Origin: Streptomyces sp. NBC_01465
GTDB taxonomy: Bacteria > Actinomycetota > Actinomycetes > Streptomycetales > Streptomycetaceae
Length of the DNA stretch: 64,000 nt
Assembly: GCF_036227325.1 (NCBI RefSeq)
Contig: NZ_CP109467.1
Location: 3,596,001 to 3,660,000 of the forward strand
Reading direction: 5' to 3'
Each line of letters begins with the position of its first letter. Position 1 is the first letter of the stretch. A program made the position numbers and the translations under genes. Positions 1 through 64,000 of this stretch are shown here, in pieces. Below the pieces are notes generated by a model. That model did no database searches. It worked only from the letters and a program-made list of their open reading frames with translations, and had not been told where the DNA came from.

Positions 1-129
1 CTCGCTCCTTAGGAGGGATGGGGCTTCGATCGACCCTACGCCCGGGATCCAAGATCTGGACAGGGTGTCCGGGATACGGGACGCGGGGATCAGGATGCAC
101 TGCGCTTCGCTCCGTCTCGGCTCTCTGAT

Positions 130-783
130 TCATCCTTCGGATGCCGAGCGCGGTCGTACGGGGGGTACGGGGGCCGCGTCCGTCAGGTAGCGCTGGAGTG
201 TGGGGGCCACCAGCGCGACGATCTCCTCCGGGTCCGCCGATGCCAGGGGCTCGACCTTGATCACGTATCGCATCATCGCGATCCCGATCATGTGCGAGGC
301 CGCGAGCTCCGCGCGGAACTTCGGGTTCGGTACGTCGAGGTCCGCCGCGACCTTCTCCAGGACGCGGCGCAGGAAGAAGCCGCGCAGCACCTTGGCCGCC
401 GCCTCGTGGGTGAGCGCCGAGCGGATCACCGCGAGGAGCGGGGCGCGCGTCGCCGGGTTCTCCCAGAGGCCGATGAAGAAGCGGGCCAGGCGTTCGCCGA
501 GGCCGTCGGTGGAGGTGCCGATGATCGCGGGGAGCAGCTGGTCCGGTTCCAGGGTCGTCTCGATGGCCGACTCGAAGAGGTCGTCCTTGGTGCCGAAGTA
601 GTGGTGGACCAGCGCCGCGTCGACCCCCGCCTGCTTGGCGATGCCGCGCATGGAGGCCTTGTCGTAGCCCCGTTCCGAGAATTCCGTGCGTGCGGCGGCG
701 AGGATCCGGGTCCTGGCGTCCGGTTCCGTCGCGGACTGGGCGCGGGAGGGGCGGCCCCTGCGGCGCGGGGTCTCGGAGGTCAC
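130..783 (-). CDS. TetR/AcrR family transcriptional regulator
   Basis: A 217-residue one-domain DNA-binding repressor. Residues 25-70 carry the TetR helix-turn-helix ([16 protein letters not shown]... [15 protein letters not shown]), with the conserved tyrosine-phenylalanine of the recognition helix. The rest is an all-helical ligand/dimerisation domain of the actinobacterial type. I chose the GTG at 783 because it overlaps the stop of the upstream sugar-isomerase gene in a GTGA junction, which implies translational coupling; a longer frame continues upstream only as a shadow of that gene. It is the last gene of a ppx - isomerase - tetR unit. The ligand and targets cannot be told from the sequence; control of the neighbouring genes is only an inference. 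Confidence 0.9.
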
Positions 784-1619
784 GGCTGATGGACCCGGGT
801 GGCCAGGTGGAGGCGCGTGAAGGCCAGGGCCTCGGCCAGATCGGCCTCGCGTTCGGCGGCGGACATCGCGCGGCGGGTGTTGACCTCGATGACGACATGG
901 CCGTCGAAGGAAGTACGAGCGAGGCGCTCCAGGAGTTCCGCGCAGGGCTGGGTGCCGCGGCCCGGGACCAGGTGCTCGTCCTTGCCGGAGCCCCGGCCGT
1001 CGGCGAGGTGGACGTGGGCCAGGCGGTCGCCCATCCGGTCGATCATGGACATGGCGTCGTTGCGGGCCGTCGCGGTGTGCGAGAGGTCGACCGTGAAGTG
1101 GCGGTAGTCGTCCTTGGTGGGGTCCCAGTCGGGTGCGTACGCGAGCATCTCGCGGTCGCGGTAGCGCCACGGGTACATGTTCTCGACAGCGAATCGGACG
1201 TCCGTCTCGTTCGCCATCCGCCAGATCCCGGTCACGAAGTCGCGTGCGTACTGCCGCTGCCAGCGGAACGGCGGGTGCACGACGACCGTCGACGCACCGA
1301 GCTTCTCGGCGGCCGCCTGGGCGCGCTGGAGCTTGGTCCACGGGTCGGTGGACCACACGCGCTGGGTGATCAGGAGACACGGGGCGTGGACCGCCAGGAT
1401 CGGGACCCCGTGGTAGTCGGAGAGGCGGCGCAGGGCCTCGATGTCCTGGGACACGGGGTCGGTCCACACCATGACCTCGACGCCGTCGTAGCCCAGGCGC
1501 GCGGCCATCTCGAAGGCCGTCGCCGTCGACTCCGGGTACACGGACGCCGTGGACAGCGCGACCTTCGCATCCGGGATGCGCACCACTGGTTCTGCCACGA
1601 GGGACAGCGTACGGGCCAT
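780..1619 (-). CDS. Sugar phosphate isomerase/epimerase (TIM barrel)
   Basis: A 279-residue protein of the xylose-isomerase-like/AP-endonuclease-2 TIM-barrel family. Visible family marks are the early strand-loop [17 protein letters not shown], the acidic segment FAVENMYPW, the [10 protein letters not shown] strand and [11 protein letters not shown] near the end; these acidic and histidine residues normally bind a divalent metal. It is probably cytosolic and acts on a sugar or polyol phosphate, but the substrate is unknown. The ATG at 1619 lies 2 nt after the stop of the Ppx/GppA gene and the 3' end overlaps tetR by 4 nt, so the three genes form one transcription unit. Confidence 0.88.
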
Positions 1620-1621
1620 CT

Positions 1622-2554
1622 CTACCGGGGCGGGAGGTGGTCCAGGCGGCGCAGGATGATGCCCTCGCGCAGCGCCCAGGGGCAGACTTCGAGCTCCTCG
1701 ACGCCGAAGAGGTCCATCGCACCCTCTGCGACCAGGGCTCCTGCGGGGAGCTGGTGGGCGCGGCCCTCGGAGACGCCGGGGAGGGCGCCGCGTTCGGCCG
1801 TCGTCATGGCGGCGAGCTTGGGGACCCACTCCTCCAGTGATTTACGACTCAGCCGGCGCTGGATGTACAAACCTTCGTTCGAGCGGGCCGCCCCTGCGAT
1901 ACGGGACAGCTGCTTGAAGGTCTTGGACGTCGCGACGACGTGGTCGGGCTTTCCGAAGCGGGTGAACTCGCCGACCGTACGGGCGATTTGGGCGCGCACG
2001 TGGCGGCGCAGCGCCTTCACGTCCAGCGGGTCGGGCGGATCTCCGGGCAGCCAGGTGTGGGTGAGGCGGCCCGCGCCGAGCGGGAGGGAGACGGCTTTGT
2101 CGGGGTACTCGTCCATGCCGTACGCGATTTCGAGCGAGCCGCCGCCGATGTCGAGGAGGAGCAGCTTGCCCGCGGACCAGCCGAACCAGCGGCGTGCGGC
2201 GAGGAAGGTGAGGCGGGCCTCCTCCTCGCCGGTGAGGACCTGAAGGTCGACGCCCGTCTCGTCGTGGACACGGGCGAGGACGTGGTCGGCGTTGCTGGCC
2301 TCGCGGACTGCGGAGGTCGCGAAGGGCAGGACCTCTTCGGCGCCCTTGTCCTCGGCGGCCTGCAGACCTTCGTTGATGGTGGCGACCAGCCGGTCGACGC
2401 CTTCGGGGCCGATCGCCCCCTGCTCGTCGAGGAGTTCGGCGAGACGGAGCTCGGCCTTGTGCGAATGCGCCGGCAGCGGGCGGGCGCCAGGGTGGGCGTC
2501 GACGACCAGCAGATGAACTGTGTTCGAACCGACGTCGAGGACTCCGAGTCTCAT
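1622..2554 (-). CDS. Ppx/GppA family exopolyphosphatase-type phosphatase
   Basis: A 310-residue actin-fold (ASKHA) phosphatase. The N-terminal phosphate loop [17 protein letters not shown] and the second glycine loop [15 protein letters not shown] (about residues 136-150) are the hallmarks of the Ppx/GppA family, which hydrolyses polyphosphate or pppGpp. The length matches the short, two-subdomain actinobacterial form without the C-terminal HD domain of the E. coli enzymes. It starts 34 nt from the divergent Cys-rich gene and is first in the operon with the sugar isomerase and TetR genes. Whether polyphosphate or (p)ppGpp is the substrate cannot be decided here. Confidence 0.92.
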
Positions 2555-2588
2555 ATACGGAACGCTACTGCGGATGGGGACCTACGCT

Positions 2589-3398
2589 GTGCGTGTGCCG
2601 AAGACGAAAAAGGTTAAGCCGGGCAAAGCCGTAAAGCTGCCCAAGCCGAAGCGTGACGAGAAGGGGCTCGATTTTGCTCGGGCCTGGGTGGAGTTTCCTG
2701 ATCCTGCCGACGACGAGCAGATCTTCCGGTGTGATCTCACCTGGCTGACGTCGCGGTGGACGTGCATCTTCGGCAGTGGTTGCCAGGGGATCCAGGCCGG
2801 GCGGGCGGACGACGGGTGCTGCACGCTCGGTGCGCACTTCTCCGATGACGACGACGAGAAGCGCGTCGCGGGTCATGTGGCGCGGCTGACGCCGGACATG
2901 TGGCAGTTCCACGACGTGGGAACCGACTCCGGGTGGACGGAGGTCGACGACGACGGCGAGCGCCAGACGCGGCGCTGGAACGGGTCGTGCATCTTCCAGA
3001 ACCGGCCCGGCTTCGCGGGCGGTGCGGGGTGCTCGCTGCACATCCTGGCGCTCAAGGAGGGCAAGGAGCCGCTGGAGACGAAGCCGGACGTGTGCTGGCA
3101 GTTGCCGGTGCGGCGGACGTACGAGTGGATCGACCGGCCGGACGACTCGCGCGTACTGCAGATCTCGATCGGTGAGTACGACCGGCGCGGCTGGGGGCCC
3201 GGCGGCCACGACCTGCACTGGTGGTGCACGTCGGCGACGTCCGCGCACGGGGCGGGCGATCCCGTGTACGTCACGTACCGGCCCGAGCTCACCGAGTTGA
3301 TGGGCAAGGGTGGTTACGACCGCCTCGTGGAGCTCTGCGAGGAGCGGCTGTCCTCGCTGCTGCCGATGGCGCCGCATCCGGCCGATCCGGTCGCCTAG
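2589..3398 (+). CDS. Cysteine-rich protein of unknown function
   Basis: A 269-residue soluble protein with a basic N-terminal tail ([20 protein letters not shown]) and about ten cysteines, including C-x-FGSGC, a CC pair after GRADDG, and later single Cys residues flanked by aromatic residues. The pattern recalls YkgJ-type cysteine-cluster proteins that bind metal, but I cannot assign the family. I chose GTG 2589 because GGGGA lies 8 nt upstream; an in-frame ATG at 2574 is an alternative with no ribosome site. It is divergent from ppx/GppA, and its stop overlaps the stop of the convergent BACON fusion gene by 4 nt. Confidence 0.75.
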
Positions 3399-5038
3399 TT
3401 CGCGGGCAGTGGCGTCGCCGTCTCCGTGGGGGACGGCGACGTGCTGTCTGTGGGCGTTGGTGTCGGGGAGTCCGTCGGGGTCGGCGACGCGCTGTCCGTG
3501 GGGGTCGGTGTCGGGCCCTGGGTGGGCGGGGTCGGGTCGTCCGTCGGGGGGCGGTGATGGTGCGGCCTGCCGTGGCCGGAGACCGAGACCACCGCACCCG
3601 TGGGGTCGATGCCGATGCGGGCCGTCCAGTCGCCCTCCGGATCGCGGTGGTGGTTCACGTACACCTGAATCGTGAACGTGCCCCCCGGGGCGAGAGTTCC
3701 CGAAGTGCTGCTGAACCGGAGCCAGTCGGCGTCCGTCCAGGCCGACCAGTGCACGGGGGCGCCGCCCGCGTTGGTGAGTGTGATCGTGGTCGTCTCGCCG
3801 GACGACTGGGCCTCGACCGTGAGACGGCCCGCGCCGGGGGCCTTCGGGCCTGCGGCGGCGCCGGGGCTGATCACCTCCACCGAGACGTCGGGGGCACGGC
3901 TGCCGGCCGTGAAGCCGGGGGACGGGTCGGTGCGGGCGTTGCCCGCGTTCTCGTAGTGGTCGTACGGGCTGGAGTTGAGGCCTCCCTGGCCGTCCGTCTC
4001 GCTCGCGGTGACCCGGGAACCGTCGTGCCCCTCGCCGGTGAAGGGCGCTCCTCGGTACGCCGCCCAGAGCGCCAGGACGGGGGCCGCGACCACCGTCGCC
4101 ACGACCGTGGTGGTGACCGCCCTGGCGCGGAGCCGGTCGCGGCGGGCCGCGTGGTCCTTGGGGTCGAGAGGGAAACCGTTTCGCCCGAAGCGGGGGGCGT
4201 TGCTCCGCGGCGCGTGCAGCATCGCCACGTACGCCGCCTGGCGCGGGGCTGCGACCAGCGGGAGTTCGGCGGGGGACCCGGTGGACAGCACGGAGCCCGG
4301 CCACGGGCCCGCGGCGCCCGCGCGCTCGGCGGCGCGGCGGCAGCGCGGGCAGTCGTCGACATGGCGTACGAGTTCGCGGCGGAGCGCCGGGGAGAGCAGC
4401 ACCCGGCGGTCGCCGGTGAGGCGGGCGACGGAGGAGCAGCTGCCGGTCTCCACGACCGCGAGAGCGGCCCGGGTCCGCTCCACCTCGCACGCGGCGGCGG
4501 CCAGCAGGGCGCGGGCCGATGCGGAGTCCATGCCGAGGACGGCGGCGACTTCGGCGGGGGCGAGCCGGTGGCGTACCGCCAACTCCAGGGCCTCGCGCTG
4601 CTCGGGGGTGGTGCCGGCGGCCTCGGGCCAGGCCAGCAGGGCGAGTTCGCGGTGCCTGCTGTCGGCGGTCTCCTGAGGGACGGACGGGGCGGGCCCGGTG
4701 GTGCGGCCGGTGTGCGCCCCCGGGCGCGAGCGCTTCAGCTCGGCCAGTTTGCGCAGGCACGCCCAGCGCGCCAGCGCGTACAGCCAGGCGCGGCGCTGCG
4801 GGTCGGCGGACGGGCTGCGGCTGAACTGCCGCTCGGACAGGGCGAGTACGTCGCCCAGGACCGCCGTCGCCGCGTCGTGGTCGCACAGGACGGAGAGACA
4901 GTAGGTGAACAGGCCGTCGAGATAAGCCTCGTAGCGCGCGGGCGGCCGCTGGATGCGGGTCGCCTGGCCGGGGGCACGTCGCTGCGCCCGGTGTGCGCCG
5001 GTGGTGTGCGTGGGGTGCTCCAGCCTGCTGCTCGTCAC
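3395..5038 (-). CDS. Sigma-like / zinc-finger / TM / BACON-domain fusion protein
   Basis: A 547-residue mosaic. Residues 35-105 resemble sigma region 2 ([16 protein letters not shown]... [17 protein letters not shown]). Residues 143-195 resemble region 4 ([26 protein letters not shown]), but the recognition helix is Ala-rich and degenerate. H226-x3-C230-x2-C233 is the zinc-binding signature of ZAS anti-sigma domains. One membrane helix spans 307-327. Outside, residues 400-488 form a BACON-like beta domain ([33 protein letters not shown]), followed by a PTPTDS-rich wall-spanning tail (491-547). The layout suggests a membrane-tethered sensor with a built-in sigma/anti-sigma pair, as in ECF groups with fused C-terminal anti-sigma domains. 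Sigma activity is unproven. The convergent 3' end overlaps the Cys-rich gene. Confidence 0.85.
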
Positions 5039-5187
5039 CCGGCGACGGTAGGCCGCAGAGCACGGCCCCCTCGCACCTCTTGACCGGTTTTAATCCTTAC
5101 GGGTGAACGTATCCCTCAAAAGAGGACAGGAACTGGGCATTCCGTCGCTGGGCGTGATTGTCAGTGGCCCCCGCTACGGTGTGCGAC

Positions 5188-6600
5188 ATGGCAGCTCGTA
5201 CGAAGTCCACCAAAGACCGGCCGTCCTACCGCTGCACCGAATGCGGCTACACGACGGCCAAATGGCTCGGTCGCTGCCACGAGTGCCAGGCCTGGGGGAC
5301 GGTCGAGGAGATCGGCGGCGCCCCCGCGGTCCGCACCACGGCGGCCGGCCGGGTCAGCACGGCGGCCGTGCCCATCGGACAGGTCGACACCCGTCAGGCG
5401 ACCGCCCGCTCGACCGGCGTCGACGAACTGGACCGGGTGCTGGGCGGCGGTCTCGTGCCCGGGGCCGTCGTGCTGCTCGCGGGCGAGCCCGGGGTGGGCA
5501 AGTCGACGCTGCTCCTCGACGTGGCCGCGAAGGCGGCGAGCGACGACCACCGCACGCTGTACGTGACCGCGGAGGAGTCCGCGAGCCAGGTCAGACTGCG
5601 CGCCGACCGCATCGGCGCGCTCAGCGACCATCTGTACCTGGCCGCCGAGACCGATCTGTCCGCAGTGCTGGGGCACCTGGACGCGGTGAAGCCCTCGCTG
5701 CTGGTCCTGGACTCCGTGCAGACCGTGGCCTCCCCCGAGCTCGACGGGGCGCCGGGCGGAATGGCGCAGGTCAGGGAGGTGGCGGGGGCGCTGATCCGGG
5801 CCTCCAAGGAGCGCGGGATGTCGACGCTCCTGGTCGGGCACGTCACCAAGGACGGTGCGATCGCGGGGCCGCGGCTCCTGGAGCATCTGGTCGACGTGGT
5901 GCTCTCCTTCGAGGGCGACCGGCATGCACGGCTGCGGCTGGTGCGGGGTGTCAAGAACCGTTACGGAGCGACGGACGAGGTCGGCTGCTTCGAGCTGCAC
6001 GACGAGGGGATCACGGGACTCGCCGACCCCAGCGGACTGTTCCTGACCCGGCGCGACGAGCCCGTCCCCGGTACGTGTCTGACGGTGACGCTGGAGGGCA
6101 AGCGGCCGCTGGTCGCCGAAGTGCAGGCGCTCACCGTCGACTCGCAGATCCCCTCGCCGCGCAGGACCACTTCGGGTCTGGAGACCTCCCGCGTCTCGAT
6201 GATGCTCGCCGTTCTGGAGCAGCGCGGCCGGATCAGCGCCCTTGGCAAGCGCGACATCTACACGGCGACGGTGGGCGGGGTGAAGCTCACCGAGCCCGCC
6301 GCGGACCTCGCGATGGCGCTCGCGCTGGCATCCGCCGCCAGTGACGTACCGCTGCCGAAGAACCTGGTCGCGATCGGCGAAGTCGGGCTTGCGGGCGAGG
6401 TCAGGAGGGTGACGGGGGTCCAGCGGAGGCTGGCCGAGGCGCACCGTCTGGGCTTCACGCACGCCCTTGTTCCGACCGATCCGGGGAAGGTCCCTGCGGG
6501 CATGAAGGTCATCGAAGTGGGCGACATGGGGGACGCGCTGCGTGTGCTTCCGCGACGGTCTCGAGCAGAGGCGCCCCGGGAGGACGACACGCGCCGGTAG
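5188..6600 (+). CDS. radA: DNA repair protein RadA
   Basis: A 470-residue RecA-like branch-migration ATPase. The N-terminal zinc finger is C16-x2-C19 ... C30-x2-C33 (YRCTECGYTTAKWLGRCHEC). The Walker A is GEPGVGKST, the Walker B region LLVLDSVQTV, and a C-terminal Lon-like domain follows (GKRPLVAEVQAL... GEVGLAGEVRRV). The RadA-specific motif reads KNRYG instead of the usual KNRFG. The ATG at 5188 puts the zinc finger in its normal place; a longer frame begins at 5158. The neighbour 44 nt downstream is disA, a pairing conserved in many Gram-positive bacteria, where RadA is linked to control of DisA at branched DNA. Confidence 0.96.
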   Translation: MAARTKSTKDRPSYRCTECGYTTAKWLGRCHECQAWGTVEEIGGAPAVRTTAAGRVSTAAVPIGQVDTRQATARSTGVDELDRVLGGGLVPGAVVLLAGEPGVGKSTLLLDVAAKAASDDHRTLYVTAEESASQVRLRADRIGALSDHLYLAAETDLSAVLGHLDAVKPSLLVLDSVQTVASPELDGAPGGMAQVREVAGALIRASKERGMSTLLVGHVTKDGAIAGPRLLEHLVDVVLSFEGDRHARLRLVRGVKNRYGATDEVGCFELHDEGITGLADPSGLFLTRRDEPVPGTCLTVTLEGKRPLVAEVQALTVDSQIPSPRRTTSGLETSRVSMMLAVLEQRGRISALGKRDIYTATVGGVKLTEPAADLAMALALASAASDVPLPKNLVAIGEVGLAGEVRRVTGVQRRLAEAHRLGFTHALVPTDPGKVPAGMKVIEVGDMGDALRVLPRRSRAEAPREDDTRR

Positions 6601-6644
6601 ACTTTGCCCTGGTCTCGCCCATCCGTACGAGCCGGAGGAGTGCA

Positions 6645-7772
6645 GTGGCAGCCAACGACCGGGCAGCAGCGTCCGGAAAGTCCGGCGGGGGCTCCTCCCG
6701 TACCGAAGCGCTGATGCGCGCCTCGCTGAGCGCCGTCGCGCCCGGAATGGGACTGCGCGACGGGCTGGAGCGCATCCTCCGCGGCAACACCGGCGGGCTG
6801 ATCGTCCTCGGCATGGACAAGACGGTCGAGTCGATGTGCACCGGCGGCTTCGTACTGGACGTGGAGTTCACCGCGACGCGCCTGCGCGAGCTGTGCAAGC
6901 TCGACGGCGCGCTCATCGTCGACAAGGACATCACCAAGATTCTCCGGGCCGGCGTGCAGCTGGTCCCGGACGCCTCCATTCCCACGGAGGAGACGGGGAC
7001 CAGGCACCGGACCGCGGACCGGGTCTCCAAGCAGTGCGGGTTCCCTGTCGTGTCCGTATCGCAGTCGATGCGCCTGATCGCGCTGTACGTGGACGGGGAG
7101 CGCCGGGTCCTCGAGGAGTCGGCGGCGATCCTGTCGCGGGCGAACCAGGCCCTGGCCACGCTGGAGCGGTACAAGCTGCGCCTCGACGAGGTCGCGGGGA
7201 CGCTCTCCGCGCTGGAGATCGAGGACCTGGTGACGGTCCGCGACGTCACGGCGGTCGCTCAGCGCCTGGAGATGGTGCGGCGCATCGCGACGGAGATCGC
7301 CGAGTACGTGGTGGAGCTGGGGACGGACGGCCGTCTTCTGTCGCTGCAGCTCGACGAGTTGATCGCGGGTGTGGAGCCGGAGCGGGAGCTCGTGGTCCAC
7401 GACTACGTACCGGAGCCGACGGCCAAGCGGTCGCGGACGGTGCCCGAGGCGCTGGCCGAGCTGGACACGCTCGGCCACGGCGAACTGCTCGAACTGCCGC
7501 TCGTGGCGCGGGCGCTGGGGTACAGCGGCTCCCCCGAGACGCTGGACTCGGCGGTGTCGCCGCGCGGGTACCGGCTCCTCGCGAAGGTGCCGCGGCTGCC
7601 CGGGGCGATCATCGAGCGGCTCGTGGAGCACTTCGGCGGCCTGCAGAAGCTGCTGGCCGCGAGCGTCGACGATCTGCAGACCGTGGACGGGGTCGGCGAG
7701 GCGCGGGCGCGGAGTGTGCGCGAGGGGCTTTCGCGGCTTGCGGAGTCGTCGATCCTCGAGCGTTACGTCTGA
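6645..7772 (+). CDS. disA: DNA integrity scanning diadenylate cyclase DisA
   Basis: A 375-residue protein that makes c-di-AMP from two ATP and slows when bound to branched DNA. The DAC domain shows the two catalytic motifs D87-G-A89 and R120-H-R-T-A124. It is followed by a helical linker and a C-terminal helix-hairpin-helix DNA-binding domain (LPRLPGAIIERLVEHFGGL... VDGVGEARARSVREGL). The GTG start is preceded by GGAGGAG. It probably shares a transcript with radA. In Streptomyces DisA is the main c-di-AMP source and affects ion and osmotic balance and development, which is known from the family and not seen here. Confidence 0.97.
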   Translation: MAANDRAAASGKSGGGSSRTEALMRASLSAVAPGMGLRDGLERILRGNTGGLIVLGMDKTVESMCTGGFVLDVEFTATRLRELCKLDGALIVDKDITKILRAGVQLVPDASIPTEETGTRHRTADRVSKQCGFPVVSVSQSMRLIALYVDGERRVLEESAAILSRANQALATLERYKLRLDEVAGTLSALEIEDLVTVRDVTAVAQRLEMVRRIATEIAEYVVELGTDGRLLSLQLDELIAGVEPERELVVHDYVPEPTAKRSRTVPEALAELDTLGHGELLELPLVARALGYSGSPETLDSAVSPRGYRLLAKVPRLPGAIIERLVEHFGGLQKLLAASVDDLQTVDGVGEARARSVREGLSRLAESSILERYV

Positions 7773-7781
7773 GGAGCGGGC

Positions 7782-7804
7782 GGGCCGGGGGCGACCCCCG
7801 GCCC
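7782..7804. terminator. Strong GC hairpin after disA
   Basis: A perfect 10-bp stem (GGGCCGGGGG / CCCCCGGCCC) with a 3-nt loop lies 10 nt after the disA stop and before the convergent gene end at 7831. There is no T tract, as is common in Streptomyces, so it could end transcripts from both sides. Confidence 0.75.
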
Positions 7805-7830
7805 ACTCCTGATCCCTCTAGTCCTTCGAC

Positions 7831-8643
7831 CTAGTCCTTCGACAGGACGATCGACGTGCGCTGGACCGGCATGCCCGGGAGGCTCGCCTCGATCAGGTAC
7901 GTGCCGGGGGTGGCCGAACCGGGCGGCGGCGTCGCACAGTTGGGCGCCGACTTGGACCGGTTCCACTGCACGGCGTGCGTGATCGTGGAGTTGGCCGGGA
8001 CCTGGAAGAGCAGCGAGCCGTCCTTGGGGCAGTCCTTCGAGGACCAGATCACCTTGTCGTCCGCCGACGTGACCGTCACCACAGCCGCCTTCGGCCCGAA
8101 GTCCACCTTGCAGCTCGTCGCCGACACGTTCTTCGCGACGAGCTCGAACTTCGGCTTCTCGCCCGGCTCGTACGTGTTCTTGGGGTTGCGCAGCGTCAAC
8201 TGCACTGCCGCCGCCGTGCAGTCGGGGAGCGAGGAGCCCGCCGGTACGCGCTGACCGGCGCTGTCGCCGCCTCCGGCTCCGCCGCCCGCGCCGCCGCCGA
8301 TCGCGTCGCTGCCGGACGTCCCGCCCGTGCCCGTACCCGACGAGGCGTCGCCCGAGCCCGCGTCGGCGCCACCGCTGCCGGAGCCGCCGGTGCCGCCCGA
8401 CTCGTCGCGCCCGCCCGGGTTTTGACTGATCGCGGGGCCGGAGCTCGAAGGCCCCGGGGTGATGGAGGACGGGGCGTGCGAGCCGTCCGCCCCTGGCTTG
8501 CCCTTCTTGCCTCCGCCGCCGCCCGAGGTGACGACCCAGGCGATCAGGAGTGCGAGCAGCGCAACCAGAGTTGCCGCTACTGCCCTCCGTCGCCAGTAGA
8601 TGGTGGAGGGAAGCGGCCCGACCGGATTGCGCAGTGATCCCAC
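7831..8643 (-). CDS. Membrane-anchored protein of unknown function, Gly-rich linker
   Basis: A 270-residue protein. A basic N-terminus and one membrane helix at about residues 20-38 (AVAATLVALLALLIAWVV) are followed by a very Gly/Ser/Ala-rich linker of about 100 residues. A C-terminal extracytoplasmic beta domain with paired cysteines follows (LPDCTAAAVQLTLRN... SATSCKVDFG... SSKDCPKDG... SAPNCATPP). It is probably a cell-surface protein; I recognise no enzyme motif. GTG 8643 was chosen because it puts the basic residues directly before the helix; the frame is open further upstream. A 13-bp tandem duplication spans its stop codon (7818-7843). Confidence 0.8.
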   Translation of the reverse strand: MGSLRNPVGPLPSTIYWRRRAVAATLVALLALLIAWVVTSGGGGGKKGKPGADGSHAPSSITPGPSSSGPAISQNPGGRDESGGTGGSGSGGADAGSGDASSGTGTGGTSGSDAIGGGAGGGAGGGDSAGQRVPAGSSLPDCTAAAVQLTLRNPKNTYEPGEKPKFELVAKNVSATSCKVDFGPKAAVVTVTSADDKVIWSSKDCPKDGSLLFQVPANSTITHAVQWNRSKSAPNCATPPPGSATPGTYLIEASLPGMPVQRTSIVLSKD

Positions 8644-8807
8644 GGCGGCAACTGTACGAGAGATCACGGCCAACTCAGGCCTCACCCGCCGCCCGTACCG
8701 ACAACTTTTGCCGATCATCATTTTGATGAACCCCAACTTTCGTCAGGGGCACGGCACGACGATCGCTCGTGGTGACAACGGAGCGATGATTCATACTGTG
8801 CGTCACC

Positions 8808-9437
8808 ATGCACAGTGATTCCTGGCTCTACAAAGACATCCTCGACTTCGCGCACTCGACACCCCATTGGGTACAGAAACTGATGGAGGTGTGGACGGAG
8901 ATCGGGCTGCTGCTCTTCGGCGTCCTCTTCGTCACCGTCTGGTGGCGCGCCCGCCGCGACGACTCCCGTGCCATAGCGCTGGCGCTGCTCGCGCCGGTCG
9001 GTACGGCGATCGCGTACGTCATCAGCGAGTTGGTGAAGTCGATGATCGACGAGGAACGGCCCTGCCGCGCGGTCGCCGGCGCCGCCTCCTCGCTCATCAC
9101 CTGCCCGGCGGTCGGCGACTGGTCGTTCCCCTCCAACCACGCGACGATCGCGGGCGCCGCGGCCGTCGGGCTCGCGCTGGCCGTGCCGCGGCTCGGCTGG
9201 TTCACCGTCCCCCTCGCCCTGCTGATGGCCTTCTCGCGCGTCTTCGTCGGGGTGCACTATCCGCACGACGTCCTGGTGGGGCTGCTCCTCGGCGCGGTCG
9301 TCGCCTTCGCCGCAGCCAAGCTGCTGACCCGTCCTGTGGGCTCGCTCGTGGAGACGATGCGTACGAGCGGGAACACCGCGGTGACGTGGTTCGCCGGGCC
9401 GGGGCCCGGCGTGAAGTCCAAGCACCGGAGGAGCTGA
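8808..9437 (+). CDS. PAP2-superfamily membrane phosphatase
   Basis: A 209-residue integral membrane phosphatase with the three PAP2 motifs: K-x6-RP (KSMIDEERP), PSNH (WSFPSNHATIAG) and the C-terminal SR-x5-H-x3-D (SRVFVGVHYPHD), the last two holding the catalytic histidines. About five membrane helices can be drawn. Family members dephosphorylate lipid phosphates such as undecaprenyl pyrophosphate or phosphatidic acid on the outer face of the membrane. It lies 16 nt before mutY and upstream of the envelope-stress operon sigE-cseABC. A role in lipid carrier recycling is plausible but not shown. Confidence 0.92.
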   Translation: MHSDSWLYKDILDFAHSTPHWVQKLMEVWTEIGLLLFGVLFVTVWWRARRDDSRAIALALLAPVGTAIAYVISELVKSMIDEERPCRAVAGAASSLITCPAVGDWSFPSNHATIAGAAAVGLALAVPRLGWFTVPLALLMAFSRVFVGVHYPHDVLVGLLLGAVVAFAAAKLLTRPVGSLVETMRTSGNTAVTWFAGPGPGVKSKHRRS

Positions 9438-9453
9438 GAGGATCGATGGCGCC

Positions 9454-10383
9454 ATGACTACTCACACCGACCAGACCCAGCAGACACAGCAGACCCGGCT
9501 CGAGGCCTCAGCCGCCGCCCTGCACACCCCCGTCATCGCGTGGTTCGAGGCCAACGCCCGCGATCTCCCCTGGCGCCGCCCCGAGGCGGGCGCCTGGGGT
9601 GTGATGGTCAGCGAGTTCATGCTGCAGCAGACCCCCGTCGTCCGGGTGCTGCCGGTCTACGAACAGTGGCTGGCCCGCTGGCCGCGCCCCGCCGACCTGG
9701 CGGCCGAGGCGCCGGGCGAGGCGGTCCGCGCCTGGGGGCGGCTCGGCTATCCGCGGCGCGCGCTGCGGCTGCACGGGGCCGCGCAGGCCATAACGGAACG
9801 GCACAACGGGGATGTCCCCAGCGAGCACGCCCAGCTGCTCGCGCTGCCCGGGATCGGCGAGTACACCGCCGCGGCCGTGGCCTCTTTCGCGTACGGGCAG
9901 CGGCATGCGGTCCTGGACACGAACGTCCGGAGGGTCTTCGCCCGTACGGTCACCGGCGTCGAGTACCCGCCGAACGCGACCACCGCCGCCGAGCGCCGTC
10001 TCGCCCGGGCCCTGCTGCCCGAGGACGAGGCGCGGGCGGCCGGCTGGGCCGCGGCCTCGATGGAGCTCGGGGCGCTGGTGTGCACCGCCAAGAGCCCGGA
10101 CTGCGGGCGCTGCCCGGTGGCCGCGCACTGCGCGTGGAAGCTGGCCGGGAAGCCGGCGCACGAGGGGCCGCCGCGGCGCGGGCAGACGTACGCGGGGACC
10201 GACCGGCAGGTGCGCGGGAAGCTGCTCGCCGTGTTGCGGGAGGCCGTCGCTCCCGTACCGCAACAGGCGCTGGATGCCGTCTGGGACGAGCCCGTGCAGC
10301 GGGCGCGCGCCCTGGACGGACTGGTTTCCGACGGTTTGGCGGAGCCCCTGGCCGACGGCTTTTACCGGCTTCCCCTTACTTAA
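9454..10383 (+). CDS. mutY: A/G-specific adenine glycosylase MutY
   Basis: A 309-residue DNA repair enzyme that removes adenine mispaired with 8-oxoguanine. It shows the catalytic Glu segment VSEFMLQQT, the helix-hairpin-helix LPGIGEYTAAAV followed by the Asp of LDTNVRRVFAR, and the 4Fe-4S ligands C-x6-C-x2-C-x5-C (CTAKSPDCGRCPVAAHC). It is shorter than E. coli MutY, so the C-terminal 8-oxoG recognition domain is reduced. The ATG is 16 nt after the PAP2 gene, suggesting co-transcription. The 3' gap carries a small inverted repeat (CAGCCGT ... ACGGCTG, 10411-10434) before sigE. Confidence 0.95.
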   Translation: MTTHTDQTQQTQQTRLEASAAALHTPVIAWFEANARDLPWRRPEAGAWGVMVSEFMLQQTPVVRVLPVYEQWLARWPRPADLAAEAPGEAVRAWGRLGYPRRALRLHGAAQAITERHNGDVPSEHAQLLALPGIGEYTAAAVASFAYGQRHAVLDTNVRRVFARTVTGVEYPPNATTAAERRLARALLPEDEARAAGWAAASMELGALVCTAKSPDCGRCPVAAHCAWKLAGKPAHEGPPRRGQTYAGTDRQVRGKLLAVLREAVAPVPQQALDAVWDEPVQRARALDGLVSDGLAEPLADGFYRLPLT

Positions 10384-10524
10384 ACCTTCACCTGTTACAT
10401 AACCGATGGGCAGCCGTGCGTCCTCCGACGGCTGGTGCGCACAAGTCCGTGACACCGCCTCCGTAGCTTCGAGAACAGACCACGAAGCACAGCAACATCA
10501 CGGGGACGACGGAGGCGGTTGGGC

Positions 10525-11094
10525 ATGGCGCACGGTGAGGTGCTCGAGTTCGAAGATTACGTACGCACCAGGCAGGACGCGCTGCTGCGCAGTGCCCGCC
10601 GCCTCGTCCCGGACCCCGTCGACGCGCAGGACCTGCTGCAGACGGCCCTGGCGCGTACGTACGGCCGCTGGGACGGCATCGCCGACAAGTCCCTCGCCGA
10701 CGCCTACCTCCGCCGCGTCATGATCAACACGCGTACGGAGTGGTGGCGCGCCCGCAAGCTGGACGAGGTGCCCACCGAGCAGCTGCCCGACGCGTCCGTC
10801 GAGGACGGCACGGAGCAGCGCGCCGACCGCGCGCTGCTGATGGACATCCTCAAGGTGCTCGCGCCCAAGCAGCGCAGCGTCGTCGTGCTGCGTCACTGGG
10901 AGCAGATGAGCACCGAGGAGACGGCTGCCGCGCTCGGCATGTCGGCGGGTACGGTGAAGTCGACACTGCACCGGGCGCTCGCGCGGCTGCGGCAGGAGCT
11001 GGAGAGCCGGGCCATCGAGTCCTGCGACCAGGCCCTGGGACGAGCAGATCATTCAGAGTTTGCAGAGATGGGGCGGGAGCGGTGCGCGGCCTGA
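10525..11094 (+). CDS. sigE: ECF RNA polymerase sigma factor SigE
   Basis: A 189-residue extracytoplasmic-function sigma factor with region 2 (EDYVRTRQDALLRSARRLV... DLLQTALARTYGRW) and region 4 (LAPKQRSVVVLRHWEQMSTEETAAALGMSAGTVKSTLHRALARL), close to S. coelicolor SigE as I remember it. It directs transcription of cell-wall and envelope genes. ATG 10525 is chosen over TTG 10519 because GGAGG lies 9 nt upstream of it. No anti-sigma gene is adjacent; control is by the downstream cseA-cseB-cseC signal system, which in S. coelicolor activates the sigE promoter on cell-wall stress. That promoter should lie within 10384-10524. Confidence 0.96.
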   Translation: MAHGEVLEFEDYVRTRQDALLRSARRLVPDPVDAQDLLQTALARTYGRWDGIADKSLADAYLRRVMINTRTEWWRARKLDEVPTEQLPDASVEDGTEQRADRALLMDILKVLAPKQRSVVVLRHWEQMSTEETAAALGMSAGTVKSTLHRALARLRQELESRAIESCDQALGRADHSEFAEMGRERCAA

Positions 11095-11747
11095 ACAAGG
11101 GCAACCGGAACACGCTGGCGGCGGGCACCACGGCAGTGGCCGGGCTCGCCGCTTTCGGGCTCCTGGTGGCCGGCTGCGACAGCGACGGCACGGGGGCGCG
11201 GGACGCGGGAGCGGCCCGGTCGGCGGCGGAGACGCGCAGCCCCGTTCCGCAGCCGTCGGGCACCGGGCAGTCGGCCGTGGCCGCCAAGCGGGTCGACGCG
11301 GCAGCGCTGATCAAGGGGGATCCCAAGGTCAGCACCGCGGTGAAGCGGGAGCTGAAGACGTGCGGCGGGAGCGAGTACCCGATCGACGTCAGTTACGGGA
11401 CGCTCACCAACAGCGGCAGCCCCGATGTGGTGGTCAACCTGATGACCTGCAGCGACGCCATGGGTGTCGCCACGTACGTCTACCGTGAGGAGTCCGGTAC
11501 GTACAAGAACGTCTTCGCCGCCGAGGAGCCGCCCGTCTACTCCGAGATAGACCGGGGCGATCTTGTCGTCACGAAGCAGCAGTACGCCAAGGGCGACGCG
11601 ATGGGGTACTCCTCCAGCGAGGACGTGATCACGTACCACTGGGCCGCGGGTAAGTTCACCGAGACCGATTCGGTGCACACCGACTTCTCCAAGGCAGTCA
11701 GCAGCGGGGACGGCACCGCGACCTCCGCTCCGACGACGGACAACTGA
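11082..11747 (+). CDS. cseA: Lipoprotein CseA, modulator of the SigE system
   Basis: A 221-residue secreted lipoprotein. The signal peptide is basic (GLNKGNRN), then hydrophobic, and ends in the lipobox VAGC with the lipidated cysteine at residue 32. A low-complexity Ala/Ser linker precedes a compact C-terminal domain. GTG 11082 lies inside the 3' end of sigE (13-nt overlap), so the two are probably translationally coupled; a GGGCGGGAG ribosome site precedes it. In S. coelicolor CseA sits on the outer membrane face and lowers signalling through CseC. That role is taken from family knowledge, since the domain itself has no enzyme motif. Confidence 0.93.
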   Translation: MRGLNKGNRNTLAAGTTAVAGLAAFGLLVAGCDSDGTGARDAGAARSAAETRSPVPQPSGTGQSAVAAKRVDAAALIKGDPKVSTAVKRELKTCGGSEYPIDVSYGTLTNSGSPDVVVNLMTCSDAMGVATYVYREESGTYKNVFAAEEPPVYSEIDRGDLVVTKQQYAKGDAMGYSSSEDVITYHWAAGKFTETDSVHTDFSKAVSSGDGTATSAPTTDN

Positions 11748-11762
11748 GAAGGCAGCCGAACC

Positions 11763-12464
11763 ATGGCCGAGACCCATGTCCTCTTCGTCGAGGACGACGA
11801 CGTGATCCGCGAGGCGACCCAGCTCGCGCTGGAGCGCGACGGCTTCACCGTCACCGCCATGCCGGACGGGCTCTCCGGTCTCGAGGCGTTCCGCGCGGAC
11901 CGGCCCGACATCGCCCTGCTCGACGTGATGGTGCCGGGCCTCGACGGCGTCAGCCTCTGCCGCCGTATCCGCGACGAGTCGACCGTCCCCGTGATCATGC
12001 TGTCCGCGCGCGCCGACTCCATCGACGTGGTGCTCGGCCTGGAGGCCGGGGCCGACGACTACGTGACCAAGCCCTTCGACGGCGCGGTCCTGGTCGCCCG
12101 GATCCGCGCGGTGCTGCGCCGCTTCGGTCATGCGGGAGGCGCCGCGGGCGATCTGGAGGACGGTGAGCCCGACGCGCGCGGGGTGCTGGTCTTCGGCGAC
12201 GTGGAGGTCGACACGGAGGGCATGGAGGTACGGAAGGCGGGCGAGCCGGTGGCGCTGACGCCGACCGAGATGCGGCTGCTGCTCGAATTCTCCTCCGCGC
12301 CCGGCACCGTGCTCTCGCGCGACAAGCTCCTCGAGCGGGTCTGGGACTACGGCTGGGGCGGTGACACGCGGGTCGTGGACGTCCATGTCCAGCGGCTGCG
12401 CACCAAGATCGGCCAGGACCGGATCGAGACCGTCCGCGGCTTCGGCTACAAGCTCAAGGCATGA
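11763..12464 (+). CDS. cseB: Response regulator CseB
   Basis: A 233-residue OmpR/PhoB-type regulator. The receiver domain has the acidic pocket E10-D11-D12, phospho-acceptor D54 (IALLDVMVPGLDG) and the KPF lysine near residue 101. The C-terminal winged helix (LTPTEMRLLLEFSSAPGTVLSRDKLLERVWDYGWGGDTRVVDVHVQRLRTKI) binds DNA. It lies 15 nt after cseA and 10 nt before cseC. In S. coelicolor phosphorylated CseB switches on the sigE promoter in response to wall-acting antibiotics such as vancomycin and bacitracin. Confidence 0.97.
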   Translation: MAETHVLFVEDDDVIREATQLALERDGFTVTAMPDGLSGLEAFRADRPDIALLDVMVPGLDGVSLCRRIRDESTVPVIMLSARADSIDVVLGLEAGADDYVTKPFDGAVLVARIRAVLRRFGHAGGAAGDLEDGEPDARGVLVFGDVEVDTEGMEVRKAGEPVALTPTEMRLLLEFSSAPGTVLSRDKLLERVWDYGWGGDTRVVDVHVQRLRTKIGQDRIETVRGFGYKLKA

Positions 12465-12474
12465 GGCCTGCTGC

Positions 12475-13782
12475 ATGAGACATCTGGCCCTGCGGACGGG
12501 TGTCCGCTGGAAGATCTCCATCGCGATCGCGGCCGTGGGCGCGCTGGTCGCGGTGGCTCTCAGCCTGGTCGTGCACAACGCGGCCCGGGTCTCGATGCTC
12601 GACAACGCGCGCGACACCCAGCTGGGCCGCCTCGACTGGGCGCAGCGGCTGTACGACCCGAACAAGAAGACCCAGGCGCTCGGGGCGAAGATCAACGACC
12701 CGCTGCTGCCCAAGCCGCTGCGCGACAAGGCCAACGACCGCCGGCGCTCCACCTTCGTCGACGAGCACCACAACAACGCGCCCGACGTCTGGGCCGCCTC
12801 CCCGCTCCCCAACGGCGACGTGCTCTCGGTGCACAACGTCTACCGGGACAGCGCGGGCGTGCTCGACGACCTCGACCGGGCGCTGGTCATCGGTTCGGTC
12901 TCGGTCGTCATCGGGGGCTGCGCGCTCGGAGTGCTGATCGGCGGACAGCTCTCGCGGCGGCTGCGGAAGGCGGCGGCCGCGGCCGGGAAGATCGCCCAGG
13001 GGCAGACGGATCTACGGGTGCGGGACGCGATCGGCGGTGTCGTACGGGACGAGACCGATGAACTGGCGCGCGCCGTAGACGCGTTGACGGACACCCTGCA
13101 GGAGCGGGTGGCCGCCGAGCGCCGGGTCACCGCGGACATCGCGCACGAACTGCGTACGCCCGTCACGGGGTTGCTGACGGCGGCCGAGCTGCTGCCGCCG
13201 GGCCGTCCGACGGAGCTGGTACGCAACCGGGCGCAGGCCCTGCGGACGCTGGTCGAGGACGTACTGGAAGTGGCGCGGCTCGACAGCGCGTCGGAGCGGG
13301 CGGAGCTGCAGGAGATCGCGCTGGGCGAGTTCGTCAGCCGGCGCGTGACGGTGCTCGACCCGGAGGTCAAGGTCCGGGTGGTGCACGAGTCGTGGGTCAA
13401 CACCGACCCGCGCCGCCTGGAGCGGATCCTGGGCAATCTGCTGGGCAACGCGGCCAAGCACGGGTCGACGCCGGTGGAGGTCACGGTCGAGGGCCGGGTG
13501 GTCCGGGTGCGCGACCACGGGCCCGGCTTCCCGGAGGATCTGCTGCGGGAGGGGCCGAGCCGTTTCCGTACGGGATCGAGCGACCGGGCCGGGCACGGAC
13601 ACGGACTGGGGCTGACCATCGCGGCCGGGCAGGCGAAGGTGCTGGGGGCGCGGCTCACGTTCCGCAATGCGGCGCCCGAGGGGGCGAAGATCTCGGGCGG
13701 GGCGATCGCGGTGCTGTGGCTTCCGGAACACGCGCCGACGAACACGGGGAGCTATCCGGTGCTGCCTCGAACTCGGGCCTAG
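12475..13782 (+). CDS. cseC: Sensor histidine kinase CseC
   Basis: A 435-residue membrane kinase. TM1 is at about 15-35, an extracytoplasmic sensor segment at 36-136, TM2 at 137-157, and a HAMP linker at 158-215. The H box is TADIAHELRTPVTGLL with the phospho-histidine at 224, the N box RILGNLLGNAAKHG, and the G boxes RDHGPGFPED and GHGHGLGLTIAAG. It is the partner kinase of CseB, read from the same operon. ATG 12475 gives a normal N-terminus; an upstream frame only covers the end of cseB. The trigger in S. coelicolor is damage to peptidoglycan or its precursors. Confidence 0.96.
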   Translation: MRHLALRTGVRWKISIAIAAVGALVAVALSLVVHNAARVSMLDNARDTQLGRLDWAQRLYDPNKKTQALGAKINDPLLPKPLRDKANDRRRSTFVDEHHNNAPDVWAASPLPNGDVLSVHNVYRDSAGVLDDLDRALVIGSVSVVIGGCALGVLIGGQLSRRLRKAAAAAGKIAQGQTDLRVRDAIGGVVRDETDELARAVDALTDTLQERVAAERRVTADIAHELRTPVTGLLTAAELLPPGRPTELVRNRAQALRTLVEDVLEVARLDSASERAELQEIALGEFVSRRVTVLDPEVKVRVVHESWVNTDPRRLERILGNLLGNAAKHGSTPVEVTVEGRVVRVRDHGPGFPEDLLREGPSRFRTGSSDRAGHGHGLGLTIAAGQAKVLGARLTFRNAAPEGAKISGGAIAVLWLPEHAPTNTGSYPVLPRTRA

Positions 13783-13819
13783 CGCGCTCAGCCTCCTGTA
13801 AGCGACCTTCGGCCGCTTG

Positions 13820-13882
13820 TCCTCAATCTCCCCCAAGCTCTCAACTTCGTTCGAGCAGGGGGGACCCCCTTGACGGGCTTGA
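13820..13882. repeat. Dispersed Streptomyces intergenic repeat, interrupted copy
   Basis: The left half TCCTCAATC (13820-13828) and right half GACGGGCTTGA (13872-13882) match the uninterrupted repeat at 61917-61940. Here they are split by a 36-bp imperfect palindrome (13829-13864, TCCCCCAAGCTC ... GAGCAGGGGGGA) plus a short CCCCCTT tail. Other copies lie at 28584-28607 (inverted) and 35372-35395. Confidence 0.7.
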
Positions 13883-14044
13883 TTTCCCCAGCTGCCCCCG
13901 CGCCGGCAGCTCCCGCAGCGCCGTACGCCGTGCACCCGTGAACTCCTGCATCAGCTCGGCCAGTTGGGGATCGCGCGCAACGGCTTCATCACCGGAATCG
14001 TGCTGGACGTGACGGGCGGAACGAATCTACCGTCTGGCCGGTGA
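13883..14044 (+). pseudogene. C-terminal remnant of a short-chain dehydrogenase/reductase
   Basis: Reading codons from 13979 gives ARNGFITGIVLDVTGGTNLP before a TGA at 14042-14044. This resembles the end of SDR oxidoreductases, where a (F/Y)-(I/V)-TG-x3-x-VDGG element closes the fold. Upstream the frame is open only to 13883 and meets in-frame stops at 13871 and 13880; no Rossmann motif or Ser-Tyr-Lys site is present. The stop overlaps the GTG start of the LtrA-like gene in a GTGA junction, as expected if an SDR gene once preceded it in an operon and lost everything but its tail. Confidence 0.5.
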
Positions 14045-15207
14045 CCACCGAATCCCTCGAAGAGGCCCCAACCGAGCGCCGGGCCACCTGGTTCGAACTG
14101 TTCGGAGACCTCGTCTTCGTCGCCGCCGTCGGCCAGGTGACCCACCGCATCGGCGAACACCCCACGGGCGGGGCGGTGGCCGCGGCCGCCGCCCTGTTCG
14201 TACCGCTCTGGTGGACCTGGGTGCTCTATGCCGTACGCGCCAACAGGGCGGACCGCGACAACACCGCGCACCGGCTGCTCACGATGTGCGGACTGGCCGC
14301 GGTCTGCGGCCTCGCGGTCTTCATAGGCGGCGTCGGCCACTCCCCCGGCGCCGACGCGGGCTTCGTCATCTCCTACCTCTGCGCCCGCGCGGGCGTGGCG
14401 GCGCTGTACGCCTGGGAGTCGCGTACGGACACCCAACTCACCCCACTGCTGCGCTCGTTCGCGACGGGCTCGGCGGCCTCGGCCGTCCTGTGGGCCGGCG
14501 GCCTGGCCTTCGCGCCGGGCCCGCTCCGCTACGGGGCCTGGGCGGCGGGCATGGCCACGGACCTGGCCCTGCCGCTGCTCTCCGGCCGCCGCATCGCCCG
14601 CGCCACGCACCATGTGGAGCATCTGCGCGAACGCTTCGGCCTGTTCACGATCATCGTGCTCGGCGAAGCGGTGCTCGGCTTCACCAACGGCCTGGTCCAC
14701 GCCCGTACCGCCCCCGAGGCGGCAGCCGGGGCCGCCGCCGCCTTCGCACTCTGCGCCAGCCTCTGGTGGTCGTACTTCAGCGCGAGCGGCACCCGCCCCG
14801 GCGCCCACGCCCAACTGGCCCGGAACCCACGCCTGTTGCACGCGTACGTCTTCGGCCACCTGCCGGTCCAGCTGGGCCTCGCCGTGACGGGCGGCGCACT
14901 CGGCACCGCGATAGCCACCTCTGCCGCACACCTCCCCCTCTCCGCGGCGGCCTGCATCCTCGGCGGCGTGGCCCTCTTCCTGCTCGCCACCTCCGCCGTC
15001 CGGTCCGCCTTCACCGGCGTACGCGACCCGGTCGTCGCCATCCGCGTGATCACGGCCGCCCTCGCCCTGGCCCTGCTCCCGGTCTCCACGCACCTTCCGG
15101 TCCCCGTACTCCTCGCCCTCCTGGCGGCCCTGGTCACGGCATCGGTCGCGGCCGAGTCCCCCAACCACCGCCGAAGGCTGGCCACGGCGGCCCAGGCCCA
15201 GCACTGA
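14041..15207 (+). CDS. Low temperature requirement protein A (LtrA) family membrane protein
   Basis: A 388-residue polytopic membrane protein. The N-terminal signature RRATWFELFGDLVFVAAVGQ and the central RHVEHLRERFGLFTIIVLGEAVLG-type motif (here THHVEHLRERFGLFTIIVLGE) define the LtrA family; about ten hydrophobic helices follow one another. The Listeria founder affects growth in the cold, but the biochemical role is unknown. The start is GTG 14041, directly overlapping the stop of the SDR remnant. Transcription ends at the hairpin 15210-15239, convergent with the MFS gene. Confidence 0.9.
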   Translation: MTTESLEEAPTERRATWFELFGDLVFVAAVGQVTHRIGEHPTGGAVAAAAALFVPLWWTWVLYAVRANRADRDNTAHRLLTMCGLAAVCGLAVFIGGVGHSPGADAGFVISYLCARAGVAALYAWESRTDTQLTPLLRSFATGSAASAVLWAGGLAFAPGPLRYGAWAAGMATDLALPLLSGRRIARATHHVEHLRERFGLFTIIVLGEAVLGFTNGLVHARTAPEAAAGAAAAFALCASLWWSYFSASGTRPGAHAQLARNPRLLHAYVFGHLPVQLGLAVTGGALGTAIATSAAHLPLSAAACILGGVALFLLATSAVRSAFTGVRDPVVAIRVITAALALALLPVSTHLPVPVLLALLAALVTASVAAESPNHRRRLATAAQAQH

Positions 15208-15209
15208 CA

Positions 15210-15239
15210 ACGGCCCCGGTGCGGATGCACCGGGGCCGT
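15210..15239. terminator. Bidirectional terminator hairpin
   Basis: A 13-bp perfect stem (ACGGCCCCGGTGC / GCACCGGGGCCGT) with a 4-nt loop starts 3 nt after the LtrA-like stop and lies before the convergent MFS gene end. Confidence 0.85.
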
Positions 15240-15272
15240 TCGGGGAGGGCTGGGTCAGAGTGTCAAAACCGT

Positions 15273-16856
15273 CTAGACGGAGGCCTCGGCCTTGTCCTTG
15301 TCAGCGTCCTGCGGAGCAGCAGGAGCCGGCGTACCGGCCCCCCGCAGCGCGACCTCCTTGACGAAGAACGCCGCCACGAAGACCGCCACCGCGATGCACG
15401 CACCGAGCAGGAACCCGGCGTGGACACCGGAGGAGACCGCGAACTTGTACGCCTCCTGCACCTGCTCCGGCAGCTTCTTCAGACCGGCCGCGTCCAGCTG
15501 CGCCGACGGAAGCGCACCCGCCGCCTTGCCGAGCCGCGAAGCCATCTCGTCGTTGACGCGGTTGGTGAAGAGCGCGCCCATGATCGCGACACCGAAGGAG
15601 GATCCGAGCGTACGGAAGAGGGTGGTCGTGGAGGACCCCACGCCCATGTCCTTCATCTCCACGCTGTTCTGCGCGACCAGCATCGTGATCTGCATCAGGA
15701 AGCCCATGCCGGCGCCGAGCACCGCCATGTAGATGCCGGTCGACAGACGCGAGGTGTCGACGTCCATCGTCGACAGCAGGTACAGACCCACCGTCATCAG
15801 CGCGCCGCCCGCGATCGGGAAGACCTTGTACTTGCCGGTGCTGGTGGTGACACGACCCGCGATCAGCGAGACGGCCATCATCGCGAGCAGCATCGGCATC
15901 AGCAGCAGACCGGAGTTGGTCGCCGAGGCGCCCTGCACGGACTGCTGGTAGAGCGGCAGGAAGAGCATCGCGCCGAACATCACGAAGCCGGTCATGAAGC
16001 CGATGACCGACATCACCGAGAAGTTGCGGCTGCGGAAGATGTGCAGCGGCACGACCGGTTCGGCGGCCTTGGTCTCCCAGAAGAGGAAGCCGACGATCGA
16101 GGCGACGCCGAGGAAGATCAGCTCCATGATGATCGCGGAGCCCCACTCGTACTGCGAACCGCCCCAGGTGGTCACCAGCACGATGGAGGTGATCCCGATG
16201 GTGAGCAGTGCGGTGCCCAGATAGTCGATCCGCCCGCGCGCCCGCTTCTTCGGCAGGTGCAGTACGGCGGTGACCATCGCCAGCGCGACCGCGCCGAGCG
16301 GGAGGTTGATGTAGAAGGTCCAGCGCCAGCCGAGGTGGTCAGTGATGGTGCCGCCGACCAGCGGGCCGCCGATCATCGCGAGCGCCATGATCCCGGCCAT
16401 CATGCCCTGGTACTTGCCGCGGTCCCGCGGCGGAATCAGGTCACCGATGATCGCCATCACGCCGACCATCAGGCCGCCGGCGCCGAGCCCCTGAATGGCG
16501 CGGAAGCCGATGAGCTGGCCCATGTCCTGCGCCATGCCGCTGAGCGCGGAGCCGACGAGGAAGATCACGATGGAGGTGAGGAAGGCGCCCTTGCGCCCGT
16601 ACATGTCGCCGATCTTGCCCCAGATCGGGGTGGAGGCGGCGGTGGCGAGCGTGTACGCCGTGACGACCCACGACAGGTGCTCGAGCCCGCCGAGTTCGCC
16701 GACGATGGTCGGCATCGCGGTGTTCACGATCATGTTGTCGAGCATCGCGAGCAGCATCGCGATCATCAGCGCGAAGAGGACCACCCGCACGCTGCGCGGC
16801 TGTGGTCCGTCCTTCGCCTCCGGTATCGCGTCTGCCACGTTGGCAGTCCCGGCCAT
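15273..16856 (-). CDS. MFS drug-efflux transporter, DHA2 (EmrB/QacA) type
   Basis: A 527-residue, 14-helix proton antiporter. It carries the DHA2 motifs LDNMIVNTAMPTI in TM1, the loop GKIGDMYGRKGAFL (motif A) and GLGAGGLMVGVMAIIGDLIPPRDRGKYQG. It starts at ATG 16856; GTG codons just upstream are possible but lack spacing to a ribosome site. It is divergent from a TetR gene, with operator-like palindromes in the 106-bp gap, which predicts a drug-inducible pump repressed by that TetR. Substrates cannot be named. Confidence 0.94.
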   Translation of the reverse strand: MAGTANVADAIPEAKDGPQPRSVRVVLFALMIAMLLAMLDNMIVNTAMPTIVGELGGLEHLSWVVTAYTLATAASTPIWGKIGDMYGRKGAFLTSIVIFLVGSALSGMAQDMGQLIGFRAIQGLGAGGLMVGVMAIIGDLIPPRDRGKYQGMMAGIMALAMIGGPLVGGTITDHLGWRWTFYINLPLGAVALAMVTAVLHLPKKRARGRIDYLGTALLTIGITSIVLVTTWGGSQYEWGSAIIMELIFLGVASIVGFLFWETKAAEPVVPLHIFRSRNFSVMSVIGFMTGFVMFGAMLFLPLYQQSVQGASATNSGLLLMPMLLAMMAVSLIAGRVTTSTGKYKVFPIAGGALMTVGLYLLSTMDVDTSRLSTGIYMAVLGAGMGFLMQITMLVAQNSVEMKDMGVGSSTTTLFRTLGSSFGVAIMGALFTNRVNDEMASRLGKAAGALPSAQLDAAGLKKLPEQVQEAYKFAVSSGVHAGFLLGACIAVAVFVAAFFVKEVALRGAGTPAPAAPQDADKDKAEASV

Positions 16857-16879
16857 CTTCCCCACCACTCCCCATTTGG

Positions 16880-16953
16880 TACTTACTTGCCGACCGGCAA
16901 GCTGGCTACACTGGGGAAGGTAGACCCGTAACTAGCCGGGCGTCAAGTAAGTA
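16880..16953. promoter_or_regulatory. Operator-like palindromes between MFS pump and TetR
   Basis: A 16-bp palindrome CTTGCCG-AC-CGGCAAG lies at 16886-16901. In addition TACTTACTT (16880-16888) is repeated in inverted orientation as AAGTAAGTA at 16945-16953, 10 bp before the tetR ATG. Both are typical sizes for TetR dimer operators and cover the divergent promoters. Confidence 0.6.
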
Positions 16954-16962
16954 TCGGAGTCC

Positions 16963-17538
16963 ATGATGGCCAGAGGGAACACCCGGCAGCGCATCCAGGA
17001 CGTAGCGCTGGAGCTCTTCGCCGAGCAGGGGTACGAGAAGACCTCTCTCCGGGAGATCGCCGAGAAACTGGACGTCACCAAAGCGGCGCTCTACTACCAC
17101 TTCAAGACCAAGGAAGACATCCTCGTCAGTCTCTTCCGGGACCGGACCGCCCCGATCGACGAGCTGATCACCTGGGCGCAGGGACAGCCCAGCACCCTGG
17201 AGACGAAGCAGGAGATCCTGCGCCGCTACAGCGAGGCGCTCGACACCGCGTCCCCTCTCTTCCGCTTCATGCAGGAGAACCAGGGCACGGTGCACAAACT
17301 CAGCATCGGCGAGAGCTTCAAGGACCGGATGCTGAGCCTGCGCGAGCTGATCAACGTCCCGGACGCCTCACTCGCCGACCAGGTCCGCTGCATGAGCGCG
17401 CTCTTCACCATGCACGCCGGCATGTTCGCCCTCAAGGACGCCGAAGGCGACCCGGAGGAGAAGCGCAAGGCTGTCCTCGAGGTCGCCACGGAGCTGATGA
17501 GCCAGGCTCACACAGGGATTACGGACGTCACACCGTGA
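16963..17538 (+). CDS. TetR family repressor, probable regulator of the MFS pump
   Basis: A 191-residue regulator. The helix-turn-helix spans about residues 8-55 (TRQRIQDVALELFAEQGYEKTSLREIAEKLDVTKAALYYHFKTKEDIL). The C-terminal helical domain should bind the inducer. It is divergent from the DHA2 efflux gene with shared palindromes, the standard arrangement for a repressor of its neighbour and of itself. The ATG at 16963 is followed by a second ATG in frame; CGGAG precedes both. Its stop overlaps the convergent M23 peptidase gene by 11 nt, so the two 3' ends run into each other. Confidence 0.92.
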   Translation: MMARGNTRQRIQDVALELFAEQGYEKTSLREIAEKLDVTKAALYYHFKTKEDILVSLFRDRTAPIDELITWAQGQPSTLETKQEILRRYSEALDTASPLFRFMQENQGTVHKLSIGESFKDRMLSLRELINVPDASLADQVRCMSALFTMHAGMFALKDAEGDPEEKRKAVLEVATELMSQAHTGITDVTP

Positions 17539-18244
17539 CGCCCTTGCCGCGCAGGAAGGCGACGGGGTTGACCGCGGAGCCGTAGTCCGGGGTCGTACGG
17601 ATCTCGAAGTGCAGGTGCGGGCCGGTCGAGTTGCCGGTGGAACCCGAGTAGCCGATGACCTGGCCGGTCGTGACGGTCTGGCCGACCTTCACGTTGGCCG
17701 AGGTGAGGTGCGCGTACTGCGAGTACGTGCCGTTGTCGTGCTTGATCACGATGGCGTTGCCGTACGCGGAACCGTCGCCGGCGCCGTCCAGGTTGTTGCT
17801 CGCCTTCACGACGGTGCCGCCGTGGACGGCCTTGACCGGCGTACCGGACGCGACGACGAAGTCCTGGCCCGAGTGCGAACCGCTCGACCACAGGTTGCCG
17901 CCGGTCCCGAAGGTCGAGCCCAGCGTGTAGTTGTCGACCGGCGTGACCCACTCGCTCGCGAGCTTCTTCGCCGAAGCGGCCTTGGCGTCCGCGGACTTCT
18001 TGGCGGCGGCCGCCGACTTCTTCTGAGCCTCCGCGGCCTTCTTGGCGGCGGTGGACTGCGCGTCGGCCTGCTTGTCGAGAGCGGAGGCGGCGTTGGTGGT
18101 GCCCGCCAGGATCGTGTCGTTGTCAGCCGCGAACGCCGCACCCGCACCGAACAGCGCGGTTGCGCCGATACCGGCCGCCACGACGGTGGCGACACCGCGA
18201 CGCAGGGACCGGTTGGCTATGTGGGAAGAGGCGCGCTTCGACAT
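17528..18244 (-). CDS. Secreted M23 family metallopeptidase
   Basis: A 238-residue exported peptidoglycan endopeptidase. A basic N-terminus and hydrophobic core (GVATVVAAGIGATALFGAGAAFA) form a signal peptide cut near residue 40. Residues 52-97 are an Ala/Lys-rich probable coiled coil. The lysostaphin-type domain carries H124-x3-D128, H179 and H210-x-H212 (GPHLHFEIR), the zinc ligands and catalytic histidine. ATG 18244 follows GGAG by 9 nt. Related wall hydrolases are often under a c-di-AMP riboswitch in Streptomyces; I could not find that motif in the leader here. Confidence 0.93.
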   Translation of the reverse strand: MSKRASSHIANRSLRRGVATVVAAGIGATALFGAGAAFAADNDTILAGTTNAASALDKQADAQSTAAKKAAEAQKKSAAAAKKSADAKAASAKKLASEWVTPVDNYTLGSTFGTGGNLWSSGSHSGQDFVVASGTPVKAVHGGTVVKASNNLDGAGDGSAYGNAIVIKHDNGTYSQYAHLTSANVKVGQTVTTGQVIGYSGSTGNSTGPHLHFEIRTTPDYGSAVNPVAFLRGKGVTV

Positions 18245-18472
18245 GGCAGGTACTCCGAACTCAGGGGGCATCCCAGCCAGACGGGCCGGGGGAACTCATC
18301 CTTGGTAACGCGGCCCCCCAGACCGCCCCAAATCAGCCATCTACGAATAAAGGCCGTAGAGAGCCCTCGGGAAATACGCCTCTAGCCAGCCCTCTCCACC
18401 CACGAGAAACCCGCCCTCCGAATCGGGTTTAACCCGAGCTCGATCCCTGCCCGCCCCCGGCTTTACCCCCGA

Positions 18473-18486
18473 GGGACCAAAGACCC
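18473..18486. promoter_or_regulatory. DevR/DosR-like box 1
   Basis: GGGACCAAAGACCC fits the core GGGAC-N4-G-N-CCC of dormancy-regulator (DosR/DevR) sites. The identical 14-mer recurs at 18606-18619. Confidence 0.5.
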
Positions 18487-18496
18487 GGTCCCACCC

Positions 18497-18510
18497 GACC
18501 CGAAAGTCCC
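18497..18510. promoter_or_regulatory. DevR/DosR-like box 2
   Basis: On the minus strand this reads GGGACTTTCGGGTC and is extended by TTC at its 5' side (TTCGGGAC), close to the mycobacterial DosR motif. It starts 11 bp from box 1, a tandem arrangement seen at DosR targets. Confidence 0.5.
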
Positions 18511-18605
18511 GAATCCACCCCAAGCGGATCTCCTACCGGGCCTAGTAGGCCTCAAAAGGCCTGTGCGCCTTGTCACCGCCGGCGGGCCCGAAGCCTGTCC
18601 GTTTC

Positions 18606-18619
18606 GGGACCAAAGACCC
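18606..18619. promoter_or_regulatory. DevR/DosR-like box 3, in front of the NACHT gene
   Basis: GGGACCAAAGACCC, preceded by TTTC, ends 28 bp upstream of the proposed NACHT start at 18648. If that mRNA is leaderless, the box is centred near -35, a usual activator position. Confidence 0.5.
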
Positions 18620-18647
18620 TGCGCCTTTACTACGCTTTCGCGTCGTG

Positions 18648-21600
18648 GTGGATCCCGTAGTCATGCGCATCGCGTCGAGCGTGGCCAGCCCGCTCATCAA
18701 GAAGCTCTTCCAGGCGGAGGGCCCGGGCGCGGGCCTGGTCGACAGGCCGGTCCGCATCGCGTCGTACGTCTCCTTCAAGGGCGAGAAACGCACCCTGACG
18801 GGCACGGACATGCACGACCTGGCGGCGGCCCTGGTGAAGGAGGCCTTCCGTACGGAAGAACGCCCGGCCCCCGCGGACGAGGAATGGGCGGTGGTCGACG
18901 CCCTCACGACCACGCTCTACGCGCTCGGCGACCTCACGCTCAGCGACGTGGCGGCCGTGGAACTCGGCCACCGGTCCCTGGCCCGCGAACTGCGCCGCGC
19001 GGCCGACACTCCGGAGCGCGAACTCTCCGCGGACGCCACGTACTTCTACGAACGCCTCCTGGAAACGGCCTGCCTGCACATCCTGAACTTCTTCACCCAG
19101 CGCTCGACGTTCATCCCGGCGACGCTGGTCGCGCAGAGCCGTCGCCAGGCCGAACTCATAGCCCTGATCGACGAATTGATAGCCCGCAATCCCCTCCCAG
19201 GCTCGGCGGACGCGGCCTTCGAGAGCCGCTACCGCGAACACATCACGCAGAAGCACAACGCCCTCACCATTTACGGGATCGACCTGCGCGAATTCCCGGA
19301 GCGGTGGCCGCTGGACGCGGCGTATCTCAGCCTGGAGGCGACCGGCACCCAGCCGCACAGCTTCGGCCTGCCCGGCGAGCAGTTGGAGCCCACCACGGTC
19401 AGGCTCCCCGCGGAGGAGGCCTTCCTGGACCACGAGCGGGTACTGCTGCGGGGCGACGCGGGCTCCGGCAAGACCACCCTCGTCCAGTGGCTGGCGATCA
19501 CAGCGGACCGTGGCCGGATCCCTTTCGTCCTCCCCCTGCGCACCCTGATCCGCGCGGACACCCTCCCCACACCGGCCCTCTTCCTGGCCTCCGTCGCCTG
19601 CCCGCACACCCCGCCGGACGGCTGGGCGGAGCGCGTACTGCGTTCCCGCCGCGCCCTGGTCATGGTCGACGGCCTCGACGAAATCCCCGGCCCCGACCGC
19701 GCCCGTACCAAGTCCTGGCTCCTCGACCTCACCACCGCGTTCCCTGGCAACCACTGGCTGGTCACGAGCCGCCCCACCGCTGTGCGCCCCGACTGGCTGG
19801 ACGGCTTCCGCGAACTGACCCTGGCCCCCATGACCAGCTCCGATGTGGCTGCGTTCGTACGGCGCTGGCACGGGGCCGCGGACGCGGCCGAGTACGAGGA
19901 GAGGCTGCTCTCCGCGCTCCGCACCCGCCCCGGGCTGGCCCAACTGGCCACCAACCCCCTGATGTGCGGCCTCATCTGCGCCCTCTTCCGCGAGCGCCGC
20001 GGGTTCCTCCCGCGAGGCCGCAAGGAGCTGTACGACGCGGCGCTCGCCATGCTCCTGGACCGGCGCGACATGGAGCGTGGCATGGGCGCACCCGACGGCA
20101 TCGACCTGGGCACCGAGGCCCGCCGCTCACTGCTGCAGCGCATCGCATACGCACTGATCCTCAGCGGCCGTACGGAAATGGACCAGCAGGACGCGACGGC
20201 CATCATCGACCGCAATCTCCCATCGATCACGACCGCCACCGGCCGCGCCGACGCCCCGGCGGTCTTCCGCCACCTCCTCCTCCGCAGCGGCCTGTTGCGC
20301 CAGCCGGCCGACGGCATCGTCAACTTCGTCCACCGCACGTTCCTGGACTACCTGGGCGCCGAAGCCGCCGTGAAGGACGGCCACCTGGATGTGCTGGCGA
20401 GCCGGGCAGCCGATCCCACGTGGGAGGACGTCATCCGGATGGCTGTCGCCCACGCCCGCCCCCATGAACGGACGGCGATCCTGGCCAAGTTGAAGACGGA
20501 GGCCGACACCGCCGACGACCCCGCGACCAACGCCCGGCTGCGCCTCCTCGCCATGGCCTGTCTGGAGGACGCACCGGAACTTGACCCCCGGGTCCGCGCA
20601 GAGGTCGAGTCCCGTGCGGCCCAGCTCATCCCGCCGAGCACCACGGCCGAGGCCCGCATCCTGGCGGAAGCCGGTCCGCTGGTCCTGGAACTGCTCCCCG
20701 GCCCCGAGGGCCTGACCGACGAGGAGGCACTGGGGGTGACGATCACGGCATCACGGATCGCCACCGACGCGGCACTCCCTGTCCTGAAGAGCTACCGCTC
20801 CCATCCGAATCTCCGCGTACGGGCCCAACTGGCCGGAACCTGGCACCGGTTCGACGCCGATGAGTACGCGGACGAGGTGATCGCACACCTCGCCCCCGAA
20901 GACCTCCAGCTCACGATCACCACACCGGAACAGCTCCGCACGCTCCGGCGCATGGCCCCGCACCACAGCATCGCCCTGATCGGCGCCCATGACGTTCCGG
21001 ACGCCCTCGCGGTCCTGCACCGGCCCACGCTGAGCCAGCTGAACATCAGGTCCAACCCCGGCCTGGCCGACGTCGAACCCCTGACGCACTTCCCCGAACT
21101 CTTCCAACTGGTGCTGGACGACTGCCCGTTGGTGAGCGATCTGTCACCCCTCATGGACACGGGGATCTCCTGGCTGAGCATCTCCGCCCTGAGGAGCCTG
21201 ACGAACCTGGGAGGACTGGCGTCGCTCTCCCGCCTCACCAGCCTGAGTGTCAGCCAGCCCCTGCCCGGCGACGACCTCTCCGCGCTCCCGGCAGCCGCGC
21301 CGCTGACCTTCCTCTTCCTCAGCCACGACGCGGTCACCGACACCGGCCTGCGCGGCCTCGGCCGGTGGCCGACGCTGACGCGGCTCAGCCTCGGTCCACA
21401 CGCGGGCCGCCTCACCCCGGAGGACTGGGCGGAGGTCGCGAGCCTGCCCGAACTGGACTCCCTCTACTTGCACCGCACCGTGCTCGATGCCGCCGACAGT
21501 GCCCCGGCCCTCCCTCACGTCACGCACCTCGGCATCAACAACATGTACGGGTCGGAGGACCTCTCCGCCCTGGCGCGCCTCTTCCCCAACCTCCGCACGG

Positions 21601-21704
21601 TCTCCCTCGCCCCGTCACCCTCAGGAAGAATTCGCACCGCGGAGCGCTACGCGGTCCTCTTCCCCGGCGCCGAGGTCACCATCAGCCCGGTGTACGGCTT
21701 CTGA
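18648..21704 (+). CDS. NACHT-domain ATPase with C-terminal leucine-rich repeats (bacterial NLR-like)
   Basis: A 1018-residue STAND ATPase. Residues 1-250 are a mostly helical N-terminal domain typical of actinobacterial NACHT proteins (LIKKLFQAEGPGAGLVDRPVR near the start). The NACHT core shows Walker A G269-DAGSGKTT, the Walker B variant VMVDGLDEIP (DGLDE at 341-345) and the sensor LVTSRP (371-376), followed by winged-helix and helical segments. From about 790 to the end, spaced Leu/Ile residues with LxxLxLxxC-type steps form leucine-rich repeats, presumably the sensor. Related bNACHT proteins defend bacteria against phages. GTG 18648 was chosen (18645 and ATG 18663 are possible). It stands alone; no effector gene adjoins it. 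Confidence 0.9.
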   Translation: MDPVVMRIASSVASPLIKKLFQAEGPGAGLVDRPVRIASYVSFKGEKRTLTGTDMHDLAAALVKEAFRTEERPAPADEEWAVVDALTTTLYALGDLTLSDVAAVELGHRSLARELRRAADTPERELSADATYFYERLLETACLHILNFFTQRSTFIPATLVAQSRRQAELIALIDELIARNPLPGSADAAFESRYREHITQKHNALTIYGIDLREFPERWPLDAAYLSLEATGTQPHSFGLPGEQLEPTTVRLPAEEAFLDHERVLLRGDAGSGKTTLVQWLAITADRGRIPFVLPLRTLIRADTLPTPALFLASVACPHTPPDGWAERVLRSRRALVMVDGLDEIPGPDRARTKSWLLDLTTAFPGNHWLVTSRPTAVRPDWLDGFRELTLAPMTSSDVAAFVRRWHGAADAAEYEERLLSALRTRPGLAQLATNPLMCGLICALFRERRGFLPRGRKELYDAALAMLLDRRDMERGMGAPDGIDLGTEARRSLLQRIAYALILSGRTEMDQQDATAIIDRNLPSITTATGRADAPAVFRHLLLRSGLLRQPADGIVNFVHRTFLDYLGAEAAVKDGHLDVLASRAADPTWEDVIRMAVAHARPHERTAILAKLKTEADTADDPATNARLRLLAMACLEDAPELDPRVRAEVESRAAQLIPPSTTAEARILAEAGPLVLELLPGPEGLTDEEALGVTITASRIATDAALPVLKSYRSHPNLRVRAQLAGTWHRFDADEYADEVIAHLAPEDLQLTITTPEQLRTLRRMAPHHSIALIGAHDVPDALAVLHRPTLSQLNIRSNPGLADVEPLTHFPELFQLVLDDCPLVSDLSPLMDTGISWLSISALRSLTNLGGLASLSRLTSLSVSQPLPGDDLSALPAAAPLTFLFLSHDAVTDTGLRGLGRWPTLTRLSLGPHAGRLTPEDWAEVASLPELDSLYLHRTVLDAADSAPALPHVTHLGINNMYGSEDLSALARLFPNLRTVSLAPSPSGRIRTAERYAVLFPGAEVTISPVYGF

Positions 21705-21794
21705 CATTCCCTCAGAGGTAATCGCGCCCACAACCATCCCCCGCCACGATGAGTCCGTACCCACCGACCACACCACGGGGAAGGACCCACGCCG

Positions 21795-22628
21795 ATGCCG
21801 TACTTCGAGACCACCACCGACAACACCCGCCTCCACTACGTCGACTACGGCCCGTCCACCGGCCGCACCATCCTCTTCATCAACAGCGCCTACTTCGGCA
21901 CGGAGATGTGGGAGCGCCAGATGCTCCCCCTCGCCACCGACGGCTACCGCTGCGTCGGTCTCGACCGGCGCGGGCACGGGCGGTCCGACGACGTCTGGGG
22001 CGGGTTCGACCTCGATACGCTCGCCGGCGACATCGCGGCACTCGTCGACCATCTCGACCTCACCGGCATCACCCTCGTCGGCCACTCGATCGGGACCGCC
22101 GAGGCCGTCCGCTACCTCACCCGGCACGGCAGCGAGGGCCGGGTCGACCGCATAGCCCTGGTCGCCGGAATGACGCCGGGCCCCGCACGCTCCGCCGATC
22201 ATCCGGAGGGTGTCGACCCCGCGCTCCTCCAGGCCGGCGGCGACGCCTTCCGCCGCGACCGGATGGCGTTCTTCGACGACAGCCTCGAAGGCTTCTTCGC
22301 CCTGCAGTTCCCGGAGAACCAGCTCTCCCCCGGATACGCCCGCTACATGGTCGACAAGTGCGCCGCGGCCACCGCCCGCGCCGGGAACGCCATCTTCGAC
22401 ATCCTCGTCACGATGAACGTCGCCCCGGAGATGACGAAGATCGCCGTCCCCGCCCTCGTCATCCACGGCACCGACGACGCCTCCGCCCCCATCGACCTCA
22501 CCGGCCGCCGGTCTGCCGCCCTGATCCCGGACGCCGCCTTCAAGGTGTACGAGCACGGCGGCCACGGCCTCATGACCACGCACGCCGATCAACTCACCGC
22601 TGATCTGCGGGAGTTCATGACCGCCTGA
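21795..22628 (+). CDS. Alpha/beta hydrolase
   Basis: A 277-residue single-domain hydrolase. The nucleophile elbow is GHSIG (LVGHSIGTAEAV), the acid lies in VIHGTDDASAPID and the histidine in YEHGGHGLMTTH; the oxyanion segment FINSAYFGTEMWE replaces the usual HG pair. It resembles non-haem chloroperoxidase/esterase-type enzymes of the family, with RRGHGRSD after strand 4. The substrate is unknown. It begins 90 nt after the NACHT gene and ends at a strong hairpin, so co-transcription with the NACHT gene is possible but not evident. Confidence 0.9.
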   Translation: MPYFETTTDNTRLHYVDYGPSTGRTILFINSAYFGTEMWERQMLPLATDGYRCVGLDRRGHGRSDDVWGGFDLDTLAGDIAALVDHLDLTGITLVGHSIGTAEAVRYLTRHGSEGRVDRIALVAGMTPGPARSADHPEGVDPALLQAGGDAFRRDRMAFFDDSLEGFFALQFPENQLSPGYARYMVDKCAAATARAGNAIFDILVTMNVAPEMTKIAVPALVIHGTDDASAPIDLTGRRSAALIPDAAFKVYEHGGHGLMTTHADQLTADLREFMTA

Positions 22629-22634
22629 AACGCG

Positions 22635-22672
22635 GAGCGGCCCCGGAACCAGCAAGGGTTCCGGGGCCGCTC
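22635..22672. terminator. Strong terminator hairpin between hydrolase and clpC
   Basis: A 16-bp perfect stem (GAGCGGCCCCGGAACC and its complement) with a 6-nt loop lies between two convergent genes, 7 nt after the hydrolase stop and 21 nt from the clpC stop. Confidence 0.88.
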
Positions 22673-22692
22673 CATGCGTCGCTGCGTAAGAA

Positions 22693-25221
<2,529 letters not shown>

Positions 25222-25656
25222 CGTTAATCGCTCCTCAGAGCGGTCGGGCCGTGAGAGGGGCGTGTCCCCTCCCCATGTCCTTCCGCATGCTAGTCCCGCA
25301 GGGCGGGACAGCTCATTCCAACTGCCGACACCCGTTCCGGACCTCCTGCCCCGAACAGCCGACAACTGCTCCAACCCGATGGTGCGAGACGATGTTCCCG
25401 CAGGCCAGGCAGATACCCCTGTCTCCAGTACGCCGATGGCGAACGCGAGACGTCCCGGGCTGCGTGTCGCCCCTTCCCACTAGGAATGTCTTACCCGCAA
25501 CCACTGACACTCCATGCGGCGCGCCCCGGTTCCCTCAGCTACGGGCGAACAACCTTGCGCCCCCGAATGCGCCCGTACGCCCCTGACGCATCAACGGAGA
25601 GCAGTCGCACCCCAACACAGCGTAACTCCCGCGCGTTCCCTGCCGTTGCTCCGGTC
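25222..25656. other. 435-bp divergent intergenic region, clpC / SCO3374-like gene
   Basis: No supported gene. The clpC ribosome site is at 25230-25235 and a 17-bp inverted repeat at 25293-25309. The right-hand half is unremarkable GC-rich sequence. The leader of the plus-strand gene shows no clear promoter. Confidence 0.6.
25293..25309. promoter_or_regulatory. Inverted repeat in the clpC leader
   Basis: GTCCCGC-AGG-GCGGGAC, perfect 7-bp arms, lies 72 bp upstream of the clpC start. It could be an operator for clpC. It does not fit the CGC-N5-GCG spacing of ClgR boxes. Confidence 0.4.
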
Positions 25657-26211
25657 ATGGTCTTCCCCCTCCCTCAGCCGCGTTCGCCGCTCGACGAGGA
25701 GGGCTGCGCCCACTGGTACGAGACCTCGCTCGGCTGGGCCACCGCGGACGGGGACCCGGTGCAGCTGCTGACCGGGCTGCGGTTCGACGTACTGGAGCTG
25801 CCGGCCGATGCGGGGTACGCGGTGCTGCGGCGGCTGCCCCTGACCGGTCCGGTGGCCCTTCTGGGGCAGCGGATGCGGTTCCTCGTGGGGGCCGGGAGCG
25901 CCGATGAACTGCCGGGGCTGCTCGACTGGCTGGAGTGGGGGTCGGTCCCGCTGGACCTGACCGCGATCGGTACGGGCGGGCATATCGCCGCCCCCGTACC
26001 GCCGTCGTGGCCGGGCTCGCGGGGGGCCGCCACATGGCTGCGGCCCCCCGAGCCGGGGCACGAGGTGGAGCCGACACTGCCCGCATTTCGCGGGTTCGGG
26101 GAGCGTGGGGGCGCCCCCGACCTGGTACGGCTCGTGGACACGGCGGCGACAGAATGCCACCGGGCCCGATTGTTGCGTTGTACCGAGAATCAGCCGTTGG
26201 CCTGCTCGTAG
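25657..26211 (+). CDS. SCO3374-family conserved hypothetical protein
   Basis: A 184-residue soluble protein, found in streptomycetes beside lsr2 and clpC as I recall. The segment HWYETSLGWATADGDPVQLLTGLRFDVLELPADAGYAVLRRL resembles the start of the bifunctional primase/polymerase (Prim-Pol) N-terminal fold, but the catalytic acidic residues of that fold are not evident, so an enzymatic role is doubtful. Start ATG 25657 is a guess: the frame is open to 25486 with no good ribosome site anywhere. Its 3' end overlaps the convergent lsr2 gene by 22 nt. Confidence 0.7.
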   Translation: MVFPLPQPRSPLDEEGCAHWYETSLGWATADGDPVQLLTGLRFDVLELPADAGYAVLRRLPLTGPVALLGQRMRFLVGAGSADELPGLLDWLEWGSVPLDLTAIGTGGHIAAPVPPSWPGSRGAATWLRPPEPGHEVEPTLPAFRGFGERGGAPDLVRLVDTAATECHRARLLRCTENQPLACS

Positions 26212-26522
26212 AGCTCGCGAATGTTCGCGGGCACACGACCGCGGTCATTCACTTCGTGACCCTGGGCCTTGGCCCATGCGCGGATCTCGGCGGTGTCCTT
26301 GTTGCCGCCGACAGCGATACGCGCCTTGCCGCGGCCCACGCCACGGCCACCGGTACGCCGGCCGGCCTTGGTGTACTCCTCGAGCAGGCCACGGAGCTTG
26401 TCCGCGTTGGCGGTGGTGAGGTCGATCTCGTAGGTCTTGCCGTCCAGCGCGAACGTCACCGTCTCGTCCGCCTCGACGCCGTCGAGGTCGTCGACAAGAA
26501 GGACCTGAACCTTCTGTGCCAC
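26190..26522 (-). CDS. lsr2: Nucleoid-associated silencer Lsr2
   Basis: A 110-residue DNA-bridging protein, the actinobacterial counterpart of H-NS. The N-terminal dimerisation part (AQKVQVLLVDDLDGVEADETVTFALDGKTYEIDLT) and the C-terminal DNA-binding part with the AT-hook-like RGR (GHEVNDRGRVPANIRELYEQANG) are both intact. It silences AT-rich and horizontally acquired genes. GTG 26522 is preceded by AAAGGAAAT. The leader (26523-26600) is more AT-rich than its surroundings, consistent with autorepression, which is inference. Its 3' end overlaps the SCO3374-like gene. Confidence 0.97.
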   Translation of the reverse strand: MAQKVQVLLVDDLDGVEADETVTFALDGKTYEIDLTTANADKLRGLLEEYTKAGRRTGGRGVGRGKARIAVGGNKDTAEIRAWAKAQGHEVNDRGRVPANIRELYEQANG

Positions 26523-26666
26523 CGGATTTCCTTTCATCGAAAATGCAGTACGCGGAAAGGAAACCGCTTTTCCCAGGAAAACACAAACCCCTGTCCAAGG
26601 TTCAGGAGCGCTGTAACGCGGGAAACGTACGCGATTCGGACATAGGGTTCCGGCCCGTTCCCGCGA

Positions 26667-27188
26667 TCACAGGTGCAGAAGCATCCGGCTGTTGCCCAAG
26701 GTGTTCGGCTTCACTCGTTCGAGACCGAGGAACTCCGCGACTCCCTCGTCATAGGAACGCAGGAGCTCGGCGTAGACATCTCCGTCGACCGGAGTCTCAC
26801 CGATCTCCGTGAAGCCGTGCTTCGCGAAGAAACCGACTTCGAAGGTCAGGCAGAATACCCGCCGCACCCCGAGCCAGCGGGCGGTCTGCAACAACTTGTC
26901 CAGCACCTGGTGCCCGACTCCGGCCCCCCGGAACTCGCCGTCCACCGCGAGAGTGCGCACTTCGGCCAGGTCTTCCCACATCACATGAAGTGCTCCGCAA
27001 CCGACGACCTTGGCATCGGCGTCGCGTTCAGCTACCCAGAACTCCTGGATGGACTCGTAAAGCGTCACCGTTGCTTTGTCGAGGAGGATCCGGTCGCGCA
27101 CGTACGCGTCGAGGAGACGGCGAACCGCGGGCACATCGCTCGTCCTGGCCCTGCGTACTGTGATGGTTTTTGCTGGCGTACCTGACAT
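26667..27188 (-). CDS. GNAT acetyltransferase, probable amino-acid N-acetyltransferase (ArgA-like)
   Basis: A 173-residue GCN5-type acetyltransferase. The acetyl-CoA loop is RGAGVGHQVLDKLL and is preceded by the strand LAEVRTLAVDGEF; FFAKHGFTEIGETPVD completes the fold. The whole resembles the GNAT domain of N-acetylglutamate synthases (ArgA C-terminus; actinobacterial short ArgA), which would catalyse the first step of arginine synthesis from glutamate and acetyl-CoA. It starts 9 nt after the BlaI-family gene and lies upstream of lsr2 in the same direction with a 144-nt gap. The glutamate assignment is probable but not certain. Confidence 0.85.
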   Translation of the reverse strand: MSGTPAKTITVRRARTSDVPAVRRLLDAYVRDRILLDKATVTLYESIQEFWVAERDADAKVVGCGALHVMWEDLAEVRTLAVDGEFRGAGVGHQVLDKLLQTARWLGVRRVFCLTFEVGFFAKHGFTEIGETPVDGDVYAELLRSYDEGVAEFLGLERVKPNTLGNSRMLLHL

Positions 27189-27197
27189 ACGCAGACG

Positions 27198-27632
27198 CTA
27201 TCGCTCCAGCGGATGCGCCTGCTCGTCGCGTTGGTCGTCGCCCTGGATGACGCGAACGGCGTCGCTCAGGGCCTCGCGCTGCTCCTGCGACATCATGCCG
27301 AAGAAGGCGACAAGAGCGGCGGCCGGGTTGTCACTCGTGGACCAGGCCTCGTTCATCAGTGCGGCCGAGTAGGCGGCGCGGGTGGAGACCGCCGTATACC
27401 GATAAGCCCTGCCGTCTACTTCCCTGCGCACCCAGCCCTTCTGATGGAGATTGTCCATTACGGTCATGACGGTGGTGTAGGCGATGGACCGTTCCTGTTG
27501 AAGGTCTTCCAGGACTTCCCGGACGGTGACCGGGCGGTTCCACCGCCAGACGCGGGTCATGACGGCGTCTTCCAGCTCTCCCAATTGACGGGGCACAGAA
27601 GCACCATAGTGGGAGATGTTCGGAGATGTCAT
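27198..27632 (-). CDS. BlaI/MecI/CopY family transcriptional regulator
   Basis: A 144-residue winged-helix repressor. The characteristic block is LGELEDAVMTRVW ... PVTVREVLEDLQQERSIAYTTVMTVMDNLHQKGWVRREVDGRAYRYTAV, followed by a helical dimerisation tail. In the classical system BlaI is cleaved through a BlaR1 membrane protease; no M56 peptidase gene lies in this window, so this is an orphan member. The start is uncertain: ATG 27632 or GTG 27596 (SVPRQLGELE). It runs into the GNAT gene 9 nt downstream. Confidence 0.88.
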   Translation of the reverse strand: MTSPNISHYGASVPRQLGELEDAVMTRVWRWNRPVTVREVLEDLQQERSIAYTTVMTVMDNLHQKGWVRREVDGRAYRYTAVSTRAAYSAALMNEAWSTSDNPAAALVAFFGMMSQEQREALSDAVRVIQGDDQRDEQAHPLER

Positions 27633-27654
27633 GAATGGCTGGTTATTTACGCAG

Positions 27655-27690
27655 CAAAAAAGGGCGTACGGCCGGAAAGCCATACGCCCT
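27655..27690 (-). terminator. Rho-independent terminator after the 58-residue ORF
   Basis: On the minus strand an 8-bp outer stem (AGGGCGTA / TACGCCCT) with an inner GGC/GCC pair is followed by six T. It lies 18 nt downstream of the small membrane-protein stop and 23 nt upstream of the BlaI start, so it separates the two units or attenuates BlaI transcription. Confidence 0.85.
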
Positions 27691-27707
27691 TGGTGCAGGT
27701 GCATCGG

Positions 27708-27884
27708 TCAGTCGATGACCTTGGGTGTCTGCTGTACGGACTCGGCGCGGGCCAGCGCCGCGTCGACAGCCGCGTCTTCCTTGGCCTTGTTCGGTCCGCC
27801 CTGGCTCTTGACGATCGTCACGACCAGGCCGATGAAGAAGGCCGCCATCACCACGGGGGGCACAAGCGCGGAAACGTAGTCCAT
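27708..27884 (-). CDS. Small single-pass membrane protein
   Basis: A 58-residue protein with one N-terminal membrane helix (about residues 4-26, VSALVPPVVMAAFFIGLVVTIVK) and a charged, Ala-rich cytoplasmic tail (KAKEDAAVDAALARAESVQQTPKVID). It has no enzymatic motif; small proteins of this plan are widespread in streptomycetes. ATG 27884 is the only sensible start. It lies 13 nt after the upstream gene in the same direction and ends at a T-tract terminator. Confidence 0.75.
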   Translation of the reverse strand: MDYVSALVPPVVMAAFFIGLVVTIVKSQGGPNKAKEDAAVDAALARAESVQQTPKVID

Positions 27885-27897
27885 ACGGACAGAGTAG

Positions 27898-28503
27898 CTA
27901 GCCTGCCGCGAGTTGTTCCGGCGGGGGGACGGGTCGGCGCCTGGGCGGGAAGACCTCGGAGGGCTTGGGGGCCGGGCGGAGCGGGATCGGGGGCTTGACG
28001 GGGGGCTGCTCGGACGGCTTCGGGTCCCCGGCGGCCGCGCGGCCGCCGGGGAGGAGGGCGAGCAGACGGGTGCGGGGGGCCGGGGTGGAGGCGGCGGTGC
28101 GGCCGGCCAGGCGGGCCCGTACCGACTGCTCGGCAAGGTCCTGGCAGCGGCGCAGGAGGACCGCACCGGACGGCATCCCGCGCAGGGAGCGCAGGGCCGC
28201 GAGGTCCTCGGGGCGGGGGTCGTAACCGGCGGCCAGGGCGTCCTGGAGGAGCTCGGTGTAGCCGGGGGCGGAGCCAGGCAGGGCGTCGCGGTAGCGGGCC
28301 AGGTCGGCAAGGAGGAAGGTGCGGAGGCGGCCTGCCTCGTGGATCGCGTCGTCCACGGAATCGGCGAGGCGCAGGCAGTCCTGCTGCTCGTCGTCTGCGA
28401 CCGGGGCGGTGGGGTTGAGGGCGATGGCGAGGGCGCGGCGGAGCACACGCAGCTCGTCTGCGCTGAACGCCATGCCGCCGCGGGAACCGTATGGCGTGGG
28501 CAT
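27898..28503 (-). CDS. Conserved hypothetical protein with Pro-rich tail
   Basis: A 201-residue soluble protein. The N-terminal two thirds are helical (FSADELRVLRRALAIAL... AIHEAGRLRTFLLADLARYRDALPGSAPGYTELLQDALAAGYDPRPEDLAALRSL), and the last 50 residues are Pro/Arg-rich and probably disordered. I know no function. ATG 28503 was preferred, with ATG 28473 (MAFSADELR) as an alternative. It reads into the small membrane-protein gene 13 nt downstream; upstream lies the coaX terminator-like repeat. Confidence 0.75.
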   Translation of the reverse strand: MPTPYGSRGGMAFSADELRVLRRALAIALNPTAPVADDEQQDCLRLADSVDDAIHEAGRLRTFLLADLARYRDALPGSAPGYTELLQDALAAGYDPRPEDLAALRSLRGMPSGAVLLRRCQDLAEQSVRARLAGRTAASTPAPRTRLLALLPGGRAAAGDPKPSEQPPVKPPIPLRPAPKPSEVFPPRRRPVPPPEQLAAG

Positions 28504-28568
28504 GGAGTGACGATATGTCCCGAATGGGGAAAATCTGCTTAACGCCAATTCCTCGGCGCGGCCCCACG

Positions 28569-28607
28569 GGACGGGCTGGATTTTCCAGCCCGTCCGGCGA
28601 TTGAGGA
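28569..28607. repeat. Dispersed repeat with 12-bp perfect hairpin after coaX
   Basis: GGACGGGCTGGA and its exact complement with a TTT loop (28569-28595) form a terminator-like hairpin. Positions 28584-28607 are an inverted copy of the dispersed repeat whose core is CCTCAATCGCCGGACGG. It lies 11 nt after the coaX stop and probably ends that operon. Confidence 0.8.
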
Positions 28608-28618
28608 CAAAGCGGGGG

Positions 28619-29425
28619 TCACATGCGGGAGACGTTGCGCTCGTAGACCAGGCGCAGGCCGATCAGCGTCAGCCACGGTTCGTGTTCGTCGATGACCGAG
28701 GCCTCGCCCAGGATGATCGGGGCCAGGCCGCCCGTCGCGATCACCGTGACGTCCTCGGGGTCGCCGTCGGGGCCGACCAGTTCGCGGGCCATGCGCGCCA
28801 CGACGCCGTCCACCTGGCCGGCGAATCCGTACACGATGCCGGACTGCATCGCCTCGACCGTGTTCTTGCCGATGACGCTGCGCGGGCGGGCCAGCTCGAT
28901 CTTGCGGAGCTGGGCGCCCTTCACGCCGAGTGCCTCGACGGAGATCTCGATGCCGGGGGCGATGACCCCGCCCGCGTACTCGCCGCGTGCCGAGACCGCG
29001 TCGAAGGTCGTCGCCGTACCGAAGTCGACGACGATCGCCGGGCCGCCGTAGAGGTCGACCGCCGCGACCGCGTTGATGATGCGGTCCGCTCCGACCTCCT
29101 TGGGGTTGTCCATGAGGATCGGGACGCCGGTCTTGATGCCGGGCTCGACCAGGACCGCGGGGACGTCGCCGTAGTAGCGGCGGGTGACCTCGCGGAGCTC
29201 GTGGAGGACCGAGGGGACCGTCGAGCAGATCGCGATGCCCTCGATGCCGTCGCCCAGCTCGTCGCCGAGGAGCGGGTGCATGCCCATCAGGCCCTGGAGC
29301 AGGACCGCCAGTTCGTCCGCCGTGCGGCGGGCGTCGGTGGAGATGCGCCAGTGCTCGACGATGTCCTCGCCGTCGAAGAGGCCGAGGACGGTGTGCGTGT
29401 TGCCGACGTCGATCGTGAGCAGCAT
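28619..29425 (-). CDS. coaX: Type III pantothenate kinase
   Basis: A 268-residue kinase of the ASKHA fold that phosphorylates pantothenate in the first step of CoA synthesis. Motifs are the phosphate loop LLTIDVGNTHTVLG, PKEVGADRIINAVAA, and IVVDFGTATTFDAVS. It is the last gene of a DUF2520-panC-nadB-nadC-coaX operon, and its ATG overlaps the nadC stop (TGATG). Together with panC it covers pantothenate synthesis and activation. Confidence 0.96.
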   Translation of the reverse strand: MLLTIDVGNTHTVLGLFDGEDIVEHWRISTDARRTADELAVLLQGLMGMHPLLGDELGDGIEGIAICSTVPSVLHELREVTRRYYGDVPAVLVEPGIKTGVPILMDNPKEVGADRIINAVAAVDLYGGPAIVVDFGTATTFDAVSARGEYAGGVIAPGIEISVEALGVKGAQLRKIELARPRSVIGKNTVEAMQSGIVYGFAGQVDGVVARMARELVGPDGDPEDVTVIATGGLAPIILGEASVIDEHEPWLTLIGLRLVYERNVSRM

Positions 29426-30381
29426 CAGAGGTCCAGGCCGATGTCGAGGATGGGCGAGGAGTGCGTGAGGGCTCCGACCGCGAGGTAGTCGACGCCGGTC
29501 TCGGCGTACGCGCGGGCCGTGTCGAGGGTCAGGCGGCCGGAGGATTCGAGCATGGCCCGGCCGTCGACCAGGGCTACCGCCTCGGCCGTCTCCGCCGGGG
29601 TGAAGTTGTCCAGGAGGATCAAGTCCGCGCCGGCGTCCAGGACTTCGGTGACCTGGGCGAGGGTGTCGACCTCCACCTCGATCGCGAGGTCGGGGAAGCT
29701 TTCGCGTACGAGCTTGAAGGCCTGGGCCACGCCGCCCGCCGCCACCACGTGGTTGTCCTTGACCAGGGCCGCGTCCGAGAGGGACATGCGGTGGTTGACG
29801 CCGCCGCCGCAGCGGACCGCGTACTTCTCCAGGGAGCGCAGGCCCGGAGTCGTCTTGCGGGTGTCGCGGACGTTCGACTTCGTGCCTTCGAGTGCGTCGG
29901 CCCAGGCGCTGGTGGCCGTCGCGATGCCCGAGAGGCGGCAGAGGAGGTTGAGGGCGCTGCGCTCCGCGGTGAGCAGGTCGCGGGTGCGGGTGGTGATCGA
30001 GAGGATCTTGTCGCCCGCCTCGACGCGGTCGCCGTCCTCGACGTGGCGCTCCACCTCGAAGGTGTCCGTGCAGACGATGGAGACGATCGCCTCGGCGATG
30101 TGGATGCCGGACACGGTGCCCGCCTCGCGGGCCGTGAAGTGGCCCGTGGTCACTGCCTCTTCGGGGACCGTGGCGACCGTGGTGACGTCCTCGCCCCCAG
30201 CCAGGTCCTCGCCGAGTGCCATGTGCGCGATGTCCTCGACCTCGACCGGGTCGAGGCCCGCGTCCTCGAGGAGCTGGGCGAGGGCGGGGTCGAGGCCGCA
30301 TTCGAGGTCGCCCGCCTCGCCGCAGCCGCAGTCGTCGCCGCAGTTGTCGTTCTGAACGAGGGGAAGGTCGGGGGTGCTCAC
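29425..30381 (-). CDS. nadC: Nicotinate-nucleotide diphosphorylase (carboxylating)
   Basis: A 318-residue quinolinate phosphoribosyltransferase, making nicotinate mononucleotide from quinolinate and PRPP. Conserved blocks are NLLCRLSGIATATSAW, RDTRKTTPGLRSLEKYAVRCGGGVNHRMSLSDAALVKDNH, VDTLAQVTEVLDAGADLILLDNF and ESSGRLTLDTARAYAETGVDYLAVGALTHS. It carries an N-terminal extension with four cysteines (C14, C18, C20, C28; NCGDDCGCGEAGDLEC), unusual for this enzyme. GTG 30381 has AGGAG 8 nt upstream; GTG 30387, overlapping the nadB stop, is the alternative. Confidence 0.95.
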   Translation of the reverse strand: MSTPDLPLVQNDNCGDDCGCGEAGDLECGLDPALAQLLEDAGLDPVEVEDIAHMALGEDLAGGEDVTTVATVPEEAVTTGHFTAREAGTVSGIHIAEAIVSIVCTDTFEVERHVEDGDRVEAGDKILSITTRTRDLLTAERSALNLLCRLSGIATATSAWADALEGTKSNVRDTRKTTPGLRSLEKYAVRCGGGVNHRMSLSDAALVKDNHVVAAGGVAQAFKLVRESFPDLAIEVEVDTLAQVTEVLDAGADLILLDNFTPAETAEAVALVDGRAMLESSGRLTLDTARAYAETGVDYLAVGALTHSSPILDIGLDL

Positions 30382-30383
30382 GG

Positions 30384-32105
30384 TCACTGCTCCTGGGGGA
30401 CGGGAGGAAGGGTCGGGGGGAATTCTGCGGTGTCTGTGGTGTGGACCGCGAGGGAGCGGTCCGGCTGCAGGCGTACGACCAAGTGGCGCTGCCAGGGCGC
30501 GTCTTCGCGGTCCGGGTGGTCCTCGCGCCAGTGGCAGCCGCGCGTCTCCTCGCGGCGCTGGGCGGCGGCGACCAGGACGCGGGCCACGCACAGGAGGTTC
30601 GTCGCCTCCCAGGCCTCGACGCCGGGGACGGCGGGCTTGCGGTCGTCGGGGGTCTCGTCGTCGGCGTCCGACCTGATCGCGTCGAGGCCGGCCGCCGCTT
30701 CGGCGAGGCTGGCCTCGGAGCGGATCACTCCGGCGCCCCTCGTCATGATCCGCTGGATCGCGAGGCGGGACTCGGGGGCGAGGAGGGGGAGGGTCGTCGA
30801 CTCGGGGAGCACCGGTTCCGAGCGTTCGTACGCCGTCGCCGTGATGTCCTCCGCGATGCGTTCCGCGAAGACCAGGCCCTCCAGGAGGGAGTTGGAGGCG
30901 AGGCGGTTGGCGCCGTGGACGCCGGTGCACGCGACCTCGCCGCACGCGTAGAGGCCGGGGACCGTGGTGCGGCCTCGCAGATCGGTGCGTACGCCGCCCG
31001 ATGCGTGGTGGGCGGCCGGGGAGATGGGGATCGGCTCCGTGACCGGGTCGATGCCGTGGCTGCGGCAGGCGGCGAGGACCGTGGGGAAGCGGGTCTCCCA
31101 CATCTCGGCGCCGAAGTGCCGGGCGTCCAGGTACATGTGGTCGGTGCCGTGGAGCTGCATCTGGCGGGTGATGGCCTTGGCGACGATGTCGCGGGGGGCC
31201 AGTTCCGCCAGCTCGTGCTGGCCGACCATGAAGCGGGTGCCCGTCGCGTCGACGAGGTGGGCGCCCTCGCCCCGTACCGCCTCGGAGACCAGGGGCTGCT
31301 GGCCCTCGGCGCCGGACCCCAGGAAGAGGACCGTGGGGTGGAACTGGACGAATTCGAGGTCGGAGACCTCCGCTCCGGCGCGCAGGGCGAGTGCCACACC
31401 GTCGCCCGTGGCGACCGAGGGGTTGGTCGTCGCGGAGAAGACCTGGCCCATGCCTCCGGTCGCGAGGACGACGGCGGGCGCGCGGACCGCGCCGACTCCG
31501 TCGTGCTGGCCCTCGCCCATGACGTGCAGGGTGACGCCTGCCGTACGGCCCTCGGCGTCCGTCAACAGGTCCAGGACCAGAGCGTTCTCGATCGTACGGA
31601 GAGCCGCCGACCGGACCGCATCGACCAGTGCGCGGGAGATCTCCGCGCCCGTGGCGTCGCCGCCCGCGTGGGCGATGCGGCGGCGGTGGTGGCCGCCTTC
31701 GCGGGTGAGCTGGAGGTCGCCCTCGGGGGAGGTGTCGAAGTGGGCGCCGGTGGCGATCAGCCGTCGTACGGCGTCGGGGCCTTCGGTGACCAGGGCGCGG
31801 ACCGCGTTCGCGTCGCAGAGTCCGGCCCCCGCGACCAGCGTGTCGTCCAGGTGCTGCTCGGGGGTGTCGCCCTCGCCGAGCGCGGCCGCGACGCCGCCCT
31901 GGGCCCAGCGGGTGGAGCCGTCGTCCAGGTTGGCCTTGGTGACGACGACGGTGCGCAGACCGGCTGCCGTGCAGCGCAGGGCGGCGGTGAGGCCTGCCAC
32001 ACCGGAGCCGACAATCACGACGTCGGCGTCGATCGACCAGCCGGGGGCCGGTGCGTGCAGGCGTATGCCGGTCGTGGTTCCGGTTCCTGTTGCGGACGCG
32101 TTCAT
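30384..32105 (-). CDS. nadB: L-aspartate oxidase
   Basis: A 573-residue FAD enzyme converting L-aspartate to iminoaspartate for NAD synthesis. The FAD dinucleotide loop is [17 protein letters not shown]; the succinate dehydrogenase/fumarate reductase family blocks [68 protein letters not shown] follow. The C-terminal helical domain is complete. nadA is not in this window. The ATG overlaps the panC stop in an ATGA junction. Confidence 0.96.
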
Positions 32106-33073
32106 GGGGTGCCCCCGAAGGTGAGCGGGATGTTGTCGATGAGGCGGGTGGTGCCGACCCTGGCGGCCACCGCGAGGATCGCCTCGCCGGTGTGGTCGTC
32201 GGGGGCCTCGGTGAAGTCGGACGGGTCGATCAGGGCCAGGTAGTCGGGGGTGAGGCCGGACTCGGCGAGGACCTGGCGGGCGGCGGCGCGCACGGCCGCG
32301 GGGGCCGGGATCTCCGCGGCACCGGCGAGCGCGTGCGCGTCGGCGGCGGCGCGGGCCTCCCCCAGCGCGGAGAGTGCGGCTGCTCTCGTACGGGTGGCCG
32401 GGACCGCCTCCGCCCGTGCGGACAGGGCCTGTTGGGCCGCGAGGCGGTCGCGGGCGGCGAAGAGCGCGCGGGAGAGGGCGAGCGCGGTGGAGCGGTCGGC
32501 GGCGGAGAGGAAACGGTTGCGGGAGGAGAGCGCGAGGCCGTCCTCCTCGCGGACCGTGGGGACGCCGACGATCTCCACGGGGAAGTTCAGGTCGCGGGCC
32601 ATGCGGCGGATCAGGGCCAGCTGCTGGGCGTCCTTCTGGCCGAAGAGGGCCAGGTCGGGCGCGGTGAGGTGGAGGAGCTTGGCGACGACGGTCAGCATGC
32701 CGTCGAAGTGGCCGGGGCGCGAGGCGCCTTCGTAGCGCTCGCCCATGGGGCCCGCGGTGATGCGGACCTGGGGCTCGCCGCCCGGGTAGACCTCGTCGGC
32801 CGAGGGGGCGAACACCGCGTCCGCGCCCGCCTGTTCGGCGAGGGCCAGGTCGGCGTCCAGGGTGCGCGGGTAGCGGTCGAGGTCCTCGCCCGCGCCGAAC
32901 TGGAGGGGGTTGACGAAGACCGAGACGACCACCTGGTCCGCGAGGTCGCGTGCCGTACGGATCAGGGTGGCGTGCCCCTCGTGGAGCGCGCCCATGGTCA
33001 TCACGACGGCGCGGCGGCCGCCGGTGCGCGGCAGGGCCCGGAGCTCGGCCGCCGTGTGGACGAGAACGGTCAT
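32102..33073 (-). CDS. panC: Pantothenate synthetase
   Basis: A 323-residue ligase joining pantoate and beta-alanine with ATP. It shows [20 protein letters not shown] (HIGH-like), [87 protein letters not shown]. The coding frame stays open at both ends of the normal family length. The ATG overlaps the stop of the DUF2520 gene and its stop overlaps nadB, both by ATGA, so translation of the operon is coupled. Confidence 0.96.
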
Positions 33074-33969
33074 CGCGGGTCTCCTTCCGCCAGTACGCCG
33101 AGGAGGTCCTCCGCCAGCTCCGGCTTGAGCAGTCCGTGGGCGAGGGCACGGTCCGCTGTCGTACGGGCCATGGCGAGGTAGCCGGCGACGGCTCCGGGGG
33201 CGTGCTTGCGCAGCTCCGCGACATGGGCGGCGACCGTACCGGCGTCGCCGCGTGCGACCGGGCCCGTGAGGGCCGCGTCGCCCGAGCGCAGGGCGTTGTC
33301 CAGGGCGGCGCCCAGGAGCGGGCCGAGCATCCGGTCGGGGGCCTCGACGCCCGCGGTGCGCAGCAGCTCCATGGACTGGGCGACCAGGGTGACCAGGTGG
33401 TTCGCGCCCAGGGCGAGGGCCGCGTGGTAGAGCGGGCGGGACTCCTCGGAGATCCACTCGGGCTCGCCGCCCATCTCGATGACCAGGGCCTCGGCGGCGA
33501 GGCGCAGCTCCTCGGGGGCGGTCACCCCGAAGGAGCAGCCCGCGAGGCGCTGGACGTCCACCGAGGTGCCGGTGAAGGTCATCGCGGGGTGCAGTGCCAG
33601 GGGCAGGGCGCCGACGCGCAGGGCGGGGTCCAGGACCTTCGTTCCGTACCGCCCGGACGTGTGCACGAGGAGCTGTCCTGGACGGATCGCGCCCGTCTCG
33701 GCCAGGCCTTCGACGAGCCCGGGCAGGGTGTCGTCGGGGACGGTGAGCAGGACCAGGTCGGCGGCCTGCATGACCTGGGCGGGGGTGACGAGGGGGACGT
33801 CGGGGAGCAGGGCGGCCGCTCTCCGTACGGACGCCTCCGAGACGCCCGAGACCGCCACCGGGCGGTGCCCTGCGAGCTGCAGGGACGCGGCGAGGGCGGG
33901 TCCCACTCTGCCTGCTCCGACGACGCCCACGGTGAGGCGGGCGGGGCGGGACTCTGGGGTTGTGTTCAC
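33070..33969 (-). CDS. Rossmann-fold / DUF2520-domain protein
   Basis: A 299-residue protein: a Rossmann NAD(P) domain ([24 protein letters not shown]) followed by a helical DUF2520 domain ([24 protein letters not shown]... [25 protein letters not shown]... [13 protein letters not shown]). Such proteins sit next to panC in many bacteria, and a reductase role in pantoate/pantothenate metabolism has been suggested, but the reaction is unproven. GTG 33969 has GGAAGG 9 nt upstream; ATG 34023 is an alternative. It heads the pan/nad/coaX operon. Confidence 0.9.
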
Positions 33970-34086
33970 GCGGCGGGGCCTTCCGTTCCAGTCCGCGGGG
34001 GGTACCGGACGATTCCCCGTCATGCTACGCCAGCGTTTCGGGGGACATCCGGGGCTGTCCACAGGCTGTGGGTGATGATCTGACTT

Positions 34087-35232
34087 ATGACGGACAAGAA
34101 CGAGCAGGACGAGCGGCGGCGCAGGTCCGCGGCATTCCGGCAGGCCGGGCGGGCGCTCTCCCGGCACTCCTCGGAGAGCACGGTGGGCGAGGCGCTGGCC
34201 GCGCTGGCGGCCGGTGCGGGCGAGGTCTTCGACCTCGACAGCAGCGTCGACATCTACGGCGACGGAGTGGTCGCCGAGCTGGAGCGGCGGGTGGCCGATC
34301 TGCTGGGATTCCCCGACGCCGCCTTCTTCCCCACGGGGACCATGGCTCAGCAGGTGGCGCTGCGGTGCTGGGCGGGGCGGACCGGGAATCCGGTGGTCGC
34401 GCTGCATCCGCTGGCGCACCCCGAGGTGCACGAGCGGGGTGCGCTCGGCGCGGTGAGCGGGCTGCGGACCGTGTATCCGACCGATGCGCCGCGGCTTCCT
34501 ACGGCGGAGGAGGTGCGGGGGTTCGAGGAGCCCTTCGGGACCCTGATGCTCGAACTGCCGCTGCGCGACGCCGGTTTCGTACTGCCGTCGTGGGACGAAC
34601 TGGTGGCGGTGGTCGAGGCGGGCCGTGAGCGCGATGCGGTGGTGCACTTCGACGGGGCGCGGCTGTGGGAGTGCACGGCCCACTTCGGGCGGCCGCTGGC
34701 GGAGATCGCGGGGCTCGCGGACAGCGTTTATGTCTCCTTCTACAAGTCGCTGGGCGGGATGTCGGGGGCGGTGCTCGCCGGTTCCTCGTCGCTGGTGGAG
34801 GAGGCGCGGACCTGGCGGCACCGGTACGGGGGCCAGATCTTCCAGCAGTACCCGGCGGCGCTGGGCGCGCTGGTCGGGATCGAGCGGGAGCTGCCGCGTC
34901 TGGAGTCGTACGTCGCACACGCGAAGGTCGTCGCGGAGGCGCTCGGGGAGGGGCTCCGGGAGGGCGGGGTGCCGTGGTTCCGGATCAACCCGGAGGTGCC
35001 GCACACCCACCAGTTCCAGGTGTGGCTGCCGTACGCGGCGGACGTGCTGGCGGAGGCGTCCGTGCGGCTGGCGGAGGAGACGGGCGTGGTGCTCTTCTCG
35101 CGGTGGGCGGAGGCGTCGGGTGGGCCGGCGGGGGTGTCTTTCACTGAGGTGACTGTGGCTTCGCCTGGGCTGGAGTGGACTGCGGACGATGTGCGGGGGG
35201 CTGTGGCGGGGTTCTTGGAGCGGGTGGGGTGA
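34087..35232 (+). CDS. PLP-dependent threonine aldolase / beta-eliminating lyase family protein
   Basis: A 381-residue fold-type I PLP enzyme. It shows DIYGDGVVAELERRVADLLGFPDAAFFPTGTMAQQVAL, the PLP-binding Asp in VHFDGARLWE, and the Schiff-base lysine in SVYVSFYKSLGGMSGAVLAG. Low-specificity L-threonine aldolases, which cleave threonine to glycine and acetaldehyde, are the closest group I recognise. It is divergent from the pan/nad operon (117-bp gap). The 3' flank is a long run of GC-rich hairpins. Confidence 0.9.
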   Translation: MTDKNEQDERRRRSAAFRQAGRALSRHSSESTVGEALAALAAGAGEVFDLDSSVDIYGDGVVAELERRVADLLGFPDAAFFPTGTMAQQVALRCWAGRTGNPVVALHPLAHPEVHERGALGAVSGLRTVYPTDAPRLPTAEEVRGFEEPFGTLMLELPLRDAGFVLPSWDELVAVVEAGRERDAVVHFDGARLWECTAHFGRPLAEIAGLADSVYVSFYKSLGGMSGAVLAGSSSLVEEARTWRHRYGGQIFQQYPAALGALVGIERELPRLESYVAHAKVVAEALGEGLREGGVPWFRINPEVPHTHQFQVWLPYAADVLAEASVRLAEETGVVLFSRWAEASGGPAGVSFTEVTVASPGLEWTADDVRGAVAGFLERVG

Positions 35233-35239
35233 CACGGGG

Positions 35240-35395
35240 GCGGGGGCGGGCTGGGATTCCCCCCACCCCGCCCCTTCCCGAAACCGGGGGCAAGCCCCCG
35301 GACCCCCGGGCCCCGGTGTGCGGGGGCTTCGCCCCCTGCGCCCCCTTCTGGGGCTCCGCCCCAGACCCCGCTCCTCAATCGCCGGAGGGGCTGGA
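35240..35395. repeat. GC-rich intergenic repeat block
   Basis: A chain of short hairpins (GGGGGCAAGCCCCC, GGGGCTTCGCCCC, GGGGCTCCGCCCC) ends in the dispersed element TCCTCAATCGCCGGAGGGGC (35372 onward). The same chain occurs at 61774-61940. It is a common streptomycete intergenic type and probably stops transcription of the lyase gene. Confidence 0.75.
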
Positions 35396-35403
35396 ATTTT
35401 CCT

Positions 35404-35508
35404 GGCGTGAGCTTGGATTGCGCGGGCGCGAGCCCAGATTCGGCAGGCGCGAGCCTGGATTTGGCAGGCGCTAGCTTGGATTTGGGCGGCGCGATTCTGG
35501 GTTTCGCG
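35404..35508. repeat. Five tandem 21-bp repeats
   Basis: Units start at 35404, 35425, 35446, 35467 and 35488, each GGCG(C/T)(G/T)AG(C/T)(C/T)(C/T)-like followed by GGATTTGG-like sequence; units 2 and 3 differ at only three positions. The array runs into the last codons of the small minus-strand ORF 35471-35629. Confidence 0.8.
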
Positions 35509-35629
35509 GGCGCCGGCCCAGCAACTCGCGGAGCACCTGCCAGTCGTGGCGGCCCGGGGCGGGCGGGGTCGGTTCGCCGCGTTGGGCTGCGCGGTGGGTG
35601 TCGAGCATGTGCTGTTGGATGGCGTTCAT
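35471..35629 (-). CDS. Small conserved streptomycete protein, possibly C-terminally truncated
   Basis: A 52-residue frame starting NAIQQHMLDTHRAAQRGEPTPPAPGRHDWQVLRELLGRR. I recognise the start as that of a family of short streptomycete proteins (about 60-80 residues: N-[AL]-[IL]-QQHMLD-x-[YH]RA...PAPG-x-HD) of unknown function. After LLGRR the sequence turns into the 21-bp tandem repeat and stops at once, so the original basic C-terminus seems to have been replaced. It is divergent from the ArsR-type gene and shares the palindromic control region 35665-35693. Confidence 0.5.
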   Translation of the reverse strand: MNAIQQHMLDTHRAAQRGEPTPPAPGRHDWQVLRELLGRRPRNPESRRPNPS

Positions 35630-35664
35630 GGCGCCACCTTGCGCCCGCCGGCCGGGAGTTGGCC

Positions 35665-35693
35665 CGCCGATTGACGTGGCGTGTCAATCGGCG
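35665..35693. promoter_or_regulatory. 11-bp-arm palindrome upstream of the ArsR/DUF5937 gene
   Basis: CGCCGATTGAC-GTGGCGT-GTCAATCGGCG, perfect arms and a 7-bp centre, lies between two divergent starts (35629 and 35730). TTGAC within it may be a -35 element. It is probably the operator of the regulator that follows. Confidence 0.65.
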
Positions 35694-35729
35694 CAGGGCG
35701 CTGTCAGTGGTGGCGGGCACCATGGGCGT

Positions 35730-36821
35730 ATGAGCGTCTGCATCGACATCACCGGGGTGCCACTCGAGCGGATCACCTTCGGTCCCTCGCCCCTCGCAGA
35801 GCTCGGCGCCGCGTTGCACGTGCTGTCCGAGCCCGCCCATCACGCCCGGTTGCACGCTTGGGTCACCACGACCGATTCGAGGCTCGAGCCCGAGCTCGCC
35901 GACCGGCTGAGCGAGGCCGACTTCCTCTGGCGGTCCTCCCGTTCCGACATCCTGCTGCCCGCCCGGCCGCGGGCCACGCTCGCCGAGGAGCTCGACGATC
36001 TCGACCGTATGGAGGACGAGAAGTTCGTCAGTGCGGCGATGGAGGAGTGGACCGGCAGCATGCACAGCGACGGTGCCGCCTCGCCGCTCGTCGACGCCGG
36101 GATGCGGGAGCGCGCGCTCGATCTGGCGGCCGGGCGCGGACCGCGTCAGGCCGCGTTCGTCCAGTGGATGCTCGCCGATCCGCCTGCCGTACGGGCCTGG
36201 ATCCGGCGGCTTCTGGAGGACTGCGACGTGGCGTTCTTCGCCGATACCTGGGCGGGGGTGCACGTCCAACTGGCCGCCGACGCACGGCACAAGACCGAGC
36301 TGCTGCGCCGCAAGGGGCTCGCGGAGGCCATCACCGCCGTCTCGCCGGCCATGACGGTGGAGGAGGACGAGAAGGGGGTGAGCCTGGTGGTCGACAAGTT
36401 CACGCACGGGCGGACCTCCGCCGCCGGGTCCGGGCTGACCTTTCTGCCCACCGCCTTCGGATGGCCCCATCTCTTCGCGCTGCACGCACCCGGCTGGCAG
36501 CCCGTCGTGCAGTACCCGGTGCGGACGCCGGAGCTCGCCACCGGGGCCGCTCCCGTCGAAACGGTCAGGCTCCGGCTGGAGGCGCTGGCGCACCCGATGC
36601 GGATGCGGCTCTGCCGGAGTCTGGCCCGGGGGACGTACACGACGAGCGAGCTGGCCGACACGTACGGGGTCAGCGCGCCCGAGATCTCGCGGCATCTCGC
36701 CGTGATGCGCACGGCGGGGCTGCTGACCGCGCAGCGGCGCGGACGGCATGTGCTGCACCAGCTCGATGCGGCTGTGGTGGCCCGGCTGGGGAGCGACTTC
36801 CTTGAGGGGGTGCTGCGTTAG
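35730..36821 (+). CDS. ArsR-type HTH regulator with N-terminal DUF5937 domain
   Basis: A 363-residue regulator. About 270 residues of DUF5937-type sequence (CIDITGVPLERITFGPSPLAELGAALHVL near the start) precede a C-terminal winged helix (RLRLEALAHPMRMRLCRSLARGTYTTSELADTYGVSAPEISRHLAVMRTAGLLTAQRRGRHVLHQLD). The large N-terminal part should be the sensor, but its ligand is unknown. ATG 35730 follows a strong palindrome by 36 bp, so autoregulation is likely. The stop overlaps the convergent response-regulator gene by 4 nt. Confidence 0.9.
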   Translation: MSVCIDITGVPLERITFGPSPLAELGAALHVLSEPAHHARLHAWVTTTDSRLEPELADRLSEADFLWRSSRSDILLPARPRATLAEELDDLDRMEDEKFVSAAMEEWTGSMHSDGAASPLVDAGMRERALDLAAGRGPRQAAFVQWMLADPPAVRAWIRRLLEDCDVAFFADTWAGVHVQLAADARHKTELLRRKGLAEAITAVSPAMTVEEDEKGVSLVVDKFTHGRTSAAGSGLTFLPTAFGWPHLFALHAPGWQPVVQYPVRTPELATGAAPVETVRLRLEALAHPMRMRLCRSLARGTYTTSELADTYGVSAPEISRHLAVMRTAGLLTAQRRGRHVLHQLDAAVVARLGSDFLEGVLR

Positions 36822-37492
36822 GAGGGGGAGCCGCCTGCTCGGACCAGGCCCGTCTCGTACGCGAGGACCACCACCTGGACCCGGTCCCGCAGGTTCAGCT
36901 TGGTCAGGATGCGGCCCACGTGCGTCTTGACCGTCGCCTCCGAGAGGACCAGGCGGGCCGCGATCTCGCCGTTGGACAGGCCCTGCGCGACCAGCAGCAT
37001 GACCTCCTTCTCGCGCTCGGTCAGCCGCTCGATCTCCTTGTGCTCCGGCTCGCCGCCGACGCTCGGCAGCATCGGCGAGAAGCGGTCGAGGAGACGGCGG
37101 GTCGTCGAAGGGGCGACCACCGCGTCGCCGCTGTGGACCGAGCGGATCGCCGCCAGCAGCTCGCCCGGCGGGACGTCCTTGAGCATGAAGCCGCTGGCGC
37201 CCGCCTTCAGGCCCGAGAAGGCGTACTCGTCGAGGTCGAACGTCGTCAGGATCAGCACCTTCGGGGCGTCCGGGACCGCGCAGATCCTGCGGGTCGCCTC
37301 GACGCCGTCCAGCCTCGGCATGCGGACGTCCATCAGCACCACGTCGACCGCCGTCGACCGCAGGATCTCGATCGCCTCCGCCCCGTCGCCCGCCTCGGCG
37401 ACGACGTCCATGTCGGGCTGGGCGGCCAGCACCATGCGGAAACCGGTCCTGAGGAGGACCTGGTCGTCTACGAGCATCACGCGGATGGACAT
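36818..37492 (-). CDS. NarL/FixJ-type response regulator
   Basis: A 224-residue regulator. The receiver has D9-D10, phospho-acceptor D55 (VVLMDVRMPRLDG) and the lysine in MLKDVPP. The C-terminal LuxR helix-turn-helix is LTEREKEVMLLVAQGLSNGEIAARLVLSEATVKTHVGRILTKL. It lies 25 nt downstream of the sensor kinase gene and is its obvious partner. The signal and targets are unknown. Confidence 0.95.
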   Translation of the reverse strand: MSIRVMLVDDQVLLRTGFRMVLAAQPDMDVVAEAGDGAEAIEILRSTAVDVVLMDVRMPRLDGVEATRRICAVPDAPKVLILTTFDLDEYAFSGLKAGASGFMLKDVPPGELLAAIRSVHSGDAVVAPSTTRRLLDRFSPMLPSVGGEPEHKEIERLTEREKEVMLLVAQGLSNGEIAARLVLSEATVKTHVGRILTKLNLRDRVQVVVLAYETGLVRAGGSPS

Positions 37493-37517
37493 CAGGGGGT
37501 GGGCCTTTCTCGTGGGC

Positions 37518-38723
37518 CTAGTGGGCGGGCTTGAGCGGGAGCAGGGCGCTGATCCGGAAGCCGCCGCCGGGCCGCGGCCCCGCGTCCAGCGTGCCGCCGA
37601 CCATCCCGATGCGCTCACGCATCCCGATCAGGCCGTGGCCGGCCCCGTCGGCGCCGCCGTCCTCGTACAGCTCGTGCGCGGCGCCCCGGCCGTCGTCCTC
37701 GACGAGCAGCCCGAGCCCGTCGTCGAAGTAGACCAGGCGCACGCTCGCGCCCGCGTCCGGGCCGCCGTGCTTGCGGGTGTTGGTGAGCGCTTCCTGGACG
37801 ATGCGGTACGCGGTGAGCTCGACGCCGCTGGGCAGCGGGCGCGGGGTCCCCTCGACGCGGAAGTCCACGGTCAGGCCCGCGGTGCGCACCTGCTCGACGA
37901 GGTCCTCGATCTGCTGGACGTCGGGCTGCGGTACGTACTCCCCCGCCTCCTGGTGCTCGCCCGTACGCAGCACGCCGAGCAGCCTGCGCATCTCGGCGAG
38001 CGCCTGGCGGCCGGTGGACGAGATGGTCTCCAGGGCCTGTTTGGCCTGGTCGGGCGAGGCGTCGAGGACGTACGCGGCGCCGTCCGCCTGGACCACCATC
38101 ACCGACACGTTGTGCGCGACGACGTCGTGCAGCTCGCGCGCGATCCGGGCGCGCTCGGCGGCGACGGCGACCTTGGACTGCGCCTCGCGCTCCTTCTCCA
38201 GGCGCGCGGCCCGGTCCTCGAGCTGCGCGAAGTACGCGCGGCGGGTGCGCATCGAGTCGCCCAGCACCCAGGCGAGGACGAAGGGGACCGTCATGATCAC
38301 GGTGAGGGCGACGAACTGGAAGGCGCCGTGCGACCCACTGTCGGGCCAGCGCAGCTGCGAGAGCGTCGCCGCGCAGAGCCCGCCGACGAGCGCGGTGCGC
38401 GAGGCCCAGCGCTGTCCCTCGGCCGACACCGTGTAGATGATCACCAGCATCCCGAAGTTGGCCGCGGACGGCCGTACGTCGAAGGCGAGCTGGGCCAGGC
38501 CCATCGCGATGGCGAGCAGCAGCATCTTCTCGGGGATGCGGCGGCGCAGCGCGACGACCAGGCAGAGGCCGACGTAGATCGGCACCGATGCGAGGCGCTC
38601 GGCGTGACTGGAGTCGTGCAGCATCGCCGCGTACTGCATGCCGGAGAGACCGAAGAGGAAGACGGCCCAGAAGCTGTCGACCCATGTCGGGTGTCTGCGG
38701 ATGAAGTCGTAGAGACGCTGCAC
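37518..38723 (-). CDS. Sensor histidine kinase, HisKA_3 (NarX/DesK-like) family
   Basis: A 401-residue kinase. Several N-terminal membrane helices (to about residue 155) lead into a charged coiled segment, the H box ERARIARELHDVVAHNVSVM (phospho-histidine near 199) and a HATPase with TAYRIVQEALTNTRKHG and VEDDGRGA ... GHGLIGMRERIGMVGG. GTG 38723 is my choice; TTG 38756 is possible. It forms an operon with the downstream NarL-type regulator. The membrane part lacks a large external domain, so it may sense the membrane itself. Confidence 0.92.
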   Translation of the reverse strand: MQRLYDFIRRHPTWVDSFWAVFLFGLSGMQYAAMLHDSSHAERLASVPIYVGLCLVVALRRRIPEKMLLLAIAMGLAQLAFDVRPSAANFGMLVIIYTVSAEGQRWASRTALVGGLCAATLSQLRWPDSGSHGAFQFVALTVIMTVPFVLAWVLGDSMRTRRAYFAQLEDRAARLEKEREAQSKVAVAAERARIARELHDVVAHNVSVMVVQADGAAYVLDASPDQAKQALETISSTGRQALAEMRRLLGVLRTGEHQEAGEYVPQPDVQQIEDLVEQVRTAGLTVDFRVEGTPRPLPSGVELTAYRIVQEALTNTRKHGGPDAGASVRLVYFDDGLGLLVEDDGRGAAHELYEDGGADGAGHGLIGMRERIGMVGGTLDAGPRPGGGFRISALLPLKPAH

Positions 38724-38819
38724 GTAACCCAGCGTAGGGACGGAGAACAGGTTCAAGGGTCAACCGGAGGATCGATCCGGTAACCGTTGGCGTACTCCCC
38801 AAGGTGGAGACTTGTTGGC

Positions 38820-39752
38820 GTGACTGATGAGTGGCGCGGGTGGCGGGAAGCGGCGGAGGCCGCTCTGTACGGTCCGGACGGCTTCTATCTGCGGGCCGAG
38901 GGCCCGGCCGGGCACTTCCGTACGTCGGTCCACGCATCGCCCCTCTTCGCCTCGGCGGTGGCGCGGCTGGTCGTGGAGCTGGAGATCCCCGAACCGGCCG
39001 TGGTCGACATGGGGGCGGGTCGAGGTGAGCTGTTGACCGGGGTGCTCGCGGCGCTGCCCGAGCGCTTCCCGGTACGGGCGTACGCCGTCGAGCGCGCCCC
39101 GCGCCCGGCCGGCCTCGACCCCCGTATCGAATGGTGCGCCGAGCCCCCGAAGGGCGTGCGCGGGCTGCTCTTCGCCAACGAGTGGCTGGACAACGTCCCC
39201 GCCGAGGTCGCCGAGGCGGACCCGGACGGCGTGGTGCGCCACGTCGAGGTGCGGGCCGACGGCGAGGAGCGGCTCGGGTCCCCGGTGACCGGCGACGACG
39301 CCGCGTGGCTGGCCCGCTGGTGGCCGCTCGCGGAACCGGGCGAGCGCGCCGAGATCGGGCGCCCCCGCGACGAGGCCTGGGCGGCGGCGGTCGCCACCCT
39401 CGACGCGGGGCTCGCGGTCGCCGTCGACTACGCGCACGAGCGGGGCGCCCGCCCGCCCTTCGGCACCCTCACCGGTTTCCGCGCGGGCCGCGAGGTCCGT
39501 CCCGTACCGGACGGGACGTGCGACCTCACCGCCCACGTCGCCCTCGACGCGTGCGCGCTGCCGGGCGCCGAGCTGCTCTCCCAGCGCGAGGCGCTGCACC
39601 GGCTCGGGGTGCGCGGGGAGCGGCCGCCGCTGACGCTGGCGTCGAGCGATCCGGCCGCGTACGTGAAGGGACTGGCGGCTGCGGGCGAGGCGGCGGAGCT
39701 GACCGCGCGCGGCGGTCTCGGCGACTTCGGCTGGCTGCTGCAAAGGGTCTGA
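38820..39752 (+). CDS. SAM-dependent methyltransferase, MidA/NDUFAF7-like (COG1565 type)
   Basis: A 310-residue class I methyltransferase. The N-terminus [37 protein letters not shown] and the motif [15 protein letters not shown] (the NE-x-LD-x-x-P signature) match the MidA family; the SAM site is [16 protein letters not shown]. The mitochondrial member NDUFAF7 methylates an arginine of the NDUFS2 subunit of complex I. The next gene, 23 nt downstream, is nuoD, the bacterial NDUFS2, which strongly suggests the substrate. GTG 38820 is the start. Confidence 0.88.
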
Positions 39753-39775
39753 GCCGCTCTGAGAGACTGCTCCCC

Positions 39776-40918
39776 ATGACGGAGACGACGGTAGGCATCG
39801 GTGGTGCGGCGGAGACCACCGACATGGTGCTCAACATCGGGCCCCAGCACCCCTCGACGCATGGCGTGCTCCGTCTGCGGCTCGTCCTCGACGGGGAGCG
39901 CATCCAGCAGGCGGAGCCGGTCATCGGCTATATGCACCGCGGCGCGGAGAAGCTCTTCGAGGCGCGCGACTACCGCCAGATCGTCATGCTCGCCAACCGG
40001 CACGACTGGCTCTCCGCCTTCTCCAACGAGCTCGGCGTGGTGATGGCCGTCGAGCGGATGCTCGGGATGGAGGTCCCGGAGCGCGCGGTGTGGACGCGCA
40101 CGCTGCTCGCCGAGCTCAACCGGGTGCTCAACCATCTGATGTTCCTCGGGTCGTATCCGCTCGAACTGGGCGGTATCACCCCGGTGTTCCACGCTTTCCG
40201 TGAGCGCGAGGAGCTCCAGGCCGTCATGGAGGAGGTCTCCGGCGGGCGCATGCACTACATGTTCAACCGGGTCGGCGGCCTCAAGGAGGACCTGCCGCTG
40301 GGTTGGCTCGGCCGGGCGCGCGACGCGATCGCCTCCGTGCGGTCGCGGATGGACGTGTACGACAACCTCGTCCTCGGCAACGAGATCTTCCGCGGCCGCA
40401 CCCGCGGCGTCGGCGTCCTGTCCGCCGAGGCCGTCCACGCGTACGGGGTGAGCGGCCCCATCGCGCGCGGCTCCGGTGTCGACTTCGACCTGCGCCGCGA
40501 CGAGCCGTACCTCGCGTACGGGGAACTCCAGGACACCCTCAAGGTCGTCACGCGGACCGAGGGCGACTGCCTGGCCCGCTTCGAGGTGCTCCTGGAGCAG
40601 ACGCACAACGCCCTCGACCTGGCGGACGCCTGCCTGGACCGGATGGCGACGCTGGCGCCGGGGCCGATCAACCAGCGGCTGCCGAAGGTGCTGAAGGCGC
40701 CCGAGGGGCACACCTACGCGTGGACCGAGAACCCGCTCGGGGTCAACGGCTACTACCTGGTGTCCAAGGGCGAGAAGACGCCCTACCGCCTCAAGCTGCG
40801 CTCGGCGTCGTTCAACAACATCCAGGCGCTCGCCGTGCTGCTGCCGGGGACGCTGGTCGCCGACATGGTGGCGATCCTGGGGTCGCTCTTCTTCGTCGTC
40901 GGCGACATCGACAAGTAG
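39776..40918 (+). CDS. nuoD: NADH-quinone oxidoreductase subunit D (stand-alone copy)
   Basis: A 380-residue complex I 49-kDa subunit. Conserved blocks are [62 protein letters not shown], and the C-terminal [25 protein letters not shown]. It lies outside any nuo operon (no nuoC/E/F nearby), so it is a second, orphan nuoD as seen in other streptomycetes. Its pairing with a MidA-like methyltransferase 23 nt upstream suggests coupled maturation. It could serve a partial complex or replace the main subunit. Confidence 0.93.
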
Positions 40919-40928
40919 GGTCCGCCGC

Positions 40929-41339
40929 TCAGATCCGTCCGGCGACGTGCTGCGGCGTGATCCGGATGACGACGCGTACGACCTCGGGCGGCAGGTCCAG
41001 ATACGTCTGGCCCCCGCCCTCGCCGTGGTACTTCTCCCCGAGCGAGGCGGCGACCGCCCGGCCCACGTCCTCGGCGACCGTCGCGGTCCCGCGCACCTCC
41101 GTGTACCGCTCGGGGTCCGACGGGTCGACGACCGTCAGGCTCACCCGGGGGTCGCGGCGCAGGTTCCTGTCCTTGCGGCGGCCCGCCTGCGTGGAGACGA
41201 CGAGTTCGTCGCCGTCGAGGCCGACCCACACGGGGGACGACTGCGGGGAGCCGTCCGCGTTGAGGGTGACGAGCACGGCCAGCTGCGCGCCGTCGAGGAA
41301 CTTCCTCTGCGCGTCGGTCAGTTCCACGTTCGCGCTCAA
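40929..41339 (-). CDS. PPOX-class F420/FMN-dependent split-barrel protein
   Basis: A 136-residue split-barrel protein (AVLVTLNADGSPQSSPVWVGLDGDELVVSTQAGRRKDRNLRRDPRVSLTVVDP), the typical outline of actinobacterial pyridoxamine-phosphate-oxidase-like enzymes that often use F420. The substrate is unknown. The start is TTG 41339 with GAGGAG 9 nt upstream, overlapping the preceding stop (TTGA); GTG 41327 is possible. It is the second gene of a two-gene unit with the membrane/coiled-coil protein. Confidence 0.88.
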   Translation of the reverse strand: MSANVELTDAQRKFLDGAQLAVLVTLNADGSPQSSPVWVGLDGDELVVSTQAGRRKDRNLRRDPRVSLTVVDPSDPERYTEVRGTATVAEDVGRAVAASLGEKYHGEGGGQTYLDLPPEVVRVVIRITPQHVAGRI

Positions 41340-42265
41340 GAGATCGCGCTCCTCAGCTGCGCCACATCGATCTGCTCGGTCTCGTCGTGCGCGGTCAGGT
41401 CGATGACCTGACCGATGCCCCGGCTGTCGTCGTCCTTCTCGTTGCGTACGGCTTCGAGCGCCTCGGCGCCCACCACGTCCGCCAGGTCTTCCTTCTCCAG
41501 GTCCGTGGCCGCCTTCTGCGCGACCTGGTTGCCGAAGAAGTCGAAGGTGCCGAGGGGGCGTACGGCCCGGTTGTGCGCCGGTGCGTACGGAACGACCGCC
41601 GTGGCCGGGACATTGCGGGGCGCGGGAAGGGCCGGAAGGGCGGACGTCGGGCGGGAGTGGACACTCCCGGCGGCCGCCGAGGGCTTCCCCTTGTGCTCCT
41701 CAGCCTCCCCGGTCCGGTCGCAGACCAGGTTGTCCAGGGCGCGTGCGGCCCTGGCGTACGCGGCGGGGGTCGGGGTCGACGCGGCCGCGGGCAGGGCCCG
41801 TACGGGAGCGGAGGCCTCGATGGCGAGGAGGCGGCGGCTCTCCAGGGCGCCGGCCCGCTCGGTCTCGGCATTGGCGTAACGGCGGAGCAGTGCGGCGTGC
41901 TCGTTGCGCAGGCCGGCGAGCTCGACGCGCTTGGCGCGGAGTCTGCCGTCCAGGCGGGCACGGAGTTCGCGCGATTCCTCGAGGTCGGACTCGAGCTCGG
42001 CTATGCGCTCCTCGGTCTTCCACTCGTCGGCGGTGCGCGCCCGGGTCAGCTCGGCGACGCGGCGGCCTGCGTGCCGGTCCCAGCCGCGCATCAGCACGGC
42101 GCCGGTCACGGCAGCGGCCGCTGCCGCGGCAACCAGGCCGCGGAGCACGACAGGTTCCGCGAACAACCAGGCGCCGGCGGCGCAGAGGATCGACGCACCG
42201 GCAACGGCCGAAGGCTGGAGGAGCCTGTGCAGGGGTGGGGAATGGCGGTGTCGTCCACGTGGCAT
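41336..42265 (-). CDS. Membrane protein with coiled-coil segment, unknown function
   Basis: A 309-residue protein. Two short membrane helices (about 20-36 and 41-60) lead to a long charged coiled coil (RTADEWKTEERIAELESDLEESRELRARLDGRLRAKRVELAGLRNEHAALLRRYANAE) and a low-complexity tail that contains FDFFGNQVAQKAATDLEKEDLADVV. I recognise no family. The plan resembles membrane-anchored scaffold proteins of actinomycete cell biology. It is translationally coupled to the PPOX-like gene downstream. Confidence 0.75.
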   Translation of the reverse strand: MPRGRHRHSPPLHRLLQPSAVAGASILCAAGAWLFAEPVVLRGLVAAAAAAAVTGAVLMRGWDRHAGRRVAELTRARTADEWKTEERIAELESDLEESRELRARLDGRLRAKRVELAGLRNEHAALLRRYANAETERAGALESRRLLAIEASAPVRALPAAASTPTPAAYARAARALDNLVCDRTGEAEEHKGKPSAAAGSVHSRPTSALPALPAPRNVPATAVVPYAPAHNRAVRPLGTFDFFGNQVAQKAATDLEKEDLADVVGAEALEAVRNEKDDDSRGIGQVIDLTAHDETEQIDVAQLRSAIS

Positions 42266-42351
42266 GGCCCAAAATTACCGTGCGGAACACCCGAATGGAT
42301 GACCCCACCGCCATTTGTTCCCTTGCGGTTACCTCCATTCCCCACAATCTG

Positions 42352-43332
42352 CTACTTGATCAAGCCCTTCGACTTCAGATAGTCCTTCGCGACGTCCACC
42401 GGCTTGGCCCGCTCGGAGTCCACCTTGCGGTTCAGCGCGACCAGATCGTCGGTCGTCAGCGCCTGGGTCAGCTTGGCGAGCGCGTCCGCGATGTCGGTCG
42501 CGCCCGCGTCCTTGGCATTGACCACCGGCAGGACGTTGTCCGCGTTCTGCAGCTTCTTGTCGTCCTCCAGGAGGACGAGGCCGAAGGTGTCCAGCGTCGC
42601 ATCGGTCGTGGTGGTCAGCGCCAGCTGGTCCGCGCCGTCCTTGACGGCCTGCTTGGACTGCGGGGTGCCGACGCCCTTGGGGTCGATACCGGTCACGTCG
42701 ATGCCGTACTTCGACTTCAGACCCGGTGCGCAGAACGGGCGGATCGTGCACTCGTCGCCTGCGGCGATCTTGACCTTGATCTTGGACGCACCCAGGTCGG
42801 AGAGGGTCTTGAGCTTGTTCTTGTCGGCGAAGGACTTGCTCACCGCGAAGGCGTTCTGGTCGACGGCGGATCCCGCGGGCAGCACCTTCAGTCCGCGCGG
42901 CTCGGCGAGCTTGGTCAGGGCCGCGACAGTGGCCGCGACATCGCCGGAGGCGACCGGGGTCTTCTCGGCCGCTTTCGCGCCGTTCACCTTCGCGTTGAGG
43001 AATTCGGCGAGGGTGGCCGCGTATTCCGGTACGACGTCGATCTCGCCCTTCTCCAGGGACGGTTCGTACAGCTCGCGGTTGGTCACCTCCGTCACGGAGG
43101 TCTTGTAACCGGCGTTGCCCAGAACCTGGGCATACAGCTCGGCCAGAACCTTGGACTCGGTGAATCCGGCCGCCCCGACGACGAGCGAACCCTTCTTCGC
43201 CGAGTCGGATCCCGCGGACGAGGAGCCGCCGTCCTTGTCCTTCTCCAGACTGTCTCCGCCGCACGCGGCCAGCGAACCCGCCAGGGCCACCACACCGAGT
43301 ACCGCACCCGCTATGCGCGAGGTCCTGCTCAT
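42352..43332 (-). CDS. Osmoprotectant (glycine betaine-type) ABC transporter substrate-binding lipoprotein
   Basis: A 326-residue lipoprotein with lipobox LAAC (lipidated C24) and an OpuAC domain: LVVGAAGFTESKVLAELYAQVLGNAGY, TNRELYEPSLEKGEIDVVPEYAATLAEFLN, DQLALTTTTDATLDTFGLVLLEDDKKLQNADNVLPVV. It binds quaternary amines such as betaine or choline. It is third in the minus-strand unit, after the two permease genes, with a 27-nt gap. The ATP-binding partner is on the opposite strand at 44874. Confidence 0.93.
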   Translation of the reverse strand: MSRTSRIAGAVLGVVALAGSLAACGGDSLEKDKDGGSSSAGSDSAKKGSLVVGAAGFTESKVLAELYAQVLGNAGYKTSVTEVTNRELYEPSLEKGEIDVVPEYAATLAEFLNAKVNGAKAAEKTPVASGDVAATVAALTKLAEPRGLKVLPAGSAVDQNAFAVSKSFADKNKLKTLSDLGASKIKVKIAAGDECTIRPFCAPGLKSKYGIDVTGIDPKGVGTPQSKQAVKDGADQLALTTTTDATLDTFGLVLLEDDKKLQNADNVLPVVNAKDAGATDIADALAKLTQALTTDDLVALNRKVDSERAKPVDVAKDYLKSKGLIK

Positions 43333-43359
43333 GAGCTCCACCGTCCAAGTAAGAAGTGA

Positions 43360-44028
43360 TTACGCGGTCTTGCGCCGCGGGTCGAGCAGCCGGTCGGCCG
43401 CCACCATCAGTCCCTCGACCATGAGGGCCAGTGCGGCGACGAGCAGTGCGCCCGCCACCACCTGCGGGGTGTTGTACGTGTTGAATCCGGCCGTGATGAT
43501 CCGGCCGAGGCCGCCCCCGCCCGTCATCGCGGCCAGCGTCGCCGTGGCGATCACCTGGACCGCCGCGGACCGGAGCCCGGTCATGATCAGCGGGTAGGCG
43601 AGGGGCAGTTCGACCCGGAGGAACAGCTGGCCCCCGGACATCCCCATCCCCCGGGCAGCCTCCACAACCGAGCGGTCCACCTCACGCATTCCCGTGTACG
43701 CGTTGGTGAGCAGCGGTGGTACGGCGAAGAGCACCAGCGCGATGACCGTCGGCACATCGCCCTGCGACCGCAGCGGCGTGAGCATCAGCAGTGCGAGCAC
43801 CGCGAAGGTCGGGATCGCCCGCCCCACGTTGGAGATGTTGACGGCGAGGGCACCGCCCTTGCCGAGATGCCCCAGATACAGCGCGACGGGCAGCGCGACC
43901 AGACAGGCGAGCCCGAAGGCCAGTCCGCTCACGGTCAGATGCTGCGCCAGCCGGTGCCCGGCGCCGCTCTCCCCCGACCAGTTCGCCCCCGTGGTCAGCC
44001 AGGTCCAGGCGTCCCCGATCTCCCCCAT
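43360..44028 (-). CDS. ABC transporter permease, osmoprotectant type
   Basis: A 222-residue inner-membrane permease with five or six helices and the EAA loop VVEAARGMGMSGGQLFLRVELPLAYPLIMTGLRSA. The segment GRAIPTFAVLALLM is typical of OpuCB/OpuCD-like proteins. It starts 3 nt after the other permease gene and forms a heterodimeric channel with it. Confidence 0.93.
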   Translation of the reverse strand: MGEIGDAWTWLTTGANWSGESGAGHRLAQHLTVSGLAFGLACLVALPVALYLGHLGKGGALAVNISNVGRAIPTFAVLALLMLTPLRSQGDVPTVIALVLFAVPPLLTNAYTGMREVDRSVVEAARGMGMSGGQLFLRVELPLAYPLIMTGLRSAAVQVIATATLAAMTGGGGLGRIITAGFNTYNTPQVVAGALLVAALALMVEGLMVAADRLLDPRRKTA

Positions 44029-44031
44029 GTC

Positions 44032-44742
44032 TCAGCCCGCCTTCACCGGCACGTCGGCAACCACCGCACGCGACACACGTATTCGGGTCCACGGCGTCAG
44101 CAGCCGCTGCACTCCGAGCAGCAGCAGATCGGCCACGATCGCGAGCAGCACGCACAGCACGGAGGCCGTGAGCACCTGCGCCTTGAACAGCGTGTCCAGC
44201 CCCTCCTTGATGAGGTTGCCGAGCCCGCCCTTGCTCACGATCGACCCGACGGTCGTCAGCGCCACCGTCGAGACGGTGGCTATGCGCACCCCGGCCAGCA
44301 CCACCGGCAGCGCCAGGGGCAGTTCGACCTCCCAGAGCAGCCGCAGCGGGCCGTACCCCATGCCGCGCGCGGCCTCCCGCGCATCCTCGGGAACGGCCTC
44401 CAGGCCGGCCAGGATGTTCCGTACGAGAATCGTCAGCGAATACAGCACCAGCCCCGTGATGACGAGCCCCGCCGAGAGCCCGAACAAGGGCAGCAGCAGG
44501 GAGAACATCGCCAGCGAAGGCACCGTGTAAAGAATCGTCGTGAGCCCCAGGACAGGACCGGCGAATCCTCGCCCCCGCCGCGCGAGCAGCGCCAGCGGAA
44601 AAGCGACGACCAGACCGATCGCGACCGAAATCGCCGTGATCCACACATGCTGGACCGTGGCGTCGATCAACTCCTGCTGACGGGTGCGGAGATATTCGCC
44701 GCAGATCCAGTCATTGGTCACCAGACAGTTCGCGCTGCTCAC
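44032..44742 (-). CDS. ABC transporter permease, osmoprotectant type
   Basis: A 236-residue permease, first gene of the minus-strand unit. The EAA loop is DAREAARGMGYGPLRLLWEVELPLALPVVLAGVRIAT and the channel segment LYTVPSLAMFSLLLPLFGL. An N-terminal stretch with two cysteines (NCLVTNDWICGEYL) lies outside the membrane. The start is GTG 44742. The 131-bp gap to the divergent ATPase gene must hold both promoters. Confidence 0.93.
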   Translation of the reverse strand: MSSANCLVTNDWICGEYLRTRQQELIDATVQHVWITAISVAIGLVVAFPLALLARRGRGFAGPVLGLTTILYTVPSLAMFSLLLPLFGLSAGLVITGLVLYSLTILVRNILAGLEAVPEDAREAARGMGYGPLRLLWEVELPLALPVVLAGVRIATVSTVALTTVGSIVSKGGLGNLIKEGLDTLFKAQVLTASVLCVLLAIVADLLLLGVQRLLTPWTRIRVSRAVVADVPVKAG

Positions 44743-44873
44743 CCGCCCCCACCTCCCCGAAACCTGTTCGAACGTAACTCTGGCCGACCATAACCCCCAC
44801 CACTGACAATCACCGAGGGCCGTCGCACTGCAGCAACATGGCCTTCACAATCGGCCCGGCACAATGGGGAATC

Positions 44874-46016
44874 ATGATTCGTTTCGAGCACGTGACCAAG
44901 CGGTACGCGGACGGCACCACCGCCGTCGACGACCTCTCCTTCGAAGTCGCCGAGGGTGAACTGGTCACGCTCGTGGGCCCGTCGGGCTGTGGCAAGACCA
45001 CCACCATGAAGATGGTCAACCGCCTCATCGAGCCGACCGAGGGCCGGATATTCCTCGACGGGGACGACATATCCACCATCGACCCCGTCCAGCTCCGCCG
45101 CCGCATCGGCTATGTCATCCAGCAGGTCGGCCTCTTCCCGCACAAGACGGTCCTCGACAACACCGCGACCGTCCCCCATCTCCTCGGCGTCAAGAAGGCC
45201 CAGGCACGCGCCCGCGCCGCCGAACTCCTCGACCTGGTGGGCCTCGACCCGTCCGTCTACGGCGGCCGCTACCCCGACCAGCTCTCCGGCGGTCAGCGCC
45301 AACGCGTCGGCGTGGCAAGAGCCCTGGCCGCCGACCCGCCCGTCCTCCTCATGGACGAGCCCTTCGGCGCCGTCGACCCGGTCGTCCGCGAGCACCTGCA
45401 GAACGAGTTCCTCGCGCTCCAGAAGTCCCTCCGCAAGACCGTCCTGTTCGTCACCCACGACATCGAGGAAGCGGTCCGCCTCGGCGACCGCATCGCCGTA
45501 TACGGACAGGGCAGGATCGAGCAGCTCGACGCCCCCGCCGCCGTCCTCGGCGCCCCCCAAACCCCCTATGTGGCTGATTTTGTCGGCGCCGACCGCAGCC
45601 TCAAGCGCCTCTCGGTCACGCCCATCGAGCCCGGTGACCTGGAGCAGCCGCCCGTCGTCCACCTCGACGACCCGCTGCCCGTCGCCGTCGACCGCTGGGC
45701 CGTCGTTCTCGACAGCGAAGAGAATCTGCACGGCTGGATCTCCGCCGAACAGGCCGCTTCCGCCAAGGGTCTGGTACGCGACCACGCCCGCCGCATGGAG
45801 GCCTGGCTCCCCGTCGGCGCCTCCCTCAGGCAGGCCCTCGCCACCATGCTCCAGCACGACGCCGGCTGGATCGCGGTGATCGACGAGGACAGCGTCGGCC
45901 GCTTCCTGGGCGCCCTCACCCCCGCCCGCCTGCACGAAGCGCTGCGTCGCTCCACCGCGGCCGACGCCCGCGACATCCCTCGTACGGAAGTGGAGTTGGA
46001 GACCGTCAGCCGGTGA
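44874..46016 (+). CDS. ABC transporter ATP-binding protein, osmoprotectant type, with CBS domain
   Basis: A 380-residue ATPase. Walker A GPSGCGKTTT (35-44), the Q-loop IGYVIQQVGLFPHKTV, signature LSGGQRQRVGVARAL, Walker B LLMDEPFGAVD and the switch FVTHDIEEA are complete. The C-terminal 120 residues hold CBS-type sequence (PVGASLRQALATMLQHDAGWIAVIDEDSVGRFLGALTP), the ionic-strength sensor of OpuA-like transporters, which in some species binds c-di-AMP. The gene diverges from its permease genes. It overlaps the convergent esterase gene by 11 nt. Confidence 0.94.
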   Translation: MIRFEHVTKRYADGTTAVDDLSFEVAEGELVTLVGPSGCGKTTTMKMVNRLIEPTEGRIFLDGDDISTIDPVQLRRRIGYVIQQVGLFPHKTVLDNTATVPHLLGVKKAQARARAAELLDLVGLDPSVYGGRYPDQLSGGQRQRVGVARALAADPPVLLMDEPFGAVDPVVREHLQNEFLALQKSLRKTVLFVTHDIEEAVRLGDRIAVYGQGRIEQLDAPAAVLGAPQTPYVADFVGADRSLKRLSVTPIEPGDLEQPPVVHLDDPLPVAVDRWAVVLDSEENLHGWISAEQAASAKGLVRDHARRMEAWLPVGASLRQALATMLQHDAGWIAVIDEDSVGRFLGALTPARLHEALRRSTAADARDIPRTEVELETVSR

Positions 46017-47130
46017 GCCTGGAGCTCAGCCACACCAGCGTCGGCGGGATCTCGCGGCGCCAGGTGTTGAAGTTGTGCCCGCCGCTCTCCAGCACCATCG
46101 ACGAGACCCGGGTCGGCGGCTTCGCGTTCGCAAGGAACTTCATCGTGCTCTTGTAGTTGCCCTCGCCCTGCTTGCTGGTGGTCAGCATCAACGAGGTGTC
46201 GGGGGCGGGCAGATGCTCCAGGCTCCACAGCAGGTCGGCTCGGTGGCGCGCGTGCTCGTCGCCGTGGAAGAGGTCGCCGGTCGTCACGTCTTCGGCGGCC
46301 TTGTAGTACGCGGAGAGTCCGGCCCCCGCGCCGTACACGTTCGGGTGATGCATCGCGATCTTCAGCGCGCAGTAACCGCCCGTCGAATCACCGACAAAAC
46401 CCCAGTTCTGCGCCCTCGTCCCGACGCGGTACGACGCGTGGACCGCCTGCGGCACGTCCTTGGCGAAGAAGGTCTCGGCCTGCGGACCGCCGGGGACGTC
46501 CACACACTCGGTGTCACGCGGCGGCGCCACCGTCGGACGCATCATGATCAGCACCATCGGCTGCGTCTGCCCGGCCTTGGCCAGCTTCAACGCCGTCTGC
46601 GGATAGGCCAGTCCCTTGAACAGGTTCTGCGCCACGCCCGGGTAGCCGGTGAGCACCACGGCGGCCGGGAACGTCCGTTTCGCGTACCTCGGCTGGAAGT
46701 ACTCGGGCGGCAGATAGACGTACGCGGGGCTCGCGATCCGCGACGCCTTCCCCTCGATCAGGACCCGCTGGATCTGTCCACCCACCCGTGGTCCGCGACC
46801 CCCCTTGACGTCCAACTCCTGTTTGCCCAGCACCTGTACGCTCCTGCTTCCTGAATGCGCCGTTCCGCCGGCGTGGTCGACGACCACACCGGGGGTCTGC
46901 TCCTGACCGAAGAGGTCGGCCCAGGACGCGTAGAAGAGGAACGAGTTGTTGGCGAGGAGCCCGACCATGGTGAAGACGGCCAGCTGGGTCGCGAGAAGCA
47001 GACCGATCCGGCCCGCCACAGCACGCCAGTTGCGGTGCGCGAGCCGCGGCCAGAACACCACCGTCGCGACGAAGAGCACCACCCCGAGCGCTACGGCCAG
47101 CGCAAGAACCTTGTGACTGGTGAGACCCAT
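46006..47130 (-). CDS. Membrane-anchored esterase (esterase D / mycolyltransferase-like fold)
   Basis: A 374-residue protein. Three N-terminal membrane helices precede an extracytoplasmic alpha/beta hydrolase of the esterase D family: ASPAYVYLPPEYFQPRYAKRTFPAAVVLTGYPG, the nucleophile elbow GFVGDSTGGYCALKIAMHHP (G-D-S-x-G-G), and the histidine in ESGGHNFNTWRREIPP. The substrate could be a lipid or a wall ester. It is divergent from the mprF-like gene, and both may belong to the sigma-E envelope regulon. Confidence 0.88.
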   Translation of the reverse strand: MGLTSHKVLALAVALGVVLFVATVVFWPRLAHRNWRAVAGRIGLLLATQLAVFTMVGLLANNSFLFYASWADLFGQEQTPGVVVDHAGGTAHSGSRSVQVLGKQELDVKGGRGPRVGGQIQRVLIEGKASRIASPAYVYLPPEYFQPRYAKRTFPAAVVLTGYPGVAQNLFKGLAYPQTALKLAKAGQTQPMVLIMMRPTVAPPRDTECVDVPGGPQAETFFAKDVPQAVHASYRVGTRAQNWGFVGDSTGGYCALKIAMHHPNVYGAGAGLSAYYKAAEDVTTGDLFHGDEHARHRADLLWSLEHLPAPDTSLMLTTSKQGEGNYKSTMKFLANAKPPTRVSSMVLESGGHNFNTWRREIPPTLVWLSSRLTG

Positions 47131-47173
47131 GTGGAGATCAAGCTTTCTTCCATAGATTTTCCGGGAACCGGGT

Positions 47174-47201
47174 GAACCGGCTTCCCGGTAGCGCCGTCCT
47201 A
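47174..47201 (+). promoter_or_regulatory. Candidate sigma-E promoter of the mprF-like gene
   Basis: -35 TGAACC (47174-47178 core), 16-bp spacer and -10 CGTCCTA (47195-47201) fit the ECF/SigE pattern AAC-N16-CGTC. A start of transcription near 47208 would leave about 40 nt of leader before ATG 47246. Confidence 0.55.
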
Positions 47202-47245
47202 GTGAGCACAAAATGTCCGGATCTCTTGCGGAGCCGTGGGAAGCG

Positions 47246-49075
47246 ATGTCTGTCAGGCTAGATGGGGATAAATCAGTAACGGTTCCGATTCGCGTGCGAC
47301 GGGCCATGCAGGGTCCCCGCCCCGAAAAGGTGCCTTCACTTGTCGGAACGGCCTGCGCTGTCGTAGGCCTGCTCGACATCGCGGCCGGAGTCTTTCCGCG
47401 CTTCAGGCACAGCAGGATGCACGCTGTGGCGGAGGTCCTGCCCGGCACGCTCGGCCCGTTCACGGCCGCGCTGGCCCTGAGCGCGGGCGTCCTTCTGCTG
47501 CTTCTCGCGCACGGACTCAAGCGCCACAAGCGCCGTGCGTGGCGGGCCGCGGTGATACTGCTGCCCGCCGGCGCCGTCGCACAGTTCGCCTGGCGTCACT
47601 CGATCGTGGGATCCGTCATCTCGCTGATCCTGCTCTTCCTGCTGCTGCGCCACCGCACCGAGTTCGCGGCCCTGCCCGATCCGCGCAGCCGCTGGAAGGC
47701 CCTGGCCAACTTCGTTCTCCTGGGCGCCGGTTCGATCGCGCTGGGCCTGGTCATCGTCAGCGTCCACCCGCAGCGCACCATGGGCAGCCCGAGCGTCGCC
47801 GACCGGCTGCAGCACGTGCTGTACGGACTGGTCGGCTTCGAGGGTCCCGTCGAGTACGTGGGTGACGTGTCCTGGACCGTCGCCTACTCCCTCGGTGCAC
47901 TCGGCCTGCTGACCGCGGTCACCACCATCTACCTGGCGTTCCGCCCCGAACACCCGGCCGCACGCCTCACCGACGAGGACGAGAGGCAGCTGCGCGCCCT
48001 GCTCGCCAAGCACGGCGGCCGCGACTCGCTCGGCCACTTCGCGCTCCGCCGCGACAAGGCCGTCGTCTTCTCCCCCAGCGGCAAGGCGGCCGTCACGTAC
48101 CGGGTGATCTCCGGCGTGATGCTCGCCTCCGGCGACCCGATCGGCGACGTCGAGGCCTGGCCCGGCGCCATCGAGCGCTTCATGGACGAGGCCAAGTCGC
48201 ACTCCTGGACGCCCGCCGTCATGGGCTGCAGCGAGACGGGCGGCGAGGTCTGGACCCGCGAGACGGGACTCGACGCACTGGAGCTGGGCGACGAGGCGGT
48301 GGTCGACGTAGCGGATTTCTCTCTCGCCGGGCGCGCGATGCGCAACGTACGCCAGATGGTGAAGCGCATCGAGCGCAATGGCTACGAGACCCGCGTCCGG
48401 CGCGTCCGTGACCTCGGCGAGCCCGAGCTGACCCACATCAGGGCCGCGGCGGAGGCCTGGCGCGGCACCGACACCGAGCGCGGCTTCTCCATGGCACTGG
48501 GCCGGATCGGCGACCCGGGCGACGGCGACTGCGTGATCGCCACCGCCCACAAGCCGGACGAGCACTCCCCGTACGGCGACCTGAAGGCGATCATCCACTT
48601 CGTCCCCTGGGGCCCGGACGGCATGTCCCTGGAGCTGATGCGCCGCGACCGCTCGGCCGACCCCGGTATGAACGAACTCCTCATCGTCGCCTCCCTCGAA
48701 GCCTCCCCGAACCTGGGCATCGAGCGGGTCTCGCTGAACTTCGCGATGTTCCGCTCGGCGCTCGCCCGCGGCGAGAAGCTGGGCGCGGGCCCGGTCCTGC
48801 GCGGCTGGCGCGGGCTGCTCGTCTTCCTCTCCCGCTGGTTCCAGATCGAGTCGCTGTACAAGTTCAACGCCAAGTTCCAGCCGCGCTGGGAGCCCCGCTT
48901 CGTCGTCTTCCGCAACAACGGGGACCTCCCCCGCATCGGCATCGCCGCGATGCAGGCCGAGGGATTCGTGAACCTGGCGCTCCCCCGTCCCTTCACCCGC
49001 CGCAGGGGCCCCGTGCAGCGCCCCTGCTCGCACATCCCGCCCCAGACGAAGGACGCCGAGTTCACCGCGGCGTGA
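47246..49075 (+). CDS. MprF-like phosphatidylglycerol aminoacyltransferase
   Basis: A 609-residue membrane enzyme. About six N-terminal helices (to residue 230) anchor a cytosolic DUF2156/LPG-synthase C domain of two GNAT-like halves: FALRRDKAVVFSPSGKAAVTYRVISGVMLASGDPIGD, KSHSWTPAVMGCSETGGEVW, and DPGMNELLIVASLEASPNLGIERVSLNFAMFRSALARGEKLGAGP. It should transfer an amino acid, usually lysine, from tRNA to phosphatidylglycerol and so reduce the negative charge of the membrane. No lysyl-tRNA synthetase is fused, unlike mycobacterial LysX. ATG 47246 (GGGAAG upstream) is preferred to ATG 47213. Confidence 0.9.
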   Translation: MSVRLDGDKSVTVPIRVRRAMQGPRPEKVPSLVGTACAVVGLLDIAAGVFPRFRHSRMHAVAEVLPGTLGPFTAALALSAGVLLLLLAHGLKRHKRRAWRAAVILLPAGAVAQFAWRHSIVGSVISLILLFLLLRHRTEFAALPDPRSRWKALANFVLLGAGSIALGLVIVSVHPQRTMGSPSVADRLQHVLYGLVGFEGPVEYVGDVSWTVAYSLGALGLLTAVTTIYLAFRPEHPAARLTDEDERQLRALLAKHGGRDSLGHFALRRDKAVVFSPSGKAAVTYRVISGVMLASGDPIGDVEAWPGAIERFMDEAKSHSWTPAVMGCSETGGEVWTRETGLDALELGDEAVVDVADFSLAGRAMRNVRQMVKRIERNGYETRVRRVRDLGEPELTHIRAAAEAWRGTDTERGFSMALGRIGDPGDGDCVIATAHKPDEHSPYGDLKAIIHFVPWGPDGMSLELMRRDRSADPGMNELLIVASLEASPNLGIERVSLNFAMFRSALARGEKLGAGPVLRGWRGLLVFLSRWFQIESLYKFNAKFQPRWEPRFVVFRNNGDLPRIGIAAMQAEGFVNLALPRPFTRRRGPVQRPCSHIPPQTKDAEFTAA

Positions 49076-49106
49076 GGACCCTCGTCACGGGCCTAGGCTG
49101 GACGGC

Positions 49107-49967
49107 ATGAGTACGTTGCGCGGGCGGGGGATGGTCGAGGGGCTGCCGGAGTGGGACCGCTGTGCGGTCATGGGGGTCGTCAACGTGACCCCCGACTCCT
49201 TCTCCGACGGCGGCCGCTGGTTCAGCGCCACGGCCGCCGTCAAACACGGCCTGGACCTGGTGACCGAGGGCGCCGACCTCGTGGACGTCGGCGGTGAGTC
49301 GACGCGCCCCGGCGCCTCCCGGGTCGACGAGGACGAGGAGCTGCGCCGGGTGCTCCCCGTCGTACGCGGCCTGGTCTCGGAAGGCGTCACCGTCTCCGTC
49401 GACACCATGCGCGCGAGCGTCGCCGAGCAGTCCGTCGCGGCCGGAGCCGTGCTGGTCAACGACGTCAGCGGCGGCCTCGCGGACCCCGCGATGATCCCCA
49501 CGGTCGCCGCCACCGGCGCCCCCTTCGTCGTCATGCACTGGCGCGGATTCAGCGAGTCCATGAACAGCCGTGCGGTGTACGAGGACGTGGTGGCCGAGGT
49601 CGCCGACGAACTCCGCGCCCGCATGGACGCCGTCATCGAGGGCGGCATCGCCCCCGAGCGCCTCGTCGTCGACCCGGGCCTCGGCTTCGCCAAGCAGGCC
49701 GAGCACGACCTCGCCCTCGTCGCCCGCCTCCCGGAGCTGCGCGCGCTGGGCCGCCCGCTGCTGGTCGCCGCGTCCCGCAAGCGTTTCCTCGGCCACGTAC
49801 TCGCGCAGACGGGGGAGGCCCCGCCGCCCGCCCGCGAGCGCGACGCCGCCACCGCCGCGATCTCCGCGATCGCCGCCCACGAGGGCGCCTGGGCGGTCCG
49901 CGTCCACGAGGTGCGGGCGACGGCCGACGCCGTACGGGTCGCCCGCGCGGTCGAGGGTGCCCGGTGA
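49107..49967 (+). CDS. folP: Dihydropteroate synthase
   Basis: A 286-residue TIM-barrel enzyme that condenses p-aminobenzoate with the pterin pyrophosphate, the sulfonamide target. Both signatures are present: MGVVNVTPDSFSDGGRW and DLVDVGGESTRPGA; further blocks are VSVDTMRASV, LVNDVSGGLADP and LLVAASRKRFLG. It heads the plus-strand folate cluster; the next start overlaps its stop by 4 nt. Confidence 0.96.
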   Translation: MSTLRGRGMVEGLPEWDRCAVMGVVNVTPDSFSDGGRWFSATAAVKHGLDLVTEGADLVDVGGESTRPGASRVDEDEELRRVLPVVRGLVSEGVTVSVDTMRASVAEQSVAAGAVLVNDVSGGLADPAMIPTVAATGAPFVVMHWRGFSESMNSRAVYEDVVAEVADELRARMDAVIEGGIAPERLVVDPGLGFAKQAEHDLALVARLPELRALGRPLLVAASRKRFLGHVLAQTGEAPPPARERDAATAAISAIAAHEGAWAVRVHEVRATADAVRVARAVEGAR

Positions 49968-50428
49968 CCGCCCCCGCCGACCTCGAAGCGGTCGAACTCG
50001 CCAACACCGCCTTCTACGAGACGATGGAGCGTGGCGACTTCGACGAGCTCTCCGACCTCTGGCTGAGCAGCGACGACGAGCTGGAGATCTCCTGCATCCA
50101 CCCGGGCTGGCCGGTCCTGACGGGCCGCGGCGAGGTGCTCCGCTCCTACGCGCTGATCATGGCGAACACCGAGTACATCCAGTTCTTCCTGACCGATGTG
50201 AAGGTCGCACTCGCCGGCGACACCGCCCTGGTGACCTGCACGGAGAACATCCTCAGCGGCGGCCCCGCCGAGGAGAGCGGCGAGCTGGGCCCGCTGGTCG
50301 GCCAGCTGGTCGTGGCCACCAACGTCTTCCGGCGCACCCGCGACGGCTGGAAGCTCTGGTCGCACCACGGGTCGCCCGTGCTCGCCGAGTCCGACGAGTC
50401 GGACGAAGACGACCGCAGCGAGGATTGA
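49964..50428 (+). CDS. NTF2-like (SnoaL-type) domain protein
   Basis: A 154-residue cone-fold protein: VELANTAFYETMERGDFDELSDLWLSSDDELEISCIHPGWPVLTGRGEVLRSYALIM ... LVTCTENILSG ... FRRTRDGWKLWSHHGSPVL. Proteins of this kind recur in the folate cluster of actinomycetes, but the role is unknown. The GTG overlaps the folP stop (GTGA), implying coupled translation. The tail (ESDESDEDDRSED) is strongly acidic. Confidence 0.85.
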   Translation: MTAPADLEAVELANTAFYETMERGDFDELSDLWLSSDDELEISCIHPGWPVLTGRGEVLRSYALIMANTEYIQFFLTDVKVALAGDTALVTCTENILSGGPAEESGELGPLVGQLVVATNVFRRTRDGWKLWSHHGSPVLAESDESDEDDRSED

Positions 50429-50447
50429 ACGGGGAAGCGGAGGGTAT

Positions 50448-50466
50448 GGGCGGGTACCACCCGCCC
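50448..50466. terminator. Hairpin splitting the folate cluster
   Basis: GGGCGGGT-ACC-ACCCGCCC, an 8-bp perfect stem with a 3-nt loop, 20 nt after the NTF2-like stop. There is no T tract. It may partly end the folP transcript before folB. Confidence 0.45.
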
Positions 50467-50593
50467 GCACTTCTGTCCATAGCCCCCGTGGGCAGGCACT
50501 GTCAGTGCTCGCAGGTAGATTCGAATGAGGACGTTGTGCCGACCGCACTCGGCGCGTACGCCCTACTCACCGACTGAAGCAGGAGTGATTCGC

Positions 50594-50953
50594 GTGGATC
50601 GTGTCGCGCTGCGCGGCCTCAAGGCCCGTGGGCACCATGGCGTCTTTCCCCGGGAGCGGGAAGAGGGCCAGACCTTCATCGTCGACCTGGTGCTCAGCCT
50701 CGACACCCGCCCCGCGGCGGCGGACGACGACCTGACGAAGACCGTGCACTACGGCGTGGTGGCCGAGGAAGTGGTGGACGTCGTCAAGGGCGAGCCGGTC
50801 GACCTGATCGAGACGCTCGCCGAGCGGATCGCCCAGCAGTGCCTCAAGCACGAAGGCGTCCAGGAGGTGGAAGTGGTCGTCCACAAGCCGGACGCGCCGA
50901 TCACCGTCCCCTTCGACGACGTGACCATCACGATCACCCGGAGCCGCGCATGA
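50594..50953 (+). CDS. folB: Dihydroneopterin aldolase
   Basis: A 119-residue enzyme, normal family length. It splits dihydroneopterin to hydroxymethyl-dihydropterin. Seen blocks: VALRGLKARGHHGVFPREREEGQTFIVDLVLSLD, VHYGVVAEEVVDVVKGEPVDLIETLAERIA and VVVHKPDAPITVPFDDVTITITR. GTG 50594 has AGGAG 8 nt upstream; the GTG at 50585 lies inside that ribosome site. Its stop overlaps folK (ATGA). Confidence 0.95.
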   Translation: MDRVALRGLKARGHHGVFPREREEGQTFIVDLVLSLDTRPAAADDDLTKTVHYGVVAEEVVDVVKGEPVDLIETLAERIAQQCLKHEGVQEVEVVVHKPDAPITVPFDDVTITITRSRA

Positions 50954-51549
50954 ACGCAGCACAGAGCGACCCGACCGTACAGCCGGTACCGGCCTCCGTG
51001 ACCGCGCAGGTCGACGCGGCGGACGTGACGCTGTCCAACCCCAAACGGGCCGTGATCTCCCTCGGCTCCAACCTGGGCAACCGCCTGGAGACGCTGCAGG
51101 GCGCGATCGACGCCCTGGAGGACACCCCGGGCCTGCGGGTCAAGGCCGTCTCCCCCGTCTACGAGACGGAGCCCTGGGGCGTGGACCCCGGCTCCCAGCC
51201 GTCGTACTTCAACGCGGTCGTGGTCATCAAGACGACGCTTCCCCCCTCCTCGCTCCTGGAGCGCGGCCAGGCCATCGAGGAAGCCTTCGACCGGGTACGG
51301 GACGAGCGCTGGGGCCCGCGCACGATCGACGTCGACATCGTGGCGTACGCCGACGTCCTCTCCGACGACCCCGTCCTCACGCTGCCGCACCCGCGCGCCC
51401 ATGAGCGGGCCTTCGTGCTGGTGCCGTGGCACGACGTGGAGCCGGAGGCCCAGCTGCCCGGCCGCGGCCCGGTGGCCGAGCTCCTGGCCGGCCTCGGCAA
51501 CGAAGGCGTACTCTCCCGCCCCGATCTGGAACTCCGCCTGCCCGAGTGA
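50950..51549 (+). CDS. folK: 2-amino-4-hydroxy-6-hydroxymethyldihydropteridine diphosphokinase
   Basis: A 199-residue HPPK. It transfers pyrophosphate from ATP to the pterin. Motifs: AVISLGSNLGNRLETLQGAIDAL, SPVYETEPWG, and the signature WGPRTIDVDIVAYADV; LPHPRAHERAFVLVPWHDVEP is the second substrate loop. A 35-residue N-terminal extension is present. Its ATG overlaps the folB stop, and the DUF3180 gene follows after 25 nt. Confidence 0.95.
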   Translation: MNAAQSDPTVQPVPASVTAQVDAADVTLSNPKRAVISLGSNLGNRLETLQGAIDALEDTPGLRVKAVSPVYETEPWGVDPGSQPSYFNAVVVIKTTLPPSSLLERGQAIEEAFDRVRDERWGPRTIDVDIVAYADVLSDDPVLTLPHPRAHERAFVLVPWHDVEPEAQLPGRGPVAELLAGLGNEGVLSRPDLELRLPE

Positions 51550-51574
51550 CGTTGCCCTCTGGGAGGCATGTTCT

Positions 51575-52057
51575 GTGAAGCAACTACGACTCGGCGTGCT
51601 CGCCGGCCTGTTCGTCGTGGCCGGGGTTCTGTCATGGGCCGGCGCCCGGCTCTGGGACTCGGTCGGCACGCTCCCCAGCGTGCCGCTGGCCGCGCCGATC
51701 GTACTGGCGGTGATCGCCGTGACGCTGCTCGCGACGGCGCTCTCGCTGCGTGCCCGGCTCCGGGCCCAGCGGGAGCGCCGTCCCGGCGCGAAGGGTGTGG
51801 AACCGCTGATGGCGGCCCGCGCCGTGGTCTTCGGCCAGGCGAGCGCGCTGGTCGCCTCGCTGGTCTGCGGGATGTACGGCGGCACCGGCGTCTTCCTGCT
51901 GGGCCAGCTCGATGTCCCGGCCCGCCGTGACCAGGCGTTCTACGCCGGGTTCTCGGTGCTGGCCGGAATCGCGGTGGTCGCCGCGGCCCTCTTCCTGGAG
52001 CGCGTCTGCAAGCTCCCCGAGGACGAGGACGACAACAGCCAGAGCGCGCCCGCCTGA
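51575..52057 (+). CDS. DUF3180 membrane protein
   Basis: A 160-residue protein with four membrane helices: LGVLAGLFVVAGVLSWAGARLW, APIVLAVIAVTLLATALSLRARL, AVVFGQASALVASLVCGMYGGTGVFLL and FYAGFSVLAGIAVVAAALFLERV. It sits downstream of folK in actinobacteria, but its function is unknown. GTG 51575 has GGGAGG 10 nt upstream. It is the last gene of the plus-strand unit and faces folE across 19 nt. Confidence 0.88.
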   Translation: MKQLRLGVLAGLFVVAGVLSWAGARLWDSVGTLPSVPLAAPIVLAVIAVTLLATALSLRARLRAQRERRPGAKGVEPLMAARAVVFGQASALVASLVCGMYGGTGVFLLGQLDVPARRDQAFYAGFSVLAGIAVVAAALFLERVCKLPEDEDDNSQSAPA

Positions 52058-52076
52058 AGGCCTGGGCCCGCAGCCA

Positions 52077-52682
52077 CTAGCGGGCCATGATCAGGCTCAT
52101 CGCCTCGGCGCGCGTCGCCGGATCGCGCAGCTGTCCGCGCACCGCCGAGGTGATGGTCTTGGCACCGGGCTTGCGGACCCCGCGCATCGTCATGCACATG
52201 TGCTCGCACTCGATGACGACGATGACGCCCCGCGGCTCCAGTATCTTCATCAGCGATTCGGCGACCTGCGTGGTCAGCCGCTCCTGCACCTGCGGCCGCC
52301 GGGCGTAGACGTCGACGAGGCGGGCCAGCTTCGACAACCCGGTGATCTTGCCTTCCACGGACGGGATGTACCCGACGTGGGCGACGCCCGTGAACGGGAC
52401 CAGATGGTGCTCGCAGTGGCTCTGCACCTCGATGTCCTTCACCAGGACCATCTCGTCGTGACCGAGGTCGAACGTCGTCGTCAGGACGTCCTCGGGCTTC
52501 TGCCGCAGTCCCGCGAAGAGCTCCTTGTACGCCCGCGCCACGCGCGCCGGGGTCTCCAGCAGCCCCTCGCGCTCCGGGTCCTCCCCGACCGCGATGAGGA
52601 GCTCGCGCACCGCGTTCTCGGCTCGCTTCTCGTCGAACTCGCCGATGGTGGCCTGGCCGTCCAGCGTTACCGGGTCGGTCAT
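52077..52682 (-). CDS. folE: GTP cyclohydrolase I
   Basis: A 201-residue enzyme opening the folate pathway (GTP to dihydroneopterin triphosphate). The zinc ligands are in [22 protein letters not shown] and [40 protein letters not shown] is the family signature. It stands convergent to the folP-folB-folK unit and downstream of ftsH, separated from it by a terminator, so it needs its own promoter in 52683-52715. Confidence 0.96.
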
Positions 52683-52715
52683 GGTGGTGTGCCTCGCTCC
52701 TCGTCAACAAAAAGT

Positions 52716-52751
52716 GCCGCGCCCCCCAGGCTAGAACCTGGGGGGCGCGGC
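52716..52751 (-). terminator. Terminator of the ftsH unit
   Basis: A 15-bp perfect stem (GCCGCGCCCCCCAGG and its complement) with a 6-nt loop; on the minus strand it is followed by ACTTTTT. It separates ftsH from folE. Confidence 0.88.
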
Positions 52752-52777
52752 ATGCATTCCGGGGCTGCCGGGGCTGC

Positions 52778-54808
52778 TCAGCTCTCGGGACGGTCCTCGG
52801 GGACCGGCTCGGGGGCTGCCTCCACGGCGGCCGGGGCCGCACCGTTGGTACCGGCGGCACCATTGGTGAGCGCCAGCTCCCGCGGCGAGAGCACCGGCGG
52901 ACGCGTCGAGGGCGTACGACGGGACGATCCGGTCCACGCCGGGCGGGCGGGACGCTTCACGATGCCGGCGAAGACCTCGGCGATCTGCTCCTTGTTCAGG
53001 GTCTCCTTCTCGAGGAGGGCCAGAACCAGGTTGTCGAGGACGTCGCGGTTCTCGACCAGGATTTCCCAGGCCTCGTTGTGCGCCGTCTCGATGAGCTTCT
53101 TGACCTCTTCGTCGACGAGCGCCGCGACCTCTTCCGAGTAGTCGCGCGGGTGGCCCATCTCGCGGCCCAGGAACGGCTCGGTGTTGTCGCCACCGAACTT
53201 GATCGCGCCCAGACGCTCGGTCATGCCGTACTGCGTGACCATCGCGCGAGCGGTGGCCGTGGCCTTCTCGATGTCGTTGGCCGCGCCCGTCGTCGGGTCG
53301 TGGAAGACGAGCTCCTCGGCCGCACGCCCGCCCAGCATGTAAGCGAGCTGGTCGAGCATCTCGTTGCGGGTCGTGGAGTACTTGTCCTCGTCCGGCAGCA
53401 CCATCGTGTAGCCGAGTGCACGGCCGCGCGACAGGATCGTGATCTTGTGGACCGGGTCCGAGTTGGGGGAAGCCGCCGCGACCAGGGCGTGTCCGCCCTC
53501 GTGGTACGCGGTGATCTTCTTCTCCTTGTCGGACATGATCCGGGTCCGCTTCTGCGGGCCCGCCACGACGCGGTCGATCGCCTCGTCCAGCGCGTTGTTG
53601 TCGACGAGCTTCAGGTCCCCGCGCGCGGTGAGCAGCGCGGCTTCGTTCAGCACGTTGGCAAGGTCGGCACCGGTGAAGCCGGGCGTACGACGGGCCACTG
53701 CGGCCAGATCGACGTCCGGGGCGACCGGCTTGCCCTTCTGGTGAACCTTGAGGATCTCCAGACGGCCCTGCATGTCCGGACGGTCGACCGCGATCTGCCG
53801 GTCGAAACGGCCGGGGCGCAGCAGTGCCGGGTCGAGGATGTCGGGACGGTTCGTGGCGGCGATCAGGATGACCCCGCCCTTCACGTCGAATCCGTCCATC
53901 TCGACCAGGAGCTGGTTGAGGGTCTGCTCGCGCTCGTCGTGACCGCCGCCCATGCCCGCACCGCGGTGCCGGCCGACGGCGTCGATCTCGTCGACGAAGA
54001 CGATCGCCGGGGCGTTCGCCTTGGCCTGCTCGAAGAGGTCACGCACTCGGGACGCACCGACACCGACGAACATCTCGACGAAGTCGGAACCCGAGATCGA
54101 GTAGAACGGGACGCCCGCCTCGCCCGCGACGGCGCGGGCCAGCAGGGTCTTGCCCGTACCGGGAGGCCCGTAGAGCAGGACACCCTTGGGGATCTTGGCG
54201 CCGACGGCCTGGAACTTCGCCGGCTCCTGCAGGAACTCCTTGATCTCGTGGAGTTCCTCGACCGCCTCGTCGGACCCCGCCACATCGGCGAAGGTCGTCT
54301 TGGGGGTGTCCTTGGTGAGCAGCTTGGCCTTGGACTTCCCGAACTGCATGACGCGGGATCCGCCGCCCTGCATCTGGTTCATCAGGAACAGGAAGACCAC
54401 GACGATGAGGACGAACGGCAGCAGGGAGAGCAGGATGCCCAGGAAGGCGTTCTGCTTCTCGACCGAGACCGTGTAGCCCTTGGGGATGTCCCCTGCGGAG
54501 GACGCGGTCTGCAGCTGCTGTGCGAGGGCGGTGCCCTGCGCGTCGCCGATGTAGTTGGCCTGGAACTTAGCTCCGGACTCGCCGTCGAGCTTCTGGCCGT
54601 CCTTCAGCTGAATCTTGAGTACGTTCTGATCACCGGTGGTGATCTTTGCCTGCTCGACCTTTTTGTCGGTGATCGCCTGGACGACCTGTGAGGTGTCCAC
54701 CGACTTGTAGCCGCCTGACGAGCCGACGACCTGCATCAGCACGACCACGGCCAGGACGGCCAGCACGATCCACATGACCGGCCCACGGAAGTATCGCTTC
54801 ACGTCCAT
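52778..54808 (-). CDS. ftsH: ATP-dependent zinc metalloprotease FtsH
   Basis: A 676-residue membrane AAA protease. TM1 is at 12-28, a periplasmic-side segment at 30-118, TM2 at about 122-143. Walker A is GPPGTGKT (214-221), Walker B IVFVDEID, the SRH region [21 protein letters not shown], and the zinc motif HEGGH (436-440), with alanine replaced by glycine as often in actinobacteria. The C-terminal tail is Pro/Ala-rich. It degrades membrane and short-lived proteins. hpt lies 162 nt upstream in the same direction. Confidence 0.97.
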
Positions 54809-54970
54809 CCATACGGGGCGGACTTACGCCCCGTCCCTCCTGCCCGTAGGTAAATGCTGCTGTGAGTAAAGACTGTTCTTCGGACGGTACCCCAGCATTG
54901 CTACCCGCGACCGCCTTCCCCTGCTCCAACGGCGGGGCTGGGGTGAGGGTTCCCGGCTGCTGAGGGTCCT

Positions 54971-55525
54971 TCAGCCGCCGTAGACGTGCGGGGCGAGCGT
55001 TCCGACAAAGGGGAGATTGCGGTACTTCTCTGCGTAATCCAGGCCGTATCCGACGACGAACTCGTTCGGAATGTCGAAGCCGATCCACTTCACGTCGATC
55101 GCGACCTTTGCGGCATCCGGCTTGCGCAGCAGGGTGCAGACCTCGAGCGAGGCCGGCTCGCGGGAGCCGAGGTTCGACAGCAGCCAGGAGAGCGTCAGAC
55201 CCGAGTCGATGATGTCCTCGACGATCAGGACGTGCTTGCCCTTGATGTCGGTGTCCAGGTCCTTGAGGATCCGGACGACACCGGAGGACTGCGTGCCCGC
55301 GCCGTACGAGGACACCGCCATCCAGTCCATCGTGACGTCGGAGGAGAGCGCGCGCGCCAGGTCCGCCATCACCATGACGGCGCCCTTGAGGACACCGACC
55401 AGGAGCAGATCCTTGCCCGCGTACTCCGCGTCGATCTTCCCCGCGAGCTCCGCCAGCTTCGCGTCGATCTCTTCCTTGGTGATGAGCACCGACTCGAGGT
55501 CGGCGCCCATGTCTTTCTCGTTCAC
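54971..55525 (-). CDS. hpt: Hypoxanthine phosphoribosyltransferase
   Basis: A 184-residue purine-salvage enzyme. The PRPP loop is [19 protein letters not shown], with [21 protein letters not shown] before it and [29 protein letters not shown] after it. It converts hypoxanthine or guanine to the nucleotide. GTG 55525 ([11 protein letters not shown]) is chosen; GTG 55534 and ATG 55510 are possible. The gene follows tilS by 26 nt, a very common pairing with ftsH further on. Confidence 0.95.
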
Positions 55526-55551
55526 CCGGGCCACTTTCGTTGCTTTGCGGT

Positions 55552-56583
55552 TCAGCCTTGCCGGATGACCAGTCTGCCACCCTGGCGGCGGGCCTCGACG
55601 CGGCCGGGCAGGTTGATGGCCCCCTGCCCGCGCCACCCGGTGATCAGGCGGTCGATCTCCTCGATGTGCCGGGCGAAGAGCGAACCCGCCGGGGACCCGG
55701 CCGCGATCGCGTTGCGGCGCAGCACCCGCCGGCGTACCGCGGGCGGCAGGGCGTAGAGCTTCGTGCACTCCAGCTCGCCCGATTCGTCCCGTACGGAAAG
55801 ATCCGCGTCCGCGGCCCAGGCGTCCAGGGCGTCCGCGTCGTCGCGCGAGAGCTGAGCGGTGCGGGCCAGGGCCTCGACGACGCCCTTGCCGAGGGACTTC
55901 TCCAGTGCGGGCAGGCCCTCGTGGCGCAGCCGCGAACGGGTGTAGGAGGGGTCGGTGTTGTGCGGGTCGTCCCAGACCGGGAGCTGCTGCACCAGGCAGG
56001 CCTTGCGGGCCGTCTGGCGGTCGAGCTGGAGGAAGGGGCGGCGGTAGCGTCCGGCCGCCCCCGAGACGGCCGCCATACCGGACAGGGAGCGGATGCCGGA
56101 GCCGCGGGCGAGGCCGAGCAGGACCGTCTCGGCCTGGTCGTCGCGGGTGTGTCCGAGGAGGACGGCGGCCGCGCCGTGGCGCTCGGCTGCGGCGTCCAGC
56201 GCGGCGTACCTGGCGTCGCGGGCCGCGGCTTCGGGTCCGCCCGCGCGGCCGACGGTCACGGCGACGGACTCGACGGGGCCGAGGTCCATCGCGGAGAGCC
56301 GGGAGACGACCTCGGCGGCGCGGACGTCGGAGCCGTCCTGGAGGCCGTGGTCGACGGTGATGCCGCCGGCCCGGACGGGCAGCTTGCGCGCCTCGAAGGC
56401 GAGGGCGGAGGCGAGGGCCATGGAGTCAGCGCCGCCCGAGCATGCGACGAGCACGAGGGGCTCGGGGGGAGCCTCGTGCGCGGCAGGCGATGTGGGGGGA
56501 TGTGCGAGAGCTTCGTTGAGTACGTCGTTCAGTACGCGGCGAACCGCCAGGCGTATCGCTGCGACCGCAGGATGGGGACCCAT
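55552..56583 (-). CDS. tilS: tRNA(Ile)-lysidine synthetase
   Basis: A 343-residue N-type ATP pyrophosphatase. The PP loop is [17 protein letters not shown], followed by [14 protein letters not shown] and [22 protein letters not shown]. It attaches lysine to cytidine 34 of the AUA-reading isoleucine tRNA. The C-terminal part is short, as usual in actinobacteria. It lies directly upstream of hpt and after a 165-nt gap from the metalloprotease gene. Confidence 0.95.
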
Positions 56584-56748
56584 GTCCGGTGCCCTTCGGT
56601 GGAGTTGGGGGGAACGCTTCCGTCACCCAGAGTGCGTAGATGGTGACAGAAACGGGCCGTTACCCGAGCATCGCACGCCTACCCCCGGCCCACGGTCCCT
56701 CAGATGGGTGATTCGGGGGGCGTTCTTCTGCCGTCGGCCGGAGACCGA

Positions 56749-57888
56749 TCAGGAGTCTGCTTTACGGTGCACCCGCGCGACCCAGTCCGCCGGTTTGGCG
56801 ATCTCCGCCTTGGTCGGGAGCGTGTTCGGTGACGTCCAGACGCGGTTGAAGCCGTCCATGCCGACCTCTTCAACGACGGCCCGTACGAACCGTTCTCCGT
56901 CCCGGTACTGACGGAGCTTGGCGTCCAGCCCGAGCAGCTTGCGAAGTGCCTGGTCAAGGCGGGAGGCGCCCTTGGCGCGGCGCTGCTGGAACTTCTCGCG
57001 GATCTCGTTCACGGACGGCACGACCTGCGGGCCCACCCCGTCCATCACGAAGTCGGCGTGCCCCTCCAAAAGGGACATAACTGCCGTCAGCCGACCGAGG
57101 ATCTCGCGCTGTGCGGGGGTCTGGACGAGCTCCACGATGGAGCGTCCCCCCTCGTCCTCGTCCCCCTCGGGCTTGTTCCCCGTGAGTGACTGGGCGGCCT
57201 CGCGCAGCCGCTCCAGGACCGTCATCGGGTCGACCTCGGTCTGGTCGAGGAATGACTGGATCTCGCCCTCGAGGTGGTCGCGCAGCCACGGCACGGCGGT
57301 GAACTGCGTGCGGTGGGTCTCCTCGTGCAGACAGACCCAGAGCCTGAAGTCGTGGGGATCCACGCCCAGTTCGCGTTCGACCTGGACGATGTTGGGCGCC
57401 ACCAGGAGGAGGCGTCCGCCGCCGGTCTCGGAGGCGGGCAGGTCGCGGGAGGCGGGTGCGAACGTCTCGTACTGACCGAGGACCCGCGACGCCAGGAAGG
57501 AGAGCAGCATCCCCAGCTCGACGCCCGTCACCTTGCCGCCGACGGCGCCGAGGACGGCCCCGCCCGGGGTGTTGCCGCGCCGTTCCTGCATCTTGTCGAG
57601 CAACGGCCTCAGGATTTCGCGGAAGCCCGCCACATTGGCCTTCACCCAGCCGGCCCGGTCGACGACCAGGACCGGGGTGTCCTCCGGCTCCTGCCCCTCC
57701 GGGATCATCCGCGTGAAGGCGCGTACGTGCTCCTCGGCCGCCTTCGCGTGCCGGCGCAGCTCCGCGACGACCGCACGGGCCTCGTCCCGGCTCACGTCCG
57801 GGCCCGGCCGCACGAAGCGGGTCGCGGTCGCCACCGCAAGGTTCCAGTCGACCATCCCCGATGTACCAGCACCACCGATGCGCGTCAT
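56749..57888 (-). CDS. Zinc-dependent metalloprotease-like protein (DUF2342, F420-associated type)
   Basis: A 379-residue protein of the family often labelled coenzyme F420 biosynthesis-associated. It shows GGAVLGAVGGKVTGVELGMLLSFLASRVLGQYE, the helical zinc motif WVCLHEETHRTQF (HEETH), and EGHADFVMDGVG in the second half, which may supply the third ligand. Its substrate is unknown, and the link to F420 is only by genomic association in other species. ATG 57888 was chosen. It lies 75 nt downstream of dacB. Confidence 0.88.
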   Translation of the reverse strand: MTRIGGAGTSGMVDWNLAVATATRFVRPGPDVSRDEARAVVAELRRHAKAAEEHVRAFTRMIPEGQEPEDTPVLVVDRAGWVKANVAGFREILRPLLDKMQERRGNTPGGAVLGAVGGKVTGVELGMLLSFLASRVLGQYETFAPASRDLPASETGGGRLLLVAPNIVQVERELGVDPHDFRLWVCLHEETHRTQFTAVPWLRDHLEGEIQSFLDQTEVDPMTVLERLREAAQSLTGNKPEGDEDEGGRSIVELVQTPAQREILGRLTAVMSLLEGHADFVMDGVGPQVVPSVNEIREKFQQRRAKGASRLDQALRKLLGLDAKLRQYRDGERFVRAVVEEVGMDGFNRVWTSPNTLPTKAEIAKPADWVARVHRKADS

Positions 57889-57963
57889 GCGGTCAACCGT
57901 ACGTTGCCTTCTCACCCGGCGGTGAGGTGTTGGGGGCCGTTGGTTGCCCTGTGGCCCGGCGGG

Positions 57964-59370
57964 TCAGGAGAGTTTGCGGGTGGCCAGTGCCGTGGCAAGG
58001 CGGTCCAGCGCGGGCTGGGCCGTGTACGGGGACGCGGTGTCCGAGGCGAGGAAGGCGAACGAGAGCAGCCGTCCGTCGGCCGCGACCACCGTGCCGGCCA
58101 GGGTGTTCACCCCGGTCAGCGTCCCCGTCTTGGCCCGTACGAGACCGGTGCCCGAGGCGCTGCCCGTGTAGCGGTCGGCGAGCGTGCCGCTGAAACCGGC
58201 GATGGGCAGTCCGGTGAGGACCGGGCGCAGCCGGGGACTGGCCGGGTCGGCGGCGCGGGCGAGGACCCTGGCCAGGAGGGACGCGGTGACCCTGTCATTG
58301 CGGTCGAGGCCGCTTCCGTCGGCGAACTGGGCGTCTTCGACGGGGAGTTGGAGCTTTGCCAGCTCGGCCTTGACCGCCCGTCCCGCGCCTTCGAAGCTCG
58401 CCGGTTCGCCCGCGGCGAGGGCCGTCTGGCGGGCGAGGGCCTCGGCGAGGTCGTTGTCGCTGTTGGTCAGGGCGCGCTCCACGAGAGCGGAGAGCGGGTC
58501 GGAGTTCGTACGGGCGATCGGGGTGGAGCCGGCGGGCGCCCCTGCGGGCGCGGAGTCGGTGTCCGCGGTGACGCCCCGGTCCTTGAGCATCCCCGCGAAC
58601 GTACGGGCGGTGTCGCCCGCCGGGTCGCCGGTGCGCGGGGCCGGGCCGTGGTCGCTGCCGTCGACGCGGCCCTCGTCCGTCATCAGGGCGACGACGGGGG
58701 CGATGTTGTCGTTGATGCCGATGGGGTGGATCTGCGGGCCGGAGTAGAGCGAGATGTCGTACGAGAGGGAGACCGAGGTGACGCCGCGGTCGCGCAGGAC
58801 GCGGACGGTGTCGTCGGCGAGCGCCCGCAGCCGGTCCTTGGAGAGCGTGGGGTCGCCGCCGCCGACCAGGGTGAGGTGCTTGCCGTCCGCACTCGCCCGG
58901 ACGGTCGTGGCGATGCGGTGGTCGGGGCCGAGCGCGGACAGGGCGGCGGTCGTGGTGGCGAGCTTGACCGTGGACGCGGGGGTCATGGGCCGGTCGGCGC
59001 CCGACCCGTACAACTGCCTGCCGGTCGCGGTGTCGATCACCGCGGCGGTACGGACCGAGCCGAGCGCGGGGTCGGAGAGCAGCGGATCGAGGACGGCGGA
59101 GAGGCTCTTGCCCGCCGGTACGTTCCCGGGGGCGCCCAGCACCGCGAGTACGCCGGGGGCGCTCGGGGCGGGCGCGGGAGCCTTCACGCGCGCCGGGGCC
59201 TGGTGATGTGCGCCACCTCCGGGGGCCCGGGAAGCCGCCCGGTCCCGCTCGGCCTTACGCTGACCTGAGTCCCAGGGCCCGGCCAGTGCCACTGCCCCGG
59301 TCGCGATCACCAGACCGAGTGCGGTGGAGCCCGCGATGAGTTGCCATGTCGTCAGCTTCGGCGTCGGCAC
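57964..59370 (-). CDS. dacB: D-alanyl-D-alanine carboxypeptidase/endopeptidase (PBP4 type)
   Basis: A 468-residue S13-family penicillin-binding protein. A signal anchor (about 9-31) and an Ala/Pro-rich linker precede the catalytic domain, with S133-T-V-K136 (SxxK), SDN in ERALTNSDNDLAEALARQ and KTG in LVRAKTGTLTGVNTLAG. The inserted domain between SxxK and SxN is present. It trims or cuts cross-links of peptidoglycan. GTG 59370 has AGGGG about 11 nt upstream. It diverges from ppa. Confidence 0.93.
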   Translation of the reverse strand: MPTPKLTTWQLIAGSTALGLVIATGAVALAGPWDSGQRKAERDRAASRAPGGGAHHQAPARVKAPAPAPSAPGVLAVLGAPGNVPAGKSLSAVLDPLLSDPALGSVRTAAVIDTATGRQLYGSGADRPMTPASTVKLATTTAALSALGPDHRIATTVRASADGKHLTLVGGGDPTLSKDRLRALADDTVRVLRDRGVTSVSLSYDISLYSGPQIHPIGINDNIAPVVALMTDEGRVDGSDHGPAPRTGDPAGDTARTFAGMLKDRGVTADTDSAPAGAPAGSTPIARTNSDPLSALVERALTNSDNDLAEALARQTALAAGEPASFEGAGRAVKAELAKLQLPVEDAQFADGSGLDRNDRVTASLLARVLARAADPASPRLRPVLTGLPIAGFSGTLADRYTGSASGTGLVRAKTGTLTGVNTLAGTVVAADGRLLSFAFLASDTASPYTAQPALDRLATALATRKLS

Positions 59371-59456
59371 CTCGGAGCAGCCCCTTTCGCGATCACACAC
59401 CTGCGTGAGGGACACTTAACCACCAGAAGCTTGTGTTGATCATGGAGGAGCCACCC

Positions 59457-59951
59457 GTGGAGTTCGACGTCACCATCGAGATCCCGAAGGGTTCGCGGAA
59501 CAAGTACGAGGTGGACCACGAGACCGGCCGGATCCGCCTGGACCGTCGACTCTTCACCTCGACCAGCTACCCCGCGGACTACGGATTCGTCGAGAACACC
59601 CTGGGCGAGGACGGCGACCCGCTGGACGCCCTTGTCCTGCTGGACGAGCCGACCTTCCCCGGCTGTGTCATCAAGTGCCGCACCATCGGCATGTTCCGTA
59701 TGACGGACGAGGCCGGCGGCGACGACAAGCTGCTGTGCGTCCCCGCGACGGACCCGCGCGTCGAGCACCTGCGCGACATCCACCACGTGTCGGAGTTCGA
59801 CCGCCTGGAGATCCAGCACTTCTTCGAGGTCTACAAGGACCTGGAGCCCGGCAAGTCCGTCGAGGGCGCCGACTGGGTCGGCCGCACCGAGGCCGAGGAC
59901 GAGGTCAGGGCCTCCTACAAGCGCCTCGAGGCGCAGGGCGGCGCGCACTGA
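59457..59951 (+). CDS. ppa: Inorganic pyrophosphatase
   Basis: A 164-residue soluble family I enzyme. [29 protein letters not shown] and [28 protein letters not shown] include the signature DGDPLDALV with its metal-binding aspartates; [26 protein letters not shown] closes the fold. GTG 59457, with ATGGAGGAG upstream, gives the normal length. A strong hairpin ends the gene. Confidence 0.97.
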
Positions 59952-59972
59952 CCCGCCGCTGCTGAGCTGCCT

Positions 59973-60012
59973 GTACGGGCGGCACATCCCTCCGGGGGTG
60001 TGCCGCCCGTAC
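59973..60012. terminator. Terminator after ppa
   Basis: A 14-bp perfect stem (GTACGGGCGGCACA and its complement) with a 12-nt loop lies 21 nt after the ppa stop. Confidence 0.88.
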
Positions 60013-60113
60013 TGCGTACGGAGCGGGCGAGCGAGGGGGTCATGGGCGTGATCAGATTGGGCAGGCGAGGGCTTGGTGTGACGAGAGTGACCTGAGGAGC
60101 GTGAGGAGGGCTG

Positions 60114-61763
60114 GTGGCCGAGACGGACGGCGTGGACGACCGCAAACCCGGGTCCGACGAGGCGCGGAGCGCCTTTGCCGCGCCCGCGGGCGTGGACCAG
60201 CCGAGCCCGGGCGAGGGCGAGGCCTCCACCACCTCCGAGTTCGCCGTGCCCGCCGGGTTCGCCGCCGAGGGCGCCGCGGAGCCCGAGGGGTCCGCCTTCA
60301 CCCCGCCCCGTACGTACAGCGCCCGTGACTCCCCCGCCTTCACGCCGGCCCATGGCTTCCCCATGATCAAGCTGGCGAAAGAGGCGCCCTGGCAGGACCG
60401 CATGCGCACCGTGCTGCGCATGCCCGTCAGCGAGCGGCCCGCGCTGGAGGCCGCGCAGAAGCACGACGACGCCGGGCCCGCCGTGCCGCGCGTGCTCGAC
60501 CTGACGCTGCGTATCGGGGAGTTGCTGCTCGCGGGCGGCGAGGGCGCCGAGGACGTGGAGGCGGCGATGTTCGCCGTCACCCATGCGTACGGTCTCGAGC
60601 GCTGCGAGCCGAATGTGACGTTCACGCTGCTGTCGATCTCGCACCAGCCCTCGCTGGTCGACGATCCCGTCTCCGCGAACCGGACCGTGCGGCGGCGCGG
60701 CACCGACTACACGCGGCTCGCCGCCGTCTACCACCTCATCGACGACATCACCTCGGAGGACGTCGACGTCTCGCTGGAGGAGGCCTATCGAGGCCTCGCC
60801 GCGATCCGCCGTAACCGCCACCCGTATCCGGGCTGGGTGCTGACCGGCGCCAACGGGCTGCTGGCCGGTGCGGCGTCCGTGCTGGTCGGCGGTGGGCCGC
60901 TGGTGTTCGTCGCGGCGGCGATCGGCGCGATGCTCGGCGACCGGCTGGCCTGGCTGTGTGCGGGGCGCGGGCTGCCGGAGTTCTACCAGTTCGTGGTCGC
61001 CGCGATGCCGCCCGCCGCGATGGGCGTCGCGCTGGCCCTGGCGGACGTGGATGTGAGCGGCTCGGCGGTGATCACCGGTGGGCTCTTCGCGCTGCTGCCC
61101 GGGCGGGCGCTGGTGGCGGGGGTGCAGGACGGGCTGACCGGGTACTACATCACGGCCTCGGCGCGGCTCCTGGAGGTCATGTACTTCTTCATCGCGATCG
61201 TCGTGGGCGTGCTGGTGATGCTGTACGTGGGGCTGCAGCTGGGCACGGACAACCTCGACGCGGAGGCGGGGCTGCACATCGTCTCGCGGCCCGTGGTGCA
61301 GATCCTCGCGTCCGTGCTTCTGTCGTTCGCGTTCGCGATTCTGCTGCAGCAGGACCGGTCGACCGTGCTGCTGGTGGCACTGAACGGGGGTGTCGCGTGG
61401 GTGATCTACGGGGCGCTCACGTACGGGGCGGGATTCTCGGCGGTGCCGTCCACGGCGATCGCGGCGGGGCTGGTCGGGCTCTTCGGTCAGCTGCTGTCGC
61501 GGTACCGGTACGCGTCCGCGCTGCCGTACGTGACGGCTGCGATCGGGCCGCTGCTGCCGGGGTCGGCGACGTACTTCGGGATGCTCTACATCGCGCACGC
61601 CGACATCGACAAGGGGATGACGTCGCTGTCGAAGGCGGCGGCGTTGGCGTTGGCGATCGCGATTGGAGTGAACCTGGGGGGCGAGATTTCGCGGCTGTTC
61701 ATGCAGGCGCCGGGGGTGGTGGGGGGCCAGCGGAGGGCCGCGAAGCGGACCCGGGGGTTCTAG
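60114..61763 (+). CDS. Threonine/serine exporter family protein (ThrE-like)
   Basis: A 549-residue membrane protein. After a 100-residue low-complexity, acidic N-terminus comes the ThrE domain 1 (LDLTLRIGELLLAGGEGAEDVEAAMFAVTHAYGLERCEPNVTFTLLSIS) with about five helices, and then the second ThrE domain with five more (FAFAILLQQDRSTVLLVALNGGVAWVIYGALTY... GSATYFGMLYI). Corynebacterium ThrE exports threonine and serine. GTG 60114 follows GAGGAGGG. The gene is monocistronic. Confidence 0.92.
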   Translation: MAETDGVDDRKPGSDEARSAFAAPAGVDQPSPGEGEASTTSEFAVPAGFAAEGAAEPEGSAFTPPRTYSARDSPAFTPAHGFPMIKLAKEAPWQDRMRTVLRMPVSERPALEAAQKHDDAGPAVPRVLDLTLRIGELLLAGGEGAEDVEAAMFAVTHAYGLERCEPNVTFTLLSISHQPSLVDDPVSANRTVRRRGTDYTRLAAVYHLIDDITSEDVDVSLEEAYRGLAAIRRNRHPYPGWVLTGANGLLAGAASVLVGGGPLVFVAAAIGAMLGDRLAWLCAGRGLPEFYQFVVAAMPPAAMGVALALADVDVSGSAVITGGLFALLPGRALVAGVQDGLTGYYITASARLLEVMYFFIAIVVGVLVMLYVGLQLGTDNLDAEAGLHIVSRPVVQILASVLLSFAFAILLQQDRSTVLLVALNGGVAWVIYGALTYGAGFSAVPSTAIAAGLVGLFGQLLSRYRYASALPYVTAAIGPLLPGSATYFGMLYIAHADIDKGMTSLSKAAALALAIAIGVNLGGEISRLFMQAPGVVGGQRRAAKRTRGF

Positions 61764-62122
61764 GGGATTTCTCCCCGCCCCGCCCCTTCCCGAACTGGGG
61801 CTGCGCCCCAGACCCCCTGCTGGGGGTGGGGTGGGCCGGGGGCTGCGCGCCCCGGGCCCCGCTTGCGGGGCTTCGCCCCTGCACCCCATTCGGGGGCTCC
61901 GCCCCCGGACCCCCGGTCCTCAATCGCCGGACGGGCTTGATTTTGCCTGGTGCGGGCTCGAAATGCTCGCGTGAGCTGCATGTGCGCGGGGGCCCGTAAG
62001 TACAGGCGGGCGAGCCGTAGGCCCGGGCAGGTGGGCCGTAGGCACCGGCAAATGTGCCCGTGCGTCAGCGGGCCCGTCTGCCCGTGGGCCTGTGGGCTCT
62101 CAAGCCCACGGAACCTGGAAAA
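61764..62122. repeat. 359-bp GC-rich intergenic repeat region
   Basis: Hairpin chain GGGGCTGCGCCCC, GGGGCTTCGCCCC and GGGGGCTCCGCCCCC at 61795-61910, then the dispersed element CCTCAATCGCCGGACGGGC (61918 onward). After that, degenerate CGGGC/GGCCCGT-rich imperfect repeats (61990-62100). No gene seen. Confidence 0.75.
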
Positions 62123-62818
62123 TCAGCGCTTCGCGTGGCGGCCGCGTTCCGGGGACTGGGGCTGGGACGGCGTGCGTGCCCCTGTCTGGGGCTCCTTCTT
62201 CGCCTTCGATCGCGCCCTCAGGTACTCGATCGCGATCGGCACCACCGAGACCAGCACGATCGCCACCAGGATCAGCTCGATGTGCTTGTTGACGAACTCG
62301 ATCTTTCCGAGGCCCGCGCCCAGCAGCGTCACTCCCACGCCCCAGAGCGTGCCGCCGATGATGTTGAAGATCACGAACGAGCGGTAGTTCATCCGCGAGA
62401 CGCCCGCGATGATCGGCGTGAACGTCCGGACGATGGGCACGAAGCGGGCCAGGACCAGGGACTTCGGGCCGTACTTCTCGAAGAACTCGTGCGCCTTCTC
62501 CACGTTCTCCTGCTTGAACAGCCTGGAGTCCGGGCGGTTGAAGAGCGAGGGTCCCACCTTGCGGCCGAACAGATAGCCCACCTGGTCGCCCGCGATCGCG
62601 GCCAGCGCCACCAGGATGCACATCAGCCACAGCGGCATCGACAGCTTGCCCGTGGTGATCAGCAGGCCCGTCGTGAAGAGCAGCGAGTCGCCGGGCAGGA
62701 AGAAGCCGATCAGCAGCCCCGACTCCGCGAAAACGATGGCCAGCACGCCGATCGGGCCGAACGTGTTGATCAGGTTGTCGGGGTCGAGCCAGCTCGGTCC
62801 GAGCGCGAGAGTGTTCAC
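62123..62818 (-). CDS. DedA family membrane protein
   Basis: A 231-residue VTT/DedA-type protein: FAESGLLIGFFLPGDSLLFTTGLL, AAIAGDQVGYLFGRKVGPSLF, FFEKYGPKSLVLARFVPIVRTFTPIIAGVSRMNYRSFVIFNIIGGTLWG with the conserved R-x-x-P-x-x-R. Recent work identifies DedA proteins as undecaprenyl phosphate or phospholipid flippases; which applies here is open. GTG 62818 starts it. The tail is basic and Pro-rich. It diverges from the YbjQ-like gene. Confidence 0.93.
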   Translation of the reverse strand: MNTLALGPSWLDPDNLINTFGPIGVLAIVFAESGLLIGFFLPGDSLLFTTGLLITTGKLSMPLWLMCILVALAAIAGDQVGYLFGRKVGPSLFNRPDSRLFKQENVEKAHEFFEKYGPKSLVLARFVPIVRTFTPIIAGVSRMNYRSFVIFNIIGGTLWGVGVTLLGAGLGKIEFVNKHIELILVAIVLVSVVPIAIEYLRARSKAKKEPQTGARTPSQPQSPERGRHAKR

Positions 62819-62977
62819 GGGGTTCCGGGCTCCTGGGTCCGTCGGCTTGCACGAGAGGTGCGGGTAATGACTGGCCAAAGTTATCAACGCATACCCAGCT
62901 TGCCTGGTTCCGTGGCCGCTCCGAAGGTGTGGTGTGTGCAGATCGGGGCAAAACTGGGCCGCAGGAGGTGATGCTCG

Positions 62978-63343
62978 ATGAGCATCGAAGATTTCGGCGG
63001 TGGGCAGGCCGCACAGGCAGATGTGCTGGTCGTGACCACGAATGACGTACCGGGCTTCGAGGTCCAGCAGGTCATCGGCGAGGTGTTCGGGCTGACCGTG
63101 CGCTCCCGGCACCTCGGCAGCCAGATCGGCGCCGGGCTGAAGTCCATGATGGGCGGCGAGCTCAAGGGGCTGACCAAGACCCTGGTGCAGACCCGGAACC
63201 AGGCCATGGAGCGGCTGGTCGAGCAGGCGCGGTCGCGCGGCGCCAATGCCGTGCTCATGATGCGCTTCGACGTGACCGAGGCCGCCGACCTGGGGACCGA
63301 GGTCTGTGCGTACGGCACTGCTGTCGTGATCGCGAAGAAGTAG
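62978..63343 (+). CDS. YbjQ/UPF0145-type protein (heavy-metal-binding fold)
   Basis: A 121-residue soluble protein: VLVVTTNDVPGFEVQQVIGEVFGLTVRSRHLGSQIGAGLKSMMGGELKGLTKTLVQTRNQAMERLVEQARSRGANAVLMMRFDV. This matches the pentameric YbjQ family (COG0393). The function is unknown; the metal-binding name rests on weak fold similarity. A consensus AGGAGGTGA ribosome site precedes ATG 62978. It ends at a strong terminator, convergent with the TipA-like gene. Confidence 0.92.
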   Translation: MSIEDFGGGQAAQADVLVVTTNDVPGFEVQQVIGEVFGLTVRSRHLGSQIGAGLKSMMGGELKGLTKTLVQTRNQAMERLVEQARSRGANAVLMMRFDVTEAADLGTEVCAYGTAVVIAKK

Positions 63344-63351
63344 ACGAGGGT

Positions 63352-63382
63352 GTGCGGGCCGGGGCTCGGCCCCGGCCCGCAC
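63352..63382. terminator. Bidirectional terminator
   Basis: A 13-bp perfect stem (GTGCGGGCCGGGG and its complement) with a 5-nt loop lies between the YbjQ-like stop and the TipA-like stop. Confidence 0.88.
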
Positions 63383-63384
63383 GC

Positions 63385-64000
63385 TCAGTTCTGGCTGCGT
63401 GCCGCGTTCGCGTGGATCGCGTCCCGGAGGTGTGCCGACATGCCCTCGCCGAGGGATTCGTAGAACGACCTGAACCGGGTGTCCGAGACGTACATCTCGC
63501 CCAGGCCCGTGTGGATCTCCAGGTCGCAGTCGAAGTACCACTGGGTGATGTGGGCCCGGTGCGCCTCCGCGAGGTCCATCGCCCTCTCGCCCGTCGGGTC
63601 CTCGCCGTCGGCCATCAGCGCCTTGTAGCGCTCGGTCCAGTCGGCCATCTCCGACTGGATCTCCTCCCAGTCGTCCTTGGTGTAGCGGGCGACCCTGCGC
63701 TGTGACTCCGCGTACGACGCCGTGCCGCCCCAGCGGCGGGCCGACTCCTCCGCGTACGCCTCCGGGTCCTTGTCCCCGAAGACCTCGAACTTCTCCTCGG
63801 GGGTGAGATTGATGCCCATCTTCCGCGCCTCCATGGCGTGTTCGACGGCCTCGGCCATCCTGGTCAGCTCGGCGATCCGGGCGGACAGCAGCTCGTGCTG
63901 GCGTTGCAGATGTTGCTGCGGGTCCGCCGCGGGGTCGTCGAGCAGGGCCGCGACCTCGTCGAGCGGGAAGCCGAGCTCCCGGTAGAACAGGATCTGCTGC
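63385..64000 (-). CDS. tipA: MerR family regulator with TipAS antibiotic-binding domain (partial)
   Basis: The gene runs off the right edge; its start and DNA-binding helix-turn-helix are outside. Visible from the edge: the end of the MerR core (QQILFYRELGFPLDEVAALLDDP), a coiled dimerisation helix (QHLQRQHELLSARIAELTRMAEAVEHAMEARK), and the complete TipAS domain (FEVFGDKDPEAYAEESARRWGGTASYAESQRRVARYTKDDWEEIQSEMADWTERYKALM...). TipA binds thiopeptides such as thiostrepton covalently and activates its own promoter. An internal start is known to give TipAS alone in S. lividans; ATG 63858 is a possible equivalent. The ortholog call rests on sequence and order. Confidence 0.85.
   Translation of the reverse strand, partial: QQILFYRELGFPLDEVAALLDDPAADPQQHLQRQHELLSARIAELTRMAEAVEHAMEARKMGINLTPEEKFEVFGDKDPEAYAEESARRWGGTASYAESQRRVARYTKDDWEEIQSEMADWTERYKALMADGEDPTGERAMDLAEAHRAHITQWYFDCDLEIHTGLGEMYVSDTRFRSFYESLGEGMSAHLRDAIHANAARSQN

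Follow-up and report, generated by a model that had tools for sequence, protein, structure and literature searches.

Introduction

Bacterial proteins that combine a NACHT domain with leucine-rich repeats (LRRs) are already known, and the available part of PMC12169576 regards them as bona fide bacterial NLRs; it assigns the N-terminal position of STAND proteins to the effector. According to the same partial text, the anti-phage proteins bNACHT25 and bNACHT12 are encoded by single genes and join an effector, a NACHT switch and a C-terminal sensor. bNACHT25 has a DNase effector together with NCH1, while clade 14 (bNACHT02, bNACHT12) has SNaCT and protects without a discernible effector domain. 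The CARD-NLR system LypABC, as far as the accessible text of PMC13236601 describes it, consists of three genes and comprises an NLR-type ATPase, a trypsin-like peptidase, a CARD-like domain and a TPR-like sensor. Among the animal NLRs, NLRC4, NOD2 and NLRP3 have a NACHT domain and C-terminal LRRs, with CARD or PYD at the amino terminus. Plant R-gene loci and fungal het NLR loci show clustered copies, presence/absence polymorphism, differing effector domains and variable sensor faces.

The DNA analysed here, referred to as the window, is a stretch of 64,000 nucleotides of Streptomyces sp. NBC_01465 (NZ_CP109467.1, positions 3,596,001 to 3,660,000) within one 9.14 Mb contig. It contains a gene which, like the bNACHT genes, specifies effector, NACHT switch and C-terminal sensor in a single protein, but this protein has NNH1 and LRRs; the gene is from Streptomyces, lies at a recurrent polymorphic site, and its anti-phage role is predicted. 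With the animal NLRs the protein shares NACHT and C-terminal LRRs, but it has NNH1 in place of CARD or PYD, and its LRRs are internalin-like. A second type of gene at the same site resembles LypABC in pairing an NLR-type ATPase with a trypsin-like protease; in contrast to the three genes of LypABC there is a single NACHT-LRR gene, and Pfam found no CARD.

A preliminary description, made from the sequence alone, had proposed a stand-alone NLR immune sensor. The domain architecture, an NLR-like predicted fold, the polymorphism of the site and the variable LRR face support this candidate, and the protein is likely to be an immune receptor of the NLR type in the Streptomyces cytosol, probably directed against phages and acting through NNH1. 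The site is reminiscent of the disease-resistance gene loci of plants, an analogy drawn to loci of other hosts and, on the Streptomyces side, mostly from comparison at the species level. The open-licence full texts that were searched contained no description of the site, of the NNH1/trypsin pair of types or of a variable concave face, and the accessible main text of a survey of defence systems in Actinobacteria (PMC10482375) does not use the words NACHT, AVAST, NLR or clpC. Here one site provides a natural series across a whole genus, in which the switches are related, the effectors are of two types, the sensor faces are numerous and the empty sites can serve as controls. It allows direct questions about the ligand of a bacterial LRR, the diversification of sensor modules and the function of NNH1.

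Results

Predicted domain architecture

The features of the locus are the following (positions in the window):

15273..16868, minus strand: MFS transporter gene (named by sequence reading), further left anchor by synteny
16963..17538, plus strand: TetR regulator gene (PF00440), further left anchor by synteny
17528..18271, minus strand: M23 peptidase gene (PF01551), left anchor
18648..21704, plus strand: gene for the NNH1-NACHT-LRR protein of 1018 residues, GTG start
18663..19184, plus strand: NNH1 domain, residues 6-179, putative effector (PF22733; helices in the AlphaFold2 model)
19203..19340, plus strand: pre-NACHT linker, residues 186-231 (consensus of 22 non-NNH1 proteins against the window protein and an 86-sequence alignment)
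19437..19877, plus strand: NACHT NTPase domain, residues 264-410 (PF05729)
19452-19478, plus strand: Walker A, G269-T277, within NACHT
19668-19682, plus strand: Walker B, D341-E345, within NACHT
19764-19775, plus strand: TSRP motif, residues 373-376, within NACHT
19878..20957, plus strand: post-NACHT helical regions, residues 411-770 (AlphaFold2 model; structural match to NLRC4)
21030..21617, plus strand: nine LRRs, putative ligand-binding face (repeat starts at residues 795-982)
21795..22628, plus strand: alpha/beta hydrolase gene (PF00561), between the NACHT gene and clpC
22693..25215, minus strand: clpC (Pfam), convergent neighbour and right anchor, found in 150 of 150 genus genomes

The reading frame is uninterrupted from the GTG at 18648 to the stop at 21704. 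This GTG fits the opening M-x-P of the homologue consensus; the alternative start is the ATG at 18663. Residues 6-179 scored 182.9 bits against the curated cut-off of 27 for NNH1 (Pfam PF22733, E 8e-54) and belong to this family. The NACHT domain, which scored far above its cut-off (E 5.8e-26), has the Walker A, Walker B and TSRP-type sensor of NACHT-clade STAND NTPases, with the residues invariant in the 86-sequence alignment.

The C-terminal repeats begin at residues 795, 818, 840, 863, 886, 910, 936, 958 and 982 and form nine in-register strands in the AlphaFold2 model. The Pfam LRR_4 match (E 1.4e-4, 22.5 bits) is under its 27-bit cut-off, but chains of internalin repeats match the window protein within residues 777-976 (best E 6.2e-9); in view of these chains and the nine strands, the LRRs are considered real. 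As judged from sequence and model, a NACHT domain with a C-terminal LRR array, i.e. an NLR architecture, is predicted. The preliminary description had recognized both the NACHT core motifs and the repeats. It had also described the N-terminal domain as helical and lacking a known effector motif; the model is helical and no catalytic set is visible, but the domain does belong to a named Pfam family. In the window protein, Pfam found no DNA-binding domain at E values up to 1 and no CARD-type domain.

Predicted fold, known families and neighbouring genes

The AlphaFold2 model of the window protein has a pLDDT of 89. Its best matches among solved structures are the animal NLRs NLRC4, NOD2 and NLRP3, spanning residues 184-1017 (184-1013 for NLRC4) with only 12-19% identity in the structural alignments. 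The plan of animal NLRs, proposed earlier from sequence motifs, is thus recovered by structure prediction. NNH1 was modelled as helical (pLDDT 80.5), with helices at residues 10-18, 52-69, 76-95, 100-106, 108-118, 128-152 and 155-180, and a fold search with this domain matched no solved structure confidently. D100, C142, R152 and S153 of NNH1 are nearly invariant in the 86-sequence alignment and suggest no recognized catalytic set.

No NCBIfam model scored over its cut-off with the window protein. The NACHT anti-phage families EruA and HyoA are locally similar from the NACHT end onward (E 1.2e-12 and 8e-5), but the scores, 46.8 and 20.4 bits, fall short of the respective cut-offs (1000 and 1200), and the protein belongs to neither. 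PADLOC (2023 model library, including Avs/AVAST) gave no whole-protein match, only partial P-loop matches with a best E of 0.0025. Ten neighbouring proteins, named by sequence reading except for ClpC, gave generic PADLOC matches only: MutY hit a nicking-endonuclease model, ClpC hit AAA models, and the matches of a response regulator and of Lsr2 were weak. The gene therefore does not lie within a recognized defence island.

The preliminary description had noted no adjoining gene for a nuclease, protease or membrane effector. A gene for an alpha/beta hydrolase does adjoin, on the same strand and starting 90 bp downstream, but when this site was searched in 120 further genomes of the genus, nothing matched the hydrolase above 30 bits. 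The hydrolase was therefore rejected as a partner effector and judged to lie outside the system.

Occupancy of the site between the M23 peptidase gene and clpC

ClpC is 92-98% identical across the 149 other genus genomes. The region downstream of clpC was fetched from 120 of them; the remaining 29 were left out, some with clpC near a contig end and the rest to keep the sample at 120. The gene order MFS-TetR-M23-[NACHT]-clpC recurs across these loci, 111 of which could be anchored on the left; the M23 gene served as left anchor in 107 of the 120. A full gene was defined as an open reading frame of more than 2300 bp with a NACHT match above 100 bits, and was called NNH1-type if it scored more than 50 bits to the NNH1 of the window protein. 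The occupancy count took NACHT reading frames on the strand convergent to clpC; when this strand filter was omitted, 74 of 74 full NACHT genes pointed towards clpC.

Full NACHT genes were present in 57 of the 111 anchored loci (one gene in 46, two in nine and three in two), while 54 loci had no full gene, four of these holding fragments only and 50 none. Among the nine unanchored loci, three had one NACHT gene, one had four and five had none. The NACHT gene at the site is neither universal nor limited to one lineage. A survey of presence and absence at the locus had been proposed in the preliminary description, and it speaks against universal conservation. The survey covers one genome per species, not strains.

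Among the 54 anchored loci that lack a full gene, eight retain a recognizable piece of a NACHT gene (L050, L056, L063, L113, L116, L117, L127 and L137), so some of the absences at least are losses. One match of 20 residues (L165) was omitted from this count. Matches in L084 (to residue 151), L073 (to residue 90) and L132 (residues 437-481) were rejected as relics and ascribed to over-extended reading frame starts and shared upstream non-coding DNA. The upstream non-coding DNA of trypsin-type genes is recognizable in gene-less loci, for example in L081, L086 and L095 when compared with L084, and may include a small gene that escaped annotation or an element that is conserved.

A tree was calculated for the 71 of 111 anchored genomes with usable MFS and TetR genes, which as flanking genes could recombine with the locus. 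On this tree, presence/absence requires 19 changes, at least 13 of them on well-supported branches. Shuffled labels required 23.4 changes on average and 23 of 500 shuffles were as low as 19, indicating slight phylogenetic clustering only.

Two receptor lineages at one site

The site contributed 77 full genes, 55 of NNH1-type and 22 non-NNH1. In a Pfam scan of 43 proteins (the window protein and 42 site proteins), NACHT was found in all 43, NNH1 in 25 and Trypsin_2 in 15. Eighteen of the 22 non-NNH1 proteins were in this set and three more were scanned separately, leaving L132 outside both; in L146 and L152 the scan found NACHT and no trypsin domain. The non-NNH1 lineage thus mostly carries a trypsin-like protease in the N-terminal position. 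When the 22 proteins are aligned, conservation extends to the motifs that contain the catalytic His (AHV), Asp (DxALL) and Ser (GLSGxP). The pre-NACHT linker is recognizable in both NNH1-type and trypsin-type proteins and apparently marks the boundary of effector and switch.

As the site-mates of the NNH1-type proteins hold a protease in the same position, the evidence favours NNH1 as a putative effector. The preliminary description had left the choice between an N-terminal effector and a regulatory role outside defence; the protease-bearing relatives favour the former and disfavour the latter.

The window protein shares 29-32% identity with the trypsin-type proteins, compared with 43-57% with the other NNH1-type proteins of the site. 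The type switches just twice on the tree among 28 single-type genomes, and both types are present in three genomes of the 71-genome tree. The low identity and the two changes indicate two old lineages sharing one site and leave a recent swap of effectors in place unsupported. The safer reading of these sequences is that the non-NNH1 proteins form an old, separate lineage.

Variability of the LRR face

The sensor is far less conserved than the switch. Mean column entropy in 120 homologues was 0.78 bits for NNH1, 0.57 for NACHT and 1.92 for the LRR region, and mean pairwise identity among the first 60 homologues was 0.72, 0.77 and 0.42, respectively. Within the LRRs the entropy was 2.76 bits at the five concave positions of each repeat, 0.72 at the scaffold leucines and 1.80 at the others, from which N9 was left apart (concave versus other LRR positions, p 6e-9). 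The 73% identical relative L021 agrees with the window protein at 162 of 174 NNH1 sites, but at just 10 of the 45 concave residues.

Median omega by the NG86 method over 106 pairs, which are not independent, was 0.27 for NNH1, 0.30 for NACHT, 0.54 for the LRRs and 0.96 for the concave face; over 79 register-safe pairs the concave median was 1.00, with 39 of 79 above 1. Maximum likelihood (ML) under the MGK codon model, which takes codon frequencies into account, gave for 38 genes 0.13 for NNH1, 0.17 for NACHT, 0.30 for the LRRs minus concave and scaffold positions, and 0.42 for the concave face (0.28 under GY). The ML value indicates that the NG86 estimate near 1 is inflated by codon bias or saturation. 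By both methods the concave face ranks first: it changes faster than the rest, and we do not claim an omega above 1. Relaxed constraint could also account for its variability. Purifying selection on the LRR face had been named in the preliminary description as an argument against an immune role; the face turned out to be the most variable part, under weaker selection than elsewhere, with an ML omega that does not establish diversifying selection.

Signs of recombination, tandem copies and a short form

The dS of the LRR part exceeds that of NACHT in 89 of 91 pairs. For 38 genes, the tree of residues 6-600 and the LRR tree reject each other (delta log-likelihood 941 and 229; p-AU 2.5e-8 and 1.7e-8) and have 12 of 35 splits in common. 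This conflict and the raised dS fit an exchange of sensor modules between copies or strains. NNH1, NACHT and the following helical parts have just 11-15 splits in common with one another, so that mosaicism is general across the modules, or there is noise in short trees.

Seventeen of the 55 NNH1-type genes at the site are of a short form, without about 100-200 C-terminal residues where the LRRs lie; the tail after Walker A measures 587-605 residues, compared with 690-803 in the others. Short and long forms stand in tandem at seven loci. A sensor/helper pair was considered, but a conserved helper found no support: when the comparison is limited to the N-terminal part common to both forms, the short form is the more conserved one in just six of 21 locus pairs, and its higher conservation over the full length (16 of 21 pairs) mostly reflects the LRRs.

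Loci with a short NNH1-NACHT form are L062, L074, L094, L097, L099, L100, L102, L139, L140, L158, L159, L160 and L162. The short copies of L062 and L140 are 98.7% identical, and a clpC-adjacent LRR-type gene is present in one locus and absent from the other, a recent gain or loss of this gene. Those of L102 and L162 share 98.6% identity, compared with about 76% for the long copies beside them, which points to a sensor gene that was recently replaced or has recently diverged.

Proposed function and alternative explanations

For the immune receptor that we favour, the following course is the most likely. The resting protein would be autoinhibited. The concave LRR face would bind either a protein that comes from an invader, such as a phage or another mobile element, or a host protein that the invader has changed. 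ATP-dependent oligomerization through NACHT would then cluster the NNH1 domains, and these would cause death or arrest of the hyphal compartment, as in abortive infection. We infer the ligand, the oligomer, the toxicity of NNH1 and the anti-phage effect.

The site would accordingly be written M23 peptidase-[NACHT gene x0-4]-clpC, with genes gained, lost, duplicated and recombined, and with the NNH1 and trypsin-like-protease lineages replacing or accompanying each other. A more specific proposal, for which we see an even chance, is that this interval is a dedicated, long-lived NLR locus with reassorting sensors and two effector lineages, comparable to a plant R-gene cluster or a fungal het locus, NNH1 being a new effector class. 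Recombination would then reshuffle the LRR modules, their variation would concentrate on the concave face, and NNH1 would be a class of cell-killing NLR effector without a catalytic signature.

Two effector types at one site, presence/absence, tandem copies and a hypervariable LRR face in a multicellular hyphal host would also suit a locus for allorecognition or control of conjugation, whose variants, in the manner of fungal het NLRs, recognize polymorphic proteins that belong to other strains or to conjugative elements at hyphal contact. Phage pressure explains the same pattern, none of the results points to a self-ligand and the sampling comprises one genome per species, not strains; we regard this explanation as unlikely.

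A regulatory STAND protein acting in development or metabolism, without a role in defence, is quite unlikely. Streptomyces do use STAND-type regulators, and the site lies among housekeeping genes next to clpC. Against this stand the full gene missing from 54 of 111 loci, the proteases in the effector position of the site-mates, a sensor far more variable than the switch and the lack of any DNA-binding Pfam match at E values up to 1.

Relics and fragments at the site, together with a concave ML omega that does not exceed 1, would be expected if the locus gained and lost fast-evolving NACHT genes under relaxed constraint with little present function. We consider this very unlikely, as purifying selection acts on NNH1 and NACHT, Walker A and B are invariant in the 86-sequence alignment and the trypsin type retains its catalytic motifs.

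That the receptor guards the neighbouring unfoldase ClpC or takes it as a chaperone is most improbable: clpC adjoins, in convergent orientation, 29 of the 29 best genus matches besides the window in the search of 392 genomes (L002, L003, L021-L047), and bNACHT25 requires DnaJ (PMC12169576, available part), but a convergent arrangement does not by itself imply co-expression, there are relatives at other places and on plasmids, and in 54 of 111 loci clpC is present without a full NACHT gene.

Distribution of homologues

The protein has relatives in much of the genus: a match at E 1e-100 or better was found in 253 of 392 genus genomes, its own included. Among the 120 homologues listed, the closest is 73% identical (S. 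beijiangensis, L021), the next 72% and the others 55-60%. NNH1 (PF22733) exceeded its cut-off in 19 of 41 genomes, which comprised that of the window and those of relatives, and was found in none of 14 control genomes. In phage records there were two weak NACHT matches from Vibrio phages only, and no relative was confirmed in the viral contigs searched.

Plasmid records with a match at E 1e-20 numbered 24, of which 14 were from Streptomyces and six covered at least 80% of the query. On a linear plasmid of 709 kb there is a full-length relative with 54% identity (L169; NZ_CP108307.1, about 302883-305902); no gene is annotated there and the tblastn match falls into two pieces, so it is possibly a broken copy. 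Outside the genus, in another family of the order, an NNH1 fragment lies about 2.7 kb from clpC (G037:C19:260451-260633), a hint that the site may predate the genus.
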